Positions 1 to 64,000 of a stretch of DNA of 64,000 bases are shown one piece after another. The notes below the pieces were generated by a model. It was not told the origin of the DNA and did not search any database. It worked only from the letters and a program-made list of their open reading frames with translations. The DNA comes from Phaeobacter inhibens DSM 16374 (GTDB taxonomy: Bacteria > Pseudomonadota > Alphaproteobacteria > Rhodobacterales > Rhodobacteraceae). Within the stretch, counting starts at the first letter, position 1; each line of letters starts with the position of its first letter. The stretch spans positions 2,636,009 through 2,700,008 of the forward strand of contig NZ_KI421498.1 of NCBI RefSeq assembly GCF_000473105.1, read 5' to 3'. Both the position numbers and the translations under genes were made by a program.

Positions 1-1
1 C

Positions 2-1189
2 CTGTTTCCGCAGAACAAGCGCCTGTCCGAGTTCGAGAACTTTCTGATGGTTCTGTTTGATCTCCTGCAGCTGAACTTTCTGCTGTATCTGACCGGCGGG
101 CTGAACAATCCCTTCGCGCTTCTGGTACTGGGCCCGGTGACCATTTCCGCCTCGATGATGCGGCTTCGCTCAACGCTGATCATTGGTGCGACCGCGATCA
201 TCCTGGTGACGCTGCTGGCAGAATTTCATCTGCCGTTGCGCACACCGCAAGGTTTTGTGCTGCGGGTGCCGGATATCTTTGTCTTCGGCAACTGGACCGC
301 CATTGTGATCGCGGTTCTGTTCATCGGCGCCTATTCCTATCGCATCAGCGCCGAGATCCGGTCCATGTCCGATGCGCTGGCCGCCACCCAGATGGCCCTG
401 TCGCGCGAACAAAAGCTAACCGATCTTGGCGGTGTGGTGGCTGCCGCGGCACATGAGCTGGGCACGCCACTGGCCACAATCAAACTGGCCAGTGCGGAGC
501 TGATCGATGAACTGGATGACAGGCCCGATCTGCGCGAAGATGCCGCGTTGATCCGCGAGCAGGCAGACCGCTGCCGTGATATCCTGCGGAGCATGGGCCG
601 TGCTGGCAAGGACGACCTGCATCTGCGCCAGGCCCCTCTCTCAACCGTGATCAACGAGGCCGCTGAGCCACATATGTACCGCGGCAAGACTATCCTGTTT
701 GAAGAGGCCCCCGAAAGCGACGGCGATCCGCAGCACCCTACTATTCTGCGCCAGCCGGAGATCATTCATGGGCTGCGCAATCTGGTCCAGAATGCGGTGG
801 ATTTCGCCCGATCAACTGTCTGGATTGATGCCAGCTGGAACGATGAGACGATCACGCTGCGCATCAGCGATGACGGGCGGGGATACCCGTCGCATCTGCT
901 GGGCCGAATTGGCGATCCCTTCGTCCGCCGCAGACGCAGCGACAGCGACCGGCGCCAGCGGCCGGAGTATGAAGGCATGGGTCTGGGACTGTTCATTGCC
1001 AAAACTCTGCTGGAGCGCAGCGGCGCTCAGCTGACCTTTGCAAACGGCTCAGATCCAAATCAGACGCTGACCCGTGATCCGGCGCGGCGCGGGGCATTGG
1101 TGCAGGTCAGCTGGCCCCGCAGCAAAATTGACGCTCTGACGGGCGAAAATGCCGTTCCCATCGGGGAAAATAAACGTATAGAAATTTAA
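2..1189 (+). CDS. regB: Redox sensor histidine kinase RegB/PrrB (5' end outside window)
   Basis: C-terminal part of a RegB/PrrB/ActS-type membrane histidine kinase, which in alphaproteobacteria senses the quinone pool and phosphorylates RegA. The reading frame is open to the left edge; the first in-frame ATG is at 47, but residues before it continue the membrane domain, so the true start lies outside. Counting from that ATG, the ubiquinone-site motif GGLNNPF is at 17-23, several hydrophobic helices follow to about 98, the H-box AHELGTPLATI has its phospho-His at 136, and the redox-active Cys of the family fits C176 (ADRCRDIL). The ATPase domain shows an N-box (NLVQNAVD) and DDGRGYP and GMGLGLFIAK. 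Neither regA nor senC is in the window. Family assignment is firm. Confidence 0.93.
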   Translation: MFPQNKRLSEFENFLMVLFDLLQLNFLLYLTGGLNNPFALLVLGPVTISASMMRLRSTLIIGATAIILVTLLAEFHLPLRTPQGFVLRVPDIFVFGNWTAIVIAVLFIGAYSYRISAEIRSMSDALAATQMALSREQKLTDLGGVVAAAAHELGTPLATIKLASAELIDELDDRPDLREDAALIREQADRCRDILRSMGRAGKDDLHLRQAPLSTVINEAAEPHMYRGKTILFEEAPESDGDPQHPTILRQPEIIHGLRNLVQNAVDFARSTVWIDASWNDETITLRISDDGRGYPSHLLGRIGDPFVRRRRSDSDRRQRPEYEGMGLGLFIAKTLLERSGAQLTFANGSDPNQTLTRDPARRGALVQVSWPRSKIDALTGENAVPIGENKRIEI

Positions 1190-1211
1190 CTATTCACTTT
1201 TAGGCAACCAA

Positions 1212-1227
1212 TTAAACTTCATTTAAC
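1212..1227 (+). promoter_or_regulatory. CtrA-type binding motif TTAA-N7-TTAAC
   Basis: The gap between regB and the PAS gene is AT-rich and contains TTAA, seven bases, then TTAAC. This matches the full CtrA recognition consensus known from Caulobacter and its relatives. It ends 54 bases upstream of the chosen ATG of the PAS gene. The match is seen directly; that CtrA binds here is inferred. Confidence 0.6.
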
Positions 1228-1281
1228 CATTATCAGGAAACATCGGGGGTAAGAGCGAAACACTTGTGGGTAACGGACATC

Positions 1282-2832
1282 ATGCAGCAGATCCTATCGA
1301 CCGACTGGCTTGTATTGGCGACGCTTTGCGCGGCGACGGCAGCGGCAGCTGTCTGGTGGCTGTCTCCAAACCCCAAACCAAAGGGGTTTGAGCAGGACCT
1401 GCTAAAGGGGGATGGACGGTCTGACGCCGTGTTTCTCTTTGATGATACAACGCTGATCGGCTGGTCCTCCGGGGCACGCCGTTTCATCGGTGAACAGGCC
1501 GAAACCTTCAGCTGGGCAAACCTGCGCGAACAACTGGCCCGCAGTTATCCAGGCTTGCCGCAATCCCCCGGCTTCCTGAAGGATGTCGGACCGCTTGTGC
1601 TCTCTGGCACAGCCAACGCCGAAAGCCGCGAAGCGCTATGCGAATGGATCGACGGTGTGACCCGCGTTCAGCTGCGCAGCACCTCATCCGAAGAACACAA
1701 TCACAGCATCGATCAGGAACTGACGACACTGCGCTCAGCCGTGCATCAGGCGCCCTATCCGGTTTGGCTACAGTCTGATGATGGTGCCGTCACCTGGTCC
1801 AACCTCGCCTATGATGATCTCAGCCAGAAAATCCGCGGACGCAATGTCGATTTCTCCGAACCTCTGTTCACTGATCTCGATGACCCGATGGCCAGCGGCA
1901 AGCCTGAGCGGATCTCTATCCCGCTGCCTGAGAGCAAGAAAAAACTCTGGTACAATATCTCGACCACCGAAACCGAGGCAGGCTGGCTTTGTCATGCGGT
2001 GGATGTAAACGCGGTTGTTGACGCCGAGATCGCCCAGCGCAACTTTGTGCAGACATTGGCAAAAACCTTTGCCCAGCTGTCCATTGGCCTTGCGATTTTT
2101 GACCGCAATCGCCAGCTGGTTCTGTTCAACCCCGTATTGATTGATCTGACCGCCCTGCCAGCCAACTTCCTCAGCTCGCGCCCAAATCTGCTGACCTTCT
2201 TTGACCGGCTGCGCGATCAGCGCATGATGCCCGAACCGAAGAACTATTCCAGCTGGCGCCACCAGATGGCTGATCTGCTGGAAGCCGCGGCTGAGGGTCG
2301 TTACCAGGAAACATGGTCGCTGCCATCAGGATCGGTCTATTCTGTCTCCGGTCGCCCGCACCCCGATGGGGCCATCGCGTTCCTGTTTGAGGATATCACC
2401 GCCGAGATCACCCTGACCCGACAGTTCCGCTCGGAGCTGGAAATGGGTCAGTCGATCATGGATCAGATGGATGAAGCCATCGCGGTTTTTGCCAATGATG
2501 GCACGATGACCTTCTCCAATGCGGCCTATCATGATCTCTGGCAGATGGATCCCGACGGCAGCTTCGCCAAGATCACCATCATGGATTCCAGCCGCGTCTG
2601 GCAGGATATGTGCGCAGCAACACCAGCCTGGGGTGAAATCCGGGATTTTGTTGCCGGCAGCGAGAATCGCACAGCTTGGTGGGCCAATGTACAGCTGCGC
2701 AGCGGCACGCCTCTGGTCTGCAAAGTCAGCGCCATTCAGAACGGGGCAACCATGGTCAGCTTCCGCTCCCCGGAACCAGCCCCCGCCCCGGTTGATCAGC
2801 AACGGTTTGCGATTACAAAACAGGGCAAATAG
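1282..2832 (+). CDS. Membrane-anchored protein with multiple PAS domains
   Basis: A protein of 516 residues with one N-terminal membrane segment (about residues 6-27, rich in Ala/Leu/Val) followed by PAS-like modules. The second and third, around residues 260-345 (IGLAIFDRNRQLVLFN) and 390-490 (EAIAVFANDGTMTFSNAAY), look like the PAS_7 type; a weaker one lies at about 150-240. No H-box, ATPase, GGDEF, EAL or DNA-binding domain is visible, so it is a sensor or scaffold without its own output. A TTG 18 bases upstream is an alternative start; I prefer the ATG. A CtrA-type site lies just upstream. Function unknown. Confidence 0.75.
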   Translation: MQQILSTDWLVLATLCAATAAAAVWWLSPNPKPKGFEQDLLKGDGRSDAVFLFDDTTLIGWSSGARRFIGEQAETFSWANLREQLARSYPGLPQSPGFLKDVGPLVLSGTANAESREALCEWIDGVTRVQLRSTSSEEHNHSIDQELTTLRSAVHQAPYPVWLQSDDGAVTWSNLAYDDLSQKIRGRNVDFSEPLFTDLDDPMASGKPERISIPLPESKKKLWYNISTTETEAGWLCHAVDVNAVVDAEIAQRNFVQTLAKTFAQLSIGLAIFDRNRQLVLFNPVLIDLTALPANFLSSRPNLLTFFDRLRDQRMMPEPKNYSSWRHQMADLLEAAAEGRYQETWSLPSGSVYSVSGRPHPDGAIAFLFEDITAEITLTRQFRSELEMGQSIMDQMDEAIAVFANDGTMTFSNAAYHDLWQMDPDGSFAKITIMDSSRVWQDMCAATPAWGEIRDFVAGSENRTAWWANVQLRSGTPLVCKVSAIQNGATMVSFRSPEPAPAPVDQQRFAITKQGK

Positions 2833-2932
2833 AAGAGCTCTGTTTCTCTGAAATCAAAGAGATTGCCCGGTTCGATGCCGGGCTTTTTCGATCCGGCTTG
2901 CAGCGCCGCGCGCAGGGCGGCATTGTCGCGCC

Positions 2933-3412
2933 ATGACAACCCAGAAGACCCTCGTAATCCCGCTACCCTCGCCCGAGGCAACTACCAATCTGGCCACCCG
3001 ATTAGGCGCAGAACTGAGCAACGGCGACTGCCTGCTTCTGTCGGGCATCATCGGTGCGGGCAAAACCCATTTTGCCCGCAGCCTGATCCAGTCGGAGATG
3101 ACGGTGCCTGAGGATGTGCCCTCACCAACATTCACCCTTGTTCAGACCTATGATCTGCCAAATGGTGAGTTGTGGCATGCCGACCTCTATCGCCTGTCTT
3201 CCTTGGATGAGATTGAGGAGCTCGGCCTGATCTCCGCCTTTGAGTCCGCTATCTGCCTGATCGAATGGCCCGATCGGCTGGCCGAACTAACGCCAGCTGC
3301 CGCGCTGCATATATCGCTGGCCTTGGATCCAAACGAAGACGACGCCCGTATCGCCACATTGCGCTGGAGTGATGCGCGTTGGGAGCCTTTGATGAAGCAG
3401 ATTACCCCATGA
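2933..3412 (+). CDS. tsaE: tRNA threonylcarbamoyladenosine biosynthesis ATPase TsaE
   Basis: TsaE is the small P-loop ATPase that works with TsaB and TsaD to put the threonylcarbamoyl group on A37 of ANN-decoding tRNAs. The 159-residue protein has the Walker A motif GIIGAGKTHFAR (about 38-49), the family motif SPTFTLVQTYD, HADLYRL, and ICLIEWPDRL near the C-terminus. Length is normal. Its TGA overlaps the ATG of the next gene (ATGA), so it starts a translationally coupled run with amgK, murU, addB and addA. About 100 bases separate it from the PAS gene. Confidence 0.95.
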   Translation: MTTQKTLVIPLPSPEATTNLATRLGAELSNGDCLLLSGIIGAGKTHFARSLIQSEMTVPEDVPSPTFTLVQTYDLPNGELWHADLYRLSSLDEIEELGLISAFESAICLIEWPDRLAELTPAAALHISLALDPNEDDARIATLRWSDARWEPLMKQITP

Positions 3413-4407
3413 CCGACCGACAAAGCCTCATTTCCACCTTCCTGACCGATACGCCATGGCACAACTGGACCCGCGCGCCGCTGGCCGGGGATGCCTCCAA
3501 TCGACGCTATGAGCGGCTCTGCGATGCAGATGGCGCCACCGTGGTACTGATGGACGCTCCACCGGATCAGGGAGAGGATGTCGCACCGTTCGTCGCGATT
3601 GCGAACTACCTGCGGGATCAGGGTCTGAGTGCGCCGCAAATCCTGGCCGAGGATCATGACAATGGCTTCTTGGTGATCGAAGATCTGGGGGACGCACTAT
3701 TTGCGCGGGTGATGCGCGACGACCCAGCGCAGGAGCGCCCCCTATATGAAGCGGCAACCGATGTGCTGGTCGCGCTGCATGAGGCCCCGATGCCGGAACT
3801 GGAACCACTCGGGCCACGGTTGATGGCGGAGTTGTCCAGCCTCGCCTTTGCCAAATACCGCGATGTGATTCGTGAGGAGCCCTCACCGGAACATGTCGCC
3901 CGCTTCACCGATCAGTTCGAGGATATCCTGCGCCGCACGATAAAAGGCGACGTGGTGCTGGTTCAGCGCGATTACCATGCCGAGAATCTGATCTGGCTAC
4001 CGGAACGCAACGGCGTCGCACGGGTCGGTCTGCTGGATTTCCAGGCCGCGCGCGCCGGCCATCGCGCCTATGACCTTGTGTCACTGCTACAGGATGCCCG
4101 CCGCGACGTACCTGCAGTGATCGAAATGCAGATGATGGAGCGGTATATCGCTGCGACCGATGTTGATGAGGGCAGCTTTCGCGCCGCCTATACCGTGCTG
4201 GGTGTGCAGCGTAACATGCGTATCTTAGGTGTTTTTTCCCGCCTCGGGCGTGACTATGGCAAACCGCACTACGTCGATCTGATTCCCCGCGTCTGGGATC
4301 ATTTCCATCGCGGTCTGGATCACCCGGCGATGGCGCCACTGGCGGAGTTCCTGCATCAGGAAATGCCTGCACCCACCCCTGAGGTGCTGAACCGGTTGCG
4401 CGGCTGA
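3409..4407 (+). CDS. amgK: Aminoglycoside phosphotransferase-fold kinase, AmgK-like (MurNAc/GlcNAc anomeric kinase)
   Basis: A 332-residue APH/choline-kinase-fold protein. The catalytic loop RDYHAEN is at about 187-193, with the Asp acting as base, and the metal-binding LLDFQAARAG follows at about 208-217. The position between tsaE and a sugar-1-phosphate nucleotidyltransferase matches the AmgK-MurU cell-wall salvage pair of Pseudomonas, where AmgK phosphorylates MurNAc at the anomeric carbon. The ATG is chosen because it sits in the ATGA overlap with tsaE. The fold is certain; the substrate is inferred from context. Confidence 0.85.
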   Translation: MTDRQSLISTFLTDTPWHNWTRAPLAGDASNRRYERLCDADGATVVLMDAPPDQGEDVAPFVAIANYLRDQGLSAPQILAEDHDNGFLVIEDLGDALFARVMRDDPAQERPLYEAATDVLVALHEAPMPELEPLGPRLMAELSSLAFAKYRDVIREEPSPEHVARFTDQFEDILRRTIKGDVVLVQRDYHAENLIWLPERNGVARVGLLDFQAARAGHRAYDLVSLLQDARRDVPAVIEMQMMERYIAATDVDEGSFRAAYTVLGVQRNMRILGVFSRLGRDYGKPHYVDLIPRVWDHFHRGLDHPAMAPLAEFLHQEMPAPTPEVLNRLRG

Positions 4408-5105
4408 TGGCAGAGATCACTTATCCCGCTATGATCTTCGCTGCTGGTTTCGGCACCCGGATGCGTCATCTGACCAAACATCAACCCAAACCGATGATCC
4501 CAGTCGCCGGTCGCCCGCTGATCGACCATGCGCTGGATCTGGCGCGGGAGGTCACACCGCCGGTGATCGTGGCCAACAGCCACTATAAGAGTGACGTTTT
4601 GGCCAACCATCTTGCAGGCAGCGAGGTGGTGATCAGCCATGAGGATCCTCAGATACTCGACACCGGTGGCGGGCTGCGACATGCGCTGCCGCTGCTCGGA
4701 ACACGCTCGGGACCGGTCTATACCGTGAACCCGGATGTGGTTTGGCGCGGGCCGAACCCGCTGCGCCTGCTGCGCGACGCTTGGGACCCTGCGCGCATGG
4801 ACGCGCTGTTAACTTGTATTCCAATGAGCCGAACTGTCGGGCGCAGCGGCGATGGTGATTTTTACACAGATGAAAAGGGGCGTCTGCATCGAGGCGGTAA
4901 TCTGGTCTATGGCGGTGTTCAGTTGCTACGGACCAACAGGCTGGCCGAGATCGACGAGACCGTGTTTTCGCTGAACACACTGTGGGATTTGATGGCCGCC
5001 GAAGGACGCCTGTTTGCGCTGGAATATCCCGGCCATTGGTGCGATGTCGGCACCCCCGAAGGGATCCCCCTGGCTGAGGACCTGATAGCCCAAGATGAGA
5101 TTTGA
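4407..5105 (+). CDS. murU: Nucleotidyltransferase, MurU-like (MurNAc-1-phosphate uridylyltransferase)
   Basis: A 232-residue sugar-1-phosphate nucleotidyltransferase with the N-terminal signature GFGTRMRHLTKHQPKPMIPV (residues 14-33) that binds the nucleotide. It ends with WCDVGTPEG, typical of the family. MurU makes UDP-MurNAc from MurNAc-1-phosphate in the peptidoglycan salvage route that bypasses de novo synthesis. It overlaps amgK by one base (TGATG) and addB by 11 bases, so it is in the same operon. The enzyme class is clear; the MurNAc specificity rests on the amgK neighbour. Confidence 0.85.
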   Translation: MAEITYPAMIFAAGFGTRMRHLTKHQPKPMIPVAGRPLIDHALDLAREVTPPVIVANSHYKSDVLANHLAGSEVVISHEDPQILDTGGGLRHALPLLGTRSGPVYTVNPDVVWRGPNPLRLLRDAWDPARMDALLTCIPMSRTVGRSGDGDFYTDEKGRLHRGGNLVYGGVQLLRTNRLAEIDETVFSLNTLWDLMAAEGRLFALEYPGHWCDVGTPEGIPLAEDLIAQDEI

Positions 5106-8028
5106 GCCGCAAGACACGCCGCGCCTTTTTGCCGTTCCCTGCGGCGTTGATTTCCCACGCGCCCTGGTCGACGGGCTGGTTGCCCGCAGTGAGAACACAT
5201 CACCAGAAGAACTGGCCAAGGTTGAACTTATCGTCAACACCTCCCGCATGGCGCGCCGGGTACGAGATCTGTTTGATCAGGGACCGGCCCTGCTTTTACC
5301 GCGTATTTCGCTGCTGAGTGATCTCGATATGCGCGCCACCTTACGTGGTTTGCCGCCAGCCCTTCCGCCGTTGCGGCGACGGCTGGAGCTATCGCAGCTG
5401 ATTGCCAAATTGCTGGAAGCCCAGCCCGATCTTGCGGCCCGGTCCTCACTCTATGACCTATCAGATAGTCTCGCAGCACTGTTTGACGAAATGCAGGGCG
5501 AAGGGGTCAGCCCGGAGATTATTCGGTCGCTGGATGTCTCCGATATGTCCGGCCATTGGGCGCGGGCGCAGCAGTTCATCGCAATCGCCGATGAATTTGC
5601 CGAAACCCACGAACACGCAATGGATGCGCAGGCCCGTCAGCGACAGGTCGTTCTTGATCTGATCGGAGAGTGGCAGGATAGCCCACCGCAACACCCGGTC
5701 ATCCTGGCCGGCTCTACCGGATCGCGTGGCACCACTCTGATGCTGATGGAGGCAATTGCGCGCCTGCCGCAGGGCGCGGTGATCCTACCCGGTTTCGATG
5801 ACCAGCAGCCGGGCCACGTCTGGGAACATCTAGATGATCCGCTGATGTCAGAAGACCACCCGCAATATCGGTTTTTCAAGATCATGCGCGATCTAGACAT
5901 GACCCCGGATCAGGTGCGTCCATGGGTCGATGCACTACCAGCCTCCACGGCGCGCAATCGGCTGGTCTCTCTGGCGCTGCGCCCGGCGCCTGTTACGGAT
6001 GCCTGGATGCGCGAAGGGCCTGAGCTGCGCGGTATCGATCAGGCCACCGCCGATGTGACCTTGGTGGAGGCCCCCAATCCCCGCGCCGAGGCGCTGACCA
6101 TTGCCCTGCGACTGCGCAAGGCTGCCGAGGATGGACAGACAGCCGCGCTGATCACACCGGATCGTATGTTGACCCGCCAGGTGGCGGCCGCGCTGGATCG
6201 CTGGGATATTCTGCCGGACGATTCCGCTGGCCAACCACTGCAACTGTCACCTCCGGGCCGGTTTCTGCGCCACATCGCGGAACTGTTCTGCAAGCCGCTG
6301 GCCTGCGATACGCTGTTGACGCTGCTGAAACATCCGCTTTGTCACGATGGGGCAGGGCGCGGTGATCACCTGCGCCACACCCGCGAGTTGGAGCTGCGGC
6401 TGCGCCGCTACGGCCCCCCCTTTCCGGAGGCCGACAGTTTTGCCGCGTTTGAAATTGGGCGGGAGCTGATGCCCGGGTGGACCGCCTGGCTGACGCAGTG
6501 TTTTGCCGACAAACCCATCCGTGGAACGCAGCCCCTGTCACAATGGGTTGATGCCCTTAGGAATCTCGCCGAGGCAATCGGCCGTGGCAGTCAGGAGGCA
6601 TCTGCCGGTAGCCTCTGGGACAAGAAGGCTGGTCGCAAAGCACTGGAAATCATGAACAACCTTCAGGCGGAGGCTGGTTATGGCGGCCAGATGACCGCCC
6701 GCGATTTTGCCGATCTTCTGCGCGCGCTGCTATCGCAGGGAGAGGTGCGGGACCGCGATGCGCCCTATGGCTCCATCCTGATCTGGGGAACGCTTGAGGC
6801 GCGCGTGCAGGGGGCCGATCTGGTGATCCTTGGCGGCCTGAACGAAGGCAGCTGGCCCGAGGCGGCCACCCCTGATCCATGGCTCAACCGACAGCTGCGC
6901 CATCAGGCCGGGCTGTTGCTGCCGGAACGTCGCATCGGGCTGTCGGCGCATGATTTCCAACAAGCCATCGCTGCACCCGAAGTCTGGTTGACCCGCTCCG
7001 AACGGTCGGATGAAGCGGATACAGTTCCGTCACGCTGGCTCAACCGAATGACCAACCTTCTGTCCGGCTTGCCGGGGCAGGGCGGCCCTGCCGCGCTGGC
7101 AGATATGAGGGCCCGTGGTCAGGAATGGCTGGGCTGGGCGGAGGTGTTGGAGGCACCAACCTCTCTGCCCCCCGCCAAACGACCCGCGCCACGCCCCCCC
7201 GTCGCTGCACGCCCCCGGCGCCTGACAATCACGGAAATCCCGCGTCTGATCCGCGATCCTTATGCGATTTACGCCAAACATGTCCTCAAACTGCGCCCAT
7301 TGGATCCATTGGTGCAGGAACCCGACGCCCTGCTGCGCGGCATCGTGCTGCACAAGATTCTTGAGGATTTCATCAAGGCCAGTGTGACAGACCCCAAAAG
7401 GCTGACGGTGCCCGATTTTCTCACCACCGCCACGGCACATCTCGAGGCGAAGGTCCCGTGGCCCGTAGCGCGCAGCCTCTGGCTGGCGCGGCTCGAACGC
7501 ATCGCCGAGGATTTCATCACCGGCGAACAACAGCGGCAGGCCATTGCGCAGCCCTCCGGGTTTGAGGTTTCTGGCACAGTGCGTGTTGCACCGCTTGATT
7601 TCGAGATTGCAGGTACAGCTGATCGAATCGATGTGGATGAACGCGGCGGCCTGCATTTATTTGACTACAAAACTGGCGATCCACCGACAGAAAGCCAGCA
7701 GAAAACCTTTGAAAAGCAGCTTCTGATTGAGGCCGCCATGGCCGAACGCGGCGCGTTTGAGCGATACGGCGAGGGCAGGGTGGAACGGGCGCTGTTCCTT
7801 GGCCTCAAAAGCCCGCTGAAAGAGGTCGCAGCCCCGCTCCTGGATGAGCCTCCCAGTAAGGTCTGGGAAGAGTTGACCAAACTCATCAGCGCCTATTTCG
7901 AGCCGGATCAGGGGTATAGCAGCCGTCGCATGGTGTTTCAGGACACCCAGACAGGCGATTACGATCATCTGGCACGCTACGGAGAATGGGACCGAAGCGA
8001 TCCACCGGTATCGGAGATTTTGACATGA
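5095..8028 (+). CDS. addB: Double-strand break repair protein AddB
   Basis: Large subunit of the AddAB helicase-nuclease, the alphaproteobacterial counterpart of RecBCD, which resects double-strand ends for RecA. The 977-residue protein has a helicase-like N-terminal half and a C-terminal PD-(D/E)XK nuclease domain at about 830-880, with AGTADRID followed by LFDYKTGDPP and a downstream QLLIEAAM. The C-terminal half contains no cysteine, so the 4Fe-4S staple known from Bacillus AddB is absent here. It overlaps murU by 11 bases and addA by 4 (ATGA). Confidence 0.95.
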   Translation: MRFEPQDTPRLFAVPCGVDFPRALVDGLVARSENTSPEELAKVELIVNTSRMARRVRDLFDQGPALLLPRISLLSDLDMRATLRGLPPALPPLRRRLELSQLIAKLLEAQPDLAARSSLYDLSDSLAALFDEMQGEGVSPEIIRSLDVSDMSGHWARAQQFIAIADEFAETHEHAMDAQARQRQVVLDLIGEWQDSPPQHPVILAGSTGSRGTTLMLMEAIARLPQGAVILPGFDDQQPGHVWEHLDDPLMSEDHPQYRFFKIMRDLDMTPDQVRPWVDALPASTARNRLVSLALRPAPVTDAWMREGPELRGIDQATADVTLVEAPNPRAEALTIALRLRKAAEDGQTAALITPDRMLTRQVAAALDRWDILPDDSAGQPLQLSPPGRFLRHIAELFCKPLACDTLLTLLKHPLCHDGAGRGDHLRHTRELELRLRRYGPPFPEADSFAAFEIGRELMPGWTAWLTQCFADKPIRGTQPLSQWVDALRNLAEAIGRGSQEASAGSLWDKKAGRKALEIMNNLQAEAGYGGQMTARDFADLLRALLSQGEVRDRDAPYGSILIWGTLEARVQGADLVILGGLNEGSWPEAATPDPWLNRQLRHQAGLLLPERRIGLSAHDFQQAIAAPEVWLTRSERSDEADTVPSRWLNRMTNLLSGLPGQGGPAALADMRARGQEWLGWAEVLEAPTSLPPAKRPAPRPPVAARPRRLTITEIPRLIRDPYAIYAKHVLKLRPLDPLVQEPDALLRGIVLHKILEDFIKASVTDPKRLTVPDFLTTATAHLEAKVPWPVARSLWLARLERIAEDFITGEQQRQAIAQPSGFEVSGTVRVAPLDFEIAGTADRIDVDERGGLHLFDYKTGDPPTESQQKTFEKQLLIEAAMAERGAFERYGEGRVERALFLGLKSPLKEVAAPLLDEPPSKVWEELTKLISAYFEPDQGYSSRRMVFQDTQTGDYDHLARYGEWDRSDPPVSEILT

Positions 8029-11000
8029 CAGCCCGTGACGCCGCCTCAGAGGCGCAGTTCCGCGCCGCCCGTCCCGATGCCTCTACCTGGCTGGCCGCGA
8101 ATGCCGGCTCTGGCAAGACCAAGGTGCTGACGGATCGTGTGGCCCGCCTGTTGCTGCGCGGGGTCCAACCGCAGCACATCCTGTGCCTGACCTACACCAA
8201 AGCCGCCGCCAGCGAGATGCAGAATCGCCTGTTCAAGCGGCTCGGCGAATGGGCCATGCTGGGGGATGATGCGCTAACGTCCGCACTGACAGAGCTGGGC
8301 GCCCATGATGTGATCTCTGCCGAAGGGATGGCGCAGGCGCGTACCCTGTTTGCTCGTGCGATTGAGACGCCCGGTGGCCTGAAAATCCAGACCATCCACT
8401 CCTTTTGCGCCTCGCTACTGCGTCGGTTCCCGCTAGAGGCCGGCGTCAGCCCACAGTTTTCCGAAATGGACGACCGCGCCGCGGTGTTGTTGCGGGGCGA
8501 GGTGGTGGAAGCCATCGCAAACAGCGAAAACCCGGGTGAGGCCGGTCTGATCGCCAGACTGGCCCAGCAGGTGACCGATAGCGATTTTGACACCCTGACC
8601 GCCGCAATCTGTCAGCGACGCTCCGATTTTGAGGTGCCACTGGATCGCGCCGGATTGCGTGCGCTGTTCGATCTTCCGGCGGAATTCGATGCAAAAATGT
8701 TGGAGCACAGCGTCTATCTGGGGGGGGAGGCGGACCTGCTGACGCGCACCTGCTCCATGTTGGAGCAGGGTGGTAGTACCGATGCCAAGGCCGCTGCCAA
8801 GCTGCGCAAAATCACCGAGCCAACGCTCGCGGATTTGCCAGTTCTTGAATCCGTGTTTCTGACCGGAGCCTCCGCAAAGGCACCCTTCACGGCCAAAATC
8901 AACGCCTTTCCCACCAAAAAGCTGCGGGAAAGCAATGTCGCGCTGATGGATCAGTTGGAACCTCTGATGCGGCGGGTTGAGGCTGCCCGCGCCCAGCGCC
9001 TCGCCCTGGCCGCAGTGGAGAAATCGCTGATCCTGCATGATTTTGCCGCTGTATTCCTGCCGGAATATGATCGCCGCAAACAGCTGCGCGGCTGGCTCGA
9101 CTTCGATGATTTGATCCTGAAGGCACGTCAGCTGCTGAATGATCCAGCCGTGGCTGCCTGGGTTCTTTACCGGCTGGACGGCGGCATTGATCACATATTG
9201 GTGGATGAGGCTCAGGATACCAGCCCGGTGCAATGGGATGTGGTCGAAAAGCTGGCGCAGGAGTTTACCGCCGGCGAGGGCGCGCGATCCGAGGTCGAGC
9301 GCACAATCTTTGTCGTCGGAGACAAGAAACAGTCGATCTATTCTTTTCAGGGTGCAGACCCCGACGCCTTTGACAGAATGCAGGCCGAATTCGCCGACCG
9401 GCTCGCGGAAACCGGCAGTGCGCTACAAAACGCGGCGCTGGAATTCTCGTTCCGCTCCTCCGCAGCGATTCTTGGGCTGGTCGATCTGGTGTTCAAAGAC
9501 AGTCCCGGTGCTGGGTTTCACCGCGATGCACTACACCGCGCCTTTAAATCGGAATTGCCGGGGCGCGTCGATCTTTGGCCTGTCGTGGACAAAGTTGACA
9601 CCGAAGAAGAGCGTGATTGGACCGATCCGGTGGATCGTCCCGGTGCGCGCCATCACACCGTCATTCTGGCTGAACGGATCGCAACCGCGATCAAGGAAAT
9701 GATCGACGGCAAGGTTACCCTGCCGGAGGATGGGCCCGAGCGCGGCAGCTTCCGCCGCCGTCCGGTACAGGCCGGTGATTTTCTGATCCTCGTGCAGCGC
9801 CGGTCTGAGCTGTTCTCGGAAATCATCCGCGCCTGTAAGGCTGCGAGACTGCCCATCGCTGGCGCCGACCGGTTGAAGATCGGCGCCGAACTGGCGGTGA
9901 AAGACCTGGCTGCATTGCTGTCCTTTCTCGCCACGCCCGAGGATTCCCTGTCGCTGGCTGCAGCGCTGAAATCGCCTCTGTTTGGCTGGGACGAACAGAC
10001 CCTGTTCGATCTGGCGCACCGGCGCGATGGCGGCAGTTACCTCTGGACCGCGCTTCGGGATCGGGCAGCGGAATACCCTGACACGATGGCCATCATTGAT
10101 GACTTGCGCAGTCAGACCGACTTCCTGCGCCCCTATGACCTGATCGAACGTATTCTGACACGCCACAGTGGGCGTCAACGCCTGCTCGGCCGGCTGGGAC
10201 CGGAGGCCGAAGATGGTGTCAACGCCCTGCTTAGCCAGGCACTGGCCTATGAACGCACGGATATTCCCAGCCTCACTGGGTTTTTGGTCTGGATGCAGGC
10301 CGACGATCTGGAAATCAAACGCCAAATGGGAGCAGCCGGAAACATGATCCGGGTGATGTCGGTGCATGGGTCAAAAGGTCTCGAGGCACCAATCGTAATC
10401 CTGCCTGACACCGCAAAACGCAAACCTCCGCGCGACGACGAAATCATGCGCGCCGAGGCTGGGCCAATGTGGAAACTGCCCAGCGCACAGATGCCCGATG
10501 TGATGCAAGCGGCCCGCGAGACCGCGCAGGAAAAGGCCCGGAATGAACGGCTGCGGCTGCTCTATGTGGCGCTGACACGTGCAGAAAAATGGCTGATAGT
10601 CGCTGCTGCGGGCGAACTGTCCAAGGATGGGGACAGTTGGTACCAGATGGTCGAGCGCGCGCTGCGGGAAGCCGGTGCCAATCCCTATGATACCGGATAT
10701 GGTGAGGGCCTGCGGCTGCAACACGGGGACTGGGACGGGCTGCCGTTTCATGCAGATCCCCCAGTGGTCACGTCCGCACCCCAGTTGCCGGAAGTGTTCA
10801 GGCAGCTGCCACCGCCCTATCAGCCGCCAGTCCCAACACTCAGCCCGTCGGAACTGGGCGGGGCCAAGGCCTTGCCGGGGGATCTGGGACAGGACGAAGA
10901 CATTGCCAAGGCGCGTGGCAGCTGGTTGCATAGTCTACTGGAACATCTGCCACCGGCGGATCAGGATACATGGCCTCAGCTGGCCAACGCTTTGCTGGCT

Positions 11001-11393
11001 GGACATGAAGACACCGCAGATCTGCTGACGGAGGCAACACATGTGCTGACCAATCCAGACCTGAAAGCGATCTTCGCTCCAGACACTTTGGCGGAAGTTG
11101 CGATAACCGCAGATCTGGATGGCCGTCGCATTCACGGCGTGATTGACCGGTTGATCGTAACGCCGGAACGGGTTCAGGCGATTGATTTCAAATCGAACGC
11201 CACCGTGCCCACAAGCGTAGAGACATGCCCGGAGGGGCTGTTGCGGCAAATGGGGGCCTATGCCCATGCGCTGGCAGCACTCTACCCTGATCGGCGGATT
11301 GACACGGCGCTGCTATGGACCCGTACCGCGACGCTGATGAACCTGCCACACGATATTGTGTCATCCGCCCTTAAGCGCCGCCAGATACCTTGA
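8025..11393 (+). CDS. addA: Double-strand break repair helicase AddA
   Basis: UvrD-like superfamily 1 helicase and nuclease, partner of AddB. The 1122-residue protein shows Walker A ANAGSGKTKVLTDRVARLL (about 25-43), the DExx motif LVDEAQDTSPVQWD, VVGDKKQSIYSFQGADP, the late helicase motifs VMSVHGSKGLE and LLYVALTRAEKW, and a C-terminal RecB-like nuclease (HGVIDRLI, then IDFKSN). The ATG in the ATGA overlap with addB is the start; an upstream in-frame ATG would overlap addB by far more. The operon-like run of overlapping genes ends here. Confidence 0.95.
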   Translation: MTARDAASEAQFRAARPDASTWLAANAGSGKTKVLTDRVARLLLRGVQPQHILCLTYTKAAASEMQNRLFKRLGEWAMLGDDALTSALTELGAHDVISAEGMAQARTLFARAIETPGGLKIQTIHSFCASLLRRFPLEAGVSPQFSEMDDRAAVLLRGEVVEAIANSENPGEAGLIARLAQQVTDSDFDTLTAAICQRRSDFEVPLDRAGLRALFDLPAEFDAKMLEHSVYLGGEADLLTRTCSMLEQGGSTDAKAAAKLRKITEPTLADLPVLESVFLTGASAKAPFTAKINAFPTKKLRESNVALMDQLEPLMRRVEAARAQRLALAAVEKSLILHDFAAVFLPEYDRRKQLRGWLDFDDLILKARQLLNDPAVAAWVLYRLDGGIDHILVDEAQDTSPVQWDVVEKLAQEFTAGEGARSEVERTIFVVGDKKQSIYSFQGADPDAFDRMQAEFADRLAETGSALQNAALEFSFRSSAAILGLVDLVFKDSPGAGFHRDALHRAFKSELPGRVDLWPVVDKVDTEEERDWTDPVDRPGARHHTVILAERIATAIKEMIDGKVTLPEDGPERGSFRRRPVQAGDFLILVQRRSELFSEIIRACKAARLPIAGADRLKIGAELAVKDLAALLSFLATPEDSLSLAAALKSPLFGWDEQTLFDLAHRRDGGSYLWTALRDRAAEYPDTMAIIDDLRSQTDFLRPYDLIERILTRHSGRQRLLGRLGPEAEDGVNALLSQALAYERTDIPSLTGFLVWMQADDLEIKRQMGAAGNMIRVMSVHGSKGLEAPIVILPDTAKRKPPRDDEIMRAEAGPMWKLPSAQMPDVMQAARETAQEKARNERLRLLYVALTRAEKWLIVAAAGELSKDGDSWYQMVERALREAGANPYDTGYGEGLRLQHGDWDGLPFHADPPVVTSAPQLPEVFRQLPPPYQPPVPTLSPSELGGAKALPGDLGQDEDIAKARGSWLHSLLEHLPPADQDTWPQLANALLAGHEDTADLLTEATHVLTNPDLKAIFAPDTLAEVAITADLDGRRIHGVIDRLIVTPERVQAIDFKSNATVPTSVETCPEGLLRQMGAYAHALAALYPDRRIDTALLWTRTATLMNLPHDIVSSALKRRQIP

Positions 11394-11455
11394 CGATCCG
11401 TTAAGGCATTCATAGGTTCACAGCCGAACTGCCACACTCTTAGGGAGACATTCCA

Positions 11456-11776
11456 ATGTCCACCGTCGCCGTAACCGATGCCACTTTCGATGCCGAAGTG
11501 AAGAATTCCGAAGTCCCCGTAGTAGTGGATTTCTGGGCCGAATGGTGCGGTCCCTGCAAACAGATTGGCCCCGCTCTGGAAGAGCTGGCCGCAGAATACG
11601 GCGACAAGGTCAAGATCGCCAAGGTCGATGTCGACAGCAACCCCAACGCAGCTTCGGCCATGGGTGTGCGCGGCATTCCAGCGCTGTTCATTTTCAAGAA
11701 CGGCGAGGTTGTCTCCAACCGCTCTGGTGCCGCACCCAAAGCTGCGCTGCAAAGCTGGATTGACGAGTCGATCTGA
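11456..11776 (+). CDS. trxA: Thioredoxin
   Basis: Classic thioredoxin of 106 residues with the active site WCGPCK at about 30-35 and the cis-Pro segment [14 protein letters not shown]. It reduces cytoplasmic protein disulfides. It lies 62 bases after addA, preceded by a good ribosome site (AGGGAGA), and is followed by a hairpin terminator. Length and motifs are normal. Confidence 0.97.
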
Positions 11777-11799
11777 GCAAACAGACAATCAGAAATATC

Positions 11800-11827
11800 A
11801 AAAGGCGTCCCAATGGGGCGCCTTTTT
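11800..11827 (+). terminator. Rho-independent terminator after trxA
   Basis: A GC-rich hairpin (AAAGGCG-T-CCC / GGG-CGCCTTT, one bulged base) is followed directly by a run of T. It sits 24 bases after the trxA stop and closes the addBA-trxA block. Confidence 0.8.
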
Positions 11828-11867
11828 CACAGGTCGTTTTCAAAGCGACAAAATTGGGGGAGGAATC

Positions 11868-12215
11868 ATGGCTGAAACACGGGTGCTGGTAGAGTTCGGC
11901 ATGGGGACGTCACTACGGCGACAGGATTATACCGAGGCTGCAAAACGCGCGATCAAGGACGCGCTCTGGCATAACTCTGTCAATGTTGCCGAATTGTTCG
12001 ACTTCCCCAAATCCGCCATGCACATCCGTGCTGAAATCGGCGTACAAAACCCCGACGCCATCGACCGGGACGCGCTCAGCGCAGTCTTTCCCTATGGAAC
12101 AGCCGAGATTCATGTGACCAAAGGCGGCCTCGATATCGACAAATCAGGCACGGGCCACACGGTAATCGCCAATGCAGCCATCATCGTCTCATTTGATATG
12201 GAGCCGACAGAATGA
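11868..12215 (+). CDS. Lin0512-family protein, first of a tandem pair
   Basis: A 115-residue protein of the uncharacterised Lin0512 family (named after a Listeria protein). Core segments are VLVEFGMGTSLRRQDYTEAA, an Asp/Glu-poor helix, AEIGVQNPDAID and GGLDI. The start ATG has a ribosome site (GGGGGAGGA) 5 bases before it. Its stop overlaps the start of a clear paralogue (ATGA), which suggests the two are made together, perhaps as a hetero-oligomer. No function is known to me. Confidence 0.75.
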   Translation: MAETRVLVEFGMGTSLRRQDYTEAAKRAIKDALWHNSVNVAELFDFPKSAMHIRAEIGVQNPDAIDRDALSAVFPYGTAEIHVTKGGLDIDKSGTGHTVIANAAIIVSFDMEPTE

Positions 12216-12577
12216 CCGAGAAACGCATTATTCTGGAAATGGGCACCGGCAACGATCTTTATGGGCAAGATTACACCAAAGCAGCCCGCCGCGCCGTGCA
12301 GGATGCGCTGCACCACTCGTCGATCACGCTCTTTGCCAAACTGGGCATAGATCATACTGAAATGCGGGTTGAGGTCACAATCGGCGTTCAGGAGCCTGAC
12401 AAGGTCGACTGCGATCTGGTGGCCGCCGATCTGCCACGTGGACGCGCCACTGTGCGGGCGGTTTTTGGCGGATTGGATGTAGATGATCATGCGGATGGTA
12501 GCAAACATGTGGTTGCCACCGCAGCGATTGAGGCCTGGCTGCCGGATCAGTCAGGACGCTACCGATTGCGATCCTGA
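12212..12577 (+). CDS. Lin0512-family protein, second of a tandem pair
   Basis: A 121-residue paralogue of the preceding gene. The shared pattern is ILEMGTGNDLYGQDYTKAARRA, TIGVQEPDKVD and GGLDVD, so the two align over nearly the full length with many substitutions. The C-terminus is longer and basic. Translationally coupled to its neighbour by an ATGA overlap. Function unknown. Confidence 0.75.
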   Translation: MTEKRIILEMGTGNDLYGQDYTKAARRAVQDALHHSSITLFAKLGIDHTEMRVEVTIGVQEPDKVDCDLVAADLPRGRATVRAVFGGLDVDDHADGSKHVVATAAIEAWLPDQSGRYRLRS

Positions 12578-12607
12578 TCACAGAAACAGGCTCTAACAAA
12601 AGAAAAA

Positions 12608-12627
12608 GCCGCCCTGAAAGGAGCGGC
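12608..12627 (-). terminator. Terminator of the DUF1127 gene
   Basis: Read on the minus strand, GCCGC-TCC / AGG-GCGGC with a short TTTC loop is followed by a T run. It lies about 30 bases after the stop of the DUF1127 gene and also separates it from the convergent Lin0512 pair. Confidence 0.7.
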
Positions 12628-12658
12628 CAAATCATCTTTGGTACTGAGGGACGTGCCC

Positions 12659-12853
12659 TTAGATCTTTGCGATATCCGCGCGTGTCAGACCGATGTCTTC
12701 CAGCTGAGTATCGGTCAGCTCGGACAGGGCGTTGCGGGTGTCGCGTGCTTCTTTCCACGCCAGGATCGAAGACTTGGCGTTGTAGACTGCGTCCACCAGG
12801 CGGAGTACGGTCACTGCTCCGAGCGGCGCATGGATGTTTGCTGTGGTAGCCAT
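12659..12853 (-). CDS. DUF1127 small protein
   Basis: A 64-residue protein whose C-terminal half matches the DUF1127 (YjiS-like) pattern: RDTRNALSELTDTQLEDIGLTRADI, an Arg-rich helix followed by LxxLxDxxLxDIGLxRxxI. Members occur in many copies in Rhodobacterales. In other alphaproteobacteria some bind RNA or affect phosphate and carbon metabolism, but no role can be assigned here. It is a single-gene unit with its own terminator, divergent from hslV. Confidence 0.85.
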   Translation of the reverse strand: MATTANIHAPLGAVTVLRLVDAVYNAKSSILAWKEARDTRNALSELTDTQLEDIGLTRADIAKI

Positions 12854-13135
12854 TTGCGCATTCCTTATGAGAACCAGCCGACACCATGTCGGTTGTGAGC
12901 CTCATGTAGGATGAGCTGCCGAGTCTCACAATTGCCGGTTCGACAGCCCCGAATTGCAGTTTTTGCATAGCATGTTTTTTAGGCGATCTGCCCGTATTCC
13001 GGGCGCGCGGCTTTCCTCAGGCATCGCCGGCGAGGCGCCTTTGCTGCTCAACTGGACCATTTCATATGGCCCGGGGCCAGGCACGGCACGCGGCTATTCG
13101 CTTGATCACCGGCCCCCGCAACGGATAGCACCCGG

Positions 13136-13164
13136 TTGAGGTACAAATGACCAGTGCCCATATA
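13136..13164 (+). promoter_or_regulatory. Candidate promoter of hslVU (TTGAGG-N17-CATATA)
   Basis: TTGAGG, a 17-base spacer and CATATA lie about 20 bases upstream of the hslV start, which has a strong GAGGAG ribosome site. The -35/-10 look is compatible with sigma-70 or an alphaproteobacterial RpoH promoter, the latter being expected for hslVU. The rest of the 330-base gap between the DUF1127 gene and hslV (12854-13135) shows no gene or other clear signal. Confidence 0.4.
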
Positions 13165-13184
13165 GGCCTGGAAACGAGGAGAAC

Positions 13185-13751
13185 ATGATGGCAGACGATC
13201 AATTTCCGGGCTGGCACGGCACCACGATCATTGGTGTGAAGAAAGGCGGCGAAGTCGTCATCGCCGGCGACGGGCAGGTGTCCCTGGGCCAAACCGTGAT
13301 CAAGGGCTCTGCCCGCAAAGTGCGCCGCCTGTCGCCCGGTGGATTTGATGTCGTGGCAGGGTTTGCCGGCTCCACCGCCGATGCCTTCACTCTGCTGGAA
13401 CGGCTGGAGGCGAAACTGGAAGCCACTCCCGGGCAGCTCGCCCGCGCCAGTGTTGAGCTGGCAAAGGACTGGCGCACTGACAAATACCTGCAAAAACTGG
13501 AAGCCATGCTGATCGTGACCGACGGCGCCGATATGTTCGTGATCACCGGCGCCGGCGATGTGCTGGAACCCGAACATGACGTCGCCGCCATTGGATCAGG
13601 CGGTAACTTCGCGCTGGCGGCAGCGCGCGGCATGATGGACAGTGATCGCAACGCCGAAGCCGTTGCCCGGGATGCGATGGCGATTGCCGCTGATATCTGC
13701 GTCTATACCAACGGTCGCCTGACAGTCGAAAGCATCAGCCAAAAGGACTGA
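13185..13751 (+). CDS. hslV: ATP-dependent protease peptidase subunit HslV (ClpQ)
   Basis: Proteolytic subunit of the HslUV protease. After a short propeptide ending FPGWHG the mature chain begins [10 protein letters not shown], so the first of the two Thr is the N-terminal nucleophile. GDGQVSLG and the [17 protein letters not shown] segment are family hallmarks. Full length (188 residues, or 187 from the second Met). One base separates its stop from the ATG of a membrane-protein gene that sits between it and hslU. Confidence 0.96.
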
Positions 13752-13752
13752 C

Positions 13753-14823
13753 ATGAGCCATATCGATCAAAACGATATTCGTGCAGCGGTGGGCTCAGGT
13801 CTGCTGAGCGAGGCACAGGCGGCCTCTCTCATGGCCTTGGCACATAGCCGACGGGGCGCGCGTGAAAACCTTGCTCCCGGTGATGAACCTTTTGAGCTGT
13901 TCAAAGGGTTCAACGAGATCTTCATTGTCATCGGCTTGATCATTCTGGCCACCGGGTGGGCCGCTGTAACCGGCATTTCCATGACCGAAGGGTTGGGTGG
14001 TCTGGTTCAAAAGGCAACCATGTCCTCTGTGATTGGTGCCGTGGTTTTATGGGTGCTGAGTGAGTATTTCATCCGCCGCCGCCGCATGGTCGCGCCGGCG
14101 ATTGCGCTCTCAATTCTCTGGACCCTAAACGCCGGCGTCGGGCTTTCAGCGGAATATTCGCAGGTGTTCATGGTCGCGCAGGGTGACTATTCCAGCCTGC
14201 CACTGGCTGTTGCCCTGACCACCATCTCAATTGCGATCTACTGGCTGCGGTTTCGGGTCCCCTTTGCCATGGCACTGATCGCGCTTGGCGTGTTCACGCT
14301 GGCGCTAATGCTGGCCGCAAATCAATCGGGCAGTCTGACAGTCATGAGTGATTTGTTTCTACTGTCAGCCTCCGGCCCGTTTGCATGGGTCACCCTGCTG
14401 GTTGGCGTCGGCGTATTTGCGGTTGCGATGCTGTTTGACCTGAGCGATCCGCACCGGGTGACCCGGCGCTCTGCTCAGGGGTTCTGGCTGCACGTGGTGG
14501 CCGCCCCGGCATTGGTCAACACCATCGCTCTCAGTCTGCTGGACAACGGCACATCCAGCGCCAATCTGACACTGATGGCGGTGCTCCTCGCCTTCGCGCT
14601 GGTTGCGATCATCATCGACCGGCGGTCATTTCTGATCGCTGCGATCGGATATAGCGTCACCTTGGCGGCCACAGTCTTCGACGGGGACGGCGCCGCCACT
14701 ACCATTCTTGTGCTGGGCCTGTTCCTGGTGATCCTTGGTGCCTTCTGGGCACGGATCCGGGCCTTGCTGATTTCCCCTCTCTCACGGGTACTGCCGCTGG
14801 ACCGGCTACCGCCTGCTCACTGA
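13753..14823 (+). CDS. Multi-pass membrane protein inserted between hslV and hslU
   Basis: A 356-residue protein with a soluble N-terminal region of about 50 residues (IRAAVGSGLLSEAQAASLMALA) followed by roughly ten hydrophobic segments. The layout resembles DUF2157-type membrane proteins, but I do not recognise a defined family with certainty. It begins one base after the hslV stop and ends 12 bases before hslU, so it is almost certainly co-transcribed with the protease. Function unknown. Confidence 0.7.
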   Translation: MSHIDQNDIRAAVGSGLLSEAQAASLMALAHSRRGARENLAPGDEPFELFKGFNEIFIVIGLIILATGWAAVTGISMTEGLGGLVQKATMSSVIGAVVLWVLSEYFIRRRRMVAPAIALSILWTLNAGVGLSAEYSQVFMVAQGDYSSLPLAVALTTISIAIYWLRFRVPFAMALIALGVFTLALMLAANQSGSLTVMSDLFLLSASGPFAWVTLLVGVGVFAVAMLFDLSDPHRVTRRSAQGFWLHVVAAPALVNTIALSLLDNGTSSANLTLMAVLLAFALVAIIIDRRSFLIAAIGYSVTLAATVFDGDGAATTILVLGLFLVILGAFWARIRALLISPLSRVLPLDRLPPAH

Positions 14824-14835
14824 AACGGACCTCAC

Positions 14836-16146
14836 ATGACTGACCTCACTCCTCGCGAAATTGTCTCTGAACTTGATCGCTTCATTATCGGCCAGACAGA
14901 TGCCAAACGTGCGGTTGCCGTGGCGCTGCGCAACCGTTGGCGCCGCAAGCAGCTGGGCGATGATCTGCGCGACGAAGTCTACCCAAAAAATATTCTGATG
15001 ATCGGGCCCACCGGTGTCGGCAAGACAGAGATCTCTCGCCGGCTGGCAAAATTGGCCCGCGCGCCCTTCATCAAGGTGGAAGCCACCAAATTCACCGAGG
15101 TCGGCTATGTCGGTCGCGACGTTGAGCAGATCATTCGGGATCTGGTGGATATAGCCATTGTTCAAACGCGCGAACACATGCGCGACGACGTAAAGGCCAA
15201 GGCCCGCCAGGCTGCTGAAGAACGGGTGATTGATGCCATCGCCGGCACTGACGCCCGAGATGCCACCCGCGATATGTTCCGCAAGAAGCTGAAAGCCGGC
15301 GAGCTGGATGATACCATCATTGAACTGGATGTTTCAGACACTTCCAACCCGATGGGAGGCATGTTCGAAATCCCAGGCCAGCCAGGCGGCAACATGGGCA
15401 TGATGAACCTCGGCGATCTGTTCGGCAAAGCGATGGGCGGACGCACCACGCGCAAGAAGATGACTGTTGCAAACAGCTACGATGTGCTGATCGGCGAAGA
15501 AGCCGATAAGCTCTTGGACGATGAAACCGTGACCAAGGCAGCGCTCGAGTCAGTTGAACAAAATGGCATCGTGTTTCTGGATGAAATCGACAAGGTCTGC
15601 ACCCGTCAAGACGCGCGCGGCGGCGACGTCAGCCGCGAAGGCGTGCAGCGCGATCTGCTGCCCCTGATTGAAGGCACCACTGTTTCGACCAAACACGGCC
15701 CGGTCAAAACCGACCATATTCTGTTTATCGCTTCGGGTGCGTTTCATATTGCCAAACCGTCAGATCTGTTGCCCGAACTGCAGGGCCGACTGCCGATCCG
15801 CGTCAATCTGCGCGCGCTCAGCGAAGAGGATTTTGTACGTATCCTGACCGAAACGGACAATGCGCTGACACTGCAATATACTGCCCTTCTGGGTACTGAG
15901 GAGGTCAATGTCAGCTTTACCGATGACGGGATCGCATCGCTGGCGAAGATTGCAGCTGAGGTCAATCAGACCGTCGAGAACATCGGCGCGCGTCGTCTCT
16001 ACACGGTGATTGAGCGTGTGTTTGAAGAACTGTCCTTCAGCGCGCCTGATCGCTCAGGTGAAACGGTGACTGTGGATGCCGCATTTGTTCGCAAGAACCT
16101 TGGTGAACTGACCAAATCTGCAGATGTCAGCCGATATGTGCTCTGA
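14836..16146 (+). CDS. hslU: ATP-dependent protease ATPase subunit HslU (ClpY)
   Basis: AAA+ unfoldase that feeds substrates into HslV. The 436-residue protein opens with [17 protein letters not shown], has Walker [10 protein letters not shown] at about 57-65, Walker [12 protein letters not shown], the sensor-2 region [12 protein letters not shown], and the C-terminal SADVSRYVL, whose tail activates HslV. All catalytic motifs are intact. Separated from hslV by one membrane-protein gene in the same operon. Confidence 0.97.
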
Positions 16147-16216
16147 CCACCGTTAGGGCATCTGCGCAATCAGTGGACATGGCGGTGGGCGCCCAGTAGC
16201 CTGCCGCCATTGTCAA

Positions 16217-17377
16217 TTGGTGGTCCAAAACATGCGTTTTACACGAGTCCTCTCCCGTCTTTGCATCGTGTTGATTGTTGTGGCTGGATGCACCGACAGA
16301 TCCTTTACACCAACCGTTCCCGACGCGTTGGAGGTCGGCAAAGCCAAAACCATATTCGGCGCAACCACTCGTGAGCCGCTGCCCAACGGGACCTTTGGCC
16401 CGGAACGATCCGATACTCTACGCCTGTTGGAGCTGACAGTGTCGATCCCGCCCAGTCATTCGCCGGGACAATTGGATTTTGCCTATGCCGAACCCAACCC
16501 TGAAACCCAGTTCACCATGGCGGGTCGGCAACGGCTCGACGGGATGGCTGAGCTGAACCGCCGGATCGAGCGTGAGCTTAAGAGCTACCCGGTTGGGGAG
16601 CGTGACATCACCGTTTTTGTCCATGGCTTCAACTCAACCCAAGCTGAAACGGCCTTTCGTGCTGCGCAGCTGAGCAACGACATTGGTATTCCCGGCGCCA
16701 CGATCATCTACTCCTGGCCCAGTCAGGGCAATCCATTGGGTTATGCCTACGACGGCGACAGCGTGTTGTTTGCACGCGATGGCCTGGAGCAATTGCTGCG
16801 CAATCTGAAACCTGGTGTGTCCAACCGCGTGGTGCTGGTGGCACATTCCATGGGATCGCAACTGGTGATGGAAACCATGCGCCAAATGGAGATCAAGACA
16901 CCCGGCTGGAGCAGCAAAAATCTTGGTGCGGTGATCCTGATGTCGCCGGATCTGGATGTCGAAGTCTTCCGCAGTCAAATGCGCAGGATCGATCCGGTAC
17001 CGCAGCCGTTTGTCGTGATGGTCTCGCGCAAGGACAATGTGCTGAACCTGTCGCAACGCCTGCGTGGAACCCACAACAGGGGCCGGCTCGGCAATCTCAA
17101 ATCACTTGATGACGTGTCAGAGTTGCCCATCGAAGTGGTCGATACAACGGCCTATGCCGATACTGCGGAATCCGGGCATTTCGTGGCCGCAACCTCGCCG
17201 GCAGTGCTGTCTATCCTGAATTCGGCCCGCCAGACTGCTGCGGCCTTTGACCGCGAGGCGCTCTCGATCCAACGCCTGTTCCCCGGCCGACTGGTCGTTG
17301 ACAAGGAGGACAACGCTGTCGAGATCACGCTGTCGGATAACTATCAGGCTAACATCTATCGCGGCGAAGATCGCTGA
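16217..17377 (+). CDS. Lipoprotein alpha/beta hydrolase (DUF900 type)
   Basis: A 386-residue protein (or 381 from the ATG at 16232) with a lipoprotein signal peptide ending VVAGC. The hydrolase core shows VFVHGFNSTQAET (oxyanion region) and the nucleophile elbow LVAHSMGSQLVME, with a late SGHF supplying the His. This fits the DUF900 alpha/beta hydrolase family of envelope-attached enzymes whose substrates are unknown. It lies 70 bases after hslU on the same strand and converges on the smr gene. Confidence 0.8.
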   Translation: MVVQNMRFTRVLSRLCIVLIVVAGCTDRSFTPTVPDALEVGKAKTIFGATTREPLPNGTFGPERSDTLRLLELTVSIPPSHSPGQLDFAYAEPNPETQFTMAGRQRLDGMAELNRRIERELKSYPVGERDITVFVHGFNSTQAETAFRAAQLSNDIGIPGATIIYSWPSQGNPLGYAYDGDSVLFARDGLEQLLRNLKPGVSNRVVLVAHSMGSQLVMETMRQMEIKTPGWSSKNLGAVILMSPDLDVEVFRSQMRRIDPVPQPFVVMVSRKDNVLNLSQRLRGTHNRGRLGNLKSLDDVSELPIEVVDTTAYADTAESGHFVAATSPAVLSILNSARQTAAAFDREALSIQRLFPGRLVVDKEDNAVEITLSDNYQANIYRGEDR

Positions 17378-17398
17378 CCCAAGCGTCTTGAACCGATC

Positions 17399-18001
17399 TC
17401 AGCGGTGGCGGCGCAGGTAGACGTAGTACGCCCCGCCGCCGCCATGGCTGACATGGGCCGGTGTCACCTGAAGCACCACCTGCGACAGTGGCGGCAAGGA
17501 CAACCACTGCGGCACCTGATGTCGCAAGACGCCGCGGGGGACCGGCATCGGGCCGGGTTCGTCGCGATCCTTCCCCTTGCCGGTGATCACCAACACCAGC
17601 CGCTTGCCGGCAGAATGCGCTGACAGGACAAAGCCAACCAACGCCGGATGCGCGGAATCAACCCGCATTCCATGCAGATCCAGCTTACCCTCGGGCTTCA
17701 GTTTACCGCGTTTCATCTTGCGATAGGCCTTACCGTCCATCTGCATCGGCGCAGCGATCAGCCCACTGGTGACACTGGGCTTAAGATCATGTCTGGCCGA
17801 CTTTGGCCCAACCTTGGACCCCAACTCGAACAGCTCTGGCGTGAATCGCTCCTGTGGCGGAAGTATCGATTTAGTTGGCTTTGGTTTTGGCAAATGGGCC
17901 GTGGCAGGGGCGGTGTGTGTTTTCGGGTGCAGCCGCTCAGCCTGTTTGGCAACGCGGTGCCACAGGTCGATTTCCTCAGATGTCAGTTTGCGGCGGGTCA
18001 T
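17399..18001 (-). CDS. Smr domain protein
   Basis: A 200-residue protein with a basic Pro-rich N-terminal half and a C-terminal Smr (small MutS-related) domain: LDLHGMRVDSAHPALVGFV (about 115-133) with the catalytic-type DLHG motif, then LVLVITGKGKD and HGGGGAYYVYLRR. Smr domains are endonucleases acting on DNA or RNA. It is the third gene of the Tim44-mltA-smr unit, overlapping mltA by one base (TGATG type). Confidence 0.9.
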   Translation of the reverse strand: MTRRKLTSEEIDLWHRVAKQAERLHPKTHTAPATAHLPKPKPTKSILPPQERFTPELFELGSKVGPKSARHDLKPSVTSGLIAAPMQMDGKAYRKMKRGKLKPEGKLDLHGMRVDSAHPALVGFVLSAHSAGKRLVLVITGKGKDRDEPGPMPVPRGVLRHQVPQWLSLPPLSQVVLQVTPAHVSHGGGGAYYVYLRRHR

Positions 18002-19056
18002 CAGTAGTCCCCTGGCAACAGCGCATAGGCACGTTGGATCGGCAACAGAACGACCATTCTACCCGGATCCCGCAGCTTGCCGGCCTCAATCCCGGCTTCG
18101 TCACCGCTGCCAAAGAACACATCGGCGCGCTGCGCGCCCTTGATCGCTGATCCGGTATCCTGCGCAATCATCAAGCGGCGCATCGGCTTCGCTCCGTCTT
18201 TTTCAAGCCAGACCGGCGCGCCCAGCGGCGTGAAACGTGGATCAACTGCCAGACTGCGTAGAGTGGTCACCGAGCGGTTCATTGCCCCCAGCGGCCCGGC
18301 AGAGGCGGGAATGCGGCTTACCTCACGGAAAAACACATATGAGGGATTGTGCATCAGGAGATCCTCGCCGGCGAGGGGATTGCGCCGCACCCAACGCTTG
18401 ATCACTGCAGCGCTGACCTGATGGATATTATAAATACCGCGGCGGACCAATTCAGTGCCGATGGACCGGTATTCATGACCGTTTGCACCACCATAGCCAA
18501 CACGGATCGACGATCCATCGGGCAGGCGAATTCGACCAGACCCTTGAATTTGCAAGAAAAACAGTTCCACCGGATCATCGACCCAGGCGATTTCCAACCC
18601 GCGCCCCTCCATCACACCGCTTGTCAGAAGTTCGCGTCGTGTCAGCCACTGACTGATCTTGCGCGACTCCGGCGGTTGACGATAAACCGGATACCGGTAG
18701 CGCGAGCTGGGTCGGCGAGCGCCTGAAAGCTCGGGTTCAAAATAGCCGGTGAACAGGGCCGGCGCGCCATCTTCAATCAGGACCGGGCGAAAGAACAGCT
18801 GAAAAAAGCCACGCGCTGCCTTAGGGTCTTGTTCGTTGGCCAATGCGCAGAGCGCGCGCCAGTCGGGATCTTTCAAATCACGGCAAGTCTGTAGAAATGC
18901 ACCCAGCGCCGCTTCGTGATCATCGTCTGCCCATCCCTCCAGCTGAGCGAAGGACAGCATGGTATAACTGGTTTCCGCCTGTCCGCCCTGCGGAAACAAA
19001 TATGCGCCAGCTCCAAGAGCCAGCGCACAGAGTGCCCGCCGGAGCCCACGCATCAT
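18001..19056 (-). CDS. mltA: Membrane-bound lytic murein transglycosylase A
   Basis: MltA cleaves the MurNAc-GlcNAc bond of peptidoglycan to form 1,6-anhydro-MurNAc. The 351-residue protein has an N-terminal signal (LCALALGAGAYLF), the MltA domain (FTGYFEPELSGAR, IQGSGRIRLPDG), and the 3D domain with the catalytic Asp region IAQDTGSAIKGAQRADVFFG. No lipobox Cys is seen at the signal end, so it may be periplasmic rather than acylated. Overlaps its upstream neighbour by 4 bases. Confidence 0.95.
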   Translation of the reverse strand: MMRGLRRALCALALGAGAYLFPQGGQAETSYTMLSFAQLEGWADDDHEAALGAFLQTCRDLKDPDWRALCALANEQDPKAARGFFQLFFRPVLIEDGAPALFTGYFEPELSGARRPSSRYRYPVYRQPPESRKISQWLTRRELLTSGVMEGRGLEIAWVDDPVELFFLQIQGSGRIRLPDGSSIRVGYGGANGHEYRSIGTELVRRGIYNIHQVSAAVIKRWVRRNPLAGEDLLMHNPSYVFFREVSRIPASAGPLGAMNRSVTTLRSLAVDPRFTPLGAPVWLEKDGAKPMRRLMIAQDTGSAIKGAQRADVFFGSGDEAGIEAGKLRDPGRMVVLLPIQRAYALLPGDY

Positions 19057-19709
19057 GCGTCCGTAGCGACCAGATGCCAGTTCGGGTCCGCGCTGCCCAT
19101 GGTGCGGCCAAAGACCCAGGTGTCTTTCTGGCGCTTCACCGCCTTGGGATCACCCTCAACAATATCTCCACCGCGATCACGCACAACCGAGGTCAACTCA
19201 GCGACAAACCGCATCGTGATCTGTGCATCTCCAGTCGCCGGATCAAAGCTGGTGTCGGTCAACGTCGTCTCACGGACGCCAATAAACTCTGCCTCAATCG
19301 TCAGCCCCTGATCCTCACGATGAGCAACTGCGGTGACAAAACTGTCAAAGACGTCAGGCGCAAGGAAAGCTTCAATATCATCCAGCTCGCCGCGTTCAAA
19401 AGCCATGAGGATCATTTCATATGCGCCACGGGCGCCCTGCACGAAATCACGCACCTCAAACGAAGGTTCGGCTTTTTTCATCGCGGCAAGATCGCTGGCC
19501 TGCGGGCTGTCTTCGGGGACATAATCAACGATATCGTGATCTGGTCCGCCTTCGATCACCTCAAGTTCGGGGCGTCGGTTCTGGCGATCGGCCTGCGGCA
19601 CGGCCGGCTTTTCAAACCCTTCACGGGTGCCCAGTACGCTTTTCAGGCGCAGGATCAAAAACACGGCAATACCGGCCAAAACCAACAGCTGAATCACGGG
19701 CGACTCCAT
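19053..19709 (-). CDS. Tim44-like membrane protein (TimA)
   Basis: A 218-residue protein with one N-terminal membrane helix (IQLLVLAGIAVFLIL) followed by a charged linker and a C-terminal Tim44-like domain (about 80-215). This is the alphaproteobacterial homologue of the mitochondrial import-motor anchor Tim44. It has been linked to membrane or envelope protein handling in alphaproteobacteria. It heads the Tim44-mltA-smr unit and is divergent from fxsA. Confidence 0.85.
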   Translation of the reverse strand: MESPVIQLLVLAGIAVFLILRLKSVLGTREGFEKPAVPQADRQNRRPELEVIEGGPDHDIVDYVPEDSPQASDLAAMKKAEPSFEVRDFVQGARGAYEMILMAFERGELDDIEAFLAPDVFDSFVTAVAHREDQGLTIEAEFIGVRETTLTDTSFDPATGDAQITMRFVAELTSVVRDRGGDIVEGDPKAVKRQKDTWVFGRTMGSADPNWHLVATDA

Positions 19710-19824
19710 AACAACCTCTACGGTAGATGTTCATGCTTCGTTTGAAACTAAAGCGTTCCAACCTTATGTAGGTGACGGGTCGGCGCAAGTCCACCGTTCC
19801 GCGCAAGTTCTGAGGAAACCCAGC

Positions 19825-20331
19825 ATGTATCTCTTTCTCGCCTTTCTGATGGTTCCGATCATTGAAATCGCACTTTTTATTCAAGTCGGTGGCGCCATCG
19901 GCCTCTGGCCAACGCTGGCTATCGTGGTGCTGACGGCCGTGTTGGGGACCTGGCTGGTCCGTACGCAGGGTCGGCTCGCGCTCGGCCAGCTGCGTAGCTC
20001 TTTCGAGCAGTTGAATGACCCCACCGAACCCCTGGCGCATGGCGCCATGATTCTGGTGGCCGGCGCCCTGCTGCTAACACCCGGTTTTTTCACGGATGCG
20101 GTTGGCTTCGCCCTTCTGGTCCCACAGATACGTATTGCTGTTTATCGCTACCTGCGCTCAAAAGTGACGGTTGCCCGGTTCCAGATGGGCCCTGGCAGCA
20201 TGCACGGACGCAGCTACCCTGGCGACAATTCCCCTAAACCTCAGGGCGACGTCATTGATGCCGATTATGAGGACGTCAGCAACGATCGACCGCGAAAAGG
20301 CCCCTCCGGCTGGGTTGATGGGCAGGGCTAG
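19825..20331 (+). CDS. fxsA: FxsA-family membrane protein
   Basis: A 168-residue protein beginning MYLFLAFLMVPIIEIALFIQVGG, with the FxsA core of four hydrophobic stretches (LWPTLAIVVLTAVLGTWLVR, AHGAMILVAGALLLTPGFFTDAVGF). In E. coli FxsA overproduction relieves phage exclusion; its physiological role is unclear. The hydrophilic C-terminus is longer than in enterobacteria. It precedes secB, an order common in this clade. Confidence 0.9.
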   Translation: MYLFLAFLMVPIIEIALFIQVGGAIGLWPTLAIVVLTAVLGTWLVRTQGRLALGQLRSSFEQLNDPTEPLAHGAMILVAGALLLTPGFFTDAVGFALLVPQIRIAVYRYLRSKVTVARFQMGPGSMHGRSYPGDNSPKPQGDVIDADYEDVSNDRPRKGPSGWVDGQG

Positions 20332-20409
20332 GCGGGAGGCGTGACACCCCGTTGAGGTACCGCTCCCAAGCTGATAAGCACGAGCAAAACATAGTTTAGG
20401 AGTAGCTTC

Positions 20410-20904
20410 ATGGCCGAAAACGGCGCAACAGAAGGCGTGCAGCAGCCGCAAGTCCAGATGAATATTCTGGGCCAGTTCATCCGAGATATGTCGTTCGAAA
20501 ACGTCATGGCACAAAAAGGCGTCGGCGCCGACGTTCAGCCAGATGTCAGCGTGCAGGTTGCCCTTGATGCAAAAAAGCGTCAGGCGGAAAACCAATATGA
20601 AGTGATGACCAAGCTGAACATCGAGTCCAAGGACAAAGAAGGCAATGTCGTCCTCTTCGTTCTGGAACTGGAATATGTCGGGATTTTCAACATTTCCGGC
20701 ATTCCCGAAGATCAGCTGCATCCGTTCCTGCTGATCGAATGCCCGCGCATGCTCTTCCCGTTCCTGCGTCGCATCGTTTCCGACGTCACCCGTGACGGTG
20801 GCTTCCCGCCGTTGAACCTCGATAATATCGATTTCGTTGCGATCTATCGCAACGAACTGGCGCGTCGGCAGCAGGCCGAGGCTGCGGAACAACCGCAGCA
20901 ATAA
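20410..20904 (+). CDS. secB: Protein-export chaperone SecB
   Basis: Tetrameric cytoplasmic chaperone that keeps preproteins unfolded for SecA. The 164-residue protein starts with a low-complexity Gln-rich stretch, then MNILGQFIRDMSFENV, LELEYVGIFNI and CPRMLFPFLRRIVSDVTRDGGFPPL, all SecB signatures. Ends in an alphaproteobacterial Gln/Ala-rich tail. Followed by a strong bidirectional terminator. Confidence 0.97.
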   Translation: MAENGATEGVQQPQVQMNILGQFIRDMSFENVMAQKGVGADVQPDVSVQVALDAKKRQAENQYEVMTKLNIESKDKEGNVVLFVLELEYVGIFNISGIPEDQLHPFLLIECPRMLFPFLRRIVSDVTRDGGFPPLNLDNIDFVAIYRNELARRQQAEAAEQPQQ

Positions 20905-20925
20905 GCGTTCCCTGCTTGGGATACG

Positions 20926-20955
20926 AAAAACGCCGCTGTTTTCAGCGGCGTTTTT
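20926..20955. terminator. Bidirectional terminator between secB and dnaQ
   Basis: A perfect 13-base-pair hairpin (AAAAACGCCGCTG / CAGCGGCGTTTTT) with a TTTT loop, followed by T on both strands. It sits between convergent secB and dnaQ and can end both. Confidence 0.92.
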
Positions 20956-20982
20956 TTTGCGTTTGGCCCTTAGGGTCAGAAA

Positions 20983-21720
20983 TCAGCTATTGGCGCCGTT
21001 CCACAGGGCGGCATCCCCCATTTTAGCAACGAAATTGGCATGTGCTTCCTGTTCCTGCTCGGTCAGTCGCGACGGCAGCGGGGATGGCCGTGCAGTCGGG
21101 CGCCAGTCATCTGTCACCGTCGCCCCGCTGCTGGCCTTATCATTGGAGGCTGAAAGGCCAAAGTCCGGCTGTCGGCCACCAATCAGCTCCAGATAGACAT
21201 CGGCCAGAATTTCAGAATCGAGCAACGCCCCGTGCAGGGTTCGATTGCTGTTGTCGATATTGAACCGGCGGCAGAGCGCATCCAGCGTCGCCGGCGAGCC
21301 AGGAAAACGTTTACGGGCAATCGCCAGCGTATCGACCGCCTGATCCATCGGCAGCTTTGGCAGCCCCATCCAATCCAGCTCCGCATTGAGGAACTTCATG
21401 TCGAAGGCCGCATTGTGGATCACCATTTTGGAATCCCGGACAAAATTCAGAAATTTCTGGCCCACTTTCGCGAACACAGGCTTGTCGCGCAGGGTGACAG
21501 CACCCGGGCCGGGCTGCTGTGGCGGCTCCAGAAGATCCGGCCCGATGCCGTGCACCTTGAACGCATCCTGCGGCATGGAGCGTTGAGGGTTGATATAAAC
21601 GTGAAATGTCTCGCCCGTTGGCATGTGATTGAGCAGTTCAACCGCACCGATCTCAACAATCCGGTCGCCGGAAAACGGGTCAAAGCCCGTGGTTTCCGTA
21701 TCAAGAACAATTTCACGCAT
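20983..21720 (-). CDS. dnaQ: DNA polymerase III epsilon subunit (proofreading exonuclease)
   Basis: DEDDh 3'-5' exonuclease of the replicative polymerase. Exo I is VLDTETTGF with D7 and E9, Exo II is HNAAFDMKFLN, and Exo III ends LHGALLDSEILADVYLEL with the His and Asp of the catalytic set. The 245-residue length is normal. Last gene of the leftward block maf-aroE-coaE-dnaQ; it overlaps coaE by 8 bases. Confidence 0.96.
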   Translation of the reverse strand: MREIVLDTETTGFDPFSGDRIVEIGAVELLNHMPTGETFHVYINPQRSMPQDAFKVHGIGPDLLEPPQQPGPGAVTLRDKPVFAKVGQKFLNFVRDSKMVIHNAAFDMKFLNAELDWMGLPKLPMDQAVDTLAIARKRFPGSPATLDALCRRFNIDNSNRTLHGALLDSEILADVYLELIGGRQPDFGLSASNDKASSGATVTDDWRPTARPSPLPSRLTEQEQEAHANFVAKMGDAALWNGANS

Positions 21721-22306
21721 CTGCTATCAGCCTTCTAATCTGTGCGAGGATGGTCCGTACCTGAGTCTGGGCATGGTCCGGGGTGTCGGTCTCGATCAGA
21801 TAATCGGCCCGCGCTTTCTTCTCCTCTATCGGCATCTGTTTCTGCAGGATTTGTTCAAATTGCTCAACTGTCATCGTCCCGCGCGCAAGGACCCGCTGGC
21901 GCTGTGTCTCAGCATCGATCCAGACGCAGGCGACGGCATCCATTCCTGTGTCGCCACCGGTTTCAAACAGCAGTGGGATATCAAACACCAGAACATCATG
22001 CGGCGACGACGTTCTGAAACCCTCGCGGTCAGCAGCGACAAGTGGGTGTACGATGGTTTCAATTCGGGGCAGGGCGCGACTATCGTCGGCGATGATTTCG
22101 CGCAGGCGCCCCCGGTCAACCCGGCCTTCTATAACGGCCGTGGGCCACGCGTTCCCAATGGGGGCGACCGCCGCACCGCCTACATCATAAAGACGGTGAA
22201 CTGCAGCATCCGCGTCCCAAACTGCGCAACCCTCTTCGGCAAAGATCTGCGCGGTTGCGCTTTTCCCCATCCCGATAGACCCGGTTAGTCCTAACGCATA
22301 ACTCAT
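21713..22306 (-). CDS. coaE: Dephospho-CoA kinase
   Basis: Final enzyme of CoA synthesis. P-loop GSIGMGKSAT at about 10-19, then VWDADAAVHRLYD and the later HPLVAADR and DIPLLFETG segments typical of the family. 197 residues. Overlaps aroE by 4 bases and dnaQ by 8, so expressed as one unit. Confidence 0.96.
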   Translation of the reverse strand: MSYALGLTGSIGMGKSATAQIFAEEGCAVWDADAAVHRLYDVGGAAVAPIGNAWPTAVIEGRVDRGRLREIIADDSRALPRIETIVHPLVAADREGFRTSSPHDVLVFDIPLLFETGGDTGMDAVACVWIDAETQRQRVLARGTMTVEQFEQILQKQMPIEEKKARADYLIETDTPDHAQTQVRTILAQIRRLIADA

Positions 22307-23136
22307 GCCAATGCGGCCTCCCGCGTAGCGGTGTCAACCTCGGGCCGCTTGCCAAACCAGCGTTCAAATCCCGGTACCGCCTGATGCAACAGCATTCCCA
22401 GACCATCAACAGTGGTACAGCCAATATCCTCGGCCCATTGCAGCATTTCCGTTTTCAGCGGTGTGTAGACCAGATCTGTCACAACAGTGCTGGAACGAAG
22501 CCCATCCAGGGGCACACGCAGACGCGGCTTTCCAACCATTCCAAGAGAGGTCGTATTCACCAGAAGAGCAGCCTGTTCGATGACATTGCCAACCTGCACC
22601 CAGTCGACCACCTGAATGCGGGAGCCAAATTCACTGCGGAACTGATCCGCCCGTTCCCGCGTCCGGTTGCTCAACAGAATCTCTGGTACGCCTGCCTCAA
22701 GCAGGGAGGCGATCACCGCGCGACTGGCGCCGCCGGCCCCAAATACAACGGCCGGACCTGCGGCAGGATCCCAGTCCGGCGCGGATTGGTGTAGGTTGGT
22801 GATAAAACCGTAACCATCTGTATTATCAGCAAGGATAGAGCCATCAGCGCGGAATATCAGCGTATTGGCAGCGCCAATCAATGTCGCACGATCCGTCACC
22901 TGATCGGCGATCTCCATGATCTGTTCCTTGTGCGGGATGGTGATGTTTGCGCCGACAAACCCCATCTTGGGTAAACTGCGAACAACCTCCTCCAACTGAC
23001 CCGGTTCGACATGCAGCGGTATATAATGACCAGCAATGCCATAGGTCTGGAGCCAATGGCCGTGCACCAGAGGTGATCGGGAATGTGCAACGGGGCTGCC
23101 GATCACGCCAGCCAGCGGAATCCGAGTATCATTCAT
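22303..23136 (-). CDS. aroE: Shikimate dehydrogenase
   Basis: NADPH-dependent reduction of 3-dehydroshikimate in aromatic amino acid synthesis. [16 protein letters not shown] (about 10-25) binds shikimate, NITIPHKE carries the catalytic Lys, ADNTDGYGF the catalytic Asp, and [14 protein letters not shown] is the NADP-binding glycine loop. 277 residues. Overlaps maf and coaE by 4 bases each. Confidence 0.96.
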
Positions 23137-23732
23137 TGTTCTATCACTCCCTGAAGGGCCAGATAGTTCAGAAGCTCCAGCAAAGGTAATCCGAGCACAT
23201 TGAAGTAGTCTCCCTCGATGGCGCTGAACAATCGCACCCCTTCTTCCTCCAGCTTATATCCGCCAACGGCATACTTAATACTGTCCCAGTTCCGCATAAC
23301 ATAACTGCGCAGATATGCATCGGAACTCGACCTCATCCTAAGCCGCACCTGCCCGATATGCCGCCATAGCGGCTCATTGTCGCGATAGATAACCGCAGCG
23401 GACAATAACATATGTCGCTTGCCGCGCATCATCTTCAGCTGATCAAACGCATCATCCGAATCTTTTGGTTTTGATAACAATTTTCCATCAAACTCGAGAA
23501 CCTGATCACAGCCCAAGACCAGGGCTCCAGGATGCTTCGCGCTGACCTTGCGCGCCTTCGCCTCTGCGAGCGTATCGGAGATATCACGCGGCGTGGCCTC
23601 CTCTGCCAGAAGCGCCGCCTTGATCGCCGCTTCGTCAATACGGGCTGCGGCGACCTCAAACGGAACGCCAGCCTGCCGCAACAGCTGGGCGCGTATCTGC
23701 GATCCGGAAGCCAGAACGATGTGGGTAGACAT
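23133..23732 (-). CDS. maf: Maf-family nucleotide pyrophosphatase
   Basis: Maf proteins hydrolyse non-canonical or house-cleaning nucleotides to monophosphates. The 199-residue protein begins [21 protein letters not shown], followed by [20 protein letters not shown] and [12 protein letters not shown]. The start ATG is chosen because it sits right before the family N-terminus; a longer reading frame upstream has no support. First gene left of the putative origin, transcribed away from it. The usual alphaproteobacterial neighbours ppsR and hemE are not adjacent here. Confidence 0.9.
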
Positions 23733-23828
23733 GTGGAAAACCCCGTGGGCAAGAGTGTGATGAGCTTTGGACGGTTTGTATGAAATTTCGGCCAATTCGC
23801 AAGCCGTGGAGAACCTCAAAATCCCCAT

Positions 23829-24137
23829 TTGCTTGCCGGCAGATTCGCCCTGAGAGGATAGGGATAACTTTGAAATCGTGGATATCTCAGTTGCTCTGAT
23901 TTCACCCCAAGTTTATCCCCACGACCAAACCCCAGATTGCACGTAATATTTCTCATGTTTTTATAGCCTGCCGGCAAGAGTCATCATGTCGCTGGGGGTA
24001 AAGCTGGTAAGTTATCCCAAGCGGGGATAAGCCGGTGGACGAGTCAGTTATCCACCGTTTTTAGGGTGCACTACTAAAACATCATCCTTTTAAAATACTT
24101 ATATTTTAAGGGGAGAGAGGGAACCGAGAGGCCAACC
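23829..24137. other. Putative chromosomal replication origin (oriC)
   Basis: Gene-free divergent gap between maf and hemJ. DnaA-box-like 9-mers (consensus TTATCCACA): TTATCCCCA at 23913-23921 (8/9), TTATCCACC at 24048-24056 (8/9), TTATCCCAA at 24012-24020 (7/9), and on the minus strand TTATCCCCG at 24022-24030 (7/9) and TTATCCCTA at 23859-23867 (7/9). An AT-rich tract at 24071-24110 could unwind. Three GANTC sites (CcrM methylation) are present. The flanking order maf-aroE-coaE-dnaQ left and hemJ/rho-mnmEG-parAB right, plus nearby parS sites, is what is seen next to many alphaproteobacterial origins. Origin activity is inferred. Confidence 0.7.
23832..23978. repeat. 11-bp inverted repeat flanking part of the putative origin
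   Basis: CTTGCCGGCAG at 23832-23842 and its exact reverse complement CTGCCGGCAAG at 23968-23978. Each arm itself contains the palindrome TGCCGGCA. They enclose two of the DnaA-box-like sites. The motif is seen directly; any role is unknown. Confidence 0.6.
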
Positions 24138-24593
24138 ATGGATCTGAGCGATCTGCTCTTTGAAATTTACCCCTACGCCAAATCTCTGCACATCATGGCA
24201 GTGATCAGCTGGATGGCAGGTCTGTTCTACCTCCCGAGGTTATTTGTCTATCACGTGGAGCAGGCAGAGAAGGTACCGGACAGCCTTCCCATCTTTGTCA
24301 TGATGGAAGAGAAGTTGCTTCGCATCATTATGAGGCCCGCCATGTACGCCAGCTGGGCTGCAGGGCTGCTAATGGTACTGACGCCGGGGTTGGTCGACTG
24401 GAGCAGTCTTTGGCCCTGGACGAAGGGCCTGAGCGTTCTGGGGATGACCTGGTTTCACCACTGGTTGCTGGTTCGTCACCGTGATTTCGCGAATGGAAAA
24501 AACACCCGCAGTGGTCGAAGCTATAGAATGATGAATGAAGTCCCGACATTGCTGATGGTGGTCATCGTGGTATCGGTCATTTTCAAGTTCTGA
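24138..24593 (+). CDS. hemJ: Protoporphyrinogen IX oxidase HemJ
   Basis: HemJ (UPF0093/CopD-like) oxidises protoporphyrinogen IX in bacteria lacking HemG and HemY. The 151-residue membrane protein has LHIMAVISWMAGLFYLPRLFVYH with its conserved His, and later helices MYASWAAGLLMVL and WFHHWLLVRHRDFA. The four-helix layout and length fit. First gene right of the putative origin; rho follows after a 130-base gap. Confidence 0.92.
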   Translation: MDLSDLLFEIYPYAKSLHIMAVISWMAGLFYLPRLFVYHVEQAEKVPDSLPIFVMMEEKLLRIIMRPAMYASWAAGLLMVLTPGLVDWSSLWPWTKGLSVLGMTWFHHWLLVRHRDFANGKNTRSGRSYRMMNEVPTLLMVVIVVSVIFKF

Positions 24594-24601
24594 GCGAAGA
24601 T

Positions 24602-24630
24602 TTGACTCAACAGGGTGGACCCCTTATGTA
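24602..24630 (+). promoter_or_regulatory. Candidate rho promoter (TTGACT-N17-TATGTA)
   Basis: TTGACT, a 17-base spacer and TATGTA lie just after hemJ and leave a leader of about 85 bases before rho. The leader has a GC-rich stretch (GGGCCCGTCCGGGC) that could fold. Rho genes often carry autoregulated leaders; that role is only a suggestion here. Confidence 0.5.
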
Positions 24631-24722
24631 TGCGACCAACGGGCCCGTCCGGGCACTCGTGTCTTCCTTATACCAATGACACCGCTCCCCAGATCTCAGG
24701 GGAGAACAAAGGCCGTATATAT

Positions 24723-25994
24723 ATGACCGTTCAATCCCTGAACCTTTCCGATCTTAAGGCAAAGAGCCCTAAGGACCTGTTGTCCATGGCAGAAGAGCTG
24801 GAGATCGAAAACGCCTCCACCATGCGCAAGGGCGAGATGATGTTCCAGATTCTCCGCGAACGTGCGGATGAGGGCTGGGAAATTGCCGGCGATGGTGTGC
24901 TTGAGGTTCTGCAGGATGGATTCGGTTTCCTGAGATCGCCTGAGGCCAACTATCTGCCCGGTCCTGATGATATCTATGTCTCGCCCGATATGATTCGTCA
25001 GTATGCGCTACGGACTGGTGACACGGTCGACGGTCAGATCAAATCGCCGCTGGAAAACGAACGGTATTTTGCGCTGACAAATGTCACCAAGATCAACTTC
25101 GAAGAACCGGAGAAGGCCCGTCACAAGATCGCCTTTGACAACCTGACACCGCTCTATCCTGATGAACGCCTGAAGATGGAGATCGAAGATCCGACCATCA
25201 AAGATCGCTCTGCCCGCGTGATCGATTTGGTCTCCCCGATTGGTAAAGGCCAGCGATCCCTGATCGTGGCGCCACCGCGGACCGGTAAGACAGTTATTCT
25301 CCAGAACATCGCGCATTCCATCGCGAAGAATCATCCGGAATGCTATCTGATCGTTCTCCTGATCGACGAACGTCCGGAAGAGGTCACCGATATGCAGCGC
25401 TCGGTTAAGGGTGAGGTCGTGTCCTCCACCTTCGACGAACCTGCGACGCGGCACGTTGCGGTGTCCGAAATGGTGATCGAGAAGGCCAAGCGTCTGGTGG
25501 AGCATAAACGAGATGTTGTTATTCTTCTAGACTCTATCACAAGACTTGGTAGGGCATTCAACACAGTGGTGCCATCTTCTGGTAAAGTCTTGACTGGTGG
25601 TGTTGATGCAAACGCGCTGCAACGTCCCAAACGATTCTTTGGTGCAGCCCGAAATATCGAAGAAGGTGGTTCTTTGACGATCATCGCCACGGCACTGATC
25701 GATACTGGTAGCCGGATGGATGAAGTGATCTTTGAAGAATTCAAAGGAACCGGTAACTCTGAAATCGTCCTCGACCGGAAGATTGCGGACAAACGTGTAT
25801 TCCCGGCGATCGACATTCTCAAATCCGGTACACGGAAAGAGGACCTGCTCGTTGACAAAGGGGATCTTGCAAAGACATTTGTGCTTCGCCGGATTCTAAA
25901 CCCAATGGGCACTACCGATGCGATTGAATTCCTTTTGTCTAAGTTAAAGCAAACAAAGACAAATTCTGAGTTCTTCGACTCAATGAACACCTAA
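24723..25994 (+). CDS. rho: Transcription termination factor Rho
   Basis: Hexameric RNA-dependent ATPase. The 423-residue protein starts at [20 protein letters not shown], has the RNA-binding OSB domain ([21 protein letters not shown]), Walker [27 protein letters not shown], and the Q/R-loop region [13 protein letters not shown]. Full length. Base composition changes inside the gene: around 25.50 kb it drops from about 60% GC to well below 50% (20/60 on the line at 25921). Confidence 0.97.
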
Positions 25995-26026
25995 TAGACG
26001 GGCCGGCACGAAAGGAAGGTCATCTG

Positions 26027-27319
26027 ATGGACACGATCTTTGCGCTGGCCTCCGCCCAAGGGAAGGCCGGCGTTTCTGTTATTCGCCTGTCTGGCCCAAA
26101 GGCCATTAGCACCGCTTCTGTCATCAGTGGCGGTGATTTGCCCCGTCCTGGCAGGGTTTTACGCGTTCTTTCTGATTGCAGCGGAGCACGTATAGACGAA
26201 GCTCTACTGCTTACCTTTACCGGCCCGAATAGCTTTACTGGTGAAGATACTGTTGAATTTCAGGTGCATGGTAGTACTTCGGTTGTCAGCGCAATGCTTG
26301 ATCTGCTGGGCCAGTTCGAGGACGTGCGGCTGTCTGACCCTGGTGAATTTACGCGCCGTGCTCTTGAAAACGGTAAGCTGGACCTCTCCCAAGTTGAAGC
26401 ATTGGCGGACCTGATTGATGCCGAAACCGAAGCGCAACGGGTACAGGCGCAAGCCGTCCTAGCCGGCGGGTTGGCCGACCTCGCTGAGCGCTGGCGAAAA
26501 GATCTCATTCGCGCGGCATCGCTGATTGAGGTGACGATTGACTTCGCTGATGAAGACGTCCCGGTTGATGTAACGAAGGAAGTCAAAGAACTTCTGGCCG
26601 GCGTGACGGCGGATCTGGAACCTCAAATTGCCGGCGTAAAAATGGCTGAACGGATACGCAGCGGTTTTGAGGTCGCGATCATTGGTGCACCAAACGTTGG
26701 GAAATCAACTCTACTTAACGCTTTGGCCGGTCGTGAGGCTGCGATCACGTCTGAATATGCCGGGACCACTCGGGACGTAATCGAAGTAAGAATGGATCTT
26801 TCCGGGCTGCCGGTAACTCTTCTCGATACTGCCGGCCTGCGCGAGACTGATGATCATGTCGAGGGGATCGGTATTAAAATGGCGAAAGAACGCGCAGAGA
26901 AGGCTGATCTGCGCGTATTTTTGACCGAAGATCGAACTGCAATTGATATCGACATCTCTGAGGATGATATTGTCGTCGCACCCAAGGCTGATCTCGTCGG
27001 TGATGGTGTTCCTCAAAAGGCGGTTTCCGGAAAAACGGGACAGGGCATAGATATGCTAATTGCAGATATCACCAAAGTACTGCGGAATCGCGCTGGTAAG
27101 GTGGGTATTGCAACTCGCGCACGACATCGAGAGACAATGAAGACGGCATATGACCGGCTTCAGTCCGCGCAAGATGTGCTAAGGTATGGCCCTGAGTTTT
27201 ATGATGTTGCTGCTGAAGATATGCGTTCGGCCATTCGCTCCCTGGAGATGCTTGTTGGCCGTGTTGGGGTTGAAAACCTGTTGGATGAAATCTTCTCCAG
27301 TTTTTGCTTGGGAAAGTAG
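26027..27319 (+). CDS. mnmE: tRNA modification GTPase MnmE
   Basis: With MnmG it makes the cmnm5 group on wobble uridine-34. The 430-residue protein has the N-terminal folate-binding domain (MDTIFALASAQGKAGVSVIRLSG), the G domain with GAPNVGKSTLLNAL, AGTTRD and DTAGLRET, and the C-terminal catalytic Cys motif CLGK. The G4 position NKxD reads APKADL, so Asn is replaced by Pro, an unusual feature. Followed after 12 bases by mnmG. Confidence 0.95.
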   Translation: MDTIFALASAQGKAGVSVIRLSGPKAISTASVISGGDLPRPGRVLRVLSDCSGARIDEALLLTFTGPNSFTGEDTVEFQVHGSTSVVSAMLDLLGQFEDVRLSDPGEFTRRALENGKLDLSQVEALADLIDAETEAQRVQAQAVLAGGLADLAERWRKDLIRAASLIEVTIDFADEDVPVDVTKEVKELLAGVTADLEPQIAGVKMAERIRSGFEVAIIGAPNVGKSTLLNALAGREAAITSEYAGTTRDVIEVRMDLSGLPVTLLDTAGLRETDDHVEGIGIKMAKERAEKADLRVFLTEDRTAIDIDISEDDIVVAPKADLVGDGVPQKAVSGKTGQGIDMLIADITKVLRNRAGKVGIATRARHRETMKTAYDRLQSAQDVLRYGPEFYDVAAEDMRSAIRSLEMLVGRVGVENLLDEIFSSFCLGK

Positions 27320-27323
27320 GGAG

Positions 27324-27339
27324 TGTTTCACGTGAAACA
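27324..27339. other. parS centromere site 1
   Basis: TGTTTCACGTGAAACA, a perfect 16-base palindrome identical to the conserved chromosomal parS consensus bound by ParB. It straddles the mnmE-mnmG junction and contains the likely mnmG start codon. About 3.2 kb right of the putative origin and 3.3 kb left of parB. Confidence 0.95.
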
Positions 27340-29206
27340 TCCAAATTACGATGTGGTCGTTGTCGGTGGCGGGCACGCAGGAACCGAGGCAGCGCATGCG
27401 GCCGCCCGGATGGGCGTAAAAACGGCTCTCGTAACCCTCACCAAGGACGGCATTGGTGTGATGTCCTGCAATCCGGCAATTGGCGGATTGGGGAAAGGTC
27501 ATTTGGTTCGAGAGATTGATGCGCTTGACGGCGTTATGGGGCGTGTCGCTGACAAAGCTGGCATACAATTCCGTCTCCTGAATAGACGGAAAGGGCCCGC
27601 TGTGCAGGGCCCGAGGGCGCAATCCGATCGTAAGATCTATCGTCGTGAGATGTTGGCGGAAATCGAAGCACAACCCAATCTTGATATTGTCACTGGTGAA
27701 GTTGTCGATTTCCTTATGAAAGGTGACAAAATCCGTGGCGTACGTCTTGCCGACGAGAGTGAAATCACAAGCCGTGCTGTGATTTTGACATCCGGAACGT
27801 TCCTGAGAGGTGTCATTCACATAGGTGATGTATCTAAGCCTGGTGGACGTATGGGGGATAGGCCATCTGTCCGCCTCGCAGAACGGCTCGACAGCTTTGA
27901 TCTGCAATTAGGGCGGCTAAAGACGGGTACGCCACCACGGCTGGATGGGCGTACAATTGCCTGGGAAAAGCTGGAGGGGCAACCCGGAGATGACGATCCG
28001 ACGTTTTTCAGCTTTCTGACGACATCCGTATCGGCGTCTCAAGTCGTATGTGGCATTACACACACCAATACGCATACACATGACATTATCCGCGATAATC
28101 TGGAAAGATCTGCCATGTATGGTGGACATATCGACGGTGTGGGTCCGCGCTATTGTCCGTCGATCGAAGATAAGGTTGTGCGCTTCTCAGATAAGACAAG
28201 TCATCAGATCTTCCTCGAACCGGAGGGCGTGGATGATCATACGGTCTATCCGAATGGGATTTCGACAAGTCTGCCACTTGATGTTCAGGAACGCTATGTG
28301 CGCTCTATTGTCGGATTGGAAGATGCTGTTATCTTGCAGCCCGGGTATGCGATTGAATATGATTATGTAGATCCGCGCGCGCTGGGACTAGATCTGGCCC
28401 TAAAGTCCTATCAAGGTCTGTATCTTGCGGGGCAGATTAACGGTACCACCGGATATGAGGAGGCTGCGGCACAGGGGCTTGTAGCTGGATTGAATGCTGC
28501 GCGCTATTCAAAGGAAATGGAACCGGTCACGTTTAGCCGATCTGATAGCTATATTGGCGTGATGGTGGATGATCTCACCACCAATGGCGTGACCGAGCCA
28601 TATAGAATGTTCACCTCCCGAGCTGAATTCAGACTATCATTGCGTGCAGATAACGCTGATCAGCGGTTAACTGGTATTGGTTCCAATCTAGGATGTGTCG
28701 GTGAGGTGCGTTGTGAGCTTTTTTCCAGAAAGATGGAAAAACTTGAAGAAGCACGAGCCAAGATGGATACCCGCCAATTTACGCCGAAAGAAATCAATGA
28801 AGCCGGTATCGCAGTAAACCAGGACGGAAACAGACGGACCGCGACTGATGTATTGGCGTTTCCTGACGTCGCATTCGAGGATATTTTGCGCCTGCTTCCC
28901 GATCTGGAAACCTGCGAAGATCCTATTCGCCGTCAGATCGAGCGAGACGCGCTTTACGCTAATTATATCATCCGTCAGAAACGAGAGATTGAGGCTTTGA
29001 AGCGTGATGAAGGGTATCGTATTCCACCTGATTTTTCTTACGATTTCGAGGGTCTATCGAATGAACTACGTGGGAAACTTGAAAAATCACGACCGGAAAC
29101 ACTTGCCCAAGCGGGGAGGGTTGACGGGATGACACCTGCGGCGTTGGCATTGATCTTGGCACGGCTGCGCCGTGGTGCCACGGACAGCCAAGGGAAGACA
29201 GCTTAA
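27332..29206 (+). CDS. mnmG: tRNA uridine-5-carboxymethylaminomethyl modification enzyme MnmG (GidA)
   Basis: FAD-dependent partner of MnmE. Begins (M)[20 protein letters not shown] with the FAD glycine loop, then [20 protein letters not shown] and YCPSIEDKV. Two GTG codons could start it: 27323 and 27332. I chose 27332 because AGGGAG at 27318-27323 lies 8 bases before it but overlaps the first. The chosen start is inside parS. 624 residues, normal length. Confidence 0.95.
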
Positions 29207-29821
29207 ATGAGTGAGGTGAAGATCGGAGAGGCGCATGTTTCACGTGAAACATATGACCGCCTTAAACACTATGAAAGTCTCGTCAAGAAATGGTCTCCTA
29301 AAATAAATCTGATTGCGAAGTCGACTTTGGATGATGTCTGGGGCCGTCATATTGTGGACTCTGTTCAAATCTGCCAAGGAATCGATTTTCCGCAAACTTG
29401 GCTTGATATCGGGAGTGGTGGCGGGTTTCCAGGAGTCGTCGTTGCGATTCTCGCGGTTGAGCGTGCGCCAGATTGCGTGATTACTTTGATCGAGAGCGAT
29501 CAACGGAAGTGCGCCTTTCTTCGCACGGCGATTCGCGAATGCGGAGCGAATGCAAAAGTTGTGTCAGAGCGGATCGAAAAGGTGCCACCGATGGCGGCTG
29601 ATGTTATTTCAGCACGCGCATTGGCTGATCTTACAACGTTGCTTGGCTTTGCCGAGAGACACCTCCAACCGGGAGGAATTGCGCTTTTCTCCAAAGGAAT
29701 ACAGTGGAAAAAAGAAGTGGATAACGCGCGGAGCCAATGGCAATTCGACCTGAAATCCACTAATAGTTGGACTGAACCCGAGGCGGTTGTTTTAGAAATC
29801 AGGGGAGTAACGCGTGTCTGA
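29207..29821 (+). CDS. rsmG: 16S rRNA (guanine-527-N7)-methyltransferase RsmG (GidB)
   Basis: SAM-dependent methyltransferase of 204 residues. The SAM loop is LDIGSGGGFPGVV and the region WGRHIVDS precedes it; VISARALADL is also family-typical. Codons 10-15 (HVSRET) are encoded by a perfect parS site, so the protein N-terminus accommodates the centromere. Starts at the mnmG stop and overlaps parA by 8 bases. Confidence 0.95.
   Translation: MSEVKIGEAHVSRETYDRLKHYESLVKKWSPKINLIAKSTLDDVWGRHIVDSVQICQGIDFPQTWLDIGSGGGFPGVVVAILAVERAPDCVITLIESDQRKCAFLRTAIRECGANAKVVSERIEKVPPMAADVISARALADLTTLLGFAERHLQPGGIALFSKGIQWKKEVDNARSQWQFDLKSTNSWTEPEAVVLEIRGVTRV
29236..29251. other. parS centromere site 2
   Basis: A second perfect TGTTTCACGTGAAACA palindrome, inside the rsmG coding region and 1.9 kb from the first. 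Two sites in one operon with parAB just downstream form a compact ParABS cluster. Confidence 0.95.
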
Positions 29822-30623
29822 TTTGTCCCGGCCGGCTGGGCCTCGAATAATTGCAGTGGCCAATCAAAAGGGTGGGGTTGGTAAAACGACGACCGCGATC
29901 AACCTGGCAGCAGCCTTAGTTGAGACCGGATATCGAGTCCTTGTTGTAGATTTGGATCCGCAGGGTAATGCCTCAACGGGTCTTGGGATTGAAGTGACAG
30001 ATCGCACCCGTACAACCTATGATCTTCTTGTAGATGACGTTGCACTAAATGACGTTATTCGCGAGACGGAGATCGAAGATCTTTGCATCATTCCAGCAAC
30101 GATTGACCTGAGTTCAGCGGATATCGAGCTTTTTACAAATGAAAAGCGCAGCTTCCTACTGCACGATGCGTTACGTCAGCCGGCAATGGATGATTATGAC
30201 TGGGATTATGTCCTGATCGACTGCCCACCATCGCTGAACCTATTGACAGTCAACGCCATGGTTGCAGCCCATTCAGTCTTGGTCCCGCTACAGAGTGAGT
30301 TTTTTGCACTTGAAGGGGTTTCACAGTTGATGCTCACAATTCGTGAGGTGCGTCAGACCGCGAACCCGAACTTGCGGATCGAGGGAATTGTTCTGACGAT
30401 GTACGATCGGCGGAATAACCTGTCTCAGCAGGTGGAACAGGATGCCCGTGGGCATCTGGGGGAATTGGTCTTTGAAACTAAAATCCCTCGAAATGTACGT
30501 GTCAGCGAGGCGCCGTCTTATGCGTTGCCGGTGTTGAACTATGACACGAACTCGCTTGGGGCGAATGCGTATCGCGCCCTTGCAGAAGAACTGATTGCGA
30601 GACATCAGAAACTCGCAGCCTAA
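29814..30623 (+). CDS. parA: Chromosome partitioning ATPase ParA (Soj)
   Basis: Deviant Walker A ATPase that moves ParB-parS complexes on the nucleoid. The KGGVGKTT motif is at 19-26, preceded by IIAVANQ; later DLDPQGNASTGLG and LIDCPPSLNLLTVNA. 269 residues. Overlaps rsmG by 8 bases and is followed by parB after 20 bases. Confidence 0.97.
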   Translation: MSDLSRPAGPRIIAVANQKGGVGKTTTAINLAAALVETGYRVLVVDLDPQGNASTGLGIEVTDRTRTTYDLLVDDVALNDVIRETEIEDLCIIPATIDLSSADIELFTNEKRSFLLHDALRQPAMDDYDWDYVLIDCPPSLNLLTVNAMVAAHSVLVPLQSEFFALEGVSQLMLTIREVRQTANPNLRIEGIVLTMYDRRNNLSQQVEQDARGHLGELVFETKIPRNVRVSEAPSYALPVLNYDTNSLGANAYRALAEELIARHQKLAA

Positions 30624-30643
30624 CGACAGCTGGAGGCGCAGTA

Positions 30644-31537
30644 ATGTCAGAAAAGAAAAACAAACCCAGAGGATTGGGAAGAGGCTTGTCAGCTCTAATG
30701 GCGGATGTGAACCCGGAACCTGTTAGCACAGAAAAACAGGCAATCAGAAGCACCGAAGTCATGGTGCCTATCGAAAAAGTTATCGCGAACCCGGATCAGC
30801 CGCGTCGCCAGTTCCTGCAAGAAGATCTGGACGATCTGACCGCATCCATTCGAGAAAAGGGGGTTCTTCAGCCCCTTATCGTGCGGCCGCGTCCTGGTGG
30901 GCAGTATGAGATTGTTGCCGGTGAACGCCGCTGGCGTGCCGCTCAAGGCGCACAACTGCACGAAGTTCCGGTTATCATTCGGGACTATTCCGATGTCGAG
31001 ATGATGGAAGTTGCCATTATCGAGAATATTCAACGCTCTGACCTCAATGCGATGGAGGAGGCGCAGAGCTATAAGCAGCTGATGGACAAATTTGGCCATA
31101 CGCAAGAAAAAATGGCAGAAGCACTTGGTAAGAGCCGGAGCCATATTGCCAATCTGGTCAGACTCTTGCATCTGCCGGATGACGTACAGTCTTTGGTTCA
31201 AGAGCGTCGTCTTTCAGCTGGCCATGCCCGCGCGCTCATCACTTCCGACAATGCGTCAGATTTGGCGAAGAAAATTGTCAAAGGCGGTCTCTCAGTGCGT
31301 GCCACCGAGGCATTGGTGAAGAAGGACGCGGCCGGCTTGCAAGTCGCAACAGCACGTTCGGCGAATAAAACAGCTGAGAAAGATGCGGATACGCGCGCCT
31401 TGGAGGCTGACCTCTCAGCCGCGTTGCGTATGAAGGTGTCGATTGATCATCGCGCCGGCGGTGAAAGCGGTGTTTTGTCGATCAGCTACACATCTCTGGA
31501 TGAGCTGGATGATCTTTGTGGACGTCTCAGCCGTTAG
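30644..31537 (+). CDS. parB: Chromosome partitioning protein ParB (Spo0J)
   Basis: CTPase clamp that loads at parS. The N-terminus carries GLGRGLSALMAD (ParA-stimulating basic segment). The ParB/Srx CTP-binding domain includes VIANPDQPRRQF, VLQPLIVRP and AGERRWRAAQ, the HTH region LGKSRSHIANLVRLLHLP, and a C-terminal dimerisation domain. 297 residues. Its 3' end overlaps the convergent YbaN gene by 11 bases. Confidence 0.97.
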   Translation: MSEKKNKPRGLGRGLSALMADVNPEPVSTEKQAIRSTEVMVPIEKVIANPDQPRRQFLQEDLDDLTASIREKGVLQPLIVRPRPGGQYEIVAGERRWRAAQGAQLHEVPVIIRDYSDVEMMEVAIIENIQRSDLNAMEEAQSYKQLMDKFGHTQEKMAEALGKSRSHIANLVRLLHLPDDVQSLVQERRLSAGHARALITSDNASDLAKKIVKGGLSVRATEALVKKDAAGLQVATARSANKTAEKDADTRALEADLSAALRMKVSIDHRAGGESGVLSISYTSLDELDDLCGRLSR

Positions 31538-31880
31538 GTCGTGACCAGATGAATATCATCACTGCGCTGAGCGTGATGGCCTGGATGATCAGGACGTGAC
31601 TTGGTGCAGAGAGAATAACCGACAAACCGAACACGGCGGCAACTGAGAAAGTTGCCGCCTTTTTTGCAGAAGGTCGGATGGCGCCTCGTTCATGCCAGTC
31701 CTGAATCATTGGGCCAAACAGTCGATGGTTCAGGATCCAGTCGTGCAGGCGTTCGGAAGAGTTGGCAAAGAAAAAACTGGCGAGCAGCAGAAACGGAACG
31801 GTTGGTAAGAGGGGAAGCGCCACTCCGACGAGCGCCAACCCAACGCATAAAAGCCCAAGCCCAGCGTAGAGAAGTCGCAT
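31527..31880 (-). CDS. YbaN-family (DUF454) membrane protein
   Basis: A 117-residue inner-membrane protein starting MRLLYAGLGLLCVGLALVGV, with LPLLPTVPFLLLASFFFANSS and HDWILNHRLFG, the DUF454 core. The last third is another hydrophobic pair. Role unknown. Tail-to-tail overlap of 11 bases with parB. Confidence 0.88.
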   Translation of the reverse strand: MRLLYAGLGLLCVGLALVGVALPLLPTVPFLLLASFFFANSSERLHDWILNHRLFGPMIQDWHERGAIRPSAKKAATFSVAAVFGLSVILSAPSHVLIIQAITLSAVMIFIWSRPNG

Positions 31881-31886
31881 CAGTTG

Positions 31887-33041
31887 TCACTCCACCAGTA
31901 GATCGCGGAGTACCGCATTCAATACCGCGCGACCGGCGTCAGTTGCCTGAATACGATTGTCAGAGAGCTCCACCATGCCGATTTCTCGGAGATTAGAGAT
32001 ACGCTCCGAAGAAAGAGTACGACCTGAAATGGCACGAAACCGATCTAAATCGAGTCCCTCAACCAATCGCATCCCCATCATGAGGTATTCAGCACCAGCA
32101 TCTTCAGGGGTAAGTGGGATTCGCGAACACTCACCGGTGTGATTTTCTGCAGCAGCAAGCCAAGCTCCAGGTTGCAGATAGGTTTCAGTCGCGTATCTGG
32201 TCCCGTCAAGAGTTAAGCGCCCATGGGCCCCCGGTCCGATACCAAGGTAATCGCCATAGCGCCAATAAATCAGGTTGTGCCGCGACTCCGCGCCGGGACG
32301 CGCGTGGTTGGAGACCTCATAGGCGGGCAGGCCATGTTTGTCGCAGATCTCCTGCGTGGCGAGATACATATCAGCGGCGTTATCGTCGCTTGGAAGATCG
32401 CGTAATTTCCCCCGCGCGTAGCGATCCCCAAATGCGGTGCCTTCCTCAATGGTCAATTGATAGAGGGACAGGTGGTCGATCGCCATAGATAAGGCTTGGT
32501 CAAGTTCCTGTTGCCAGCCGACCAGTGTTTGGCCCTGACGGGCGTAGATTAGGTCAAAACTAACTCTGTCAAAGCACTTTCGAGCCACATCAAAGGCATT
32601 TTGCGCCTCAGAAACGCTGTGCATCCGTCCGAGGCGGTGTAGATCACCATCGTTAAGCGCTTGAATACCCATAGAAATTCGGTTGACGCCAGCATCTCGG
32701 TAACCCGTAAAGCGACCTGCCTCGACTGAGGTTGGGTTTGCTTCAAGAGAGATCTCTATGTCGTTGGAAAAAGGCCATATTTCTCGAGCTGTCTCGATGA
32801 TTGTGGCCACAGTATCGGGGTGCATCAGCGAAGGTGTTCCGCCCCCGAAAAAAATCGTATTCAGGACGCGACCAGACAGAGCAGGTGCCGCGCGTAGCAT
32901 CTCAGCACGATAGGCTGCAGCCCATCTGGTTTGGTCAATTTGCGCGGTGACATGACTGTTGAAATCGCAATAGGGGCATTTGGCCTGACAGAAGGGCCAA
33001 TGCACATACAGGCCAAACCCCCCGTTGCGCCAATCATCCAC
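31887..33041 (-). CDS. hemW: Radical SAM heme chaperone HemW
   Basis: HemW-type radical SAM protein (formerly called HemN-like) thought to insert heme into enzymes. The cluster motif CQAKCPYCDF is at about 18-27, which is CxxxCxxC, followed by FFGGGTPSLM and the EANPTSVEAGR strand. 384 residues; start codon GTG, overlapping the rdgB stop (8 bases). Low GC like the mnmEG-parAB block, whereas rdgB next to it is not. Confidence 0.92.
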   Translation of the reverse strand: MDDWRNGGFGLYVHWPFCQAKCPYCDFNSHVTAQIDQTRWAAAYRAEMLRAAPALSGRVLNTIFFGGGTPSLMHPDTVATIIETAREIWPFSNDIEISLEANPTSVEAGRFTGYRDAGVNRISMGIQALNDGDLHRLGRMHSVSEAQNAFDVARKCFDRVSFDLIYARQGQTLVGWQQELDQALSMAIDHLSLYQLTIEEGTAFGDRYARGKLRDLPSDDNAADMYLATQEICDKHGLPAYEVSNHARPGAESRHNLIYWRYGDYLGIGPGAHGRLTLDGTRYATETYLQPGAWLAAAENHTGECSRIPLTPEDAGAEYLMMGMRLVEGLDLDRFRAISGRTLSSERISNLREIGMVELSDNRIQATDAGRAVLNAVLRDLLVE

Positions 33042-33648
33042 CGAAACATGCCTCTACAAATTTCGCGACTGCCTGGCCGCGATGGCTGATCTTGTTTTTG
33101 GCCCAGCGATCCATTTCGGCGCAGGTCTGGGTATGCCCGTCTGGCTGGAACATTGGATCATAGCCGAATCCGTCCTTACCGCGAATGGGCCAGACCAGCT
33201 GGCCGGGCATCACGCCTTCGAATACCTCATCATGACCATCAGGCCAGGCAAGAACCAGCGTGCAGCGGAATTGTGCAAGGCGAGGGTGGGCCGCACCCTT
33301 GGCTTCCAACTCATTATGAGCACGGGTCATGGCCATCATGAAATCGCGGCCATCACCGGTTTCTGCCCAGTCGGCGGTATACACTCCCGGGGCGCCGTCG
33401 AGCGCGTCAATGGTGATACCCGAGTCATCAGACAAGGCGGGCAGACCGGTCGCCTTAGCGGCCGCATGAGCCTTGATCCGGGCATTTCCGACAAATGTAT
33501 CCTCGGTTTCGGCCGGTTCTGGAAGATCCATCTCGCCGGCGCCGACGACAGTCACACCGAAGGGGTGGAGAAGATGTTTCATCTCCTCCAGTTTACCCTT
33601 GTTATGTGTGGCGACCAGCAGCCGGTCGCCGACAAATTTACGGGTCAT
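33034..33648 (-). CDS. rdgB: RdgB/HAM1 XTP/dITP diphosphatase
   Basis: Removes deaminated purine triphosphates. [14 protein letters not shown] (about 8-21), the catalytic DDSGI segment ([14 protein letters not shown]), and the C-terminal [15 protein letters not shown] and [10 protein letters not shown] are all family marks. 204 residues. Coupled to rph by an ATGA overlap. Confidence 0.96.
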
Positions 33649-34358
33649 ACGCAGGCTGCCTTCTGCAGTTCTGCCAGCTCGGCGGTGCCCTTGGTTGCAA
33701 GGTCCATCAACGTGTTCATCTGCTCACGGCTGAACATGGATCCTTCCGCGGACATCTGCACTTCGATGAGTTGGCCCGACCCGGTCATAATGAAGTTGCC
33801 ATCGACGCCGGCCTCGGAATCTTCCGGGTAGTCAAGGTCCAGTACGGGCTGACCTGCGTAGATGCCGCAGGAAACTGCGGCCACAGGATCAACGAGGGGA
33901 TCAATCTTGACCTCGCCGGTTTTCATCAGCTTGTTCACTGCAAGGCGCAGCGCGACCCAACCGCCGGTGATGGAGGCGCACCGGGTGCCGCCGTCGGCCT
34001 GTAGCACATCACAGTCGATGCTGATCTGGCGCTCGCCGAGTGCAACGCGATCGACGCCGGCGCGCAGCGCGCGACCGATAAGGCGCTGGATTTCGACGGT
34101 GCGGCCGCCCTGTTTGCCCATCGCGGCTTCGCGGCGCATACGGGTGTTAGTCGCGCGGGGCAGCATACCATATTCAGCGGTCACCCAACCGAGACCTGAG
34201 CCTTTGATAAACGGCGGCACACGATCCTCAATGGTGGCAGTGCAGAGCACATGGGTGTCGCCCATCTTGATCAGGCAGGATCCCTCAGCGTGTTTGGTGA
34301 AGCCGGTTTCGATGGAAACGGCGCGCATTTGGTCTAGGTCTCGTCCGGAGGGTCGCAT
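33645..34358 (-). CDS. rph: Ribonuclease PH
   Basis: Phosphorolytic 3'-5' exoribonuclease for tRNA 3' trimming. [52 protein letters not shown], and [12 protein letters not shown] are all present. 237 residues. First gene of rph-rdgB-hemW, divergent from hrcA. Confidence 0.97.
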
Positions 34359-34421
34359 GGGTCATCCTTTATTTGCTTACCAATCGGGATAGCGTCCGCA
34401 GGGTTGGCTATGCAAGCATGA

Positions 34422-34449
34422 TTGACCTTTTGGTGCTGCGCTCTTTAAT
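34422..34449 (+). promoter_or_regulatory. Candidate hrcA promoter (TTGACC-N16-TTTAAT)
   Basis: TTGACC, 16 bases and TTTAAT lie 63 bases before the hrcA start in the gap divergent to rph. No CIRCE inverted repeat was seen in this gap. Confidence 0.45.
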
Positions 34450-34512
34450 GACAACTGTAGGACAGGGAGCCAAGGCTTGCGGAACTTCGGCAGTGACCAC
34501 ACATAGAATGCG

Positions 34513-35589
34513 ATGAACAGCAGTACCGACATATTGAAGGATATGAACGATCGGTCACGGGATGTGTTCCGTGCGGTCGTGGAATCCTATCTTGAGACGG
34601 GAGATCCCGTTGGCAGCCGGACTCTGACGCGATCCCTGAATGAGAAGGTGAGCGCTGCTACCGTGCGCAACGTGATGCAGGATCTGGAGCATCTTGGGCT
34701 GTTGAACAGTCCGCACACCAGCGCTGGTCGGGTTCCGACACAGGTCGGATTGCGGATGTTTGTGGACGGCCTGCTTGAAGTTGGGGACTTGAACACCCAG
34801 GACCGTCAGAGGATTGATGAGACCATGGGCGGGACTGCGGGCGGTGGATCTGCGGGTCTGGCAGGCATGCTGGATCGTGTGGGTTCGGCCCTGTCGGGGG
34901 TGACACAGGGTGCCTCTCTGGTGCTGACACCGAAACATGAGGCCGAAATCCGCCATATTGAATTTGTCACTTTGGCCCATGATCGGGCGCTGGTCGTGCT
35001 GGTGTTTTCAGACGGTCACGTGGAAAACCGCCTGTTCACGCCACCGCCCGGGCAGACGCCCAGCTCAATGCGAGAGGCGGCGAATTTCCTCAATGCGCTG
35101 ATTGAGGGACGGACATTAGGTGATGTGCGCGGTGCCATTCAGGAAGAGATCAAGGCCCGGCAGCAGCAGATAGATGTCTTGGCCCGTGAAATGATCGAAA
35201 GCGGCTTGGCGGCCTGGGAAGATGACGGCAGCGATTCTGCGCGGCTGATCGTGCGTGGCCGGTCGAATCTCCTATCGGACGGCGGGGCTGCGGAGGAGTT
35301 GGACCGGATCCGAAACCTGTTTGATGACCTGGAACGCAAACGCGATATCGAAGAGTTTCTTCAACTGACCGAAGATGGTGAAGGTGTGCGCATTTTTATC
35401 GGTTCGGAGAACAAACTTTTTTCACTTTCGGGTTCCTCTTTGGTGGTGTCTCCCTATATGAACGCGGATCGAAAGATCATTGGTGCGGTGGGTGTCATTG
35501 GCCCGACCCGCCTGAATTACGGCCGGATCGTGCCGATCGTGGACTATACGGCGCAACTGGTCGGGAAGCTGCTTTCCGACCGGAGTTAG
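34513..35589 (+). CDS. hrcA: Heat-inducible transcription repressor HrcA
   Basis: Repressor that binds CIRCE operators in front of groESL or dnaK operons and is tuned by GroEL. The winged-helix N-terminal half has RSRDVFRAVVESYLETGDPVGSRT, VSAATVRNVMQDLEHLG and HTSAGRVPT; the C-terminal half has IGSENKLFSLSGSSLVVSPY. 358 residues. grpE follows after 10 bases; dnaKJ is not in the window. Confidence 0.96.
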   Translation: MNSSTDILKDMNDRSRDVFRAVVESYLETGDPVGSRTLTRSLNEKVSAATVRNVMQDLEHLGLLNSPHTSAGRVPTQVGLRMFVDGLLEVGDLNTQDRQRIDETMGGTAGGGSAGLAGMLDRVGSALSGVTQGASLVLTPKHEAEIRHIEFVTLAHDRALVVLVFSDGHVENRLFTPPPGQTPSSMREAANFLNALIEGRTLGDVRGAIQEEIKARQQQIDVLAREMIESGLAAWEDDGSDSARLIVRGRSNLLSDGGAAEELDRIRNLFDDLERKRDIEEFLQLTEDGEGVRIFIGSENKLFSLSGSSLVVSPYMNADRKIIGAVGVIGPTRLNYGRIVPIVDYTAQLVGKLLSDRS

Positions 35590-35598
35590 AGGTGAGAT

Positions 35599-36162
35599 AT
35601 GGCAGAGCCCAAGAACGACGATTTTTTGGACGACATCACAGAAGCCGAAGCAGAGGAGCTCTCTGCGCAGACTGAAGAATTTGATGATGCAGCGCTGGAG
35701 CTTGATAGCCTGCGGGCCGAACGGGATGAGCTGAAAGATCGGTTCATGCGGGCCTTGGCTGATGCGGAGAACGCACGCAAGCGCGGTGACAAGGCACGCC
35801 GCGAAGCTGAGCAGTATGGTGGTTCTAAACTGGCGCGGGACATGCTGCCGGTTTACGACAACATGAAACGTGCGATCGAAGCCGCAAGCGATGAACAGCG
35901 CGAAGTTTCCGCTGCCTTGATTGAAGGTGTGGAACTGACCATGCGTGCGTTGCTTGGTGTGTTTGAAAAGCACGGTATGCAGGTGATCGCGCCGGAAGTT
36001 GGTCAGAGATTCGATCCGCAGGTGCATGAGGCCATGTTCGAGGCCCCGGTGCCCGGCACCAAAGCCGGCGACATCATCCAGGTCTCCGCCGAAGGGTTCA
36101 TGCTGCACGACCGTTTGCTGCGCCCGGCGCAGGTTGGTGTCTCCTCGACGCCTGCGAGCTGA
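35599..36162 (+). CDS. grpE: Nucleotide exchange factor GrpE
   Basis: Exchange factor for DnaK. Acidic N-terminus, long coiled coil (LRAERDELKDRFMRALADAENARKR, about 40-65), and the conserved C-terminal GQRFDPQVHEAMFE and LHDRLLRPAQVGVS. 187 residues. Two hairpins follow before convergent mutS. Confidence 0.97.
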   Translation: MAEPKNDDFLDDITEAEAEELSAQTEEFDDAALELDSLRAERDELKDRFMRALADAENARKRGDKARREAEQYGGSKLARDMLPVYDNMKRAIEAASDEQREVSAALIEGVELTMRALLGVFEKHGMQVIAPEVGQRFDPQVHEAMFEAPVPGTKAGDIIQVSAEGFMLHDRLLRPAQVGVSSTPAS

Positions 36163-36174
36163 TCCGCAGTATCG

Positions 36175-36259
36175 ACGGGCCTTGTGGCCCGTGCCTGCGG
36201 CGCGAGTATTTTTGGAAAGATGACAAGCGGCCCCTTGCTTATCCGAGGAGGCCGCTTTT
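36175..36259. terminator. Double hairpin region between grpE and mutS
   Basis: First hairpin ACGGGCC-TTGT-GGCCCGT (36175-36192). Second, AAGCGGCC (36225-36232) with GGCCGCTT (36250-36257) followed by TT. Between them lies one copy of a repeated GAGTATTTT...GGAAAG element (see below). Probably ends grpE and mutS transcription. Confidence 0.65.
36204..36225 (+). repeat. Intergenic GAGTATTTT/GGAAAG element, copy 1
   Basis: GAGTATTTT, one base, GGAAAG, one base, TGACA. It matches 20 of 22 positions with a second copy at 44734. Both follow a GC hairpin between genes. Similar sequences are, from memory, common in Roseobacter intergenic regions. Confidence 0.6.
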
Positions 36260-36264
36260 CTGTC

Positions 36265-38898
36265 TCAGTTCGCGGCCTCTTTCAGGCGATAGAGTGCTTC
36301 CAGTGCTTCCCGTGGTGAGAGATCATCGGGATGAATATCGTCCAGAAGCGTTTCGATCAGTGAGGGTCCGACTGGTGCTGCTGCTTGAGGCGGTGGAGCC
36401 GCTGCGAAGAGGGGGAGATCGTCGATCTGGATTTTGCCAGCGCCACTGCGGCTGCCCTCTTCCAGCATATCCAGAACGTCCCGAGCCCGCGCAACAACCG
36501 AGCCGGGCAGGCCGGCAAGCTGCGCGACCTGTACGCCGTAGGAGCGATCTGCAGCCCCTTTTTTAACCTCGTGCAGAAAGATGACCTCACCTTTCCATTC
36601 CTTGACGGAAACGGTGGCATTGTCGACGCCGGGCAGCTTACCGGCGAGTTGGGTGAGTTCGTGGTAATGGGTTGCAAACAGCGCGCGGGCGCGATTGACC
36701 TCATGCAGATGTTCCAGCGTGGCCCAGGCGATTGACAGCCCGTCATAGGTCGCTGTGCCTCGCCCGATTTCGTCGAGGATAACCAGTGCGCGATCATCAG
36801 CCTGATTGAGGATCGCAGCGGTTTCAACCATCTCAACCATGAAGGTCGAGCGTCCGCGAGCGAGATCGTCGGAGGCACCAACCCGGCTGAACAACTGGCT
36901 GATCAGGCCGATATGGGCGCTGTCGGCTGGGACGTAGCTCCCCATTTGGGCAAGGATGGCAATCAGGGCGTTCTGGCGCAGAAACGTTGATTTACCGGCC
37001 ATGTTGGGGCCGGTCAGCAGCCAGATGGCGGCCCCTGTATCAGCGGTCAGATCACAGTCATTTGCAACGAAGCTACTACCGCCCTGTTGCCGCAAGGCCT
37101 GTTCCACAACGGGGTGCCGCCCTCCGGAAATATTGAATTCCCGCGAGTTGTCTACAGTTGGGCAGGACCAGTTCTCACCCAGGGCGAGATCGGCCAATGC
37201 GGTGATCAGGTCCAGTTCCGCCAGTCCCCGGGCCGCTGCATTCAATAGGGCCGCATCTGCCAGGATAGCGTCTGATAGCCTTGTATAGAGCCGCTTTTCA
37301 ATTTCCAGTGCCAGATTCCCGGCATTCAGAATACGGGTCTCGATTTCGCTCAACTCGACCGTTGTGAACCGAACCTGATTGGCTGTTGTCTGGCGGTGAA
37401 TATAGGTTTCCGACAGAGGGGCAGAGAGCATTTTCTCTGCATGGGTTGCGGTTGTTTCTATGAAGTAGCCGAGCACATTGTTGTGCTTGATTTTTAGTGA
37501 GTTGATACCTGTGTGATCGGAGTATTTCTTTTGCAGTGCCGCAATAACGGAGCGCCCTTCGTCACGCAGCGTGCGCGCCTCGTCCAGTTCGCTGTCGTAG
37601 CCTTCTGCAATAAATCCGCCGTCGCGGGCTAAGAGGGGCGGCTCTGTAATCAGCGCGGCGTCAAGCAGGGGCAGCAGAGCATCAAATCCGGTGAGCCCTG
37701 AGCGTGCCTGCTGCAATAGTGCTGGCATATCGGCTTTGTTACAGAGATCGGAAATTGCCTCGGCCTGGATCAGCGTGTTGCGTACGGCGGCCAGGTCCCG
37801 GGGGCCGCCGCGATCCAGAGCAAGCCGGGACAGGGCCCGATCCAGATCGGGTGTTTTGCGCAGTGCCGTGCGTAGCGACTGGGCGAGTTGTATCTGTCCC
37901 ACCACGAAGTCCAGCGCCGTCAACCGGGCTCGGATCACATCAAGATTACGCGAGGGGCTGGACAGCCGTTGTTCCAGAAGCCGACCGCCAGCGGGGGTAA
38001 CAGTCCGGTCCACCACTGCAAGCAGCGAACCACCGCGACCACCGGTCAGCGCGCGGGTGAGCTCCAGACTGCGACGGGTTGCAGCATCAATCTGCACCAC
38101 ACGATCCTCAGCCTCCTGCTGCGGGGGCTGAAGCAGCGGTAGCTTACCCTTCTGTGTGATGTCGAGATAGTCGATGACCGCGCCCATGGCCGAAATCTCT
38201 GCCCGGCTGAAAGAGCCGTAGGATTCCAATGTTGAGACCTTAAAGAGATCACAGATGCGTTTTTCAGCGGCGGTGCTGTCGAAGCTGGATTTTGCCAGAG
38301 GGGTTACTGGGATCTGGTGGTCCTCTGCAATGGTGCGCAGCTGGTCCAGCGCAGGACCATCGGGGACAATCAACTCCGATGGCGCCAGTCTGGCCAGTTC
38401 AGGGGACACCCGGACGGAGGCAACCGGCATCACATGGAACGCGCCAGTTGAGATATCCGCCCAGGCGAGTGCTGCCTGATCGCGCAGCTCGCAATAGGCG
38501 GTGAGGAAATTATGGCGGCGCGCCTCCAGAAGGGAATCTTCGGTGATGGTTCCGGGTGTGACCAGCCGCACCACATCGCGTTTCACGACGGATTTGGAGC
38601 CACGCTTCTTGGCCTCTGCCGGGCTTTCCAGCTGCTCTCCGACCGCGACGCGAAATCCCTTTCGGATCAGTGTCAGCAGATAGCCCTCGGCGGCATGGAC
38701 CGGGACACCGCACATCGGAATATCGTTGCCATCGTGTTTGCCGCGTTTGGTCAGCGCGATGTCGAGTGCCTCTGCCGCGTTGACGGCATCGTCAAAGAAC
38801 ATCTCGTAGAAATCGCCCATGCGGTAGAACAAGAGGGCATCCGGATACTGCGCCTTGATGTCGAGGTATTGGGCCATCATCGGCGTGACTGTGGACAA
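36265..38898 (-). CDS. mutS: DNA mismatch repair protein MutS
   Basis: Mismatch-recognition ATPase. N-terminus (M)STVTPMMAQYLDIK, mismatch wedge motif GDFYEMFF, Walker A TGPNMAGKSTFLRQ, Walker B region ALVILDEIGRGTATYDG. 877 residues. The start is a TTG at 38898, chosen because ACGGAG lies 7 bases before it and the residues fit the family; the first ATG would lose STVTP. Divergent from maeB. Confidence 0.95.
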   Translation of the reverse strand: MSTVTPMMAQYLDIKAQYPDALLFYRMGDFYEMFFDDAVNAAEALDIALTKRGKHDGNDIPMCGVPVHAAEGYLLTLIRKGFRVAVGEQLESPAEAKKRGSKSVVKRDVVRLVTPGTITEDSLLEARRHNFLTAYCELRDQAALAWADISTGAFHVMPVASVRVSPELARLAPSELIVPDGPALDQLRTIAEDHQIPVTPLAKSSFDSTAAEKRICDLFKVSTLESYGSFSRAEISAMGAVIDYLDITQKGKLPLLQPPQQEAEDRVVQIDAATRRSLELTRALTGGRGGSLLAVVDRTVTPAGGRLLEQRLSSPSRNLDVIRARLTALDFVVGQIQLAQSLRTALRKTPDLDRALSRLALDRGGPRDLAAVRNTLIQAEAISDLCNKADMPALLQQARSGLTGFDALLPLLDAALITEPPLLARDGGFIAEGYDSELDEARTLRDEGRSVIAALQKKYSDHTGINSLKIKHNNVLGYFIETTATHAEKMLSAPLSETYIHRQTTANQVRFTTVELSEIETRILNAGNLALEIEKRLYTRLSDAILADAALLNAAARGLAELDLITALADLALGENWSCPTVDNSREFNISGGRHPVVEQALRQQGGSSFVANDCDLTADTGAAIWLLTGPNMAGKSTFLRQNALIAILAQMGSYVPADSAHIGLISQLFSRVGASDDLARGRSTFMVEMVETAAILNQADDRALVILDEIGRGTATYDGLSIAWATLEHLHEVNRARALFATHYHELTQLAGKLPGVDNATVSVKEWKGEVIFLHEVKKGAADRSYGVQVAQLAGLPGSVVARARDVLDMLEEGSRSGAGKIQIDDLPLFAAAPPPQAAAPVGPSLIETLLDDIHPDDLSPREALEALYRLKEAAN

Positions 38899-39042
38899 AG
38901 TTCGGCTCCGTAAAATGGGGGATTTCTTTGGCGCGACCTTACAAATCAGGCGGCTGCGACGAAAGGTGAAAACGCAACTTCGTTGAGAAGAGGCGCGCGC
39001 TGGGCTATGACGCTTGGGACAGTGAGAGGACACCCAAAGCCA

Positions 39043-41298
39043 ATGCCCAAAGCGAAGATTACCAACGAAGAGGCGCTTGCCTTCCATCTGGAACCGACCC
39101 CCGGCAAATGGGAGATCAACGCAACGGTCCCGATGACCACGCAGCGTGATCTGTCATTGGCCTATTCTCCCGGTGTCGCTGTGCCCTGCGAAGCCATCGC
39201 GGAAAATCCAGAGACGGCCTATGACTATACAAACAAGGGAAATTTGGTCGCGGTCATCTCCAACGGGACTGCGGTTCTGGGGCTGGGCAATCTTGGGGCG
39301 CTGGGCTCCAAACCGGTGATGGAGGGCAAATCTGTCCTGTTCAAACGGTTTGCCGATGTGAATTCGATCGACATTGAGCTGGATACCGAAGACCCGGATG
39401 AGTTCATCAAGGCGGTACGTCTGATGGGGCCGACCTTTGGTGGGATCAATCTTGAGGATATCAAGGCGCCGGAGTGTTTCATCATTGAGCAGCGCCTCAA
39501 AGAAGAGATGGACATTCCTGTCTTCCATGATGATCAGCATGGCACGGCGGTGATCTGTGCGGCCGGTCTGATCAATGCGTTGCATATTTCCGGCAAGAAG
39601 ATCGAGGATGTGAAGATCGTCCTCAACGGTGCCGGTGCCGCGGGTATCGCCTGTATTGAACTGCTGAAGGCGATGGGCGCCCGGCATGACAATTGCATCG
39701 TCTGCGATACCAAAGGTGTGATCTATCAGGGTCGCACCGAGGGTATGAACCAGTGGAAGTCTGCCCATGCGGTCAAGACCGATCTGCGCACGCTGGAAGA
39801 GGCGATGCAGGACGCTGATGTGTTCCTTGGCGTATCTGTCAAAGGGGCGGTGACACAGGACATGGTGAAATCCATGGCGGACAATCCGGTGATCTTTGCA
39901 ATGGCAAACCCCGATCCGGAAATCACCCCGGAGGAGGCGCATGAGGTGCGTGTGGATGCGATTGTCGCCACTGGTCGGTCGGATTACCCCAACCAGGTCA
40001 ATAACGTTCTTGGCTTTCCCTATCTGTTCCGTGGCGCCCTGGACATCCACGCCCGGGCCATTAATGACGAGATGAAAATCGCCTGTGCCCATGCGCTGGC
40101 CGGTCTCGCGCGTGAGGATGTACCGGATGAGGTGGCGCTGGCTTACGGCAAATCGCTATCCTTTGGCCGGGACTATATCATCCCGACTCCATTTGATCCG
40201 CGTCTGATCCACCGGATCCCGCCTGCTGTGGCAAAGGTCGGGATGGACACAGGTGTTGCGCGCCGTCCGATCATTGACATGGATGCCTATGAGCATGGGC
40301 TGCGTGGGCGGATGGATCCAACCCAGTCGATCCTGCGTGGTCTGAACGCTCGCGCCCGTGCAGCGCAATCACGCATGATCTTTGCCGAGGGCGACGACCC
40401 TCGCGTTCTGCGCGCGGCGGTAATGTATCAGCGATCCGGCTTCGGCAAAGCACTGGTTGTTGGTCGTCCAGAGGATGTGCGTAGCAAGCTGGAAACTGCA
40501 GGTCTGGGCGATGCGGTGCGCGAGCTGGAGATTATCAACGCGGCCAATACCCAGCATTTCGAGACCTATAAGGATTTCCTTTACGAGCGGCTGAACCGCA
40601 AGGGCTTTGATCGCAAGGATGTCCACCGTCTGGTCGGGCGCGACCGGCATGTATTTTCGGCCCTGATGCTCGCCCATGGTCACGGCGACGGGTTGGTCAC
40701 CGGAGCCACCCGAAAATCAGCGCATGTTCTTGATCAGATCAATCATGTGTTTGATGCCGATGCGACCAACGGATCTGCGGGCGTCACGGCGCTGCTACAC
40801 AAGGGGCGCATCGTGCTGATTGGTGATACTCTAGTGCATGAATGGCCAGATGAAAACGATCTGGCCAATATCGCGGAACATGCTGCAGGCGTTGCCCGAC
40901 ATATGGGGTTGGAACCTCGGGTCGCATTTGTCAGCTTCTCCACCTTTGGCTACCCGGTATCTGAGCGCGCGGAAAAAATGCATCTGGCACCTGCAGTGCT
41001 GGATCAGCGTGGTGTCGATTTTGAGTACGAAGGCGAGATGACTGTGGACGTTGCTCTGAACGCCAAGGCGCAGGAGGCTTATCCCTTCCAGCGCCTGACT
41101 GGACCAGCCAATATCCTGATCGTTCCGGCGCGGCATTCCGCGTCGATTTCGGTCAAGCTGATGCAGGAAATGGGTGGGGCAACTGTTGTTGGTCCGATCC
41201 TGTCAGGTGTCGACAAGCCGATCCAGATCTGCTCGACCACCTCGACAGCAAATGATGTTCTGAACATGGCGGTTCTGGCTGCCTGTAATATCGGGTGA
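39043..41298 (+). CDS. maeB: NADP-dependent malic enzyme MaeB (malic + phosphotransacetylase-like)
   Basis: Long-type malic enzyme, oxidative decarboxylation of malate to pyruvate. The malic domain (about 1-430) includes DLSLAYSPGVA, YTNKGNLVAVISNGTAVLGLGN, DDQHGTAVICAAG and the Rossmann loop LNGAGAAGIAC. The C-terminal phosphotransacetylase-like domain (about 440-750) is thought to be regulatory. 751 residues. The ATG at 39043 follows GAGAGGA and gives the family N-terminus MPKAKITNEEALAFH. Confidence 0.95.
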   Translation: MPKAKITNEEALAFHLEPTPGKWEINATVPMTTQRDLSLAYSPGVAVPCEAIAENPETAYDYTNKGNLVAVISNGTAVLGLGNLGALGSKPVMEGKSVLFKRFADVNSIDIELDTEDPDEFIKAVRLMGPTFGGINLEDIKAPECFIIEQRLKEEMDIPVFHDDQHGTAVICAAGLINALHISGKKIEDVKIVLNGAGAAGIACIELLKAMGARHDNCIVCDTKGVIYQGRTEGMNQWKSAHAVKTDLRTLEEAMQDADVFLGVSVKGAVTQDMVKSMADNPVIFAMANPDPEITPEEAHEVRVDAIVATGRSDYPNQVNNVLGFPYLFRGALDIHARAINDEMKIACAHALAGLAREDVPDEVALAYGKSLSFGRDYIIPTPFDPRLIHRIPPAVAKVGMDTGVARRPIIDMDAYEHGLRGRMDPTQSILRGLNARARAAQSRMIFAEGDDPRVLRAAVMYQRSGFGKALVVGRPEDVRSKLETAGLGDAVRELEIINAANTQHFETYKDFLYERLNRKGFDRKDVHRLVGRDRHVFSALMLAHGHGDGLVTGATRKSAHVLDQINHVFDADATNGSAGVTALLHKGRIVLIGDTLVHEWPDENDLANIAEHAAGVARHMGLEPRVAFVSFSTFGYPVSERAEKMHLAPAVLDQRGVDFEYEGEMTVDVALNAKAQEAYPFQRLTGPANILIVPARHSASISVKLMQEMGGATVVGPILSGVDKPIQICSTTSTANDVLNMAVLAACNIG

Positions 41299-41302
41299 TC
41301 TC

Positions 41303-42175
41303 ATGGCGATCTGGAACCTAGGCTCAATCAATGCCGACATGATTTATGCTCTGCCTCATATGCCGACTGCGGGGGAAACCCTCGCGGCGACGGGGCTGGA
41401 GCAGTATCTGGGCGGCAAAGGCGCCAATATGTCGGTCGCGGCTGCGCGTGCCGGTAGCCATGTTTGTCATCTGGGTGCCGTCGGGCCGGAGGGGGCATGG
41501 GCCGTCACGCGTTTGTTGGAATACGGTGTCGATACGCGTCACATCGCCCAGTTGGATGTGCCTACCGGCCACGCCATCATTGCCGTTGACCCCACTGGCG
41601 AGAACCAGATCATTCTATTCCCCGGCGCAAACCGGGAGATCAGCGAAGACCAGATTGGCGCAGCGCTGTCTGCCGCCAGTGCCGGTGATATCCTGGTGAT
41701 GCAGAACGAGACCAACATGCAGGCCGAGGCAGCCCAAATGGGGCGTGATCTGGGGTTGAAGGTTGCCTATGCGGCAGCACCGTTTGATGCAGCGGCGGTT
41801 CAGGCGGTCTTGCCCTATCTCGACTATCTGTTCCTGAATGAGGTGGAGGCTGAGCAGTTGCGCGCTGCGACAGGCAAAACGCCTGAGGCGCTGGGCGTTG
41901 CAGATGTGATTGTGACGTTGGGCGCCAAGGGGGCGCGCCACTACGACACGACGGCGGGAACCACTCATGACGTCGCGGCGCATTCCGTTGTCCCGGTTGA
42001 TACCACAGGGGCGGGTGACACTTTCACTGGCTATGTGCTGTCTGGTCTGGATCGTGGGTTGCCAATGGCGCAGGCGCTGGCACAGGCCAATCGCGCTGCC
42101 GCGCTGATGGTGACACGTAAGGGCACCGCAGATGTGATCCCAGATTTGAAAGAGGTGCAGGACGCACGTTTCTGA
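41303..42175 (+). CDS. PfkB-family sugar kinase (ribokinase-like)
   Basis: A 290-residue PfkB kinase. Signature 1 is YLGGKGANMSVAAARAGS (about 33-50), signature 2 DTTGAGDTFTGYVL with the catalytic Asp. The overall layout resembles RbsK, but substrate cannot be fixed from sequence. Follows maeB by 4 bases and ends in a strong hairpin, so likely co-transcribed with maeB. Confidence 0.88.
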   Translation: MAIWNLGSINADMIYALPHMPTAGETLAATGLEQYLGGKGANMSVAAARAGSHVCHLGAVGPEGAWAVTRLLEYGVDTRHIAQLDVPTGHAIIAVDPTGENQIILFPGANREISEDQIGAALSAASAGDILVMQNETNMQAEAAQMGRDLGLKVAYAAAPFDAAAVQAVLPYLDYLFLNEVEAEQLRAATGKTPEALGVADVIVTLGAKGARHYDTTAGTTHDVAAHSVVPVDTTGAGDTFTGYVLSGLDRGLPMAQALAQANRAAALMVTRKGTADVIPDLKEVQDARF

Positions 42176-42197
42176 TCGCCACGACCTGTTCTTAGCA

Positions 42198-42230
42198 GGA
42201 AAAGGCGCGGTGTATTCCCGCGCCTTTTCC
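42198..42230. terminator. Bidirectional terminator between sugar kinase and msrA
   Basis: Perfect 13-bp stem GGAAAAGGCGCGG / CCGCGCCTTTTCC with a 7-base loop. It is between convergent genes and has A/T tails on both sides. Confidence 0.88.
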
Positions 42231-42253
42231 ATTTCATCACCTCAGGGCCGTTG

Positions 42254-42919
42254 TTAATGCCCCTTTGCGAAAGGCGCTGCATCCCCCCAAAGCTGCAACA
42301 CGCGGGCGTCACGCCCACAGGCCTTTCGATAGCGCTTATAGGCTTCCGACTGACGTTTGGGGCCAAAACGCGTGAGAACCAGTTTGCGACCCTTGTAGTA
42401 GTCCTGATGATAAGCCTCGGCAGGGTAGAAAGCGGTCGCTGGCAGAATTGGCGTGACGATGGTTTGGCCGAGTGCGGATTGCGCCTCGGATTTGGCGGCC
42501 TTGGCGACAGATGTCTGATCCGCGCCGGAAGTGAAAATGGCCGTCCTATAGCTGTCGCCGCGGTCACAGAACTGACCACCTGCGTCGGTGGGGTCGACCG
42601 AGCGCAGGAACATCGACAACAGCTGCCCGCGCGTCACCTTGGTCGGATCAAACCGGATCTGGACCGCCTCATAGTGACCGGTGCCACCGGCGGTGACCTG
42701 TTTGTAGGTGGGCGATTTGGTGCTGCCACCCGTGTAGCCGGATACTGCCGAGAGCACGCCAGGGACGCTTTCGAAATCACTCTCAACACACCAGAAACAG
42801 CCGCCGGCGACGGTCAGGGTTTCAACATTCTGGGCGTGGGCCTGATGTCCTTTCAGCGCCACGGCCAGCAGCATGAACAGGGTCAGGACAATTGGTCTTG
42901 CTGTGTTTGTCGAACGCAT
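42254..42919 (-). CDS. msrA: Peptide methionine sulfoxide reductase MsrA, exported
   Basis: Reduces methionine-S-sulfoxide. An N-terminal signal (IVLTLFMLLAVALKGHQAHAQ) precedes the catalytic GCFWCVESDF at about 40-49, with C41 nucleophile; GYTGGSTKSPTY and HYEAVQI follow. 221 residues. The chosen Met has GGAGG 5 bases before it. An exported MsrA suggests repair of periplasmic proteins. No msrB is adjacent. Confidence 0.92.
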   Translation of the reverse strand: MRSTNTARPIVLTLFMLLAVALKGHQAHAQNVETLTVAGGCFWCVESDFESVPGVLSAVSGYTGGSTKSPTYKQVTAGGTGHYEAVQIRFDPTKVTRGQLLSMFLRSVDPTDAGGQFCDRGDSYRTAIFTSGADQTSVAKAAKSEAQSALGQTIVTPILPATAFYPAEAYHQDYYKGRKLVLTRFGPKRQSEAYKRYRKACGRDARVLQLWGDAAPFAKGH

Positions 42920-43063
42920 CATCGCCTCCATCGTTGCGCTACATTGGCCCGAGGGTTGTTCAGGCTCAATCACATGACATGGTTTGTCACGGCTTGGTGA
43001 CGGGAAGTTACCGCTTGGAAATAGGATCCAATCCTTCTAGCGTGCGCCTCGCAGGAGGAGCAG

Positions 43064-43972
43064 ATGACCGAAAAAATGAGCACGCATCAAGCGCAGGAAG
43101 ATCAGCGCAACGAAGAGATCCTGATCTATCTGAATGGTGAGATTGTTCCCAAAGCCGAGGCCAAGGTCAGCGTCTATGACAGCGGTTTCATGCTGGGGGA
43201 TGGTGTCTGGGAGGGGCTGCGGCTGTACAACGGGACCTGGGCGTTCATTGATGAACATCTCGACCGCTTGTTTGAGGCTGCGAAGACCATTGATCTGGAC
43301 ATCGGGATGGACCGAGATCAGGTCAAACAAGCTGTTTTAGACACACAAAACGCCAATGACATGATCAGCGATGCCCATGCGCGCCTGATGGTCACGCGTG
43401 GGGTTAAAACCCGCCCGTTCCAGCATCCATCGCTGTCGCAGCAGGGGCCGACGTTCACCATTATCATGGAGCATTCGCGCCCAAACCTGCCGCGCCCGAT
43501 CCGGTTGGCGACAGTGCCACATCTGCGCGGGTTGCCGATGACACAGGATCCGAAGCTGAATTCACATTCCAAGCTGAACTGCATTCTGGCCTGTATCGCG
43601 GCGGAGAAAGCGGGCGCCGATGAGGGGCTGATGCTGGACGTGAATGGGTTCGTGAATACGACCAATGCCTGTAATTTTTTCATCGTGCGCAAGGGGGCGG
43701 TTTGGACCTCGACCGGTGACTATTGCATGAACGGGATTACCCGGCAGAAGGTCATCGACCTGTGCCGCGCCAATGATATTCCGGTGTTTGAGCGCAACTA
43801 CTCCCTGGTGGATACCTACGGCGCTGATGAGGCGTTTCTGACCGGCACCTTTGGGGCACAGACACCGGTGGGTGATATCGATGGGCGGCAGATTGGTGAT
43901 GGCGAGATGGGGCCGGTGACCAAGCGTTTGCGTGCGCTGTACAAGGATCTGATCGCGCAGGAGTGTGCCTGA
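43064..43972 (+). CDS. Class IV (BCAT-like) PLP-dependent aminotransferase homologue with altered PLP site
   Basis: A 302-residue fold-type IV PLP protein. YLNGEIVPKAEAKVSVYDSGFMLGDGVWEGLR starts the family pattern, and the PLP lysine is probably K170 in NSHSKLN. The usual motif G-x-V-x-E-(4)-N reads GFVNTTNACN, so the Glu that contacts the PLP pyridine nitrogen is a Thr (about T199). That suggests non-standard PLP chemistry. Its TGA overlaps the ATG of a sulfotransferase-like gene. Substrate unknown; ilvE, D-amino acid aminotransferase and pabC are the nearest known families. Confidence 0.8.
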   Translation: MTEKMSTHQAQEDQRNEEILIYLNGEIVPKAEAKVSVYDSGFMLGDGVWEGLRLYNGTWAFIDEHLDRLFEAAKTIDLDIGMDRDQVKQAVLDTQNANDMISDAHARLMVTRGVKTRPFQHPSLSQQGPTFTIIMEHSRPNLPRPIRLATVPHLRGLPMTQDPKLNSHSKLNCILACIAAEKAGADEGLMLDVNGFVNTTNACNFFIVRKGAVWTSTGDYCMNGITRQKVIDLCRANDIPVFERNYSLVDTYGADEAFLTGTFGAQTPVGDIDGRQIGDGEMGPVTKRLRALYKDLIAQECA

Positions 43973-44685
43973 TGCGGATTGCCATGTGGTCAGGGCCACG
44001 CAACCTGTCGACTGCAATGATGTATGCCTTTGGCAATCGCGGCGATTGCGCTGTGGTGGATGAGCCCTTTTATGCGGCCTATCTGGCGCAGACCGGTCTG
44101 GAGCATCCCATGCGTGCCGATATTCTGGAAAGTCAGTCCAGAGACGCTGAGGTTGTCGCCGCGTCCCTAATGGGGCCTGTGCCTGCTGCAAAACCGTTTT
44201 TCTATCAAAAACATATGACTCAGCATATGATTGACGGAATACCGCGCGACTGGATGCGCGAGGTCACAAATGTGTTTCTGATCCGCCATCCGGCGCGGGT
44301 CATTGCCTCATATGCCGAGAAACGGGAAAATCCTACGTTGGATGATATTGGGTTTCGCCAGCAGGCTGAGCTGTTTGATCTGGTGAAACGCTGGGATCAG
44401 GCGCCGGTGGTGGTGGATAGCGATGATATCCGCAGCGATCCTGCAATGGTGTTGGAGCGGCTCTGTGAGAGACTTGGCATACCGTTTTCCCCGAAGATGC
44501 TATCATGGCCAATGGGGGGACATAAGGACGATGGCATCTGGGCGGCGCATTGGTACGGGTCTGTCTGGCAGTCGACCAAATTTGCAGGACCCGAGGGGCC
44601 GTTGCCTGAAGTGCCTGCAACCTTGCAGCCGGTTCTTGAGGCCGCTTTGCCCTACTATGAACGATTGAAAGCGCAGAAAATCTGA
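43972..44685 (+). CDS. Sulfotransferase-like P-loop protein
   Basis: A 237-residue protein. The P-loop-like PAPS site is WSGPRNLSTAMMYAF (about 6-20), and the 3'-phosphate site is VFLIRHPARVIASY (about 101-114), both as in sulfotransferases. It overlaps the class IV aminotransferase by one base (TGATG), so the two are made together. I recall that plants carry a fusion of these two domains, which would support a shared function. Actual substrate unknown. Confidence 0.75.
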   Translation: MRIAMWSGPRNLSTAMMYAFGNRGDCAVVDEPFYAAYLAQTGLEHPMRADILESQSRDAEVVAASLMGPVPAAKPFFYQKHMTQHMIDGIPRDWMREVTNVFLIRHPARVIASYAEKRENPTLDDIGFRQQAELFDLVKRWDQAPVVVDSDDIRSDPAMVLERLCERLGIPFSPKMLSWPMGGHKDDGIWAAHWYGSVWQSTKFAGPEGPLPEVPATLQPVLEAALPYYERLKAQKI

Positions 44686-44696
44686 TCGGGTAAGGG

Positions 44697-44730
44697 GGCG
44701 CTGCCCCCTCGCGCCTCTGGCGCTTCACCC
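44697..44730. terminator. GC-rich hairpins after the sulfotransferase-like gene
   Basis: GGGGGC-GCT-GCCCCC, then GCGCC-TCT-GGCGC, lie in the short gap before the convergent SCP2 gene. Little T follows directly; the GAGTATTTT element comes next. Confidence 0.55.
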
Positions 44731-44733
44731 CCG

Positions 44734-44755
44734 GAGTATTTTCGGAAAGGTGACA
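44734..44755 (+). repeat. Intergenic GAGTATTTT/GGAAAG element, copy 2
   Basis: Second copy of the element at 36204, 20 of 22 positions the same, again right after GC hairpins in an intergenic gap. Confidence 0.6.
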
Positions 44756-44774
44756 CCTATCAAGCGTGTTTCGC

Positions 44775-45059
44775 TTAGCTGATCAGTTTGCCCAGCTTCA
44801 TCGCCACGCCCATATCACCTGATATTTTCAGCTTCCCCATCATCACGCCGGTCATCGGGTTCAATTTCCCGGTAAGCAGCTTTTTCAGATTCTCGGTGCT
44901 GATGCGGATAGTGCAGTCAGTGTCTCGGTTCTTCATTGAAGCATCGCCATCCGCAAGGACGATGACACCATCGTCGCCACAATCGAATTTCAGCGACCCG
45001 TCAAAGGTTTTTCCGGTCAGGCCGGCGCGGATGCCCTCCGTCAATGGTTGTAGTGCCAT
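44775..45059 (-). CDS. SCP2 sterol-carrier domain protein
   Basis: A 94-residue stand-alone SCP2 domain: GKTFDGSLKFDCGDDGVIVLADGDA, then LLTGKLNPMTGVMMGKLKISGDMGVAMKL. Such proteins carry lipids or fatty-acyl-CoA. The start ATG has GGGGAG 6 bases before it. Single gene. Confidence 0.88.
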   Translation of the reverse strand: MALQPLTEGIRAGLTGKTFDGSLKFDCGDDGVIVLADGDASMKNRDTDCTIRISTENLKKLLTGKLNPMTGVMMGKLKISGDMGVAMKLGKLIS

Positions 45060-45151
45060 GATGTCTCCCCTCGGTGTCTCTCGTTGCGCCAAGGGTTAGG
45101 CATCGGGGTGTCAGCGGGCAAGGGTGACCAAAGGGGAGGTCGCGTCAGCTG

Positions 45152-45610
45152 TCAGCCAAGCGCATCATGGGTGACAGGGCAGGGGATGCCGTCGAAGAAC
45201 GTCTCCAACACTGCATTGAATACCTGTGGAGCGTCAGAAACCGAGGTGAAGAGCGTCATGGAGGAACGCAGTTTCTTGGCATCGGTTTCGCCAAGGATAT
45301 CCTGGGCGCTGCGATCCTTATGACTCAGCAGCAATTCGCTGGCTTCGGTCAATCGCGTGCGCAGAACCGGGTGGGCAAGGTAGGCGGTTGCCTCCGCCAG
45401 GTCCTCTATCCCGTAGAGCTGGGCCATATGGGACTGACCAAGGTCGGCCAGTTGCGGAAAGACGAACCACATCCAGTGGCTCGTCTTTTTTCCCGCAGAG
45501 AGTTCGGCGCGGACATCGTTCCAAACGGTGTCTTGCGCTTCGACGAACATCTCCATCTCTTCAGTCAGATCGTCGTCTATATCGTCTGTGATATCGACGT
45601 GGTCGCTCAT
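45152..45610 (-). CDS. DUF1810 family protein
   Basis: A 152-residue DUF1810 protein: [37 protein letters not shown] is the family core, followed by [11 protein letters not shown]. No function known to me. Its ATG overlaps the argG TGA (ATGA), so it is translationally coupled downstream of argG. Confidence 0.88.
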
Positions 45611-46833
45611 TTTTTCAACCGGCGCTCGCGGGCGGCGAGGAGCTTCAGTCGCAGTGCGTTCAGCTGGATGAAACCGGCGGCGTCTTTCTGATCATAGGCG
45701 CCGGCGTCGTCCTCAAAGGTCACGTGGGCTTCAGAGTAGAGTGAGTGATCTGACCAGCGACCTACCGTGGTTGCCGAGCCTTTGTAAAGTTTCACGCGGA
45801 CGGTGCCGGTGACATGTTCCTGGCTGCGATCAATGGCGGCTTGCAGCATTTCGCGCTCGGGCGAGTACCAGAAACCGTTGTAGATCAGCTCTGCATATTG
45901 CGGCATCAGCTGGTCTTTGAGGTGCATTGCGCCGCGGTCCATGGTGATGGATTCAATACCACGGTGGGCCTCAAGGAGGATGGTGCCGCCGGGGGTTTCG
46001 TAGATGCCGCGGGACTTCATGCCGACAAAACGCCCCTCGACGAGGTCAAGACGGCCGATGCCGTGTTTGCCGCCGTATTCATTGAGCTGGGTCAGGATGG
46101 TCGCGGGCGACATCGCTTCGCCGTTGATGCTGACCGCGTCTCCTTTTTCGAAACCGATCTCGATGAATTCGGCCTCGTTTGGGGCGTCCTCCGGATGAAC
46201 GGTGCGCTGGTAGACATAGTCGGGCGCGGCCACGGCGGGATCTTCCAGTACCTTGCCCTCAGAGGAGGTATGCAGAAGATTGGCATCAACCGAGAAAGGC
46301 GCCTCGCCACGCTTGTCCTTGGCCACAGGGATCTGGTGGGCTTCTGCGAATTCCAGCAGGCGGGTCCGCGAAGTCAGATCCCACTCACGCCATGGGGCAA
46401 TCACTTTGATCTCGGGGTTCAGCGCATAGGCCGCCAGTTCGAAGCGGACCTGATCGTTGCCCTTCCCGGTGGCGCCATGGGCGACCGCATCGGCACCGGT
46501 GGCTTCGGCGATCTCAACAAGGCGTTTGGAGATCAGCGGGCGGGCGATGGAGGTGCCCAGCAGGTAGAGACCTTCGTAGACGGCATTTGCTCGGAACATC
46601 GGGAAGACGAAATCCCGCACGAATTCCTCGCGTACGTCTTCGATGAAGATGTTCTCCGGCTTGATACCCAAAAGCTCGGCTTTCTGGCGTGCGGGCTCCA
46701 GTTCTTCACCCTGGCCGAGATCGGCGGTGAAAGTCACCACTTCGCAACCGTATTCGGTCTGCAGCCATTTCAGAATGATTGACGTATCAAGACCGCCGGA
46801 GTAGGCGAGGACAACTTTCTTGGGCGCGGACAT
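45607..46833 (-). CDS. argG: Argininosuccinate synthase
   Basis: ATP-dependent ligation of citrulline and aspartate in arginine synthesis. ATP-binding [16 protein letters not shown] at about 9-24, then [13 protein letters not shown] and APWREWDL, with [14 protein letters not shown] later. 408 residues, full length. DUF1810 gene follows in the same operon. Confidence 0.97.
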
Positions 46834-46967
46834 TGTATTTCCTCTTGATCAGAACGCCTGCGGCCTACCCGGTTTTTGTCAGAAGGGCAAGGTTTTCCCC
46901 GGATCGGAACCTGAACGCGCACATTATGGTCACGCGCGGCGATTGAGCAGTATTGGAGTATGAATAA

Positions 46968-47717
46968 ATGATTGGCTGGAAGCTATTTCTACACTCGGTA
47001 AGCATGGTGCAGCGGAATGTCCCGCAGCTGATGCGGATCTTTCTTGTTCCGGCGTTGATCGTGTTGGCGATCGCCTATTTGGCCATCGGTGGCTTGCTTG
47101 GCGATATTGGGCTTCAGGCGCGCGGGTTTGACGGCAACATGTTCTTTTCAGTTCTCTGGCGCATCGTTGGACTGTGGCTGGTGATTGGCTTGATTGGCAC
47201 GTGGACCGTGGTGGCCTGGCATCGCTACATTCTGCTGGAAGAGCATCCTCGCGGCTGGCTTCCAGCATTGCATAAAGCGGAGGTGGGCAACTATATCTTG
47301 GGTTTGATCAAGCTGCTTTTTATCGCCATTCTGTTCTACGGTGTCCTAGCATTTATCGGGTCTGCATTGGTTCAGAGTATCGGGATGGTTGGCCTGTACC
47401 TGTTGTTGGCCGTTGGCGCGCTGATCACGATATTCATGTACAGGTTTGCATTGATCCTACCGGCGGCGGCGCTTGGTAAACCCATTGGTGTGAGCGAGTC
47501 ACTGGCACTGACAACCGGTGCATTCGGAACCTTGTTCGTCCTCGGCCTTTGTCTTTTTGGTCTGCAGCTCGTGGCTGAACTGATCCTGTTCCTTGTGGCT
47601 GATGCTGTGCTGATCGCGATAGTGCTTGATATAGCTTTCTCTGTCGTGCTTGCGATCCTGAATATCAGCGCTTTCACCACGCTTTATGGCTACTACGTGG
47701 AGAAACGGCCGATCTGA
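46968..47717 (+). CDS. Multi-pass membrane protein of unknown function
   Basis: A 249-residue protein with about six hydrophobic segments (for instance IFLVPALIVLAIAYLAIGGLL and LLFIAILFYGVLAFIGSALV) and short loops; a middle loop WHRYILLEEHPRGWLPAL is the most polar part. I do not recognise a family. Divergent from argG across a 134-base gap with no clear signal; ilvA follows. Confidence 0.7.
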   Translation: MIGWKLFLHSVSMVQRNVPQLMRIFLVPALIVLAIAYLAIGGLLGDIGLQARGFDGNMFFSVLWRIVGLWLVIGLIGTWTVVAWHRYILLEEHPRGWLPALHKAEVGNYILGLIKLLFIAILFYGVLAFIGSALVQSIGMVGLYLLLAVGALITIFMYRFALILPAAALGKPIGVSESLALTTGAFGTLFVLGLCLFGLQLVAELILFLVADAVLIAIVLDIAFSVVLAILNISAFTTLYGYYVEKRPI

Positions 47718-47789
47718 TCGGCGGTATTCTTCAGTATGCTTTGACCTTGCCCCCTTGTCTTGGGGGCGGGGTTGGGTCACTCAAGTGAC

Positions 47790-49016
47790 ATGAGTGATTT
47801 TCAGACCCAGGCCCGGGCGGCCGAACAGGCCATGCGCGCGATTTTTCCTGCCACACCGCTGCAGCGCAGCGCGCTATTGTCAGAGCGGTTTGGCGCTGAG
47901 ATTTACCTCAAGCGAGAAGACCTGAGCCCGGTACGGTCCTACAAGATCCGTGGCGCGTTCAACGCAATGCGTAAGCAGCTGGAACAATCACTGTTTGTTT
48001 GCGCGTCAGCGGGCAATCACGCGCAGGGCGTCGCCTATATGTGCCGCGAGTTGGGCAAGCGGGGCGTGATCTTTATGCCGGTGACCACACCACAGCAGAA
48101 GATCCAGAAAACCCGGATGTTTGGCGGCGATAGTGTCGAGATCCATCTGGTTGGCGATTATTTCGATGACACTTTGGCTGCGGCGCAGAAGTGGTGTGCG
48201 GATGAGGGTGGTCATTTCCTGTCACCGTTTGACGATGATGACGTGATTGAGGGGCAAAGTTCCATCGCGGTGGAGATTGAGGCTCAGCTGGGTGCGGCCC
48301 CGGACCATGTGATCCTGCCGGTTGGTGGCGGCGGCATGTCGTCAGGCGTTGCGCGTTGGTTCGGAGATCGGGTGCATTGCCTGTTTGCGGAACCGTCTGG
48401 CGGGGCATGCCTGCGGGCGGCGCTGGCTGCAGGACATCCCGTTGCATTGGATCATGTTGATACATTTGTCGACGGCGCCGCTGTTGGTCGTGTTGGCGCA
48501 CGGCCGTTTGAGGTCCTGAAACAAGTCCCATTGCCCGATGTGCTGTCGATTGCCGAAGATCGCATCTGTACAACAATACTTGAGATGCTGAACGTCGAAG
48601 GTGTGGTGCTTGAACCTGCCGGGGCGCTGGCGATTGAGGCTCTGCGTGATGTACGTTCCTGGATCCGCGGCAAAACCGTGGTCTGCCTGACCTCCGGCGG
48701 CAATTTTGATTTCGAGCGCCTGCCGGAAGTGAAGGAACGCGCGCAGCGCTACATGGGGTTGAAGAAGTATTTTCTCCTACGCCTGCCGCAGCGGCCCGGC
48801 GCGCTGAAGGAGTTTCTGGGCATTCTGGGTCCTGAGGATGATATCGCCCGGTTCGAATATATGAAGAAATCGGCGCGCAACTTTGGCTCGGTGCTGATTG
48901 GGATTGAAACCAAGCGTCCTGAGAATTTCGCTGATCTCTATGCCCGGCTGGATGCTGCTGGATTTGCCTATACCGACATCACCAGCGACGAGACCTTGGC
49001 ACAGTTTGTGATCTGA
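47790..49016 (+). CDS. ilvA: Threonine ammonia-lyase (threonine deaminase)
   Basis: PLP enzyme making 2-oxobutanoate for isoleucine. PLP Lys is K52 in VRSYKIRGAFNAM; ASAGNHAQGVAY, VGGGGMSSGVA and the late CLTSGGNFDFERL are typical. The C-terminal part (about 325-405) is a shortened ACT-like regulatory domain (RLPQRPGALKEFLGILG). 408 residues. The ATG is chosen because it fits the family start. Confidence 0.93.
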   Translation: MSDFQTQARAAEQAMRAIFPATPLQRSALLSERFGAEIYLKREDLSPVRSYKIRGAFNAMRKQLEQSLFVCASAGNHAQGVAYMCRELGKRGVIFMPVTTPQQKIQKTRMFGGDSVEIHLVGDYFDDTLAAAQKWCADEGGHFLSPFDDDDVIEGQSSIAVEIEAQLGAAPDHVILPVGGGGMSSGVARWFGDRVHCLFAEPSGGACLRAALAAGHPVALDHVDTFVDGAAVGRVGARPFEVLKQVPLPDVLSIAEDRICTTILEMLNVEGVVLEPAGALAIEALRDVRSWIRGKTVVCLTSGGNFDFERLPEVKERAQRYMGLKKYFLLRLPQRPGALKEFLGILGPEDDIARFEYMKKSARNFGSVLIGIETKRPENFADLYARLDAAGFAYTDITSDETLAQFVI

Positions 49017-49033
49017 GCCGGTATCGGCTCAGA
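49012..49033. repeat. Hairpin spanning the stop codons of ilvA and the Hpt gene
   Basis: TCTGAGCC and GGCTCAGA, 8-bp perfect arms with a 6-base loop. The arms contain the ilvA TGA and the reverse TGA of the convergent Hpt gene. No T run follows, so termination is uncertain. Confidence 0.5.
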
Positions 49034-49352
49034 GTTGGCTGCTCATATCGCGCAGAAACTCTTCCTTGGAATTTTCATAGCTGGCAATGATGGCACCGGT
49101 GTCTACGTCTTTGGCCTCTCCTTGGGCAGAGCGGCGCTCGCCCTCTTGGCAGAGACGGGAAAACTGACGAAACCCGAGGTTTAATGCGCTGCCTTTCAGG
49201 AAGTGAAGGTCCTGTTCCAATGTTGCCAGATCGGGTGATCGCAGCTTTTCGATAACACCTTCGACCTCTTCCAGGAAAATTTCGACAACTTCGGAGAAGT
49301 CCTCAGCGCCGACTTCCTCGTGCAGCTCTTTAGCGCGTGACCAATCAATCAT
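49029..49352 (-). CDS. Hpt (histidine phosphotransfer) domain protein
   Basis: A 107-residue stand-alone Hpt protein. HFLKGSALNLGFRQFSRLC carries the phospho-His at about residue 50, and the flanking four-helix-bundle pattern is right. The start ATG (MIDWSRAKELHEEVG) is preferred; an upstream in-frame start would add 21 weak residues. Divergent from a receiver-PP2C gene, so it is the likely phosphodonor for that receiver. Confidence 0.85.
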   Translation of the reverse strand: MIDWSRAKELHEEVGAEDFSEVVEIFLEEVEGVIEKLRSPDLATLEQDLHFLKGSALNLGFRQFSRLCQEGERRSAQGEAKDVDTGAIIASYENSKEEFLRDMSSQL

Positions 49353-49529
49353 CTTTGCAAACCTTGTTTTGATATCGCATTTTACGATTGCTTTACTTAT
49401 AAACTCGTAAATCACCGATTAACGCGAGGCTAGGCTGATAATTCGCAAACTTCACCTCCTGTTAAGCGAAGAGCGCGATAGTGACTTGCGTTTAAGGTAT
49501 CTTGCGCCGTTTTTTGTGGGGTTCACTCG

Positions 49530-50801
49530 GTGTTGCCAGACAGTTCGATCGAAATAAACCAAGAGGTTGCGACCAATTCGATCCGCCGTGTTCTGGTGGT
49601 CGATGACAGCCGTCTGCAACGGCGAATCTTGGTCGCATCGCTGAAAAAATGGGGATTCGAGGTTGTCGAAGCCGAGAGCGGCGAGGCAGCGATGGAGATT
49701 TGCGAGAGTGATCCGCCGGATTTGATTCTCAGCGACTGGATGATGCCGGGGATGAACGGCCTGGAGTTCTGCCGGGCGTTTCGCACAAAGTCTCAGGACA
49801 ACTACAGCTATTTTATCCTGCTAACCTCGAAGAGCGAAAAGAACGAGGTGGCACAGGGCCTGGATGCGGGTGCGGATGATTTCCTGACCAAGCCGGTCAG
49901 TTCGGACGAGTTGCGCGCCCGGATTTCTGCGGGGGAGCGCATTCTGCGGATGCAGCGCGAGCTTTCTGAGAAAAACCGGATTGTATCAGACACGCTTGAT
50001 GAACTGCAGCGGGTCTATGACGCGATTGACAAGGATCTGATTCAGGCCCGGAAAATTCAGGAGTCCTTGGTCCCCGAACTCTCCCGCGATTTCGGGTCCT
50101 CCACCGTAAGCCTGCTGCTGAAACCCTGCGGCCACATCGGAGGCGATCTGGTCGGTATGTTCTCACCCGGTGTGAACCGGATCGGGTTCTATTCGGTCGA
50201 TGTCTCCGGGCACGGCATCACATCTGCGATGATGACGGCGCGGCTCGGCGGGTATCTGTCGTCGACCTATTTTGATCAGAATGTCGGGATGGAGAAGCGG
50301 TTCAACCGCTTCTATGCTCTGCGTCAGCCGGAAGAGGTCGCCAGTCTGCTGAACGCGCGGCTGATCGCGGATACCGGGATCGAAGAATATTTTACCATGG
50401 CCTATTGCATCGTCGATCTGCGCAGCGGCGTGCTGAAGATGGTGCAGGCAGGTCATCCGCATCCGCTGTTGATCCGCAAAGATGGCAGCACCGAGTTTAT
50501 TGGCAAGGGTGGCGTTCCAGTTGGTCTGGTGCCGGACATCACATATTCGCAGGAAGATGTGGTGATGGAGAAGGGCGACCGCCTGCTGCTGTATTCCGAT
50601 GGCTTTACAGAGGCCCGTCTGGAAAATGGCGAGATGCTTGAGGCGGAAGGTCTGGTTGAGCTTATTGGAAAGTGCAATGCGGAGCAGACCGGTCAGGAAT
50701 TCCTGGATGACCTTTATTGGAACCTGACACAGGTGATGTCCTCGCAATACGGACTGGAGGATGACGTCTCCGCAACCTTGTTTGAGTATGAAGGTCCATA
50801 A
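49530..50801 (+). CDS. Response regulator fused to PP2C (SpoIIE-type) phosphatase
   Basis: A 423-residue protein. REC domain about 19-135 with D25/D26, phospho-Asp D69 (ILSDWMMPG) and K121; a coiled linker (about 136-180); PP2C/SpoIIE domain about 190-420 with GGDLVGM, VDVSGHG and GLEDDVSATLFEY. Such proteins regulate partner-switching pathways, and it resembles the Rhodobacter RbaY type in the general stress or GTA pathway. GTG start with only a weak ribosome site. No anti-sigma or anti-anti-sigma gene is adjacent. Confidence 0.85.
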   Translation: MLPDSSIEINQEVATNSIRRVLVVDDSRLQRRILVASLKKWGFEVVEAESGEAAMEICESDPPDLILSDWMMPGMNGLEFCRAFRTKSQDNYSYFILLTSKSEKNEVAQGLDAGADDFLTKPVSSDELRARISAGERILRMQRELSEKNRIVSDTLDELQRVYDAIDKDLIQARKIQESLVPELSRDFGSSTVSLLLKPCGHIGGDLVGMFSPGVNRIGFYSVDVSGHGITSAMMTARLGGYLSSTYFDQNVGMEKRFNRFYALRQPEEVASLLNARLIADTGIEEYFTMAYCIVDLRSGVLKMVQAGHPHPLLIRKDGSTEFIGKGGVPVGLVPDITYSQEDVVMEKGDRLLLYSDGFTEARLENGEMLEAEGLVELIGKCNAEQTGQEFLDDLYWNLTQVMSSQYGLEDDVSATLFEYEGP

Positions 50802-50853
50802 AGCGTCAGGGCGGGCACCACAGATGCTGGTTTTTGTACCATTACCTGACCGG

Positions 50854-51306
50854 TTAGCTCTGCCCCATCAATCGCGCAATAATGCTAGCGAAATGCCGAT
50901 CTCCAGCATTGCCGAGGATTTCACATGCGACGTCCGCGCGCATCCACACCGCATCATGCAACGGCTCGGTGGGTGGGCAGACCTGACGCGCCGGACGCGC
51001 GATATAGATATGGCAGAGTTTCTCTGCCCAGAGATCATACTCTGGCATATAGGCAAATCGGCGAAACGTGCCCAGCTTGCGTGGCTGAGAGATGGTCCAA
51101 CCGGTTTCTTCCATCACCTCACGGTGTAACGCCGGAATGGGCGATTCTCCCGGGTCAATGCCCCCTCCTGGCAGCTGAATATCCGGGCCGGGCTCACGCT
51201 GACAGGTCAGCAACAGCTTGCCAGTGCGCGGCAATAGCGCGTAGACCCCTGGCCGCCGTCGGTAGCTTTGCGATTTTTCCGGCGTATCGCCAAAACGTCT
51301 GATCAC
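50854..51306 (-). CDS. Nudix hydrolase
   Basis: A 150-residue Nudix protein. Box: GGGIDPGESPIPALHREVMEETGW (about 47-70), with REVMEE catalytic Glu. Substrate unknown. Divergent from hslO, convergent with the receiver-PP2C gene. Confidence 0.9.
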   Translation of the reverse strand: MIRRFGDTPEKSQSYRRRPGVYALLPRTGKLLLTCQREPGPDIQLPGGGIDPGESPIPALHREVMEETGWTISQPRKLGTFRRFAYMPEYDLWAEKLCHIYIARPARQVCPPTEPLHDAVWMRADVACEILGNAGDRHFASIIARLMGQS

Positions 51307-51384
51307 GGCGCTGACCTCTTCACTCTGATGATGTAAACCCTATATAGGCCCGATATGCCAATCCACGGCGCGTAAGGAAACCCC

Positions 51385-52386
51385 ATGACACTTGTATCGA
51401 AAATCGCGTGGGACGATACCGTCCTGCCCTTCCAGCTTGATGTATCGGACATGCGCGGCCGCGTCGCGCGGTTGGATGGTGTGCTGGATGGCATTCTGAA
51501 GCAGCATAATTACCCGCCTGTTGTTGAAGCGCTGGTTGCTGAAATGGCGTTGCTGACGGCATTGATTGGCCAGACCATGAAACTGCAGTGGAAACTGTCG
51601 TTGCAGGTCCAGTCCAAAGGGGCGGTGCGCATGATTGCCACCGATTATTATGCGCCCGCAGCTGAGGGAGAGCCCGCACGTATTCGTGCCTATGCCAGCT
51701 TCGATGATTCACGGCTCACCAATGGTGCGCCGTTTGATCAGGTGGGCGAGGGATATTTCGCCATTCTCGTTGACCAGGGAGAGGGTATGAAGCCCTACCA
51801 GGGGATTACACCGCTTGCTGATGGCTCTCTGGCGTCCTGTGCCGAGGCGTATTTCGCGCAGTCGGAGCAGCTTCCGACACGTTTCTCGCTCAGCTTTGGG
51901 CGCTCGGCTGAACCTGGGGTTCCAGAACACTGGCGCGCTGGTGGCATCATGTTGCAGCAGATGCCAAAGGCCTCCCCGTTCGTTGCGGGTGGCGAAGGCA
52001 CCGGTGCTACGCTTGCCGCAGAGGATCTGGTCAGTGGCGAAGAGGGGGAGAACTGGAACCGTGTGATGCACCTGCTGGCGACCGTAGAAGACATGGAGTT
52101 GATCGGCCCCTCGGTGACGCCGACAGATCTGCTTTTGCGATTGTTTCACGAGGAACAACCGCGAGTCTTTGATGCGCAGGCGGTCAAATTCGGCTGCACG
52201 TGTTCCACCGACCGGGTGCGCGAAAGCCTGTCGATCTATTCGGCAAAGGATATTGCGACCATGACAACAGATGAGGGGCGCGTGACAGCCGATTGCCAGT
52301 TTTGCGGTGCGCATTACGACCTTGATCCTGCGACGCTGGGATTTGAGGCAGATGCAGGCGATAGCGAACAGGGTGAGAGTGCCTGA
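51385..52386 (+). CDS. hslO: Redox-regulated chaperone Hsp33
   Basis: Hsp33 is activated by oxidation of its zinc cysteines. The C-terminal zinc site is FGCTCSTDRV followed by CQFCGAHYDLD (two CxC/CxxC pairs). The N-terminal domain begins DTVLPFQLDVSDMRGRVARLDG. 333 residues. A Nudix gene overlaps its 3' end. Confidence 0.95.
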   Translation: MTLVSKIAWDDTVLPFQLDVSDMRGRVARLDGVLDGILKQHNYPPVVEALVAEMALLTALIGQTMKLQWKLSLQVQSKGAVRMIATDYYAPAAEGEPARIRAYASFDDSRLTNGAPFDQVGEGYFAILVDQGEGMKPYQGITPLADGSLASCAEAYFAQSEQLPTRFSLSFGRSAEPGVPEHWRAGGIMLQQMPKASPFVAGGEGTGATLAAEDLVSGEEGENWNRVMHLLATVEDMELIGPSVTPTDLLLRLFHEEQPRVFDAQAVKFGCTCSTDRVRESLSIYSAKDIATMTTDEGRVTADCQFCGAHYDLDPATLGFEADAGDSEQGESA

Positions 52387-52975
52387 TCTTCGGGCACAGC
52401 TGACCGCCGCGCTCGGCGCAAAGGGGGAAGGTTCCTCAGATTTCGACCTGAACCCCGACGTCGTCCTTCCCGTTGATCGTAAACTGCGACCAGCCGGTGT
52501 CCTCGTGGCGATCAGCACTGCAGCGGGCGCGCCGCGTGTTATTCTGACCAAACGCTCATCTGCATTGAATCACCATCCGGGTCAGATCGCCTTCGCCGGC
52601 GGGAAACAGGACGCCGCAGATGCAAGCGTGACGGATGCCGCCCTGAGGGAAGCGTGGGAGGAGATCGGTCTGCCGCGCCACCTGCCGCAGATCGTCGGAC
52701 AACTGCCGATACATGAAACCGTCACTGGGTTCACGGTGACGCCTGTAGTTGCCCTGATTGATCAACCGTTTGATATTCTGGCCGAAGCGGGCGAGGTGGC
52801 TGAAGTCTTCAGCGTGCCGCTCTCGCATCTTTGCGAACCGTCGAACTATCAGATCCAGTCCCGGCGTTGGCGGGGAATACGGCGGCACTACTTTGCAGTG
52901 CCCTACGGCCCCTATTACATCTGGGGCGCCACCGCACGCATGTTGCGCGGCCTTGCCGAACGGATGCAAGCATGA
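52352..52975 (+). CDS. CoA pyrophosphatase-like Nudix hydrolase
   Basis: UPF0035/CoA-diphosphatase type: LTKRSSALNHHPGQIAFAGG, then the Nudix box ending REAWEEIGL. GGKQDAAD has Asp where the box usually has Glu. The start is uncertain: ATG 52352 overlaps hslO by 35 bases; GTG 52373 or 52379 are alternatives. Its TGA overlaps the next ATG. Confidence 0.88.
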   Translation: MQAIANRVRVPDLRAQLTAALGAKGEGSSDFDLNPDVVLPVDRKLRPAGVLVAISTAAGAPRVILTKRSSALNHHPGQIAFAGGKQDAADASVTDAALREAWEEIGLPRHLPQIVGQLPIHETVTGFTVTPVVALIDQPFDILAEAGEVAEVFSVPLSHLCEPSNYQIQSRRWRGIRRHYFAVPYGPYYIWGATARMLRGLAERMQA

Positions 52976-54126
52976 CCCGTGTCAAAGCAAAATGGCTGGA
53001 AGATCCAGCTGTGCAGCACGTTTGCGAGGTCCTGACAAAGGGTGGGGCGGAGGTCTATTTTGTCGGCGGCTGTGTACGCAACGCGCTATTGGGGGTACCG
53101 GTTTCGGATCTTGATCTCTCGACCAATGTAGCTCCACAGCGTGTCATGGCCCTCGCCGAAGAGGCCGGGATCAAGGCCGTACCAACAGGCATTGACCATG
53201 GCACCGTGACATTGGTCTATCGCGGGACCCCTTATGAGATCACCACGTTTCGCCGTGATGTGGCTACCGATGGGCGGCGCGCCGTCGTCGCATTTGCCGA
53301 CCGGATCGAGGAGGACGCTGCGCGGCGCGATTTCACAATGAATGCACTCTATGCCCGCCCCGATGGGGTGCTGGTGGACCCGCTGAATGGCCTGCCAGAT
53401 TTGCATGCACGGGCGGTCCGGTTCATTGGCAGTGCCGCACAGCGGATCCGTGAGGATTACCTCCGCTCACTGCGCTATTTCAGATTTCATGCCTGGTATG
53501 GCAACTCAGATGCCGGATTCGACCCGGACGCATTATCGGCTATCGCCGAAAACCTGGATGGGATTGGTAGCCTCTCGCGCGAACGGGTGGGCAGTGAAGT
53601 GCTGAAGCTGCTCGCAGCGCCTGATCCGGCGCCGGCGATCGCGGTGATGCGGCAGGTTGGCCTGCTATCTCTGATTCTTCCGGGGAGTGATGATCGTGCG
53701 CTGGGGCCGCTCATCCATCTGGAGGGAGGCATATCTGCCGACCCGCTTTGCCGTCTGGCCGCGCTGGGCGGGGATGCGCCATGGGAGGCGCTGCGCCTGA
53801 GTAAATCCCAAGCTGCGGATGTGCGCCTGCTGCGTGCAGGTGCGGAAGGAACGGACGGACCGGCGACACTGGCCTACCATCACGGCGTGAGCACGGCGCG
53901 CAATGTGATGCTGTTGCGATCCGCCTTATTCGAGGCGCCGATAGCACCTGATGTAGAGACTGAAATTACCAAAGGAGCCGCAGCGGTATTTCCGCTCTCT
54001 GCCAAGGATTTGATGCCGGATCTGCAGGGACCAGCGCTGGGTGCGGCGCTCAAAACCCTGCAAAAGGACTGGATCAGATCTGGGTTCATGCTCGACCGCG
54101 ATGCGTTGTTGAAACGGCTGCTCTAG
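52972..54126 (+). CDS. CCA tRNA nucleotidyltransferase / poly(A) polymerase family
   Basis: A 384-residue class II nucleotidyltransferase: VYFVGGCVRNALLG and VSDLDLSTN (DxD-type metal site), ITTFRRD, RRDFTMNALYA, and IREDYLRSLRYFRFH. Adds or repairs the tRNA CCA end. ATGA overlap with the Nudix gene. A hairpin follows. Confidence 0.9.
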   Translation: MTRVKAKWLEDPAVQHVCEVLTKGGAEVYFVGGCVRNALLGVPVSDLDLSTNVAPQRVMALAEEAGIKAVPTGIDHGTVTLVYRGTPYEITTFRRDVATDGRRAVVAFADRIEEDAARRDFTMNALYARPDGVLVDPLNGLPDLHARAVRFIGSAAQRIREDYLRSLRYFRFHAWYGNSDAGFDPDALSAIAENLDGIGSLSRERVGSEVLKLLAAPDPAPAIAVMRQVGLLSLILPGSDDRALGPLIHLEGGISADPLCRLAALGGDAPWEALRLSKSQAADVRLLRAGAEGTDGPATLAYHHGVSTARNVMLLRSALFEAPIAPDVETEITKGAAAVFPLSAKDLMPDLQGPALGAALKTLQKDWIRSGFMLDRDALLKRLL

Positions 54127-54130
54127 TCTG

Positions 54131-54159
54131 CCCTTTTTGGCGCGCCCCACCAAAAAGGG
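54131..54159. terminator. Hairpin between the CCA gene and the ABC pair
   Basis: Perfect 10-bp stem CCCTTTTTGG / CCAAAAAGGG with a 9-base loop, then 8 T at 54173. Terminator or attenuator. Confidence 0.6.
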
Positions 54160-54337
54160 GTGACAGAGCGGATTTTTTTTCCTACCCATAAGAGACCATC
54201 TTATGACGGGAGGAATACGCATGTACCACGGGATCTGGCACGACTGACGCCTGACCTGTCCGACATATGTCGGGAGGCCACGGCGATGGCCTCTATTCGC
54301 ATGACTATTCCCTATGCTCAATTATTGGAGCACCCGT

Positions 54338-56176
54338 ATGTTTCGTTTCTTCGAAAACCTTGTCGACCCTTATTGTGACTACCTGGAAACAGACACGCCG
54401 CCGCGGCAGCTGTGGCCGTTTCTGAAGGACTACTCACAGCCTTTCAAAAAAGTGTTCGCAGTCACCGCGCTTATGTCAGTGATTGTGGCTGGCGTGGAAA
54501 TTGGCCTGATTCATTACATGGGGCGGGTGGTCGACCTGTTGTCTGGTGAACCAGCCAAGGTGTGGCAGGACCACGGCACGGAATTCATCCTGTTGGCGGT
54601 TTTCATTCTGACTGTGCGTCCACTGTTACAGCTGTTCGATGTGTTGTTGCTGAACAATGCGATCTTGCCGAATTTCGGCACGCTTATCCGCTGGAGGTCG
54701 CATAAACATGTTCTTCGGCAATCGGTTGGCTGGTTCGAGAATGATTTTGCGGGTCGGATCGCCAACCGGATTATGCAGACCCCGCCCGCCGCTGGCGAGG
54801 TGGTGTTTCAGGTTTTTGACGCGATCACCTTTGCGCTCGCTTATTTGGTGGGGGCCGCGCTGTTGTTGTGGCTTGCGGACGTCCGGTTGTTGCTGCCGCT
54901 CTTGGTTTGGTTCGCGCTCTATGCGGTGCTGATCCGCTGGACCGTGCGCCGGGTTGGACCAGCCAGCCAGGCGGCATCTGATGCGCGCTCTACCGTGACG
55001 GGCCGGGTTGTGGACAGCTATTCCAATATTCATTCGGTGAAGATGTTCGCTCATCACAATACCGAACTCACCTATGCCAAAGAGGCAATCGAGGGCACGC
55101 GCAAGACGTTCCAGGCGGAGATGAGGCTCTACACCATTATGGATGCCGCGCTGGTGACGTTGAATGGATTGTTGATTGTTGGTGTTGTCGGTTGGGCAAT
55201 CCTGCTGTGGATGCAGGGTCTTGCCTCGGTCGGGGTGGTTGCGGCTGCGACTGCGCTGACGCTGCGCCTCAACGCGATGACGGGTTGGATTATGTGGGCG
55301 CTGACCACGTTTTTCCGACAGCTTGGTGTTGTGGCGGAGGGGATGGAAACCATCGCCCAGCCGATTGATCTGGTGGATGCGGCCAATGCAACACCGCTTG
55401 ATCTGCGTGAAGGCGCGGTGGAGCTGCGTGAGCTTTCACATCACTACGGGCGCGGCTCTGGTGGTCTGGATCGGATTACCCTGAACATCCGCGCAGGTGA
55501 GAAGATCGGCCTGATCGGGCGTTCCGGCGCCGGAAAATCCACGCTGGTGAAGCTGTTGCTGCGGTTCTACGATCCTGAGGGCGGTGCGATCCTGATCGAC
55601 GGTCAGGACATTCGCATGGCGACGCAGGATAGTCTGCGTAGTCAGATCGGCATGGTGCAGCAGGATAGCGCATTGCTGCACCGCTCAGTCCGCGACAATC
55701 TGCTTTATGGTCGGCCTGATGCCACTGAGGCGGAGATGATTGAGGCGGCAAAGCAAGCACGGGCGCATGAGTTCATTCTGGATCTGGAAGACCCCGAGGG
55801 ACGTCGCGGCTACGACGCGCATGTCGGGGAGCGCGGGGTGAAATTGTCGGGTGGCCAGCGTCAGCGGGTCACTTTGGCCCGTGTTATTCTGAAAGATGCG
55901 CCCATTCTGATCCTGGATGAGGCCACATCTGCTCTGGATTCTGAGGTGGAGGCTGAAATTCAGCAAACGCTTTATGGGATGATGCAGGGCAAAACGGTGA
56001 TCGCGATTGCGCATCGCCTGTCCACCATTGCTCAGATGGATCGCATCCTGGTGCTGGATGATGGGCGGATTGTTGAAGAGGGGACACACGACGTGCTTTT
56101 GCGCTCGGAGGGCCTATATGCCCAATTCTGGGCGCGCCAATCCGGCGGGTTCCTGAATATCGAGGCAGCAGAATGA
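54338..56176 (+). CDS. ABC exporter half-transporter 1
   Basis: A 612-residue fused membrane-ATPase protein. About six membrane helices (50-330), Walker A GRSGAGKST (about 394-402), signature LSGGQRQR, Walker B ILILDEATSALDSE, and IAHRLSTI. ATG 54338 is chosen for GGAG before it. ATGA overlap with a second half-transporter, so a heterodimer is likely. Substrate unknown. Confidence 0.92.
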   Translation: MFRFFENLVDPYCDYLETDTPPRQLWPFLKDYSQPFKKVFAVTALMSVIVAGVEIGLIHYMGRVVDLLSGEPAKVWQDHGTEFILLAVFILTVRPLLQLFDVLLLNNAILPNFGTLIRWRSHKHVLRQSVGWFENDFAGRIANRIMQTPPAAGEVVFQVFDAITFALAYLVGAALLLWLADVRLLLPLLVWFALYAVLIRWTVRRVGPASQAASDARSTVTGRVVDSYSNIHSVKMFAHHNTELTYAKEAIEGTRKTFQAEMRLYTIMDAALVTLNGLLIVGVVGWAILLWMQGLASVGVVAAATALTLRLNAMTGWIMWALTTFFRQLGVVAEGMETIAQPIDLVDAANATPLDLREGAVELRELSHHYGRGSGGLDRITLNIRAGEKIGLIGRSGAGKSTLVKLLLRFYDPEGGAILIDGQDIRMATQDSLRSQIGMVQQDSALLHRSVRDNLLYGRPDATEAEMIEAAKQARAHEFILDLEDPEGRRGYDAHVGERGVKLSGGQRQRVTLARVILKDAPILILDEATSALDSEVEAEIQQTLYGMMQGKTVIAIAHRLSTIAQMDRILVLDDGRIVEEGTHDVLLRSEGLYAQFWARQSGGFLNIEAAE

Positions 56177-58044
56177 AACTCGGCAATCTGATCGACGCAT
56201 TTCAACCCGCCAAGGGCCCCCCGCCCAATCGGCTTGGGGGCTTCCTGCGCTGGTGCCTCTCTGGTGCCTGGCCGATGCTTGCACTTGCCGCGTTCTGTTC
56301 GGCGCTGGCTGGCGGGATGGAGGCGGGGACGGCCTATATATTGGGTCTGGTGATTGATACCGCGATTTCCAGCGGACCGGGGCAGTTCTTCTCTACCGGT
56401 AACCTTGTGATCATTGCCAGTGCGCTGGGGTTTTTCCTGCTGCTGCGGCCGATCTTGTTTGGCCTGTCTGCGGCATCCAATGCAATCATCGTGCAGCCAA
56501 ACGTCAACCCGCTGGTTTTGTCGCGGCTCAATCGCTGGACCATGGGCCAATCGGTGCGCTTCTTCGACGATGATTTCGCGGGCCGTATCGCGCAGAAGCA
56601 GATGCAGACAGCCAATGCCGTCACTTCGGTTGCGGTTGAGATGATCAATGTGGTTGCCTTTGCGCTGGCTTCGCTTCTGGGGGCCCTGGCGCTCTTGGGG
56701 GCGATTGATTGGAGGATTACCGGTCTGTTTGTGGTTTGGCTGGTTGGCTATTTCGCTACAATCCGCTGGTTTCTGCCACGCGTTCGCAAACGCTCCGCTG
56801 CGCGCGCTGGGGCGCGGGCAATGGTGTCGGGGCAGGTGGTTGACACGATCACCAACATCAAAACGGTGAAGCTGTTTGCTCATGCTGATTTTGAGGAGCG
56901 TACCGCGCAGGACTCCATGGCGGATTTCCGCACCAAAGCACTGCATTTCGGGTATCTTTCGGCCAGCTTCCGGTTTTGTCTGATGACACTTGCGGGCGTC
57001 CTGCCAGTCTTTTTGATTGGTGCGACGCTGGTGCTGTGGCGCGACGGGATCGCAAGCGAAGGTGATATCGTCGCAGCTGGTGCGGTGTCCGTGCGCATTG
57101 CCCAGATGACTGGGTGGGTCAGTTTTACCCTCATGGCGATCTATTCCAATATTGGTGAGATTGAGAACGGCATGACGACCCTGACCCGTCCCGACCGTGT
57201 TGAGGATCAAACTGCCGCTGAGGTGCTGAGCGTTACCGATGGGCAGATTGAGTTTCGCGAGGTCGGTTTTGCCTATGGTCGCGATATCGGGGGCATCCAG
57301 GGTGTTTCGCTGACCATTGCATCGGGTGAAAAGCTTGGGATCGTTGGCGCCTCCGGGGCGGGGAAGTCGACACTCGTTTCGCTATTACTACGGCTCTATG
57401 ATGGGGAATCTGGTCAGATCCTGATCGATGGGAAGGATATCGCAAAGGTCACCCAGAACTCGTTGCGCAGTCAGATCGGCATGGTCACGCAGGAAACTGC
57501 GATGTTCAATCGTTCGGCGCGAGACAACATCCTGTATGGTCGACCTGACGCCAGCGAACTGGAGCTGATCGCCGCCGCGCAAAAAGCCGAAGCGCATGAA
57601 TTTATCCACGATCTTGAGGATGGTCAGGGCCGCACCGGCTATGACGCTCATCTCGGCGAACGCGGGGTGAAGCTTTCTGGTGGGCAGCGGCAGCGTATCG
57701 CGCTGGCGCGCGCGATCCTGAAAGATGCTCCTATTCTTGTACTGGATGAGGCGACCTCGGCCCTTGATTCAGAGGTGGAAGCAGCCATTCAGTCTGCGCT
57801 TGAGCGCGTAATGCAGGGAAAAACCGTTCTGGCGATTGCGCATCGTCTGTCCACGTTGAGTGAAATGGACCGGATCATCGTCATGGATCAAGGGCGCATC
57901 GCCGAGGCAGGCACGCATGACGCACTGCTGGAGCAGGGCGGTCTGTATGCGCAGTTCTGGGCGCGGCAGTCTGGCGGTTTCATCCGGACGGATGCCGATG
58001 ATCAGGCGAGCAGTTCACTGCCGTCGCGGGATGCTGCGGAATAG
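56173..58044 (+). CDS. ABC exporter half-transporter 2
   Basis: A 623-residue paralogue of the upstream gene. Walker A GASGAGKST, signature LSGGQRQR, Walker B ILVLDEATSALDSE, and IAHRLSTL are all consensus, so both ATP sites of a heterodimer would be active. Substrate unknown. Confidence 0.92.
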   Translation: MKLGNLIDAFQPAKGPPPNRLGGFLRWCLSGAWPMLALAAFCSALAGGMEAGTAYILGLVIDTAISSGPGQFFSTGNLVIIASALGFFLLLRPILFGLSAASNAIIVQPNVNPLVLSRLNRWTMGQSVRFFDDDFAGRIAQKQMQTANAVTSVAVEMINVVAFALASLLGALALLGAIDWRITGLFVVWLVGYFATIRWFLPRVRKRSAARAGARAMVSGQVVDTITNIKTVKLFAHADFEERTAQDSMADFRTKALHFGYLSASFRFCLMTLAGVLPVFLIGATLVLWRDGIASEGDIVAAGAVSVRIAQMTGWVSFTLMAIYSNIGEIENGMTTLTRPDRVEDQTAAEVLSVTDGQIEFREVGFAYGRDIGGIQGVSLTIASGEKLGIVGASGAGKSTLVSLLLRLYDGESGQILIDGKDIAKVTQNSLRSQIGMVTQETAMFNRSARDNILYGRPDASELELIAAAQKAEAHEFIHDLEDGQGRTGYDAHLGERGVKLSGGQRQRIALARAILKDAPILVLDEATSALDSEVEAAIQSALERVMQGKTVLAIAHRLSTLSEMDRIIVMDQGRIAEAGTHDALLEQGGLYAQFWARQSGGFIRTDADDQASSSLPSRDAAE

Positions 58045-58131
58045 GCGCGGTATGACCCATCGCAGCCGTCGTTCACGCGGGGGCTGCGCATTTTTCTTTT
58101 GCATGCGGCAGTCGCAGGGTATGCAGCGGCC

Positions 58132-59379
58132 ATGACACATGCAGCTAGAACCACAGCCACAATCATTCGTCTGGGCCATCAGGGCGACGGGGTCGCCGAG
58201 GGCCCGCTTTTTGCACCGCGTATTCTGCCGGGAGAGACCGTCAGCGGCATTCGCGACGGGCACCAGCTCAGCGATATCCGCATCGAGAACCCGTCGGAGG
58301 CACGCGTCCAGGCGCCTTGTCGGCACTATAAATCCTGTGGTGGCTGTCAGCTGCAACATGCGACGGATGATTTTGTCGCGGGCTGGAAAATCGACATCGT
58401 TCGTAACGCGCTGGCGGCGCAGGGGCTTGAGACAGAGTTTCGCCCGATCCACACCTCACCGCCACAATCGCGCCGTCGCGCCACGCTGTCAGTGCGCCGC
58501 ACCAAAAAGGGGGCGATGGCCGGGTTCCACGGGCGCGCCTCCGGGGTGATCACTGAAATTCCTGACTGCCAATTGCTGGCGCCGCAGCTGCTGTCCGCCA
58601 TCCCCATGGCTGAGGCATTGGCCATGGTCGGCGCCAGTCGCAAGGCGCCGCTGTCGGTGACCGTGACCCTGTCGGAAGTCGGCGTGGACGTGCTGGTTAC
58701 CAATGGCAAACCGCTGGACGGTCCGTTGCGTATTGCGCTGGCACAGGTTGTTGATGCCCATCATATCGCACGTCTGACCTGGGAGGACGAGTTGATCGGT
58801 ATGGAGCAGGCGCCAACCCAACCGTTTGGACCGGCCCATGTCTGCCCGCCGCCTGGTGCGTTTCTGCAGGCCACGCGCGACGGTGAAGCGGCGCTTCTTG
58901 CGGCGGTTAAGGACTGTGTGGTCGGTGCGAAACGTATCGTTGATCTATTTGCCGGCTGCGGCACCTTCACTCTGCCACTTGCGAAAAATGCAGAGGTGCA
59001 CGCGGTCGAGAGCGAAAGCAGCATGCTGCGGGCGCTTGACGCTGGCTGGCGACAGGCCAAGGGGCTGAAAAAGGTCACAACCGAAACCCGCGATCTGTTT
59101 CGCAATCCGCTGCTGGCAGAGGATCTCAATCCCTTTGGGGCGGCGTTTGATGTCGCCGTGATTGACCCGCCCCGTGCGGGTGCCGAAGCACAGGCAACGC
59201 AGCTGGTTACTGCACGGACCAAGCGGGTTGCCTATGTGTCCTGCAATCCCGTTACCTTTGCCCGTGATGCCAAGATTCTGACGGATGGCGGCTACCGTCT
59301 GGATTGGGTACAGGTGGTCGATCAATTCCGCTGGTCTTCGCATTGCGAACTGGCGGCCAGCTTTTCCTACGTGGGGTGA
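58132..59379 (+). CDS. RNA (uracil-5-)methyltransferase, TrmA/RlmD family
   Basis: A 415-residue SAM enzyme. The N-terminal Fe-S site is CRHYKSCGGCQLQH (about 63-76), SAM loop IVDLFAGCGTFTLPLA, and the catalytic YVSCNPVTFARD. Whether the target is 23S rRNA (RlmC/RlmD) or tRNA is not resolved from sequence. The ion-channel gene follows at once. Confidence 0.92.
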   Translation: MTHAARTTATIIRLGHQGDGVAEGPLFAPRILPGETVSGIRDGHQLSDIRIENPSEARVQAPCRHYKSCGGCQLQHATDDFVAGWKIDIVRNALAAQGLETEFRPIHTSPPQSRRRATLSVRRTKKGAMAGFHGRASGVITEIPDCQLLAPQLLSAIPMAEALAMVGASRKAPLSVTVTLSEVGVDVLVTNGKPLDGPLRIALAQVVDAHHIARLTWEDELIGMEQAPTQPFGPAHVCPPPGAFLQATRDGEAALLAAVKDCVVGAKRIVDLFAGCGTFTLPLAKNAEVHAVESESSMLRALDAGWRQAKGLKKVTTETRDLFRNPLLAEDLNPFGAAFDVAVIDPPRAGAEAQATQLVTARTKRVAYVSCNPVTFARDAKILTDGGYRLDWVQVVDQFRWSSHCELAASFSYVG

Positions 59380-59384
59380 AACCG

Positions 59385-60194
59385 GTGAGCATCAGCGCAA
59401 AACAATCCCTGACCCAGCGGCTCGGGACTCTTATTTCCAGCGATGGCTTTGGCAACTTCATCACGGCTGTGATCCTGATCAATGCGGTCACTCTGGGGAT
59501 GGAAACCTCGGATACGATCATGTCCCGGTTTGGGGCTGCTGTTCTCTTCATTGATCAGCTGTGCCTGGCGATTTTTGTAGTCGAGCTGTTGGCGAAAATT
59601 TGGGTGCAGCGGCTGCGGTTTTTCCTGCGCGGCTGGAATATCTTCGACTTTGTGATTGTCAGCATCGCCTTTCTGCCTGGTGCGCAGGGAATGTCGGTGC
59701 TGCGGGCGCTGCGCATCCTGCGGGTGCTGCGCGTCATCTCCGTCGCGCCGCGTCTGCGCCGCGTGGTTGAAGGTTTCATCACCGCATTGCCGGGCATGGG
59801 GTCGGTGTTCCTGCTTATGGCGATCATTTTCTACATCGGGTCAGTGATTGCGACGAAGCTCTTTGCAGAGAGTTTTCCTGACTGGTTCGGCAATCTTGCG
59901 CTAAGCGCCTATTCGCTGTTCCAGATCATGACCTTGGAAAGCTGGTCCATGGGGATCGTGCGCCCGGTGATGGAGATCTACCCCTATGCCTGGGCTTTCT
60001 TCGTGCCGTTCATCATGGTGACCACCTTTGCGGTTGTGAACCTGTTGGTTGGTCTGATCGTGAATTCCATGCAGGATGCCCATCACGAGGAAGAGGGTGA
60101 GCGCACCGATGCCTATCGCGATCTGGTTTTGGCCCGGTTAGAGGCAATTGAGCAGCAGATCTCGGCCTTGCAGCCGCCGCACGAGAAGAAGTGA
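59385..60194 (+). CDS. Bacterial voltage-gated sodium channel (NaChBac/NavSp1 type)
   Basis: A 269-residue channel subunit that forms tetramers. S1-S4 voltage sensor with S4 RALRILRVLRVISVAPRLRR (about 108-127, arginines every third residue), S5-S6 pore with the selectivity filter TLESWSM at about 183-189, and a C-terminal coiled coil (243-263). It is the BacNav type characterised as NavSp1 from Silicibacter (Ruegeria) pomeroyi. Start GTG 59385 has GGGG about 8 bases before it. Confidence 0.93.
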   Translation: MSISAKQSLTQRLGTLISSDGFGNFITAVILINAVTLGMETSDTIMSRFGAAVLFIDQLCLAIFVVELLAKIWVQRLRFFLRGWNIFDFVIVSIAFLPGAQGMSVLRALRILRVLRVISVAPRLRRVVEGFITALPGMGSVFLLMAIIFYIGSVIATKLFAESFPDWFGNLALSAYSLFQIMTLESWSMGIVRPVMEIYPYAWAFFVPFIMVTTFAVVNLLVGLIVNSMQDAHHEEEGERTDAYRDLVLARLEAIEQQISALQPPHEKK

Positions 60195-60258
60195 TTTTGA
60201 TTTTTCCGACGAAGATAGTAGTTGGAAATTGAGGCAAATCAGGCAGAGACCTAATACA

Positions 60259-60777
60259 ATGGACAGACGTACATTCGGACTGGGCGCCGCGGCGACCCTT
60301 GGGCTGGCGGGCTGCAGCTCCGGTCCAAGCAAATTTCGCAGCTACAACGGGCCCGAGGTGACCTCGGTCGTCGTGAACAAGGGCGCGCGTAAGGTCTATC
60401 TTCTGCATCATGAGGATGTTCTGCGCGAATATGATATGGAGCTGGGCTTTGCTCCACTTGGTCACAAGCAGATCGAAGGTGATGGTAAAACACCCGAGGG
60501 CACCTATCTGATTGACCGGCGCAATCCAAATAGCCGCTATCACCTCTCAATCGGGATCTCCTATCCCAACGGGCAGGACCGGGCAAAAGCTGCGGCAATG
60601 GGCAAAAAACCGGGAGGTGAGATTTTCATCCATGGTGAGCCCAATAATGCAAAAGAGCGTAAGCGTGCGGCGCGCGTGGACGACTGGACCGCGGGCTGCA
60701 TTGCTGTCACCAATGATGAGATCGAAGAGATCTATGCGATGGTGCGCGATGGAACGGTGATCACCCTGCGCCCCTGA
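60259..60777 (+). CDS. L,D-transpeptidase-like (YkuD) lipoprotein
   Basis: A 172-residue protein with a lipobox signal (LGLGAAATLGLAGC) and a YkuD domain: EIFIHGEPN supplies the conserved His and DDWTAGCIAVTNDEI the catalytic Cys. Such enzymes form 3-3 cross-links or attach lipoproteins to peptidoglycan. Followed by a strong terminator. Confidence 0.9.
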   Translation: MDRRTFGLGAAATLGLAGCSSGPSKFRSYNGPEVTSVVVNKGARKVYLLHHEDVLREYDMELGFAPLGHKQIEGDGKTPEGTYLIDRRNPNSRYHLSIGISYPNGQDRAKAAAMGKKPGGEIFIHGEPNNAKERKRAARVDDWTAGCIAVTNDEIEEIYAMVRDGTVITLRP

Positions 60778-60817
60778 TCACATGGGCAGCATCATCTTCA
60801 ACGCTGACCGTAGTTTA

Positions 60818-60866
60818 ATGAAGAAGGCCCGATTGCCTTATGGCAGATCGGGCCTTCTTCATTTTT
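60818..60866. terminator. Strong hairpin between YkuD lipoprotein and CAP gene
   Basis: A 16-bp perfect stem ATGAAGAAGGCCCGAT / ATCGGGCCTTCTTCAT with a 13-base loop, then a T run. It sits between convergent genes and can end both. Confidence 0.92.
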
Positions 60867-60888
60867 GGCTAAGTGCGAAGACGCTGGA

Positions 60889-61380
60889 TCAGCTGCCCAT
60901 TACCAGGGTCCACCAGATCTTGCCGTTGGATTCTTGAAACCAGGAAAAGCCCATCGTGCGTGCTTTGGGGTCCATGATGACAGACCGGGTTGCTTCCTGT
61001 TCCATCCAAGCTGTCAGCGTCTGCAGCTCGGACTCATAGGTTTCCGAAATTGTCTCGCCAATCATGGTGCCGGCGAAGCCTGCGCGGGCCACGCGGTCCA
61101 GCGGCGAAGAGCCATCGGAGCCAAAATGCCAGGGTCGGTTCTGCACCGACATGTCGCGCGAATGGGTGGCCGCCGCAGCGGTCAGCTGCGGGTTCAGCTG
61201 AACGGTGGGACGACCTGCGGCTTCACGGAGGGCGTTGACCGAATCGAGCATCCGCAGCTGCACCTTGTCGGCGTTGCGGATCCGGTACACGTTGCCGCCT
61301 GTGCTGCCATCGGGTGCAGGGGCACAGGCCGCGACAAGGGTCATCAGCCCGGCGATAAGGATCAGAAATACACGTGTCAT
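60889..61380 (-). CDS. CAP-domain (SCP/PR1-like) lipoprotein
   Basis: A 163-residue protein with a lipoprotein signal ending VAAC and a CAP domain: LNALREAAGR, then AATHSRDM with a conserved His, and SWFQESNGKIWWTLVMG. Function unclear; bacterial CAP proteins are secreted or envelope-attached. Divergent from the second YkuD gene. Confidence 0.88.
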   Translation of the reverse strand: MTRVFLILIAGLMTLVAACAPAPDGSTGGNVYRIRNADKVQLRMLDSVNALREAAGRPTVQLNPQLTAAAATHSRDMSVQNRPWHFGSDGSSPLDRVARAGFAGTMIGETISETYESELQTLTAWMEQEATRSVIMDPKARTMGFSWFQESNGKIWWTLVMGS

Positions 61381-61547
61381 ACTACACCTTGCTTCATTTG
61401 CTGGCTGCTCCAATACCCCGGCTGTGACATAGGCGCAAACCTGTCAGCGGTGAATTGATCATCGCTGGATTGTTTGATTTGCGACTGAGGCATTCGCGCC
61501 ATAAGATACGGCATAACGAATGCATATCTCCGCAGTTTGGAAAAGTC

Positions 61548-62189
61548 ATGACCCGCAGCCCCTTCGATACTCTCTCAAGACGGCAGTTTATTGCCGGTTC
61601 CGCGTTTGCCGGCGCCTCGCTGATTGGCGGTGGTGTTGCCAGCACAGGCTGGGCTCAGGATGCAGCGGATACCGTCGCGGAGGGGTTTGATCCCCTGCGT
61701 CCGCCGCCTGAGCCCGAACCGCCGGTGCAGCGCAATATCTCCGCCTTCCGATCCAAGGACTGGCGTCCCTACTTCGACAGCCTGCGCAACGGCGCGGTGC
61801 TGGTTGATATCGACAGTCGTGCCCTGCATTTCTGGTCTGAAGATCAAAGCGTCTATAAGTTGTTCCCATCGTCGGTACCGCTCTCTGATGATCTGACGCG
61901 GCGCGGCCGGACGAAGATCATTCGCAAGGTTGATGGACCAGGCTGGGCCCCCACACCGAACATGCGCAAACGTAATCCTGAGTGGCCGGCCTATATCCCA
62001 CCGGGGCCGGACAATCCGCTCGGAACCCACGCTTTGTATCTCAGCTGGAAGTATTACCGAATCCACGGAACCCACGACACACGCAAGATCGGACGTAAGT
62101 CATCAAATGGCTGTATTGGCCTTTATAATGAGCATATTTCAGAGCTATTTGGGCTGACGAAAGTGGGCACTCAAGTGTTGCTAATTTGA
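61548..62189 (+). CDS. L,D-transpeptidase (YkuD/ErfK), Tat-exported
   Basis: A 213-residue protein with a twin-arginine signal (SRRQFIAGSAFAGASLIGGG), then a YkuD domain with YRIHGTHDTRKIGRKSSNGCIGLYNEHI holding the His and catalytic Cys. The Tat signal is notable for a cell-wall enzyme. Second YkuD in this cluster. Confidence 0.9.
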   Translation: MTRSPFDTLSRRQFIAGSAFAGASLIGGGVASTGWAQDAADTVAEGFDPLRPPPEPEPPVQRNISAFRSKDWRPYFDSLRNGAVLVDIDSRALHFWSEDQSVYKLFPSSVPLSDDLTRRGRTKIIRKVDGPGWAPTPNMRKRNPEWPAYIPPGPDNPLGTHALYLSWKYYRIHGTHDTRKIGRKSSNGCIGLYNEHISELFGLTKVGTQVLLI

Positions 62190-62330
62190 CGACATCGACC
62201 CATTCCGGGGGCCGAATCATGCAACAAGCAATTGCAATGCCGGGATTTTGCTGATTAGAAAAATATCACGAGGTAAGTCTTGGGCGCGTGGTTCAGGTGG
62301 ACTGAACTGCGCATATTTTTGGAGGTTAAC

Positions 62331-62513
62331 ATGAAAAAACTCGTTATCGCTGCTGCTCTGACTGCTGCTGCTTCGACCGCTTCCGCGGGCAACCTGGCTG
62401 AGCCGATCGTTGAGGCGCCGGTTATCGTTGAGCAGACCGAAAGCTCCTCCAGCGGCATCCTTCTGCCGCTGCTGCTGCTGGTTGTTGTCGGCGCGGCTGT
62501 TGCAAGCAACTAA
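62331..62513 (+). CDS. Small 60-residue membrane/secreted protein
   Basis: Begins MKKLVIAAALTAAASTASAG, a clean signal peptide, then an acidic middle (NLAEPIVEAPVIVEQTESSSS) and a C-terminal hydrophobic helix (LLPLLLLVVVGAAVA). Very strong ribosome site (GGAGG). Followed by a terminator. Family not recognised. Confidence 0.7.
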   Translation: MKKLVIAAALTAAASTASAGNLAEPIVEAPVIVEQTESSSSGILLPLLLLVVVGAAVASN

Positions 62514-62535
62514 TTGCTTGTATCAGAACGTTAAG

Positions 62536-62565
62536 AAAGGCGGTGGATTTCCACCGCCTTTTTTC
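62536..62565 (+). terminator. Terminator after the 60-residue protein gene
   Basis: Perfect 11-bp stem AAAGGCGGTGG / CCACCGCCTTT with an ATTT loop, followed by more T. It closes the small gene and probably the convergent aminotransferase too. Confidence 0.9.
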
Positions 62566-62618
62566 GTGGCGACTGGTGCCATCCGCATCGGCTGGGGCCG
62601 ATGCAGGCTGAGTGTGGC

Positions 62619-64000
62619 CTAGCTATCAGACAACTCTGACAAGATGCTGTCGAGTGTTTTCAGAATCATTTCGATCCCTTCTGCATCTATGGTCAGCGGC
62701 GGGCGGATTTTCAGAATATTGTCTTTGGGGCCTTCGCTGCCGATCAGGATGCGGTGGTCCCGCATCCGGTTTTTGACATAGGCGCAGATCTCGGAGGCCT
62801 CTGATCCGTCGGTACGGATCAACTCGACCCCGATGAATAGCCCCATGCCTCGTACATCGCCGATTGCCTGATGGCGCGACTGCAAGTCACGCAGACCGTT
62901 GAGCAAATCTGCTCCGCGCTGGCGGGCGTTTTCCTGCAGTCCTTCGTCGTCGACAATATTCAGCACTTCAGTACCAATCCGGCAGGACAGGGTAGAGCCG
63001 CCAAAGGTTGAGAAAAACTCCGGCCCCTGTGCAAAGCTATCGGCGATGGCACGGGTGGTGACCAGGACGCCAAGCGGATGACCATTGCCAATCGGCTTGC
63101 CCAGAACAACGATATCCGGTGCAGCCCCTTGATGTTCAAAGCCGAAGTAATAGTCGCCTAAGCGCCCAAGCCCTGTTTGCACCTCATCCGCGATACAAAT
63201 CCCGCCCGCTGCCCGAATTTTCTCGTAGACGGCTGGAAGATACCCCTTGGGCGGAATGATCTGCCCGCCAACAGAGGGGAAGGTTTCGGCGATGAAACCA
63301 GCAACGCCGTGGCCGCTGGCCTGTAGCTTCGCAATAGCGGGATCAACCAGATCAGCGTATTTTTGTGCGCACTGCGGATCATCACGACCATAGGTGCCGC
63401 GATAGTCATCCGCGACCTCCACCAGTTCAACCCAGCCGGAGGGGCCGACGCCGCCCTTGGCATTGAACTTATAGGCCGAGATGTCGATCGCACCGGTTGT
63501 ATTGCCGTGGTAGCCGTGATCGGGGGTCACCATTCCCTTGGCACCGGTGTGCGCCCGGGCAAGGCGCAGGGCCAGCTCATTTGCTTCGGTGCCGGAGTTG
63601 ACGAAGAAGCAAACCTCCAAATGATCCGGCATTTTGGACAGTATTTTTTCCGCAAAAGCAGTCTGTGCCGGATGCAGATAGCGGGTGTTGGAGTTCATCC
63701 GTTTTAGCTGATCGGCAGCGGCGGCCTGAATGCGCGGATGGGCATGCCCGACATGTGGGACATTGTTATAGGCGTCCAGATAGGGGCGCCCCCACTCATC
63801 GAACAAATGATGTTTCCAGCCGCGCAACAACATCACCGGGTCGCGGTATGTCAGGCTGAGGTTGCCGCCAAAATGGGCGCGCCGCCCGGCCAGAACCGTT
63901 GATTTATCGGTTGGCTGATAGCTCACTTGAGCGGCGGGCAGGTTCAAGAGCGGCGCCGGATTGGGGCAGAGCGCGGTCCAGAGTGCGAGGTCATCCGGGT
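62619..64000 (-). CDS. Class III aminotransferase domain, C-terminal part of a longer gene (5' end outside window)
   Basis: At least 459 residues of a class III PLP aminotransferase: VNSGTEANELALRLARAHTG, HGYHGNTTGAIDIS, DEVQTGLGRLG and the PLP Lys segment PDIVVLGKPIGNGHPLG. The frame stays open to the right edge (an in-frame TTG at 63947 is not a convincing start). The upstream residues (CPNPAPLLNLP) look like the junction of the roughly 1000-residue APH-like kinase + aminotransferase fusions found in Rhodobacterales. Substrate unknown. Confidence 0.82.
   Translation of the reverse strand, partial: PDDLALWTALCPNPAPLLNLPAAQVSYQPTDKSTVLAGRRAHFGGNLSLTYRDPVMLLRGWKHHLFDEWGRPYLDAYNNVPHVGHAHPRIQAAAADQLKRMNSNTRYLHPAQTAFAEKILSKMPDHLEVCFFVNSGTEANELALRLARAHTGAKGMVTPDHGYHGNTTGAIDISAYKFNAKGGVGPSGWVELVEVADDYRGTYGRDDPQCAQKYADLVDPAIAKLQASGHGVAGFIAETFPSVGGQIIPPKGYLPAVYEKIRAAGGICIADEVQTGLGRLGDYYFGFEHQGAAPDIVVLGKPIGNGHPLGVLVTTRAIADSFAQGPEFFSTFGGSTLSCRIGTEVLNIVDDEGLQENARQRGADLLNGLRDLQSRHQAIGDVRGMGLFIGVELIRTDGSEASEICAYVKNRMRDHRILIGSEGPKDNILKIRPPLTIDAEGIEMILKTLDSILSELSDS

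Follow-up and report, generated by a model that had tools for sequence, protein, structure and literature searches.

The window analyzed here is a stretch of 64,000 nucleotides from Phaeobacter inhibens DSM 16374, and it contains a pair of genes encoding a protein with a class IV aminotransferase fold (here referred to as AT) and a putative sulfotransferase (here referred to as ST) (Table 1). The earlier note on this DNA had stated that the two genes overlap by one base, and the motif joining the AT stop codon to the ST start codon bears this out. The sequence AGGAGG (43053-43058) lies upstream of the AT start and AGGAG (43959-43963) upstream of the ST start, for which the open reading frame list also offers an alternative GTG at 43963. 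Among the 72 loci in which the spacing was measurable, out of 78 named loci with both genes, AT and ST overlap by 1 or 4 bases in 51, so the one-base overlap is not accidental; in 4 of the 72, the genes are separated by 673 to 1129 bases. Judging from the sequence, the TGATG motif may couple translation of ST to that of AT. The adjacent MsrA gene, present in 48 of 80 named loci, is used here as a marker of synteny; it probably has no share in what the pair does.

Table 1. Features of the AT-ST locus, with positions given in the window
Feature	Position	Strand	Basis
MsrA, divergent neighbor, synteny marker	42254..42973	-	Domain match
AT, fold of class IV aminotransferases, catalytic lysine absent, 302 aa	43064..43972	+	PF01063
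Asn166 codon (aat), place of the Schiff-base lysine, within KLNSHSKLN	43559..43561	+	Alignment including 7z79 and 9j32
Thr199 codon (acg), place of the PLP N1 Glu, within GFVNTTN	43658..43660	+	Alignment
TGATG, AT stop/ST start with one shared base	43970..43974	+	Sequence
ST, Sulfotransfer_5 (PF19798) with SGPRNLST loop and RHPARVIASY motif, 237 aa	43972..44685	+	Pfam

Active site of the aminotransferase-like protein

AT matches PF01063 with 130.3 bits against a cut-off of 28.5, and 18 NCBIfam models also match it, all of them below their curated cut-offs (the best, PRK08320, with 236 of 363 bits). The predicted model of AT (pLDDT of 80.6, poor at residues 162 to 169) matched BCAT and DAAT entries in Foldseek. 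The phosphate-binding cup of the fold is retained (Arg68, Thr226, and Gly261-Thr262), while alignment places Asn166 at the position of the Schiff-base lysine. GFVNTTN of AT is aligned with GFVAEGT of lysine-bearing relatives, so that Thr199 replaces the Glu, and Lys/Arg170 occupies a column in which several transaminases carry a Tyr at the PLP O3'. Neither the Asn166 nor the Lys/Arg170 change was part of the earlier note. Residue roles were carried to the AT numbering by alignment from two transaminase sites, as given in excerpts of the respective papers: K158, Y162, and E194 with the phosphate-side residues R61, T223, and T260 (PMC12429042), and K143, Y147, and E176 with R52, T203, and T239 (PMC8401098). 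These correspond to Asn166, Lys170, and Thr199 and to Arg68, Thr226, and Thr262 of AT. The O3' Tyr is typical of BCATs and absent from some D-amino acid transaminases according to the excerpt of PMC8401098, and its loss at position 170 therefore weighs less than the other changes.

No Glu supplied from another position, which the earlier note had named as an observation that would speak against its reading, was seen in the AT alignment. We also considered a replacement lysine from elsewhere in the protein, for which the alignment offers no invariant lysine column. The nearest candidates are K115 (147 of 149 clade rows, with R in 2) and K/R170 (125 K and 24 R), either of which may still be suitably placed in space, given the weakness of the AT model at residues 162 to 169. 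We rejected AT as an ordinary transaminase because the lysine is missing. On the basis of these residues, AT is almost certainly no canonical transaminase, and canonical transamination by it is very unlikely. The earlier note had predicted chemistry other than plain transamination from the loss of the Glu; this prediction now has a stronger foundation, since the Schiff-base lysine is missing as well.

Conservation of the altered site

The AT alignment comprised 157 distinct sequences, of which 149, with at least 44% identity to AT of the window, make up the AT clade; the other 8, at most 36% identical, fall outside it. Eighty of the 149 clade rows were fetched by peptide patterns that demand T or S at site 199; having been kept as the best 80 among 574 confirmed matches, they are close kin, and because the pattern itself demands T/S, they are no evidence for site 199. 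N166, K/R170, T/S199, R68, T226, G261, and T/S262 are each present in 149/149 clade rows, and in the rows chosen without a pattern, N166, K/R170, T/S199, Arg68, Thr226, and Gly261 are found in 69/69. A further 82 of 82 loci, among which some genomes recur, agree at the sites checked, T/S199 included, and the Thr that the earlier note had read at the Glu position thus stands. S169 and N201, like N166, are found in all 149 clade rows and H168 in 147. The eight outside rows have E at 199 in every case and K at 166 in seven (a gap in the eighth); at site 170, in a column that is hard to align, they have Y (2), N (3), L (2), or a gap (1). Within the clade, sites 170 and 199 covary, with K accompanying T or R accompanying S in 68 of the 69 pattern-free rows, a pattern that may reflect phylogeny.

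Four pairs of genes gave dN/dS values of 0.03 to 0.07 for AT and 0.08 to 0.11 for ST, which are rough estimates because dS exceeds 1 in three of the pairs. The low dN/dS led us to reject AT as a decaying pseudogene. Clade-wide conservation, together with low dN/dS in both genes, indicates that the change to the active site is old and maintained rather than a product of decay.

This conservation also bears on whether AT might still be a transaminase that works without the lysine, either slowly or with the aid of an external amine. The retained fold and phosphate site are compatible with such an enzyme, and a K145N mutant of D-amino acid transaminase reportedly works without its lysine (we did not find the report among openly licensed papers). 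However, the Glu is gone too, conservation this strict is hardly to be expected of a slow relic, and the P. inhibens genome itself encodes four other PF01063 proteins, all of which make this reading highly improbable. The phosphate cup might instead hold a ligand other than a B6 compound and support chemistry unrelated to PLP, given that only the phosphate side is kept and that the ring-side Lys and Glu are both replaced. We consider this doubtful, as no neighboring gene suggests another ligand and as PDB entry 9j32, a relative of AT, is titled 'mutant N174K', a title which suggests that restored PLP binding was being tested.

The sulfotransferase partner

ST matches PF19798 with 292.6 bits, far above the cut-off, and no NCBIfam model matches it. 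The SGPRN.ST loop, R105, S113, Y78, K80, and H85 are invariant in 21/21 aligned ST sequences; we take the loop and R105/S113 to be the PAPS-binding 5'-phosphosulfate loop and the 3'-phosphate Arg/Ser motif, respectively. The predicted model of ST has a pLDDT of 91.3, and all 18 of its Foldseek matches at an E value of ≤0.001 are sulfotransferases, with the CurM domain first and StaL among them. The CurM domain sulfates a hydroxyl, turning it into a leaving group. The fold matches are weak (TM-scores on the query of 0.36 to 0.55 and rmsd of 7 to 16), and with TM-scores this low, the likeness of ST to CurM is to be read as kinship of fold and not of function.

A match to APS kinase in the P. inhibens genome itself makes a supply of PAPS plausible in this organism. 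Across the family sample described below, an APS kinase match was present in 147 of 159 genomes, being absent from 8 of 107 ST-bearing genomes (several of them incomplete) and from 4 of 52 without ST. We therefore rejected PAPS supply as the reason for the presence of ST: APS kinase does not distinguish ST-bearing genomes from the rest, and 8 of the 12 genomes lacking a match hold ST.

PF19798 appears in a table of one paper, the excerpt of which gives no function for the pair, and the word sulfotransferase is absent from PMC9309667. Distant PF19798-like sulfotransferases with 30% identity to ST occur on a Dolichospermum plasmid (L209) and a Streptomyces plasmid (L221), where they are surrounded by peptide-synthetase genes, with an APS kinase gene close by.

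Co-occurrence and linkage of the two genes

In a family sample of 159 genomes, 105 carry both genes, 5 carry AT only, 2 carry ST only, and 47 carry neither. Of the 105 genomes with both, 74 have the two genes side by side and 31 have them apart; the earlier note had held that unlinked genes in most relatives would count against a functional pair, and this is not what we observed. When the 74 linked genomes are set aside, the remaining counts (31, 5, 2, and 47) give an odds ratio of 146, which overstates independence because the genomes are related. A class sample of 289 genomes comprised 26 with both genes, 10 with AT only, 1 with ST only, and 252 with neither. For this sample, 42 genomes matched AT at an E value of 1e-42 or better, of which 36 were kept as clade members and 6 were discarded for an identity of no more than 37%; ST was strong in 27 genomes, and a weak partial match in G538 was dropped. 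In a phylum sample, from which matches of ≤37% identity were left out, the AT clade was found in 25 of 299 genomes, with ST inside the 1.5-kb flank in 16 of the 25 and anywhere in the genome in 22. ST in the sampled genomes is thus almost confined to those that carry this AT. The ST-only genomes (G836, G910, and G344), taken together with G538, hold eight class IV relatives, all with E199 and with K (6), R (1), or a gap (1) at position 166.

The order and linkage of the genes vary. Both are present in 78 of 80 named loci; the two exceptions, L124 and L144, are cut off by a contig end right behind AT. The order is swapped, with ST preceding AT, in L061, L062, L079 to L081, and L168. On a FastTree tree of 116 AT rows, with 48 weak inner branches out of 113 and a long branch for L189, the state 'ST adjacent' changes nine times, and at least five of these changes are forced by starred branches. 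Among 16 loci that have ST without AT, MsrA is still beside ST in six (L196, L198, L200, L202, L292, and L293); five of these six genomes have an AT elsewhere, and none was found in the genome of L292 (G910). This suggests that AT departed from the MsrA-ST locus and that a second AT took over. A separate observation concerns L161, a gammaproteobacterial record from Alteromonas aestuariivivens with a roseobacter-like AT-ST pair (77% identity), which is either a recent transfer or a contaminated contig.

Since the genes co-occur even where they are unlinked, appear in swapped order, and have changed their linkage repeatedly on the tree, we hold a shared pathway of AT and ST to be highly probable, in line with the earlier note's suggestion that the pair may act on one substrate. 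AT does not need ST, because ST is absent from 5 of 110 AT-bearing family genomes and 10 of 36 AT-bearing class genomes. These genomes are what could be cited for the two genes being chance neighbors without a common function, but the strong co-occurrence of unlinked genes, the swapped order in some lineages, and the several changes of linkage leave that explanation barely credible.

AT loci without a nearby sulfotransferase

We compared 75 AT loci without ST to 101 loci of the AT-ST type, in 99 of which ST itself was seen. A binding protein of a polar amino-acid ABC importer, of one of two types, was present in 29 of the 75 ST-less loci and in none of the 101 AT-ST-type loci; the other 46 ST-less loci had no importer binding protein. 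Several annotated loci combine a GntR regulator, the importer, and AT, others have the importer and AT without a listed GntR gene, and some were assigned by similarity only. The importer is divergent from AT in one annotated locus. In five loci (L169, L206, L208, L212, and L220), an operon comprises the ABC importer, AT, a ClC-type channel, and a ProC-like reductase; operons of this type mostly have a GntR regulator and are often plasmid borne. A short annotated ClC piece was also seen in L207, and L205 has a related ClC gene a short distance of a few genes away from AT. An ornithine cyclodeaminase gene is beside AT in one annotated ST-less locus, and MmgE/PrpD-family genes are beside ST-less ATs in L173, L210, L211, and L213 and, by eye, in L195. 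Some ST-less ATs adjoin TRAP transporters, and one adjoins neither an ABC nor a TRAP system.

Choline-sulfatase-like genes lie near ST-less ATs in L215, L218, L181, L271, and L305. A sulfatase was counted in 5 of 75 ST-less loci and 0 of 101 AT-ST loci (P = 0.013), a weak enrichment among loci that are related and differ in flank size; for this count, L204 and L263 are one plasmid, and weaker matches in L270 and L273 (31 to 32%) were excluded. In Yoonia, the sulfatase is 4 kb from AT, beside other transporter genes. The choline-sulfatase-like gene of Mameliella overlaps AT by 4 bases, and the genes that follow it resemble a hydroxyproline pathway. Solved-structure relatives of two of the binding proteins name no ligand. 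Overall, the neighboring genes speak for an amino compound as what AT acts on, though for no single one.

In annotated loci, AT lies directly 3' of the importer ATPase gene. This placement would suit a pseudoenzyme with an amino acid or a phosphate compound as its ligand and a role as sensor or scaffold, for ST in the loci described above and for a transporter or catabolic operon elsewhere. The joint loss of Lys and Glu fits such a role, and pseudoenzymes often pair with an active partner. On the other hand, the remodeled site (N166, H168, S169, and N201) is strictly kept, and the presence of AT beside very different genes (ST, ABC, and TRAP) is easier to reconcile with an enzyme than with a dedicated subunit. 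We thus regard a pseudoenzyme as unlikely and AT as probably catalytic rather than a binding protein.

Proposed function

We lean toward the view that the pair is a conserved metabolic module of two proteins in which AT handles an amino compound and ST sulfonates that compound or a derivative of it. In such a module, AT would not use the canonical internal-aldimine mechanism. It would bind a phosphate-bearing ligand, whether PLP, PMP, or a PLP-substrate adduct, held noncovalently, would bind the amino compound together with this ligand, and would then act on the amino compound. ST would move sulfate from PAPS to the compound of AT, its product, or its precursor. In some relatives without ST in cis, AT may handle an amino compound that is imported by the ABC importer.

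For the chemistry of AT itself, the version that we favor is a speculative one with a low probability: ST sulfates a hydroxyl of the amino compound, and AT, as a lysine-free PLP or PMP enzyme, expels the sulfate. The elimination product would be an enamine or imine that is then hydrolyzed or reduced. In relatives, AT might act on imported amino acids that already bear a leaving group, such as a halide or sulfate; imports of this kind would account for the ClC channels, the choline-sulfatase-like genes, and the ProC/ornithine-cyclodeaminase imine reductases beside AT. An AT of this kind would be, to our knowledge, the first enzyme of PLP fold type IV found to work in nature without the lysine.

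A Schiff-base lysine is the defining feature of PLP enzymes. A large clade without it, in which the Lys and Glu have been replaced in concert and the substituting residues are strictly maintained, would represent a new mechanism that dispenses with the lysine or else a new class of proteins that bind ligands. Its ties to a sulfotransferase and, in other loci, to importers of amino acids offer a direct way to the AT substrate. Database records name members of the clade transaminases (for example, 'D-amino acid aminotransferase' on a Paracoccus plasmid), an annotation that is very likely wrong.

Comparison with known systems

The earlier note had put the pair forward as its strongest candidate for undescribed biology. 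Among openly licensed papers, we found none linking a lysine-less AT to a sulfotransferase or to importers, no usable precedent for the AT chemistry, and no function or paper for PDB entries 7z79 and 9j32. The word undescribed nevertheless has to be qualified, since the lysine-less state was already visible in these two entries. Both are Variovorax paradoxus entries named 'Aminotransferase, class 4', 9j32 being the N174K mutant of 7z79, and are the closest PDB sequences to AT, with 48 to 49% identity and the same fold (E value of 1.3e-86 with full-length homology for 7z79). Like AT, 7z79 has an Asn at the Schiff-base lysine position, and it has a Ser where AT has Thr at the Glu position.

Plants have proteins that fuse BCAT-like and sulfotransferase-like domains, as the earlier note remarked, and it had named a lack of fused homologues as an outcome that would count against its reading. 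No AT-ST fusion was found in 113 prokaryotic locus entries with both genes, in which some genomes occur twice, or in 33 others, and two Arabidopsis locus names returned nothing from the openly licensed literature.

With IlvE and DAAT (e.g., 5cm0 and 1daa), AT shares the fold, the PF01063 domain, and the phosphate-binding Arg, Thr, and Gly-Thr; in contrast to these enzymes, it has neither the catalytic Lys nor the N1 Glu. Relatives of the BCAT/DAAT type have 27 to 39% identity to AT in the Foldseek list and no more than 36% in the outside rows of the alignment. The sulfotransferase domains of CurM and olefin synthase (4gbm and 4gox) are 17 to 19% identical to ST, and whereas these are domains, ST is a compact, free-standing protein.
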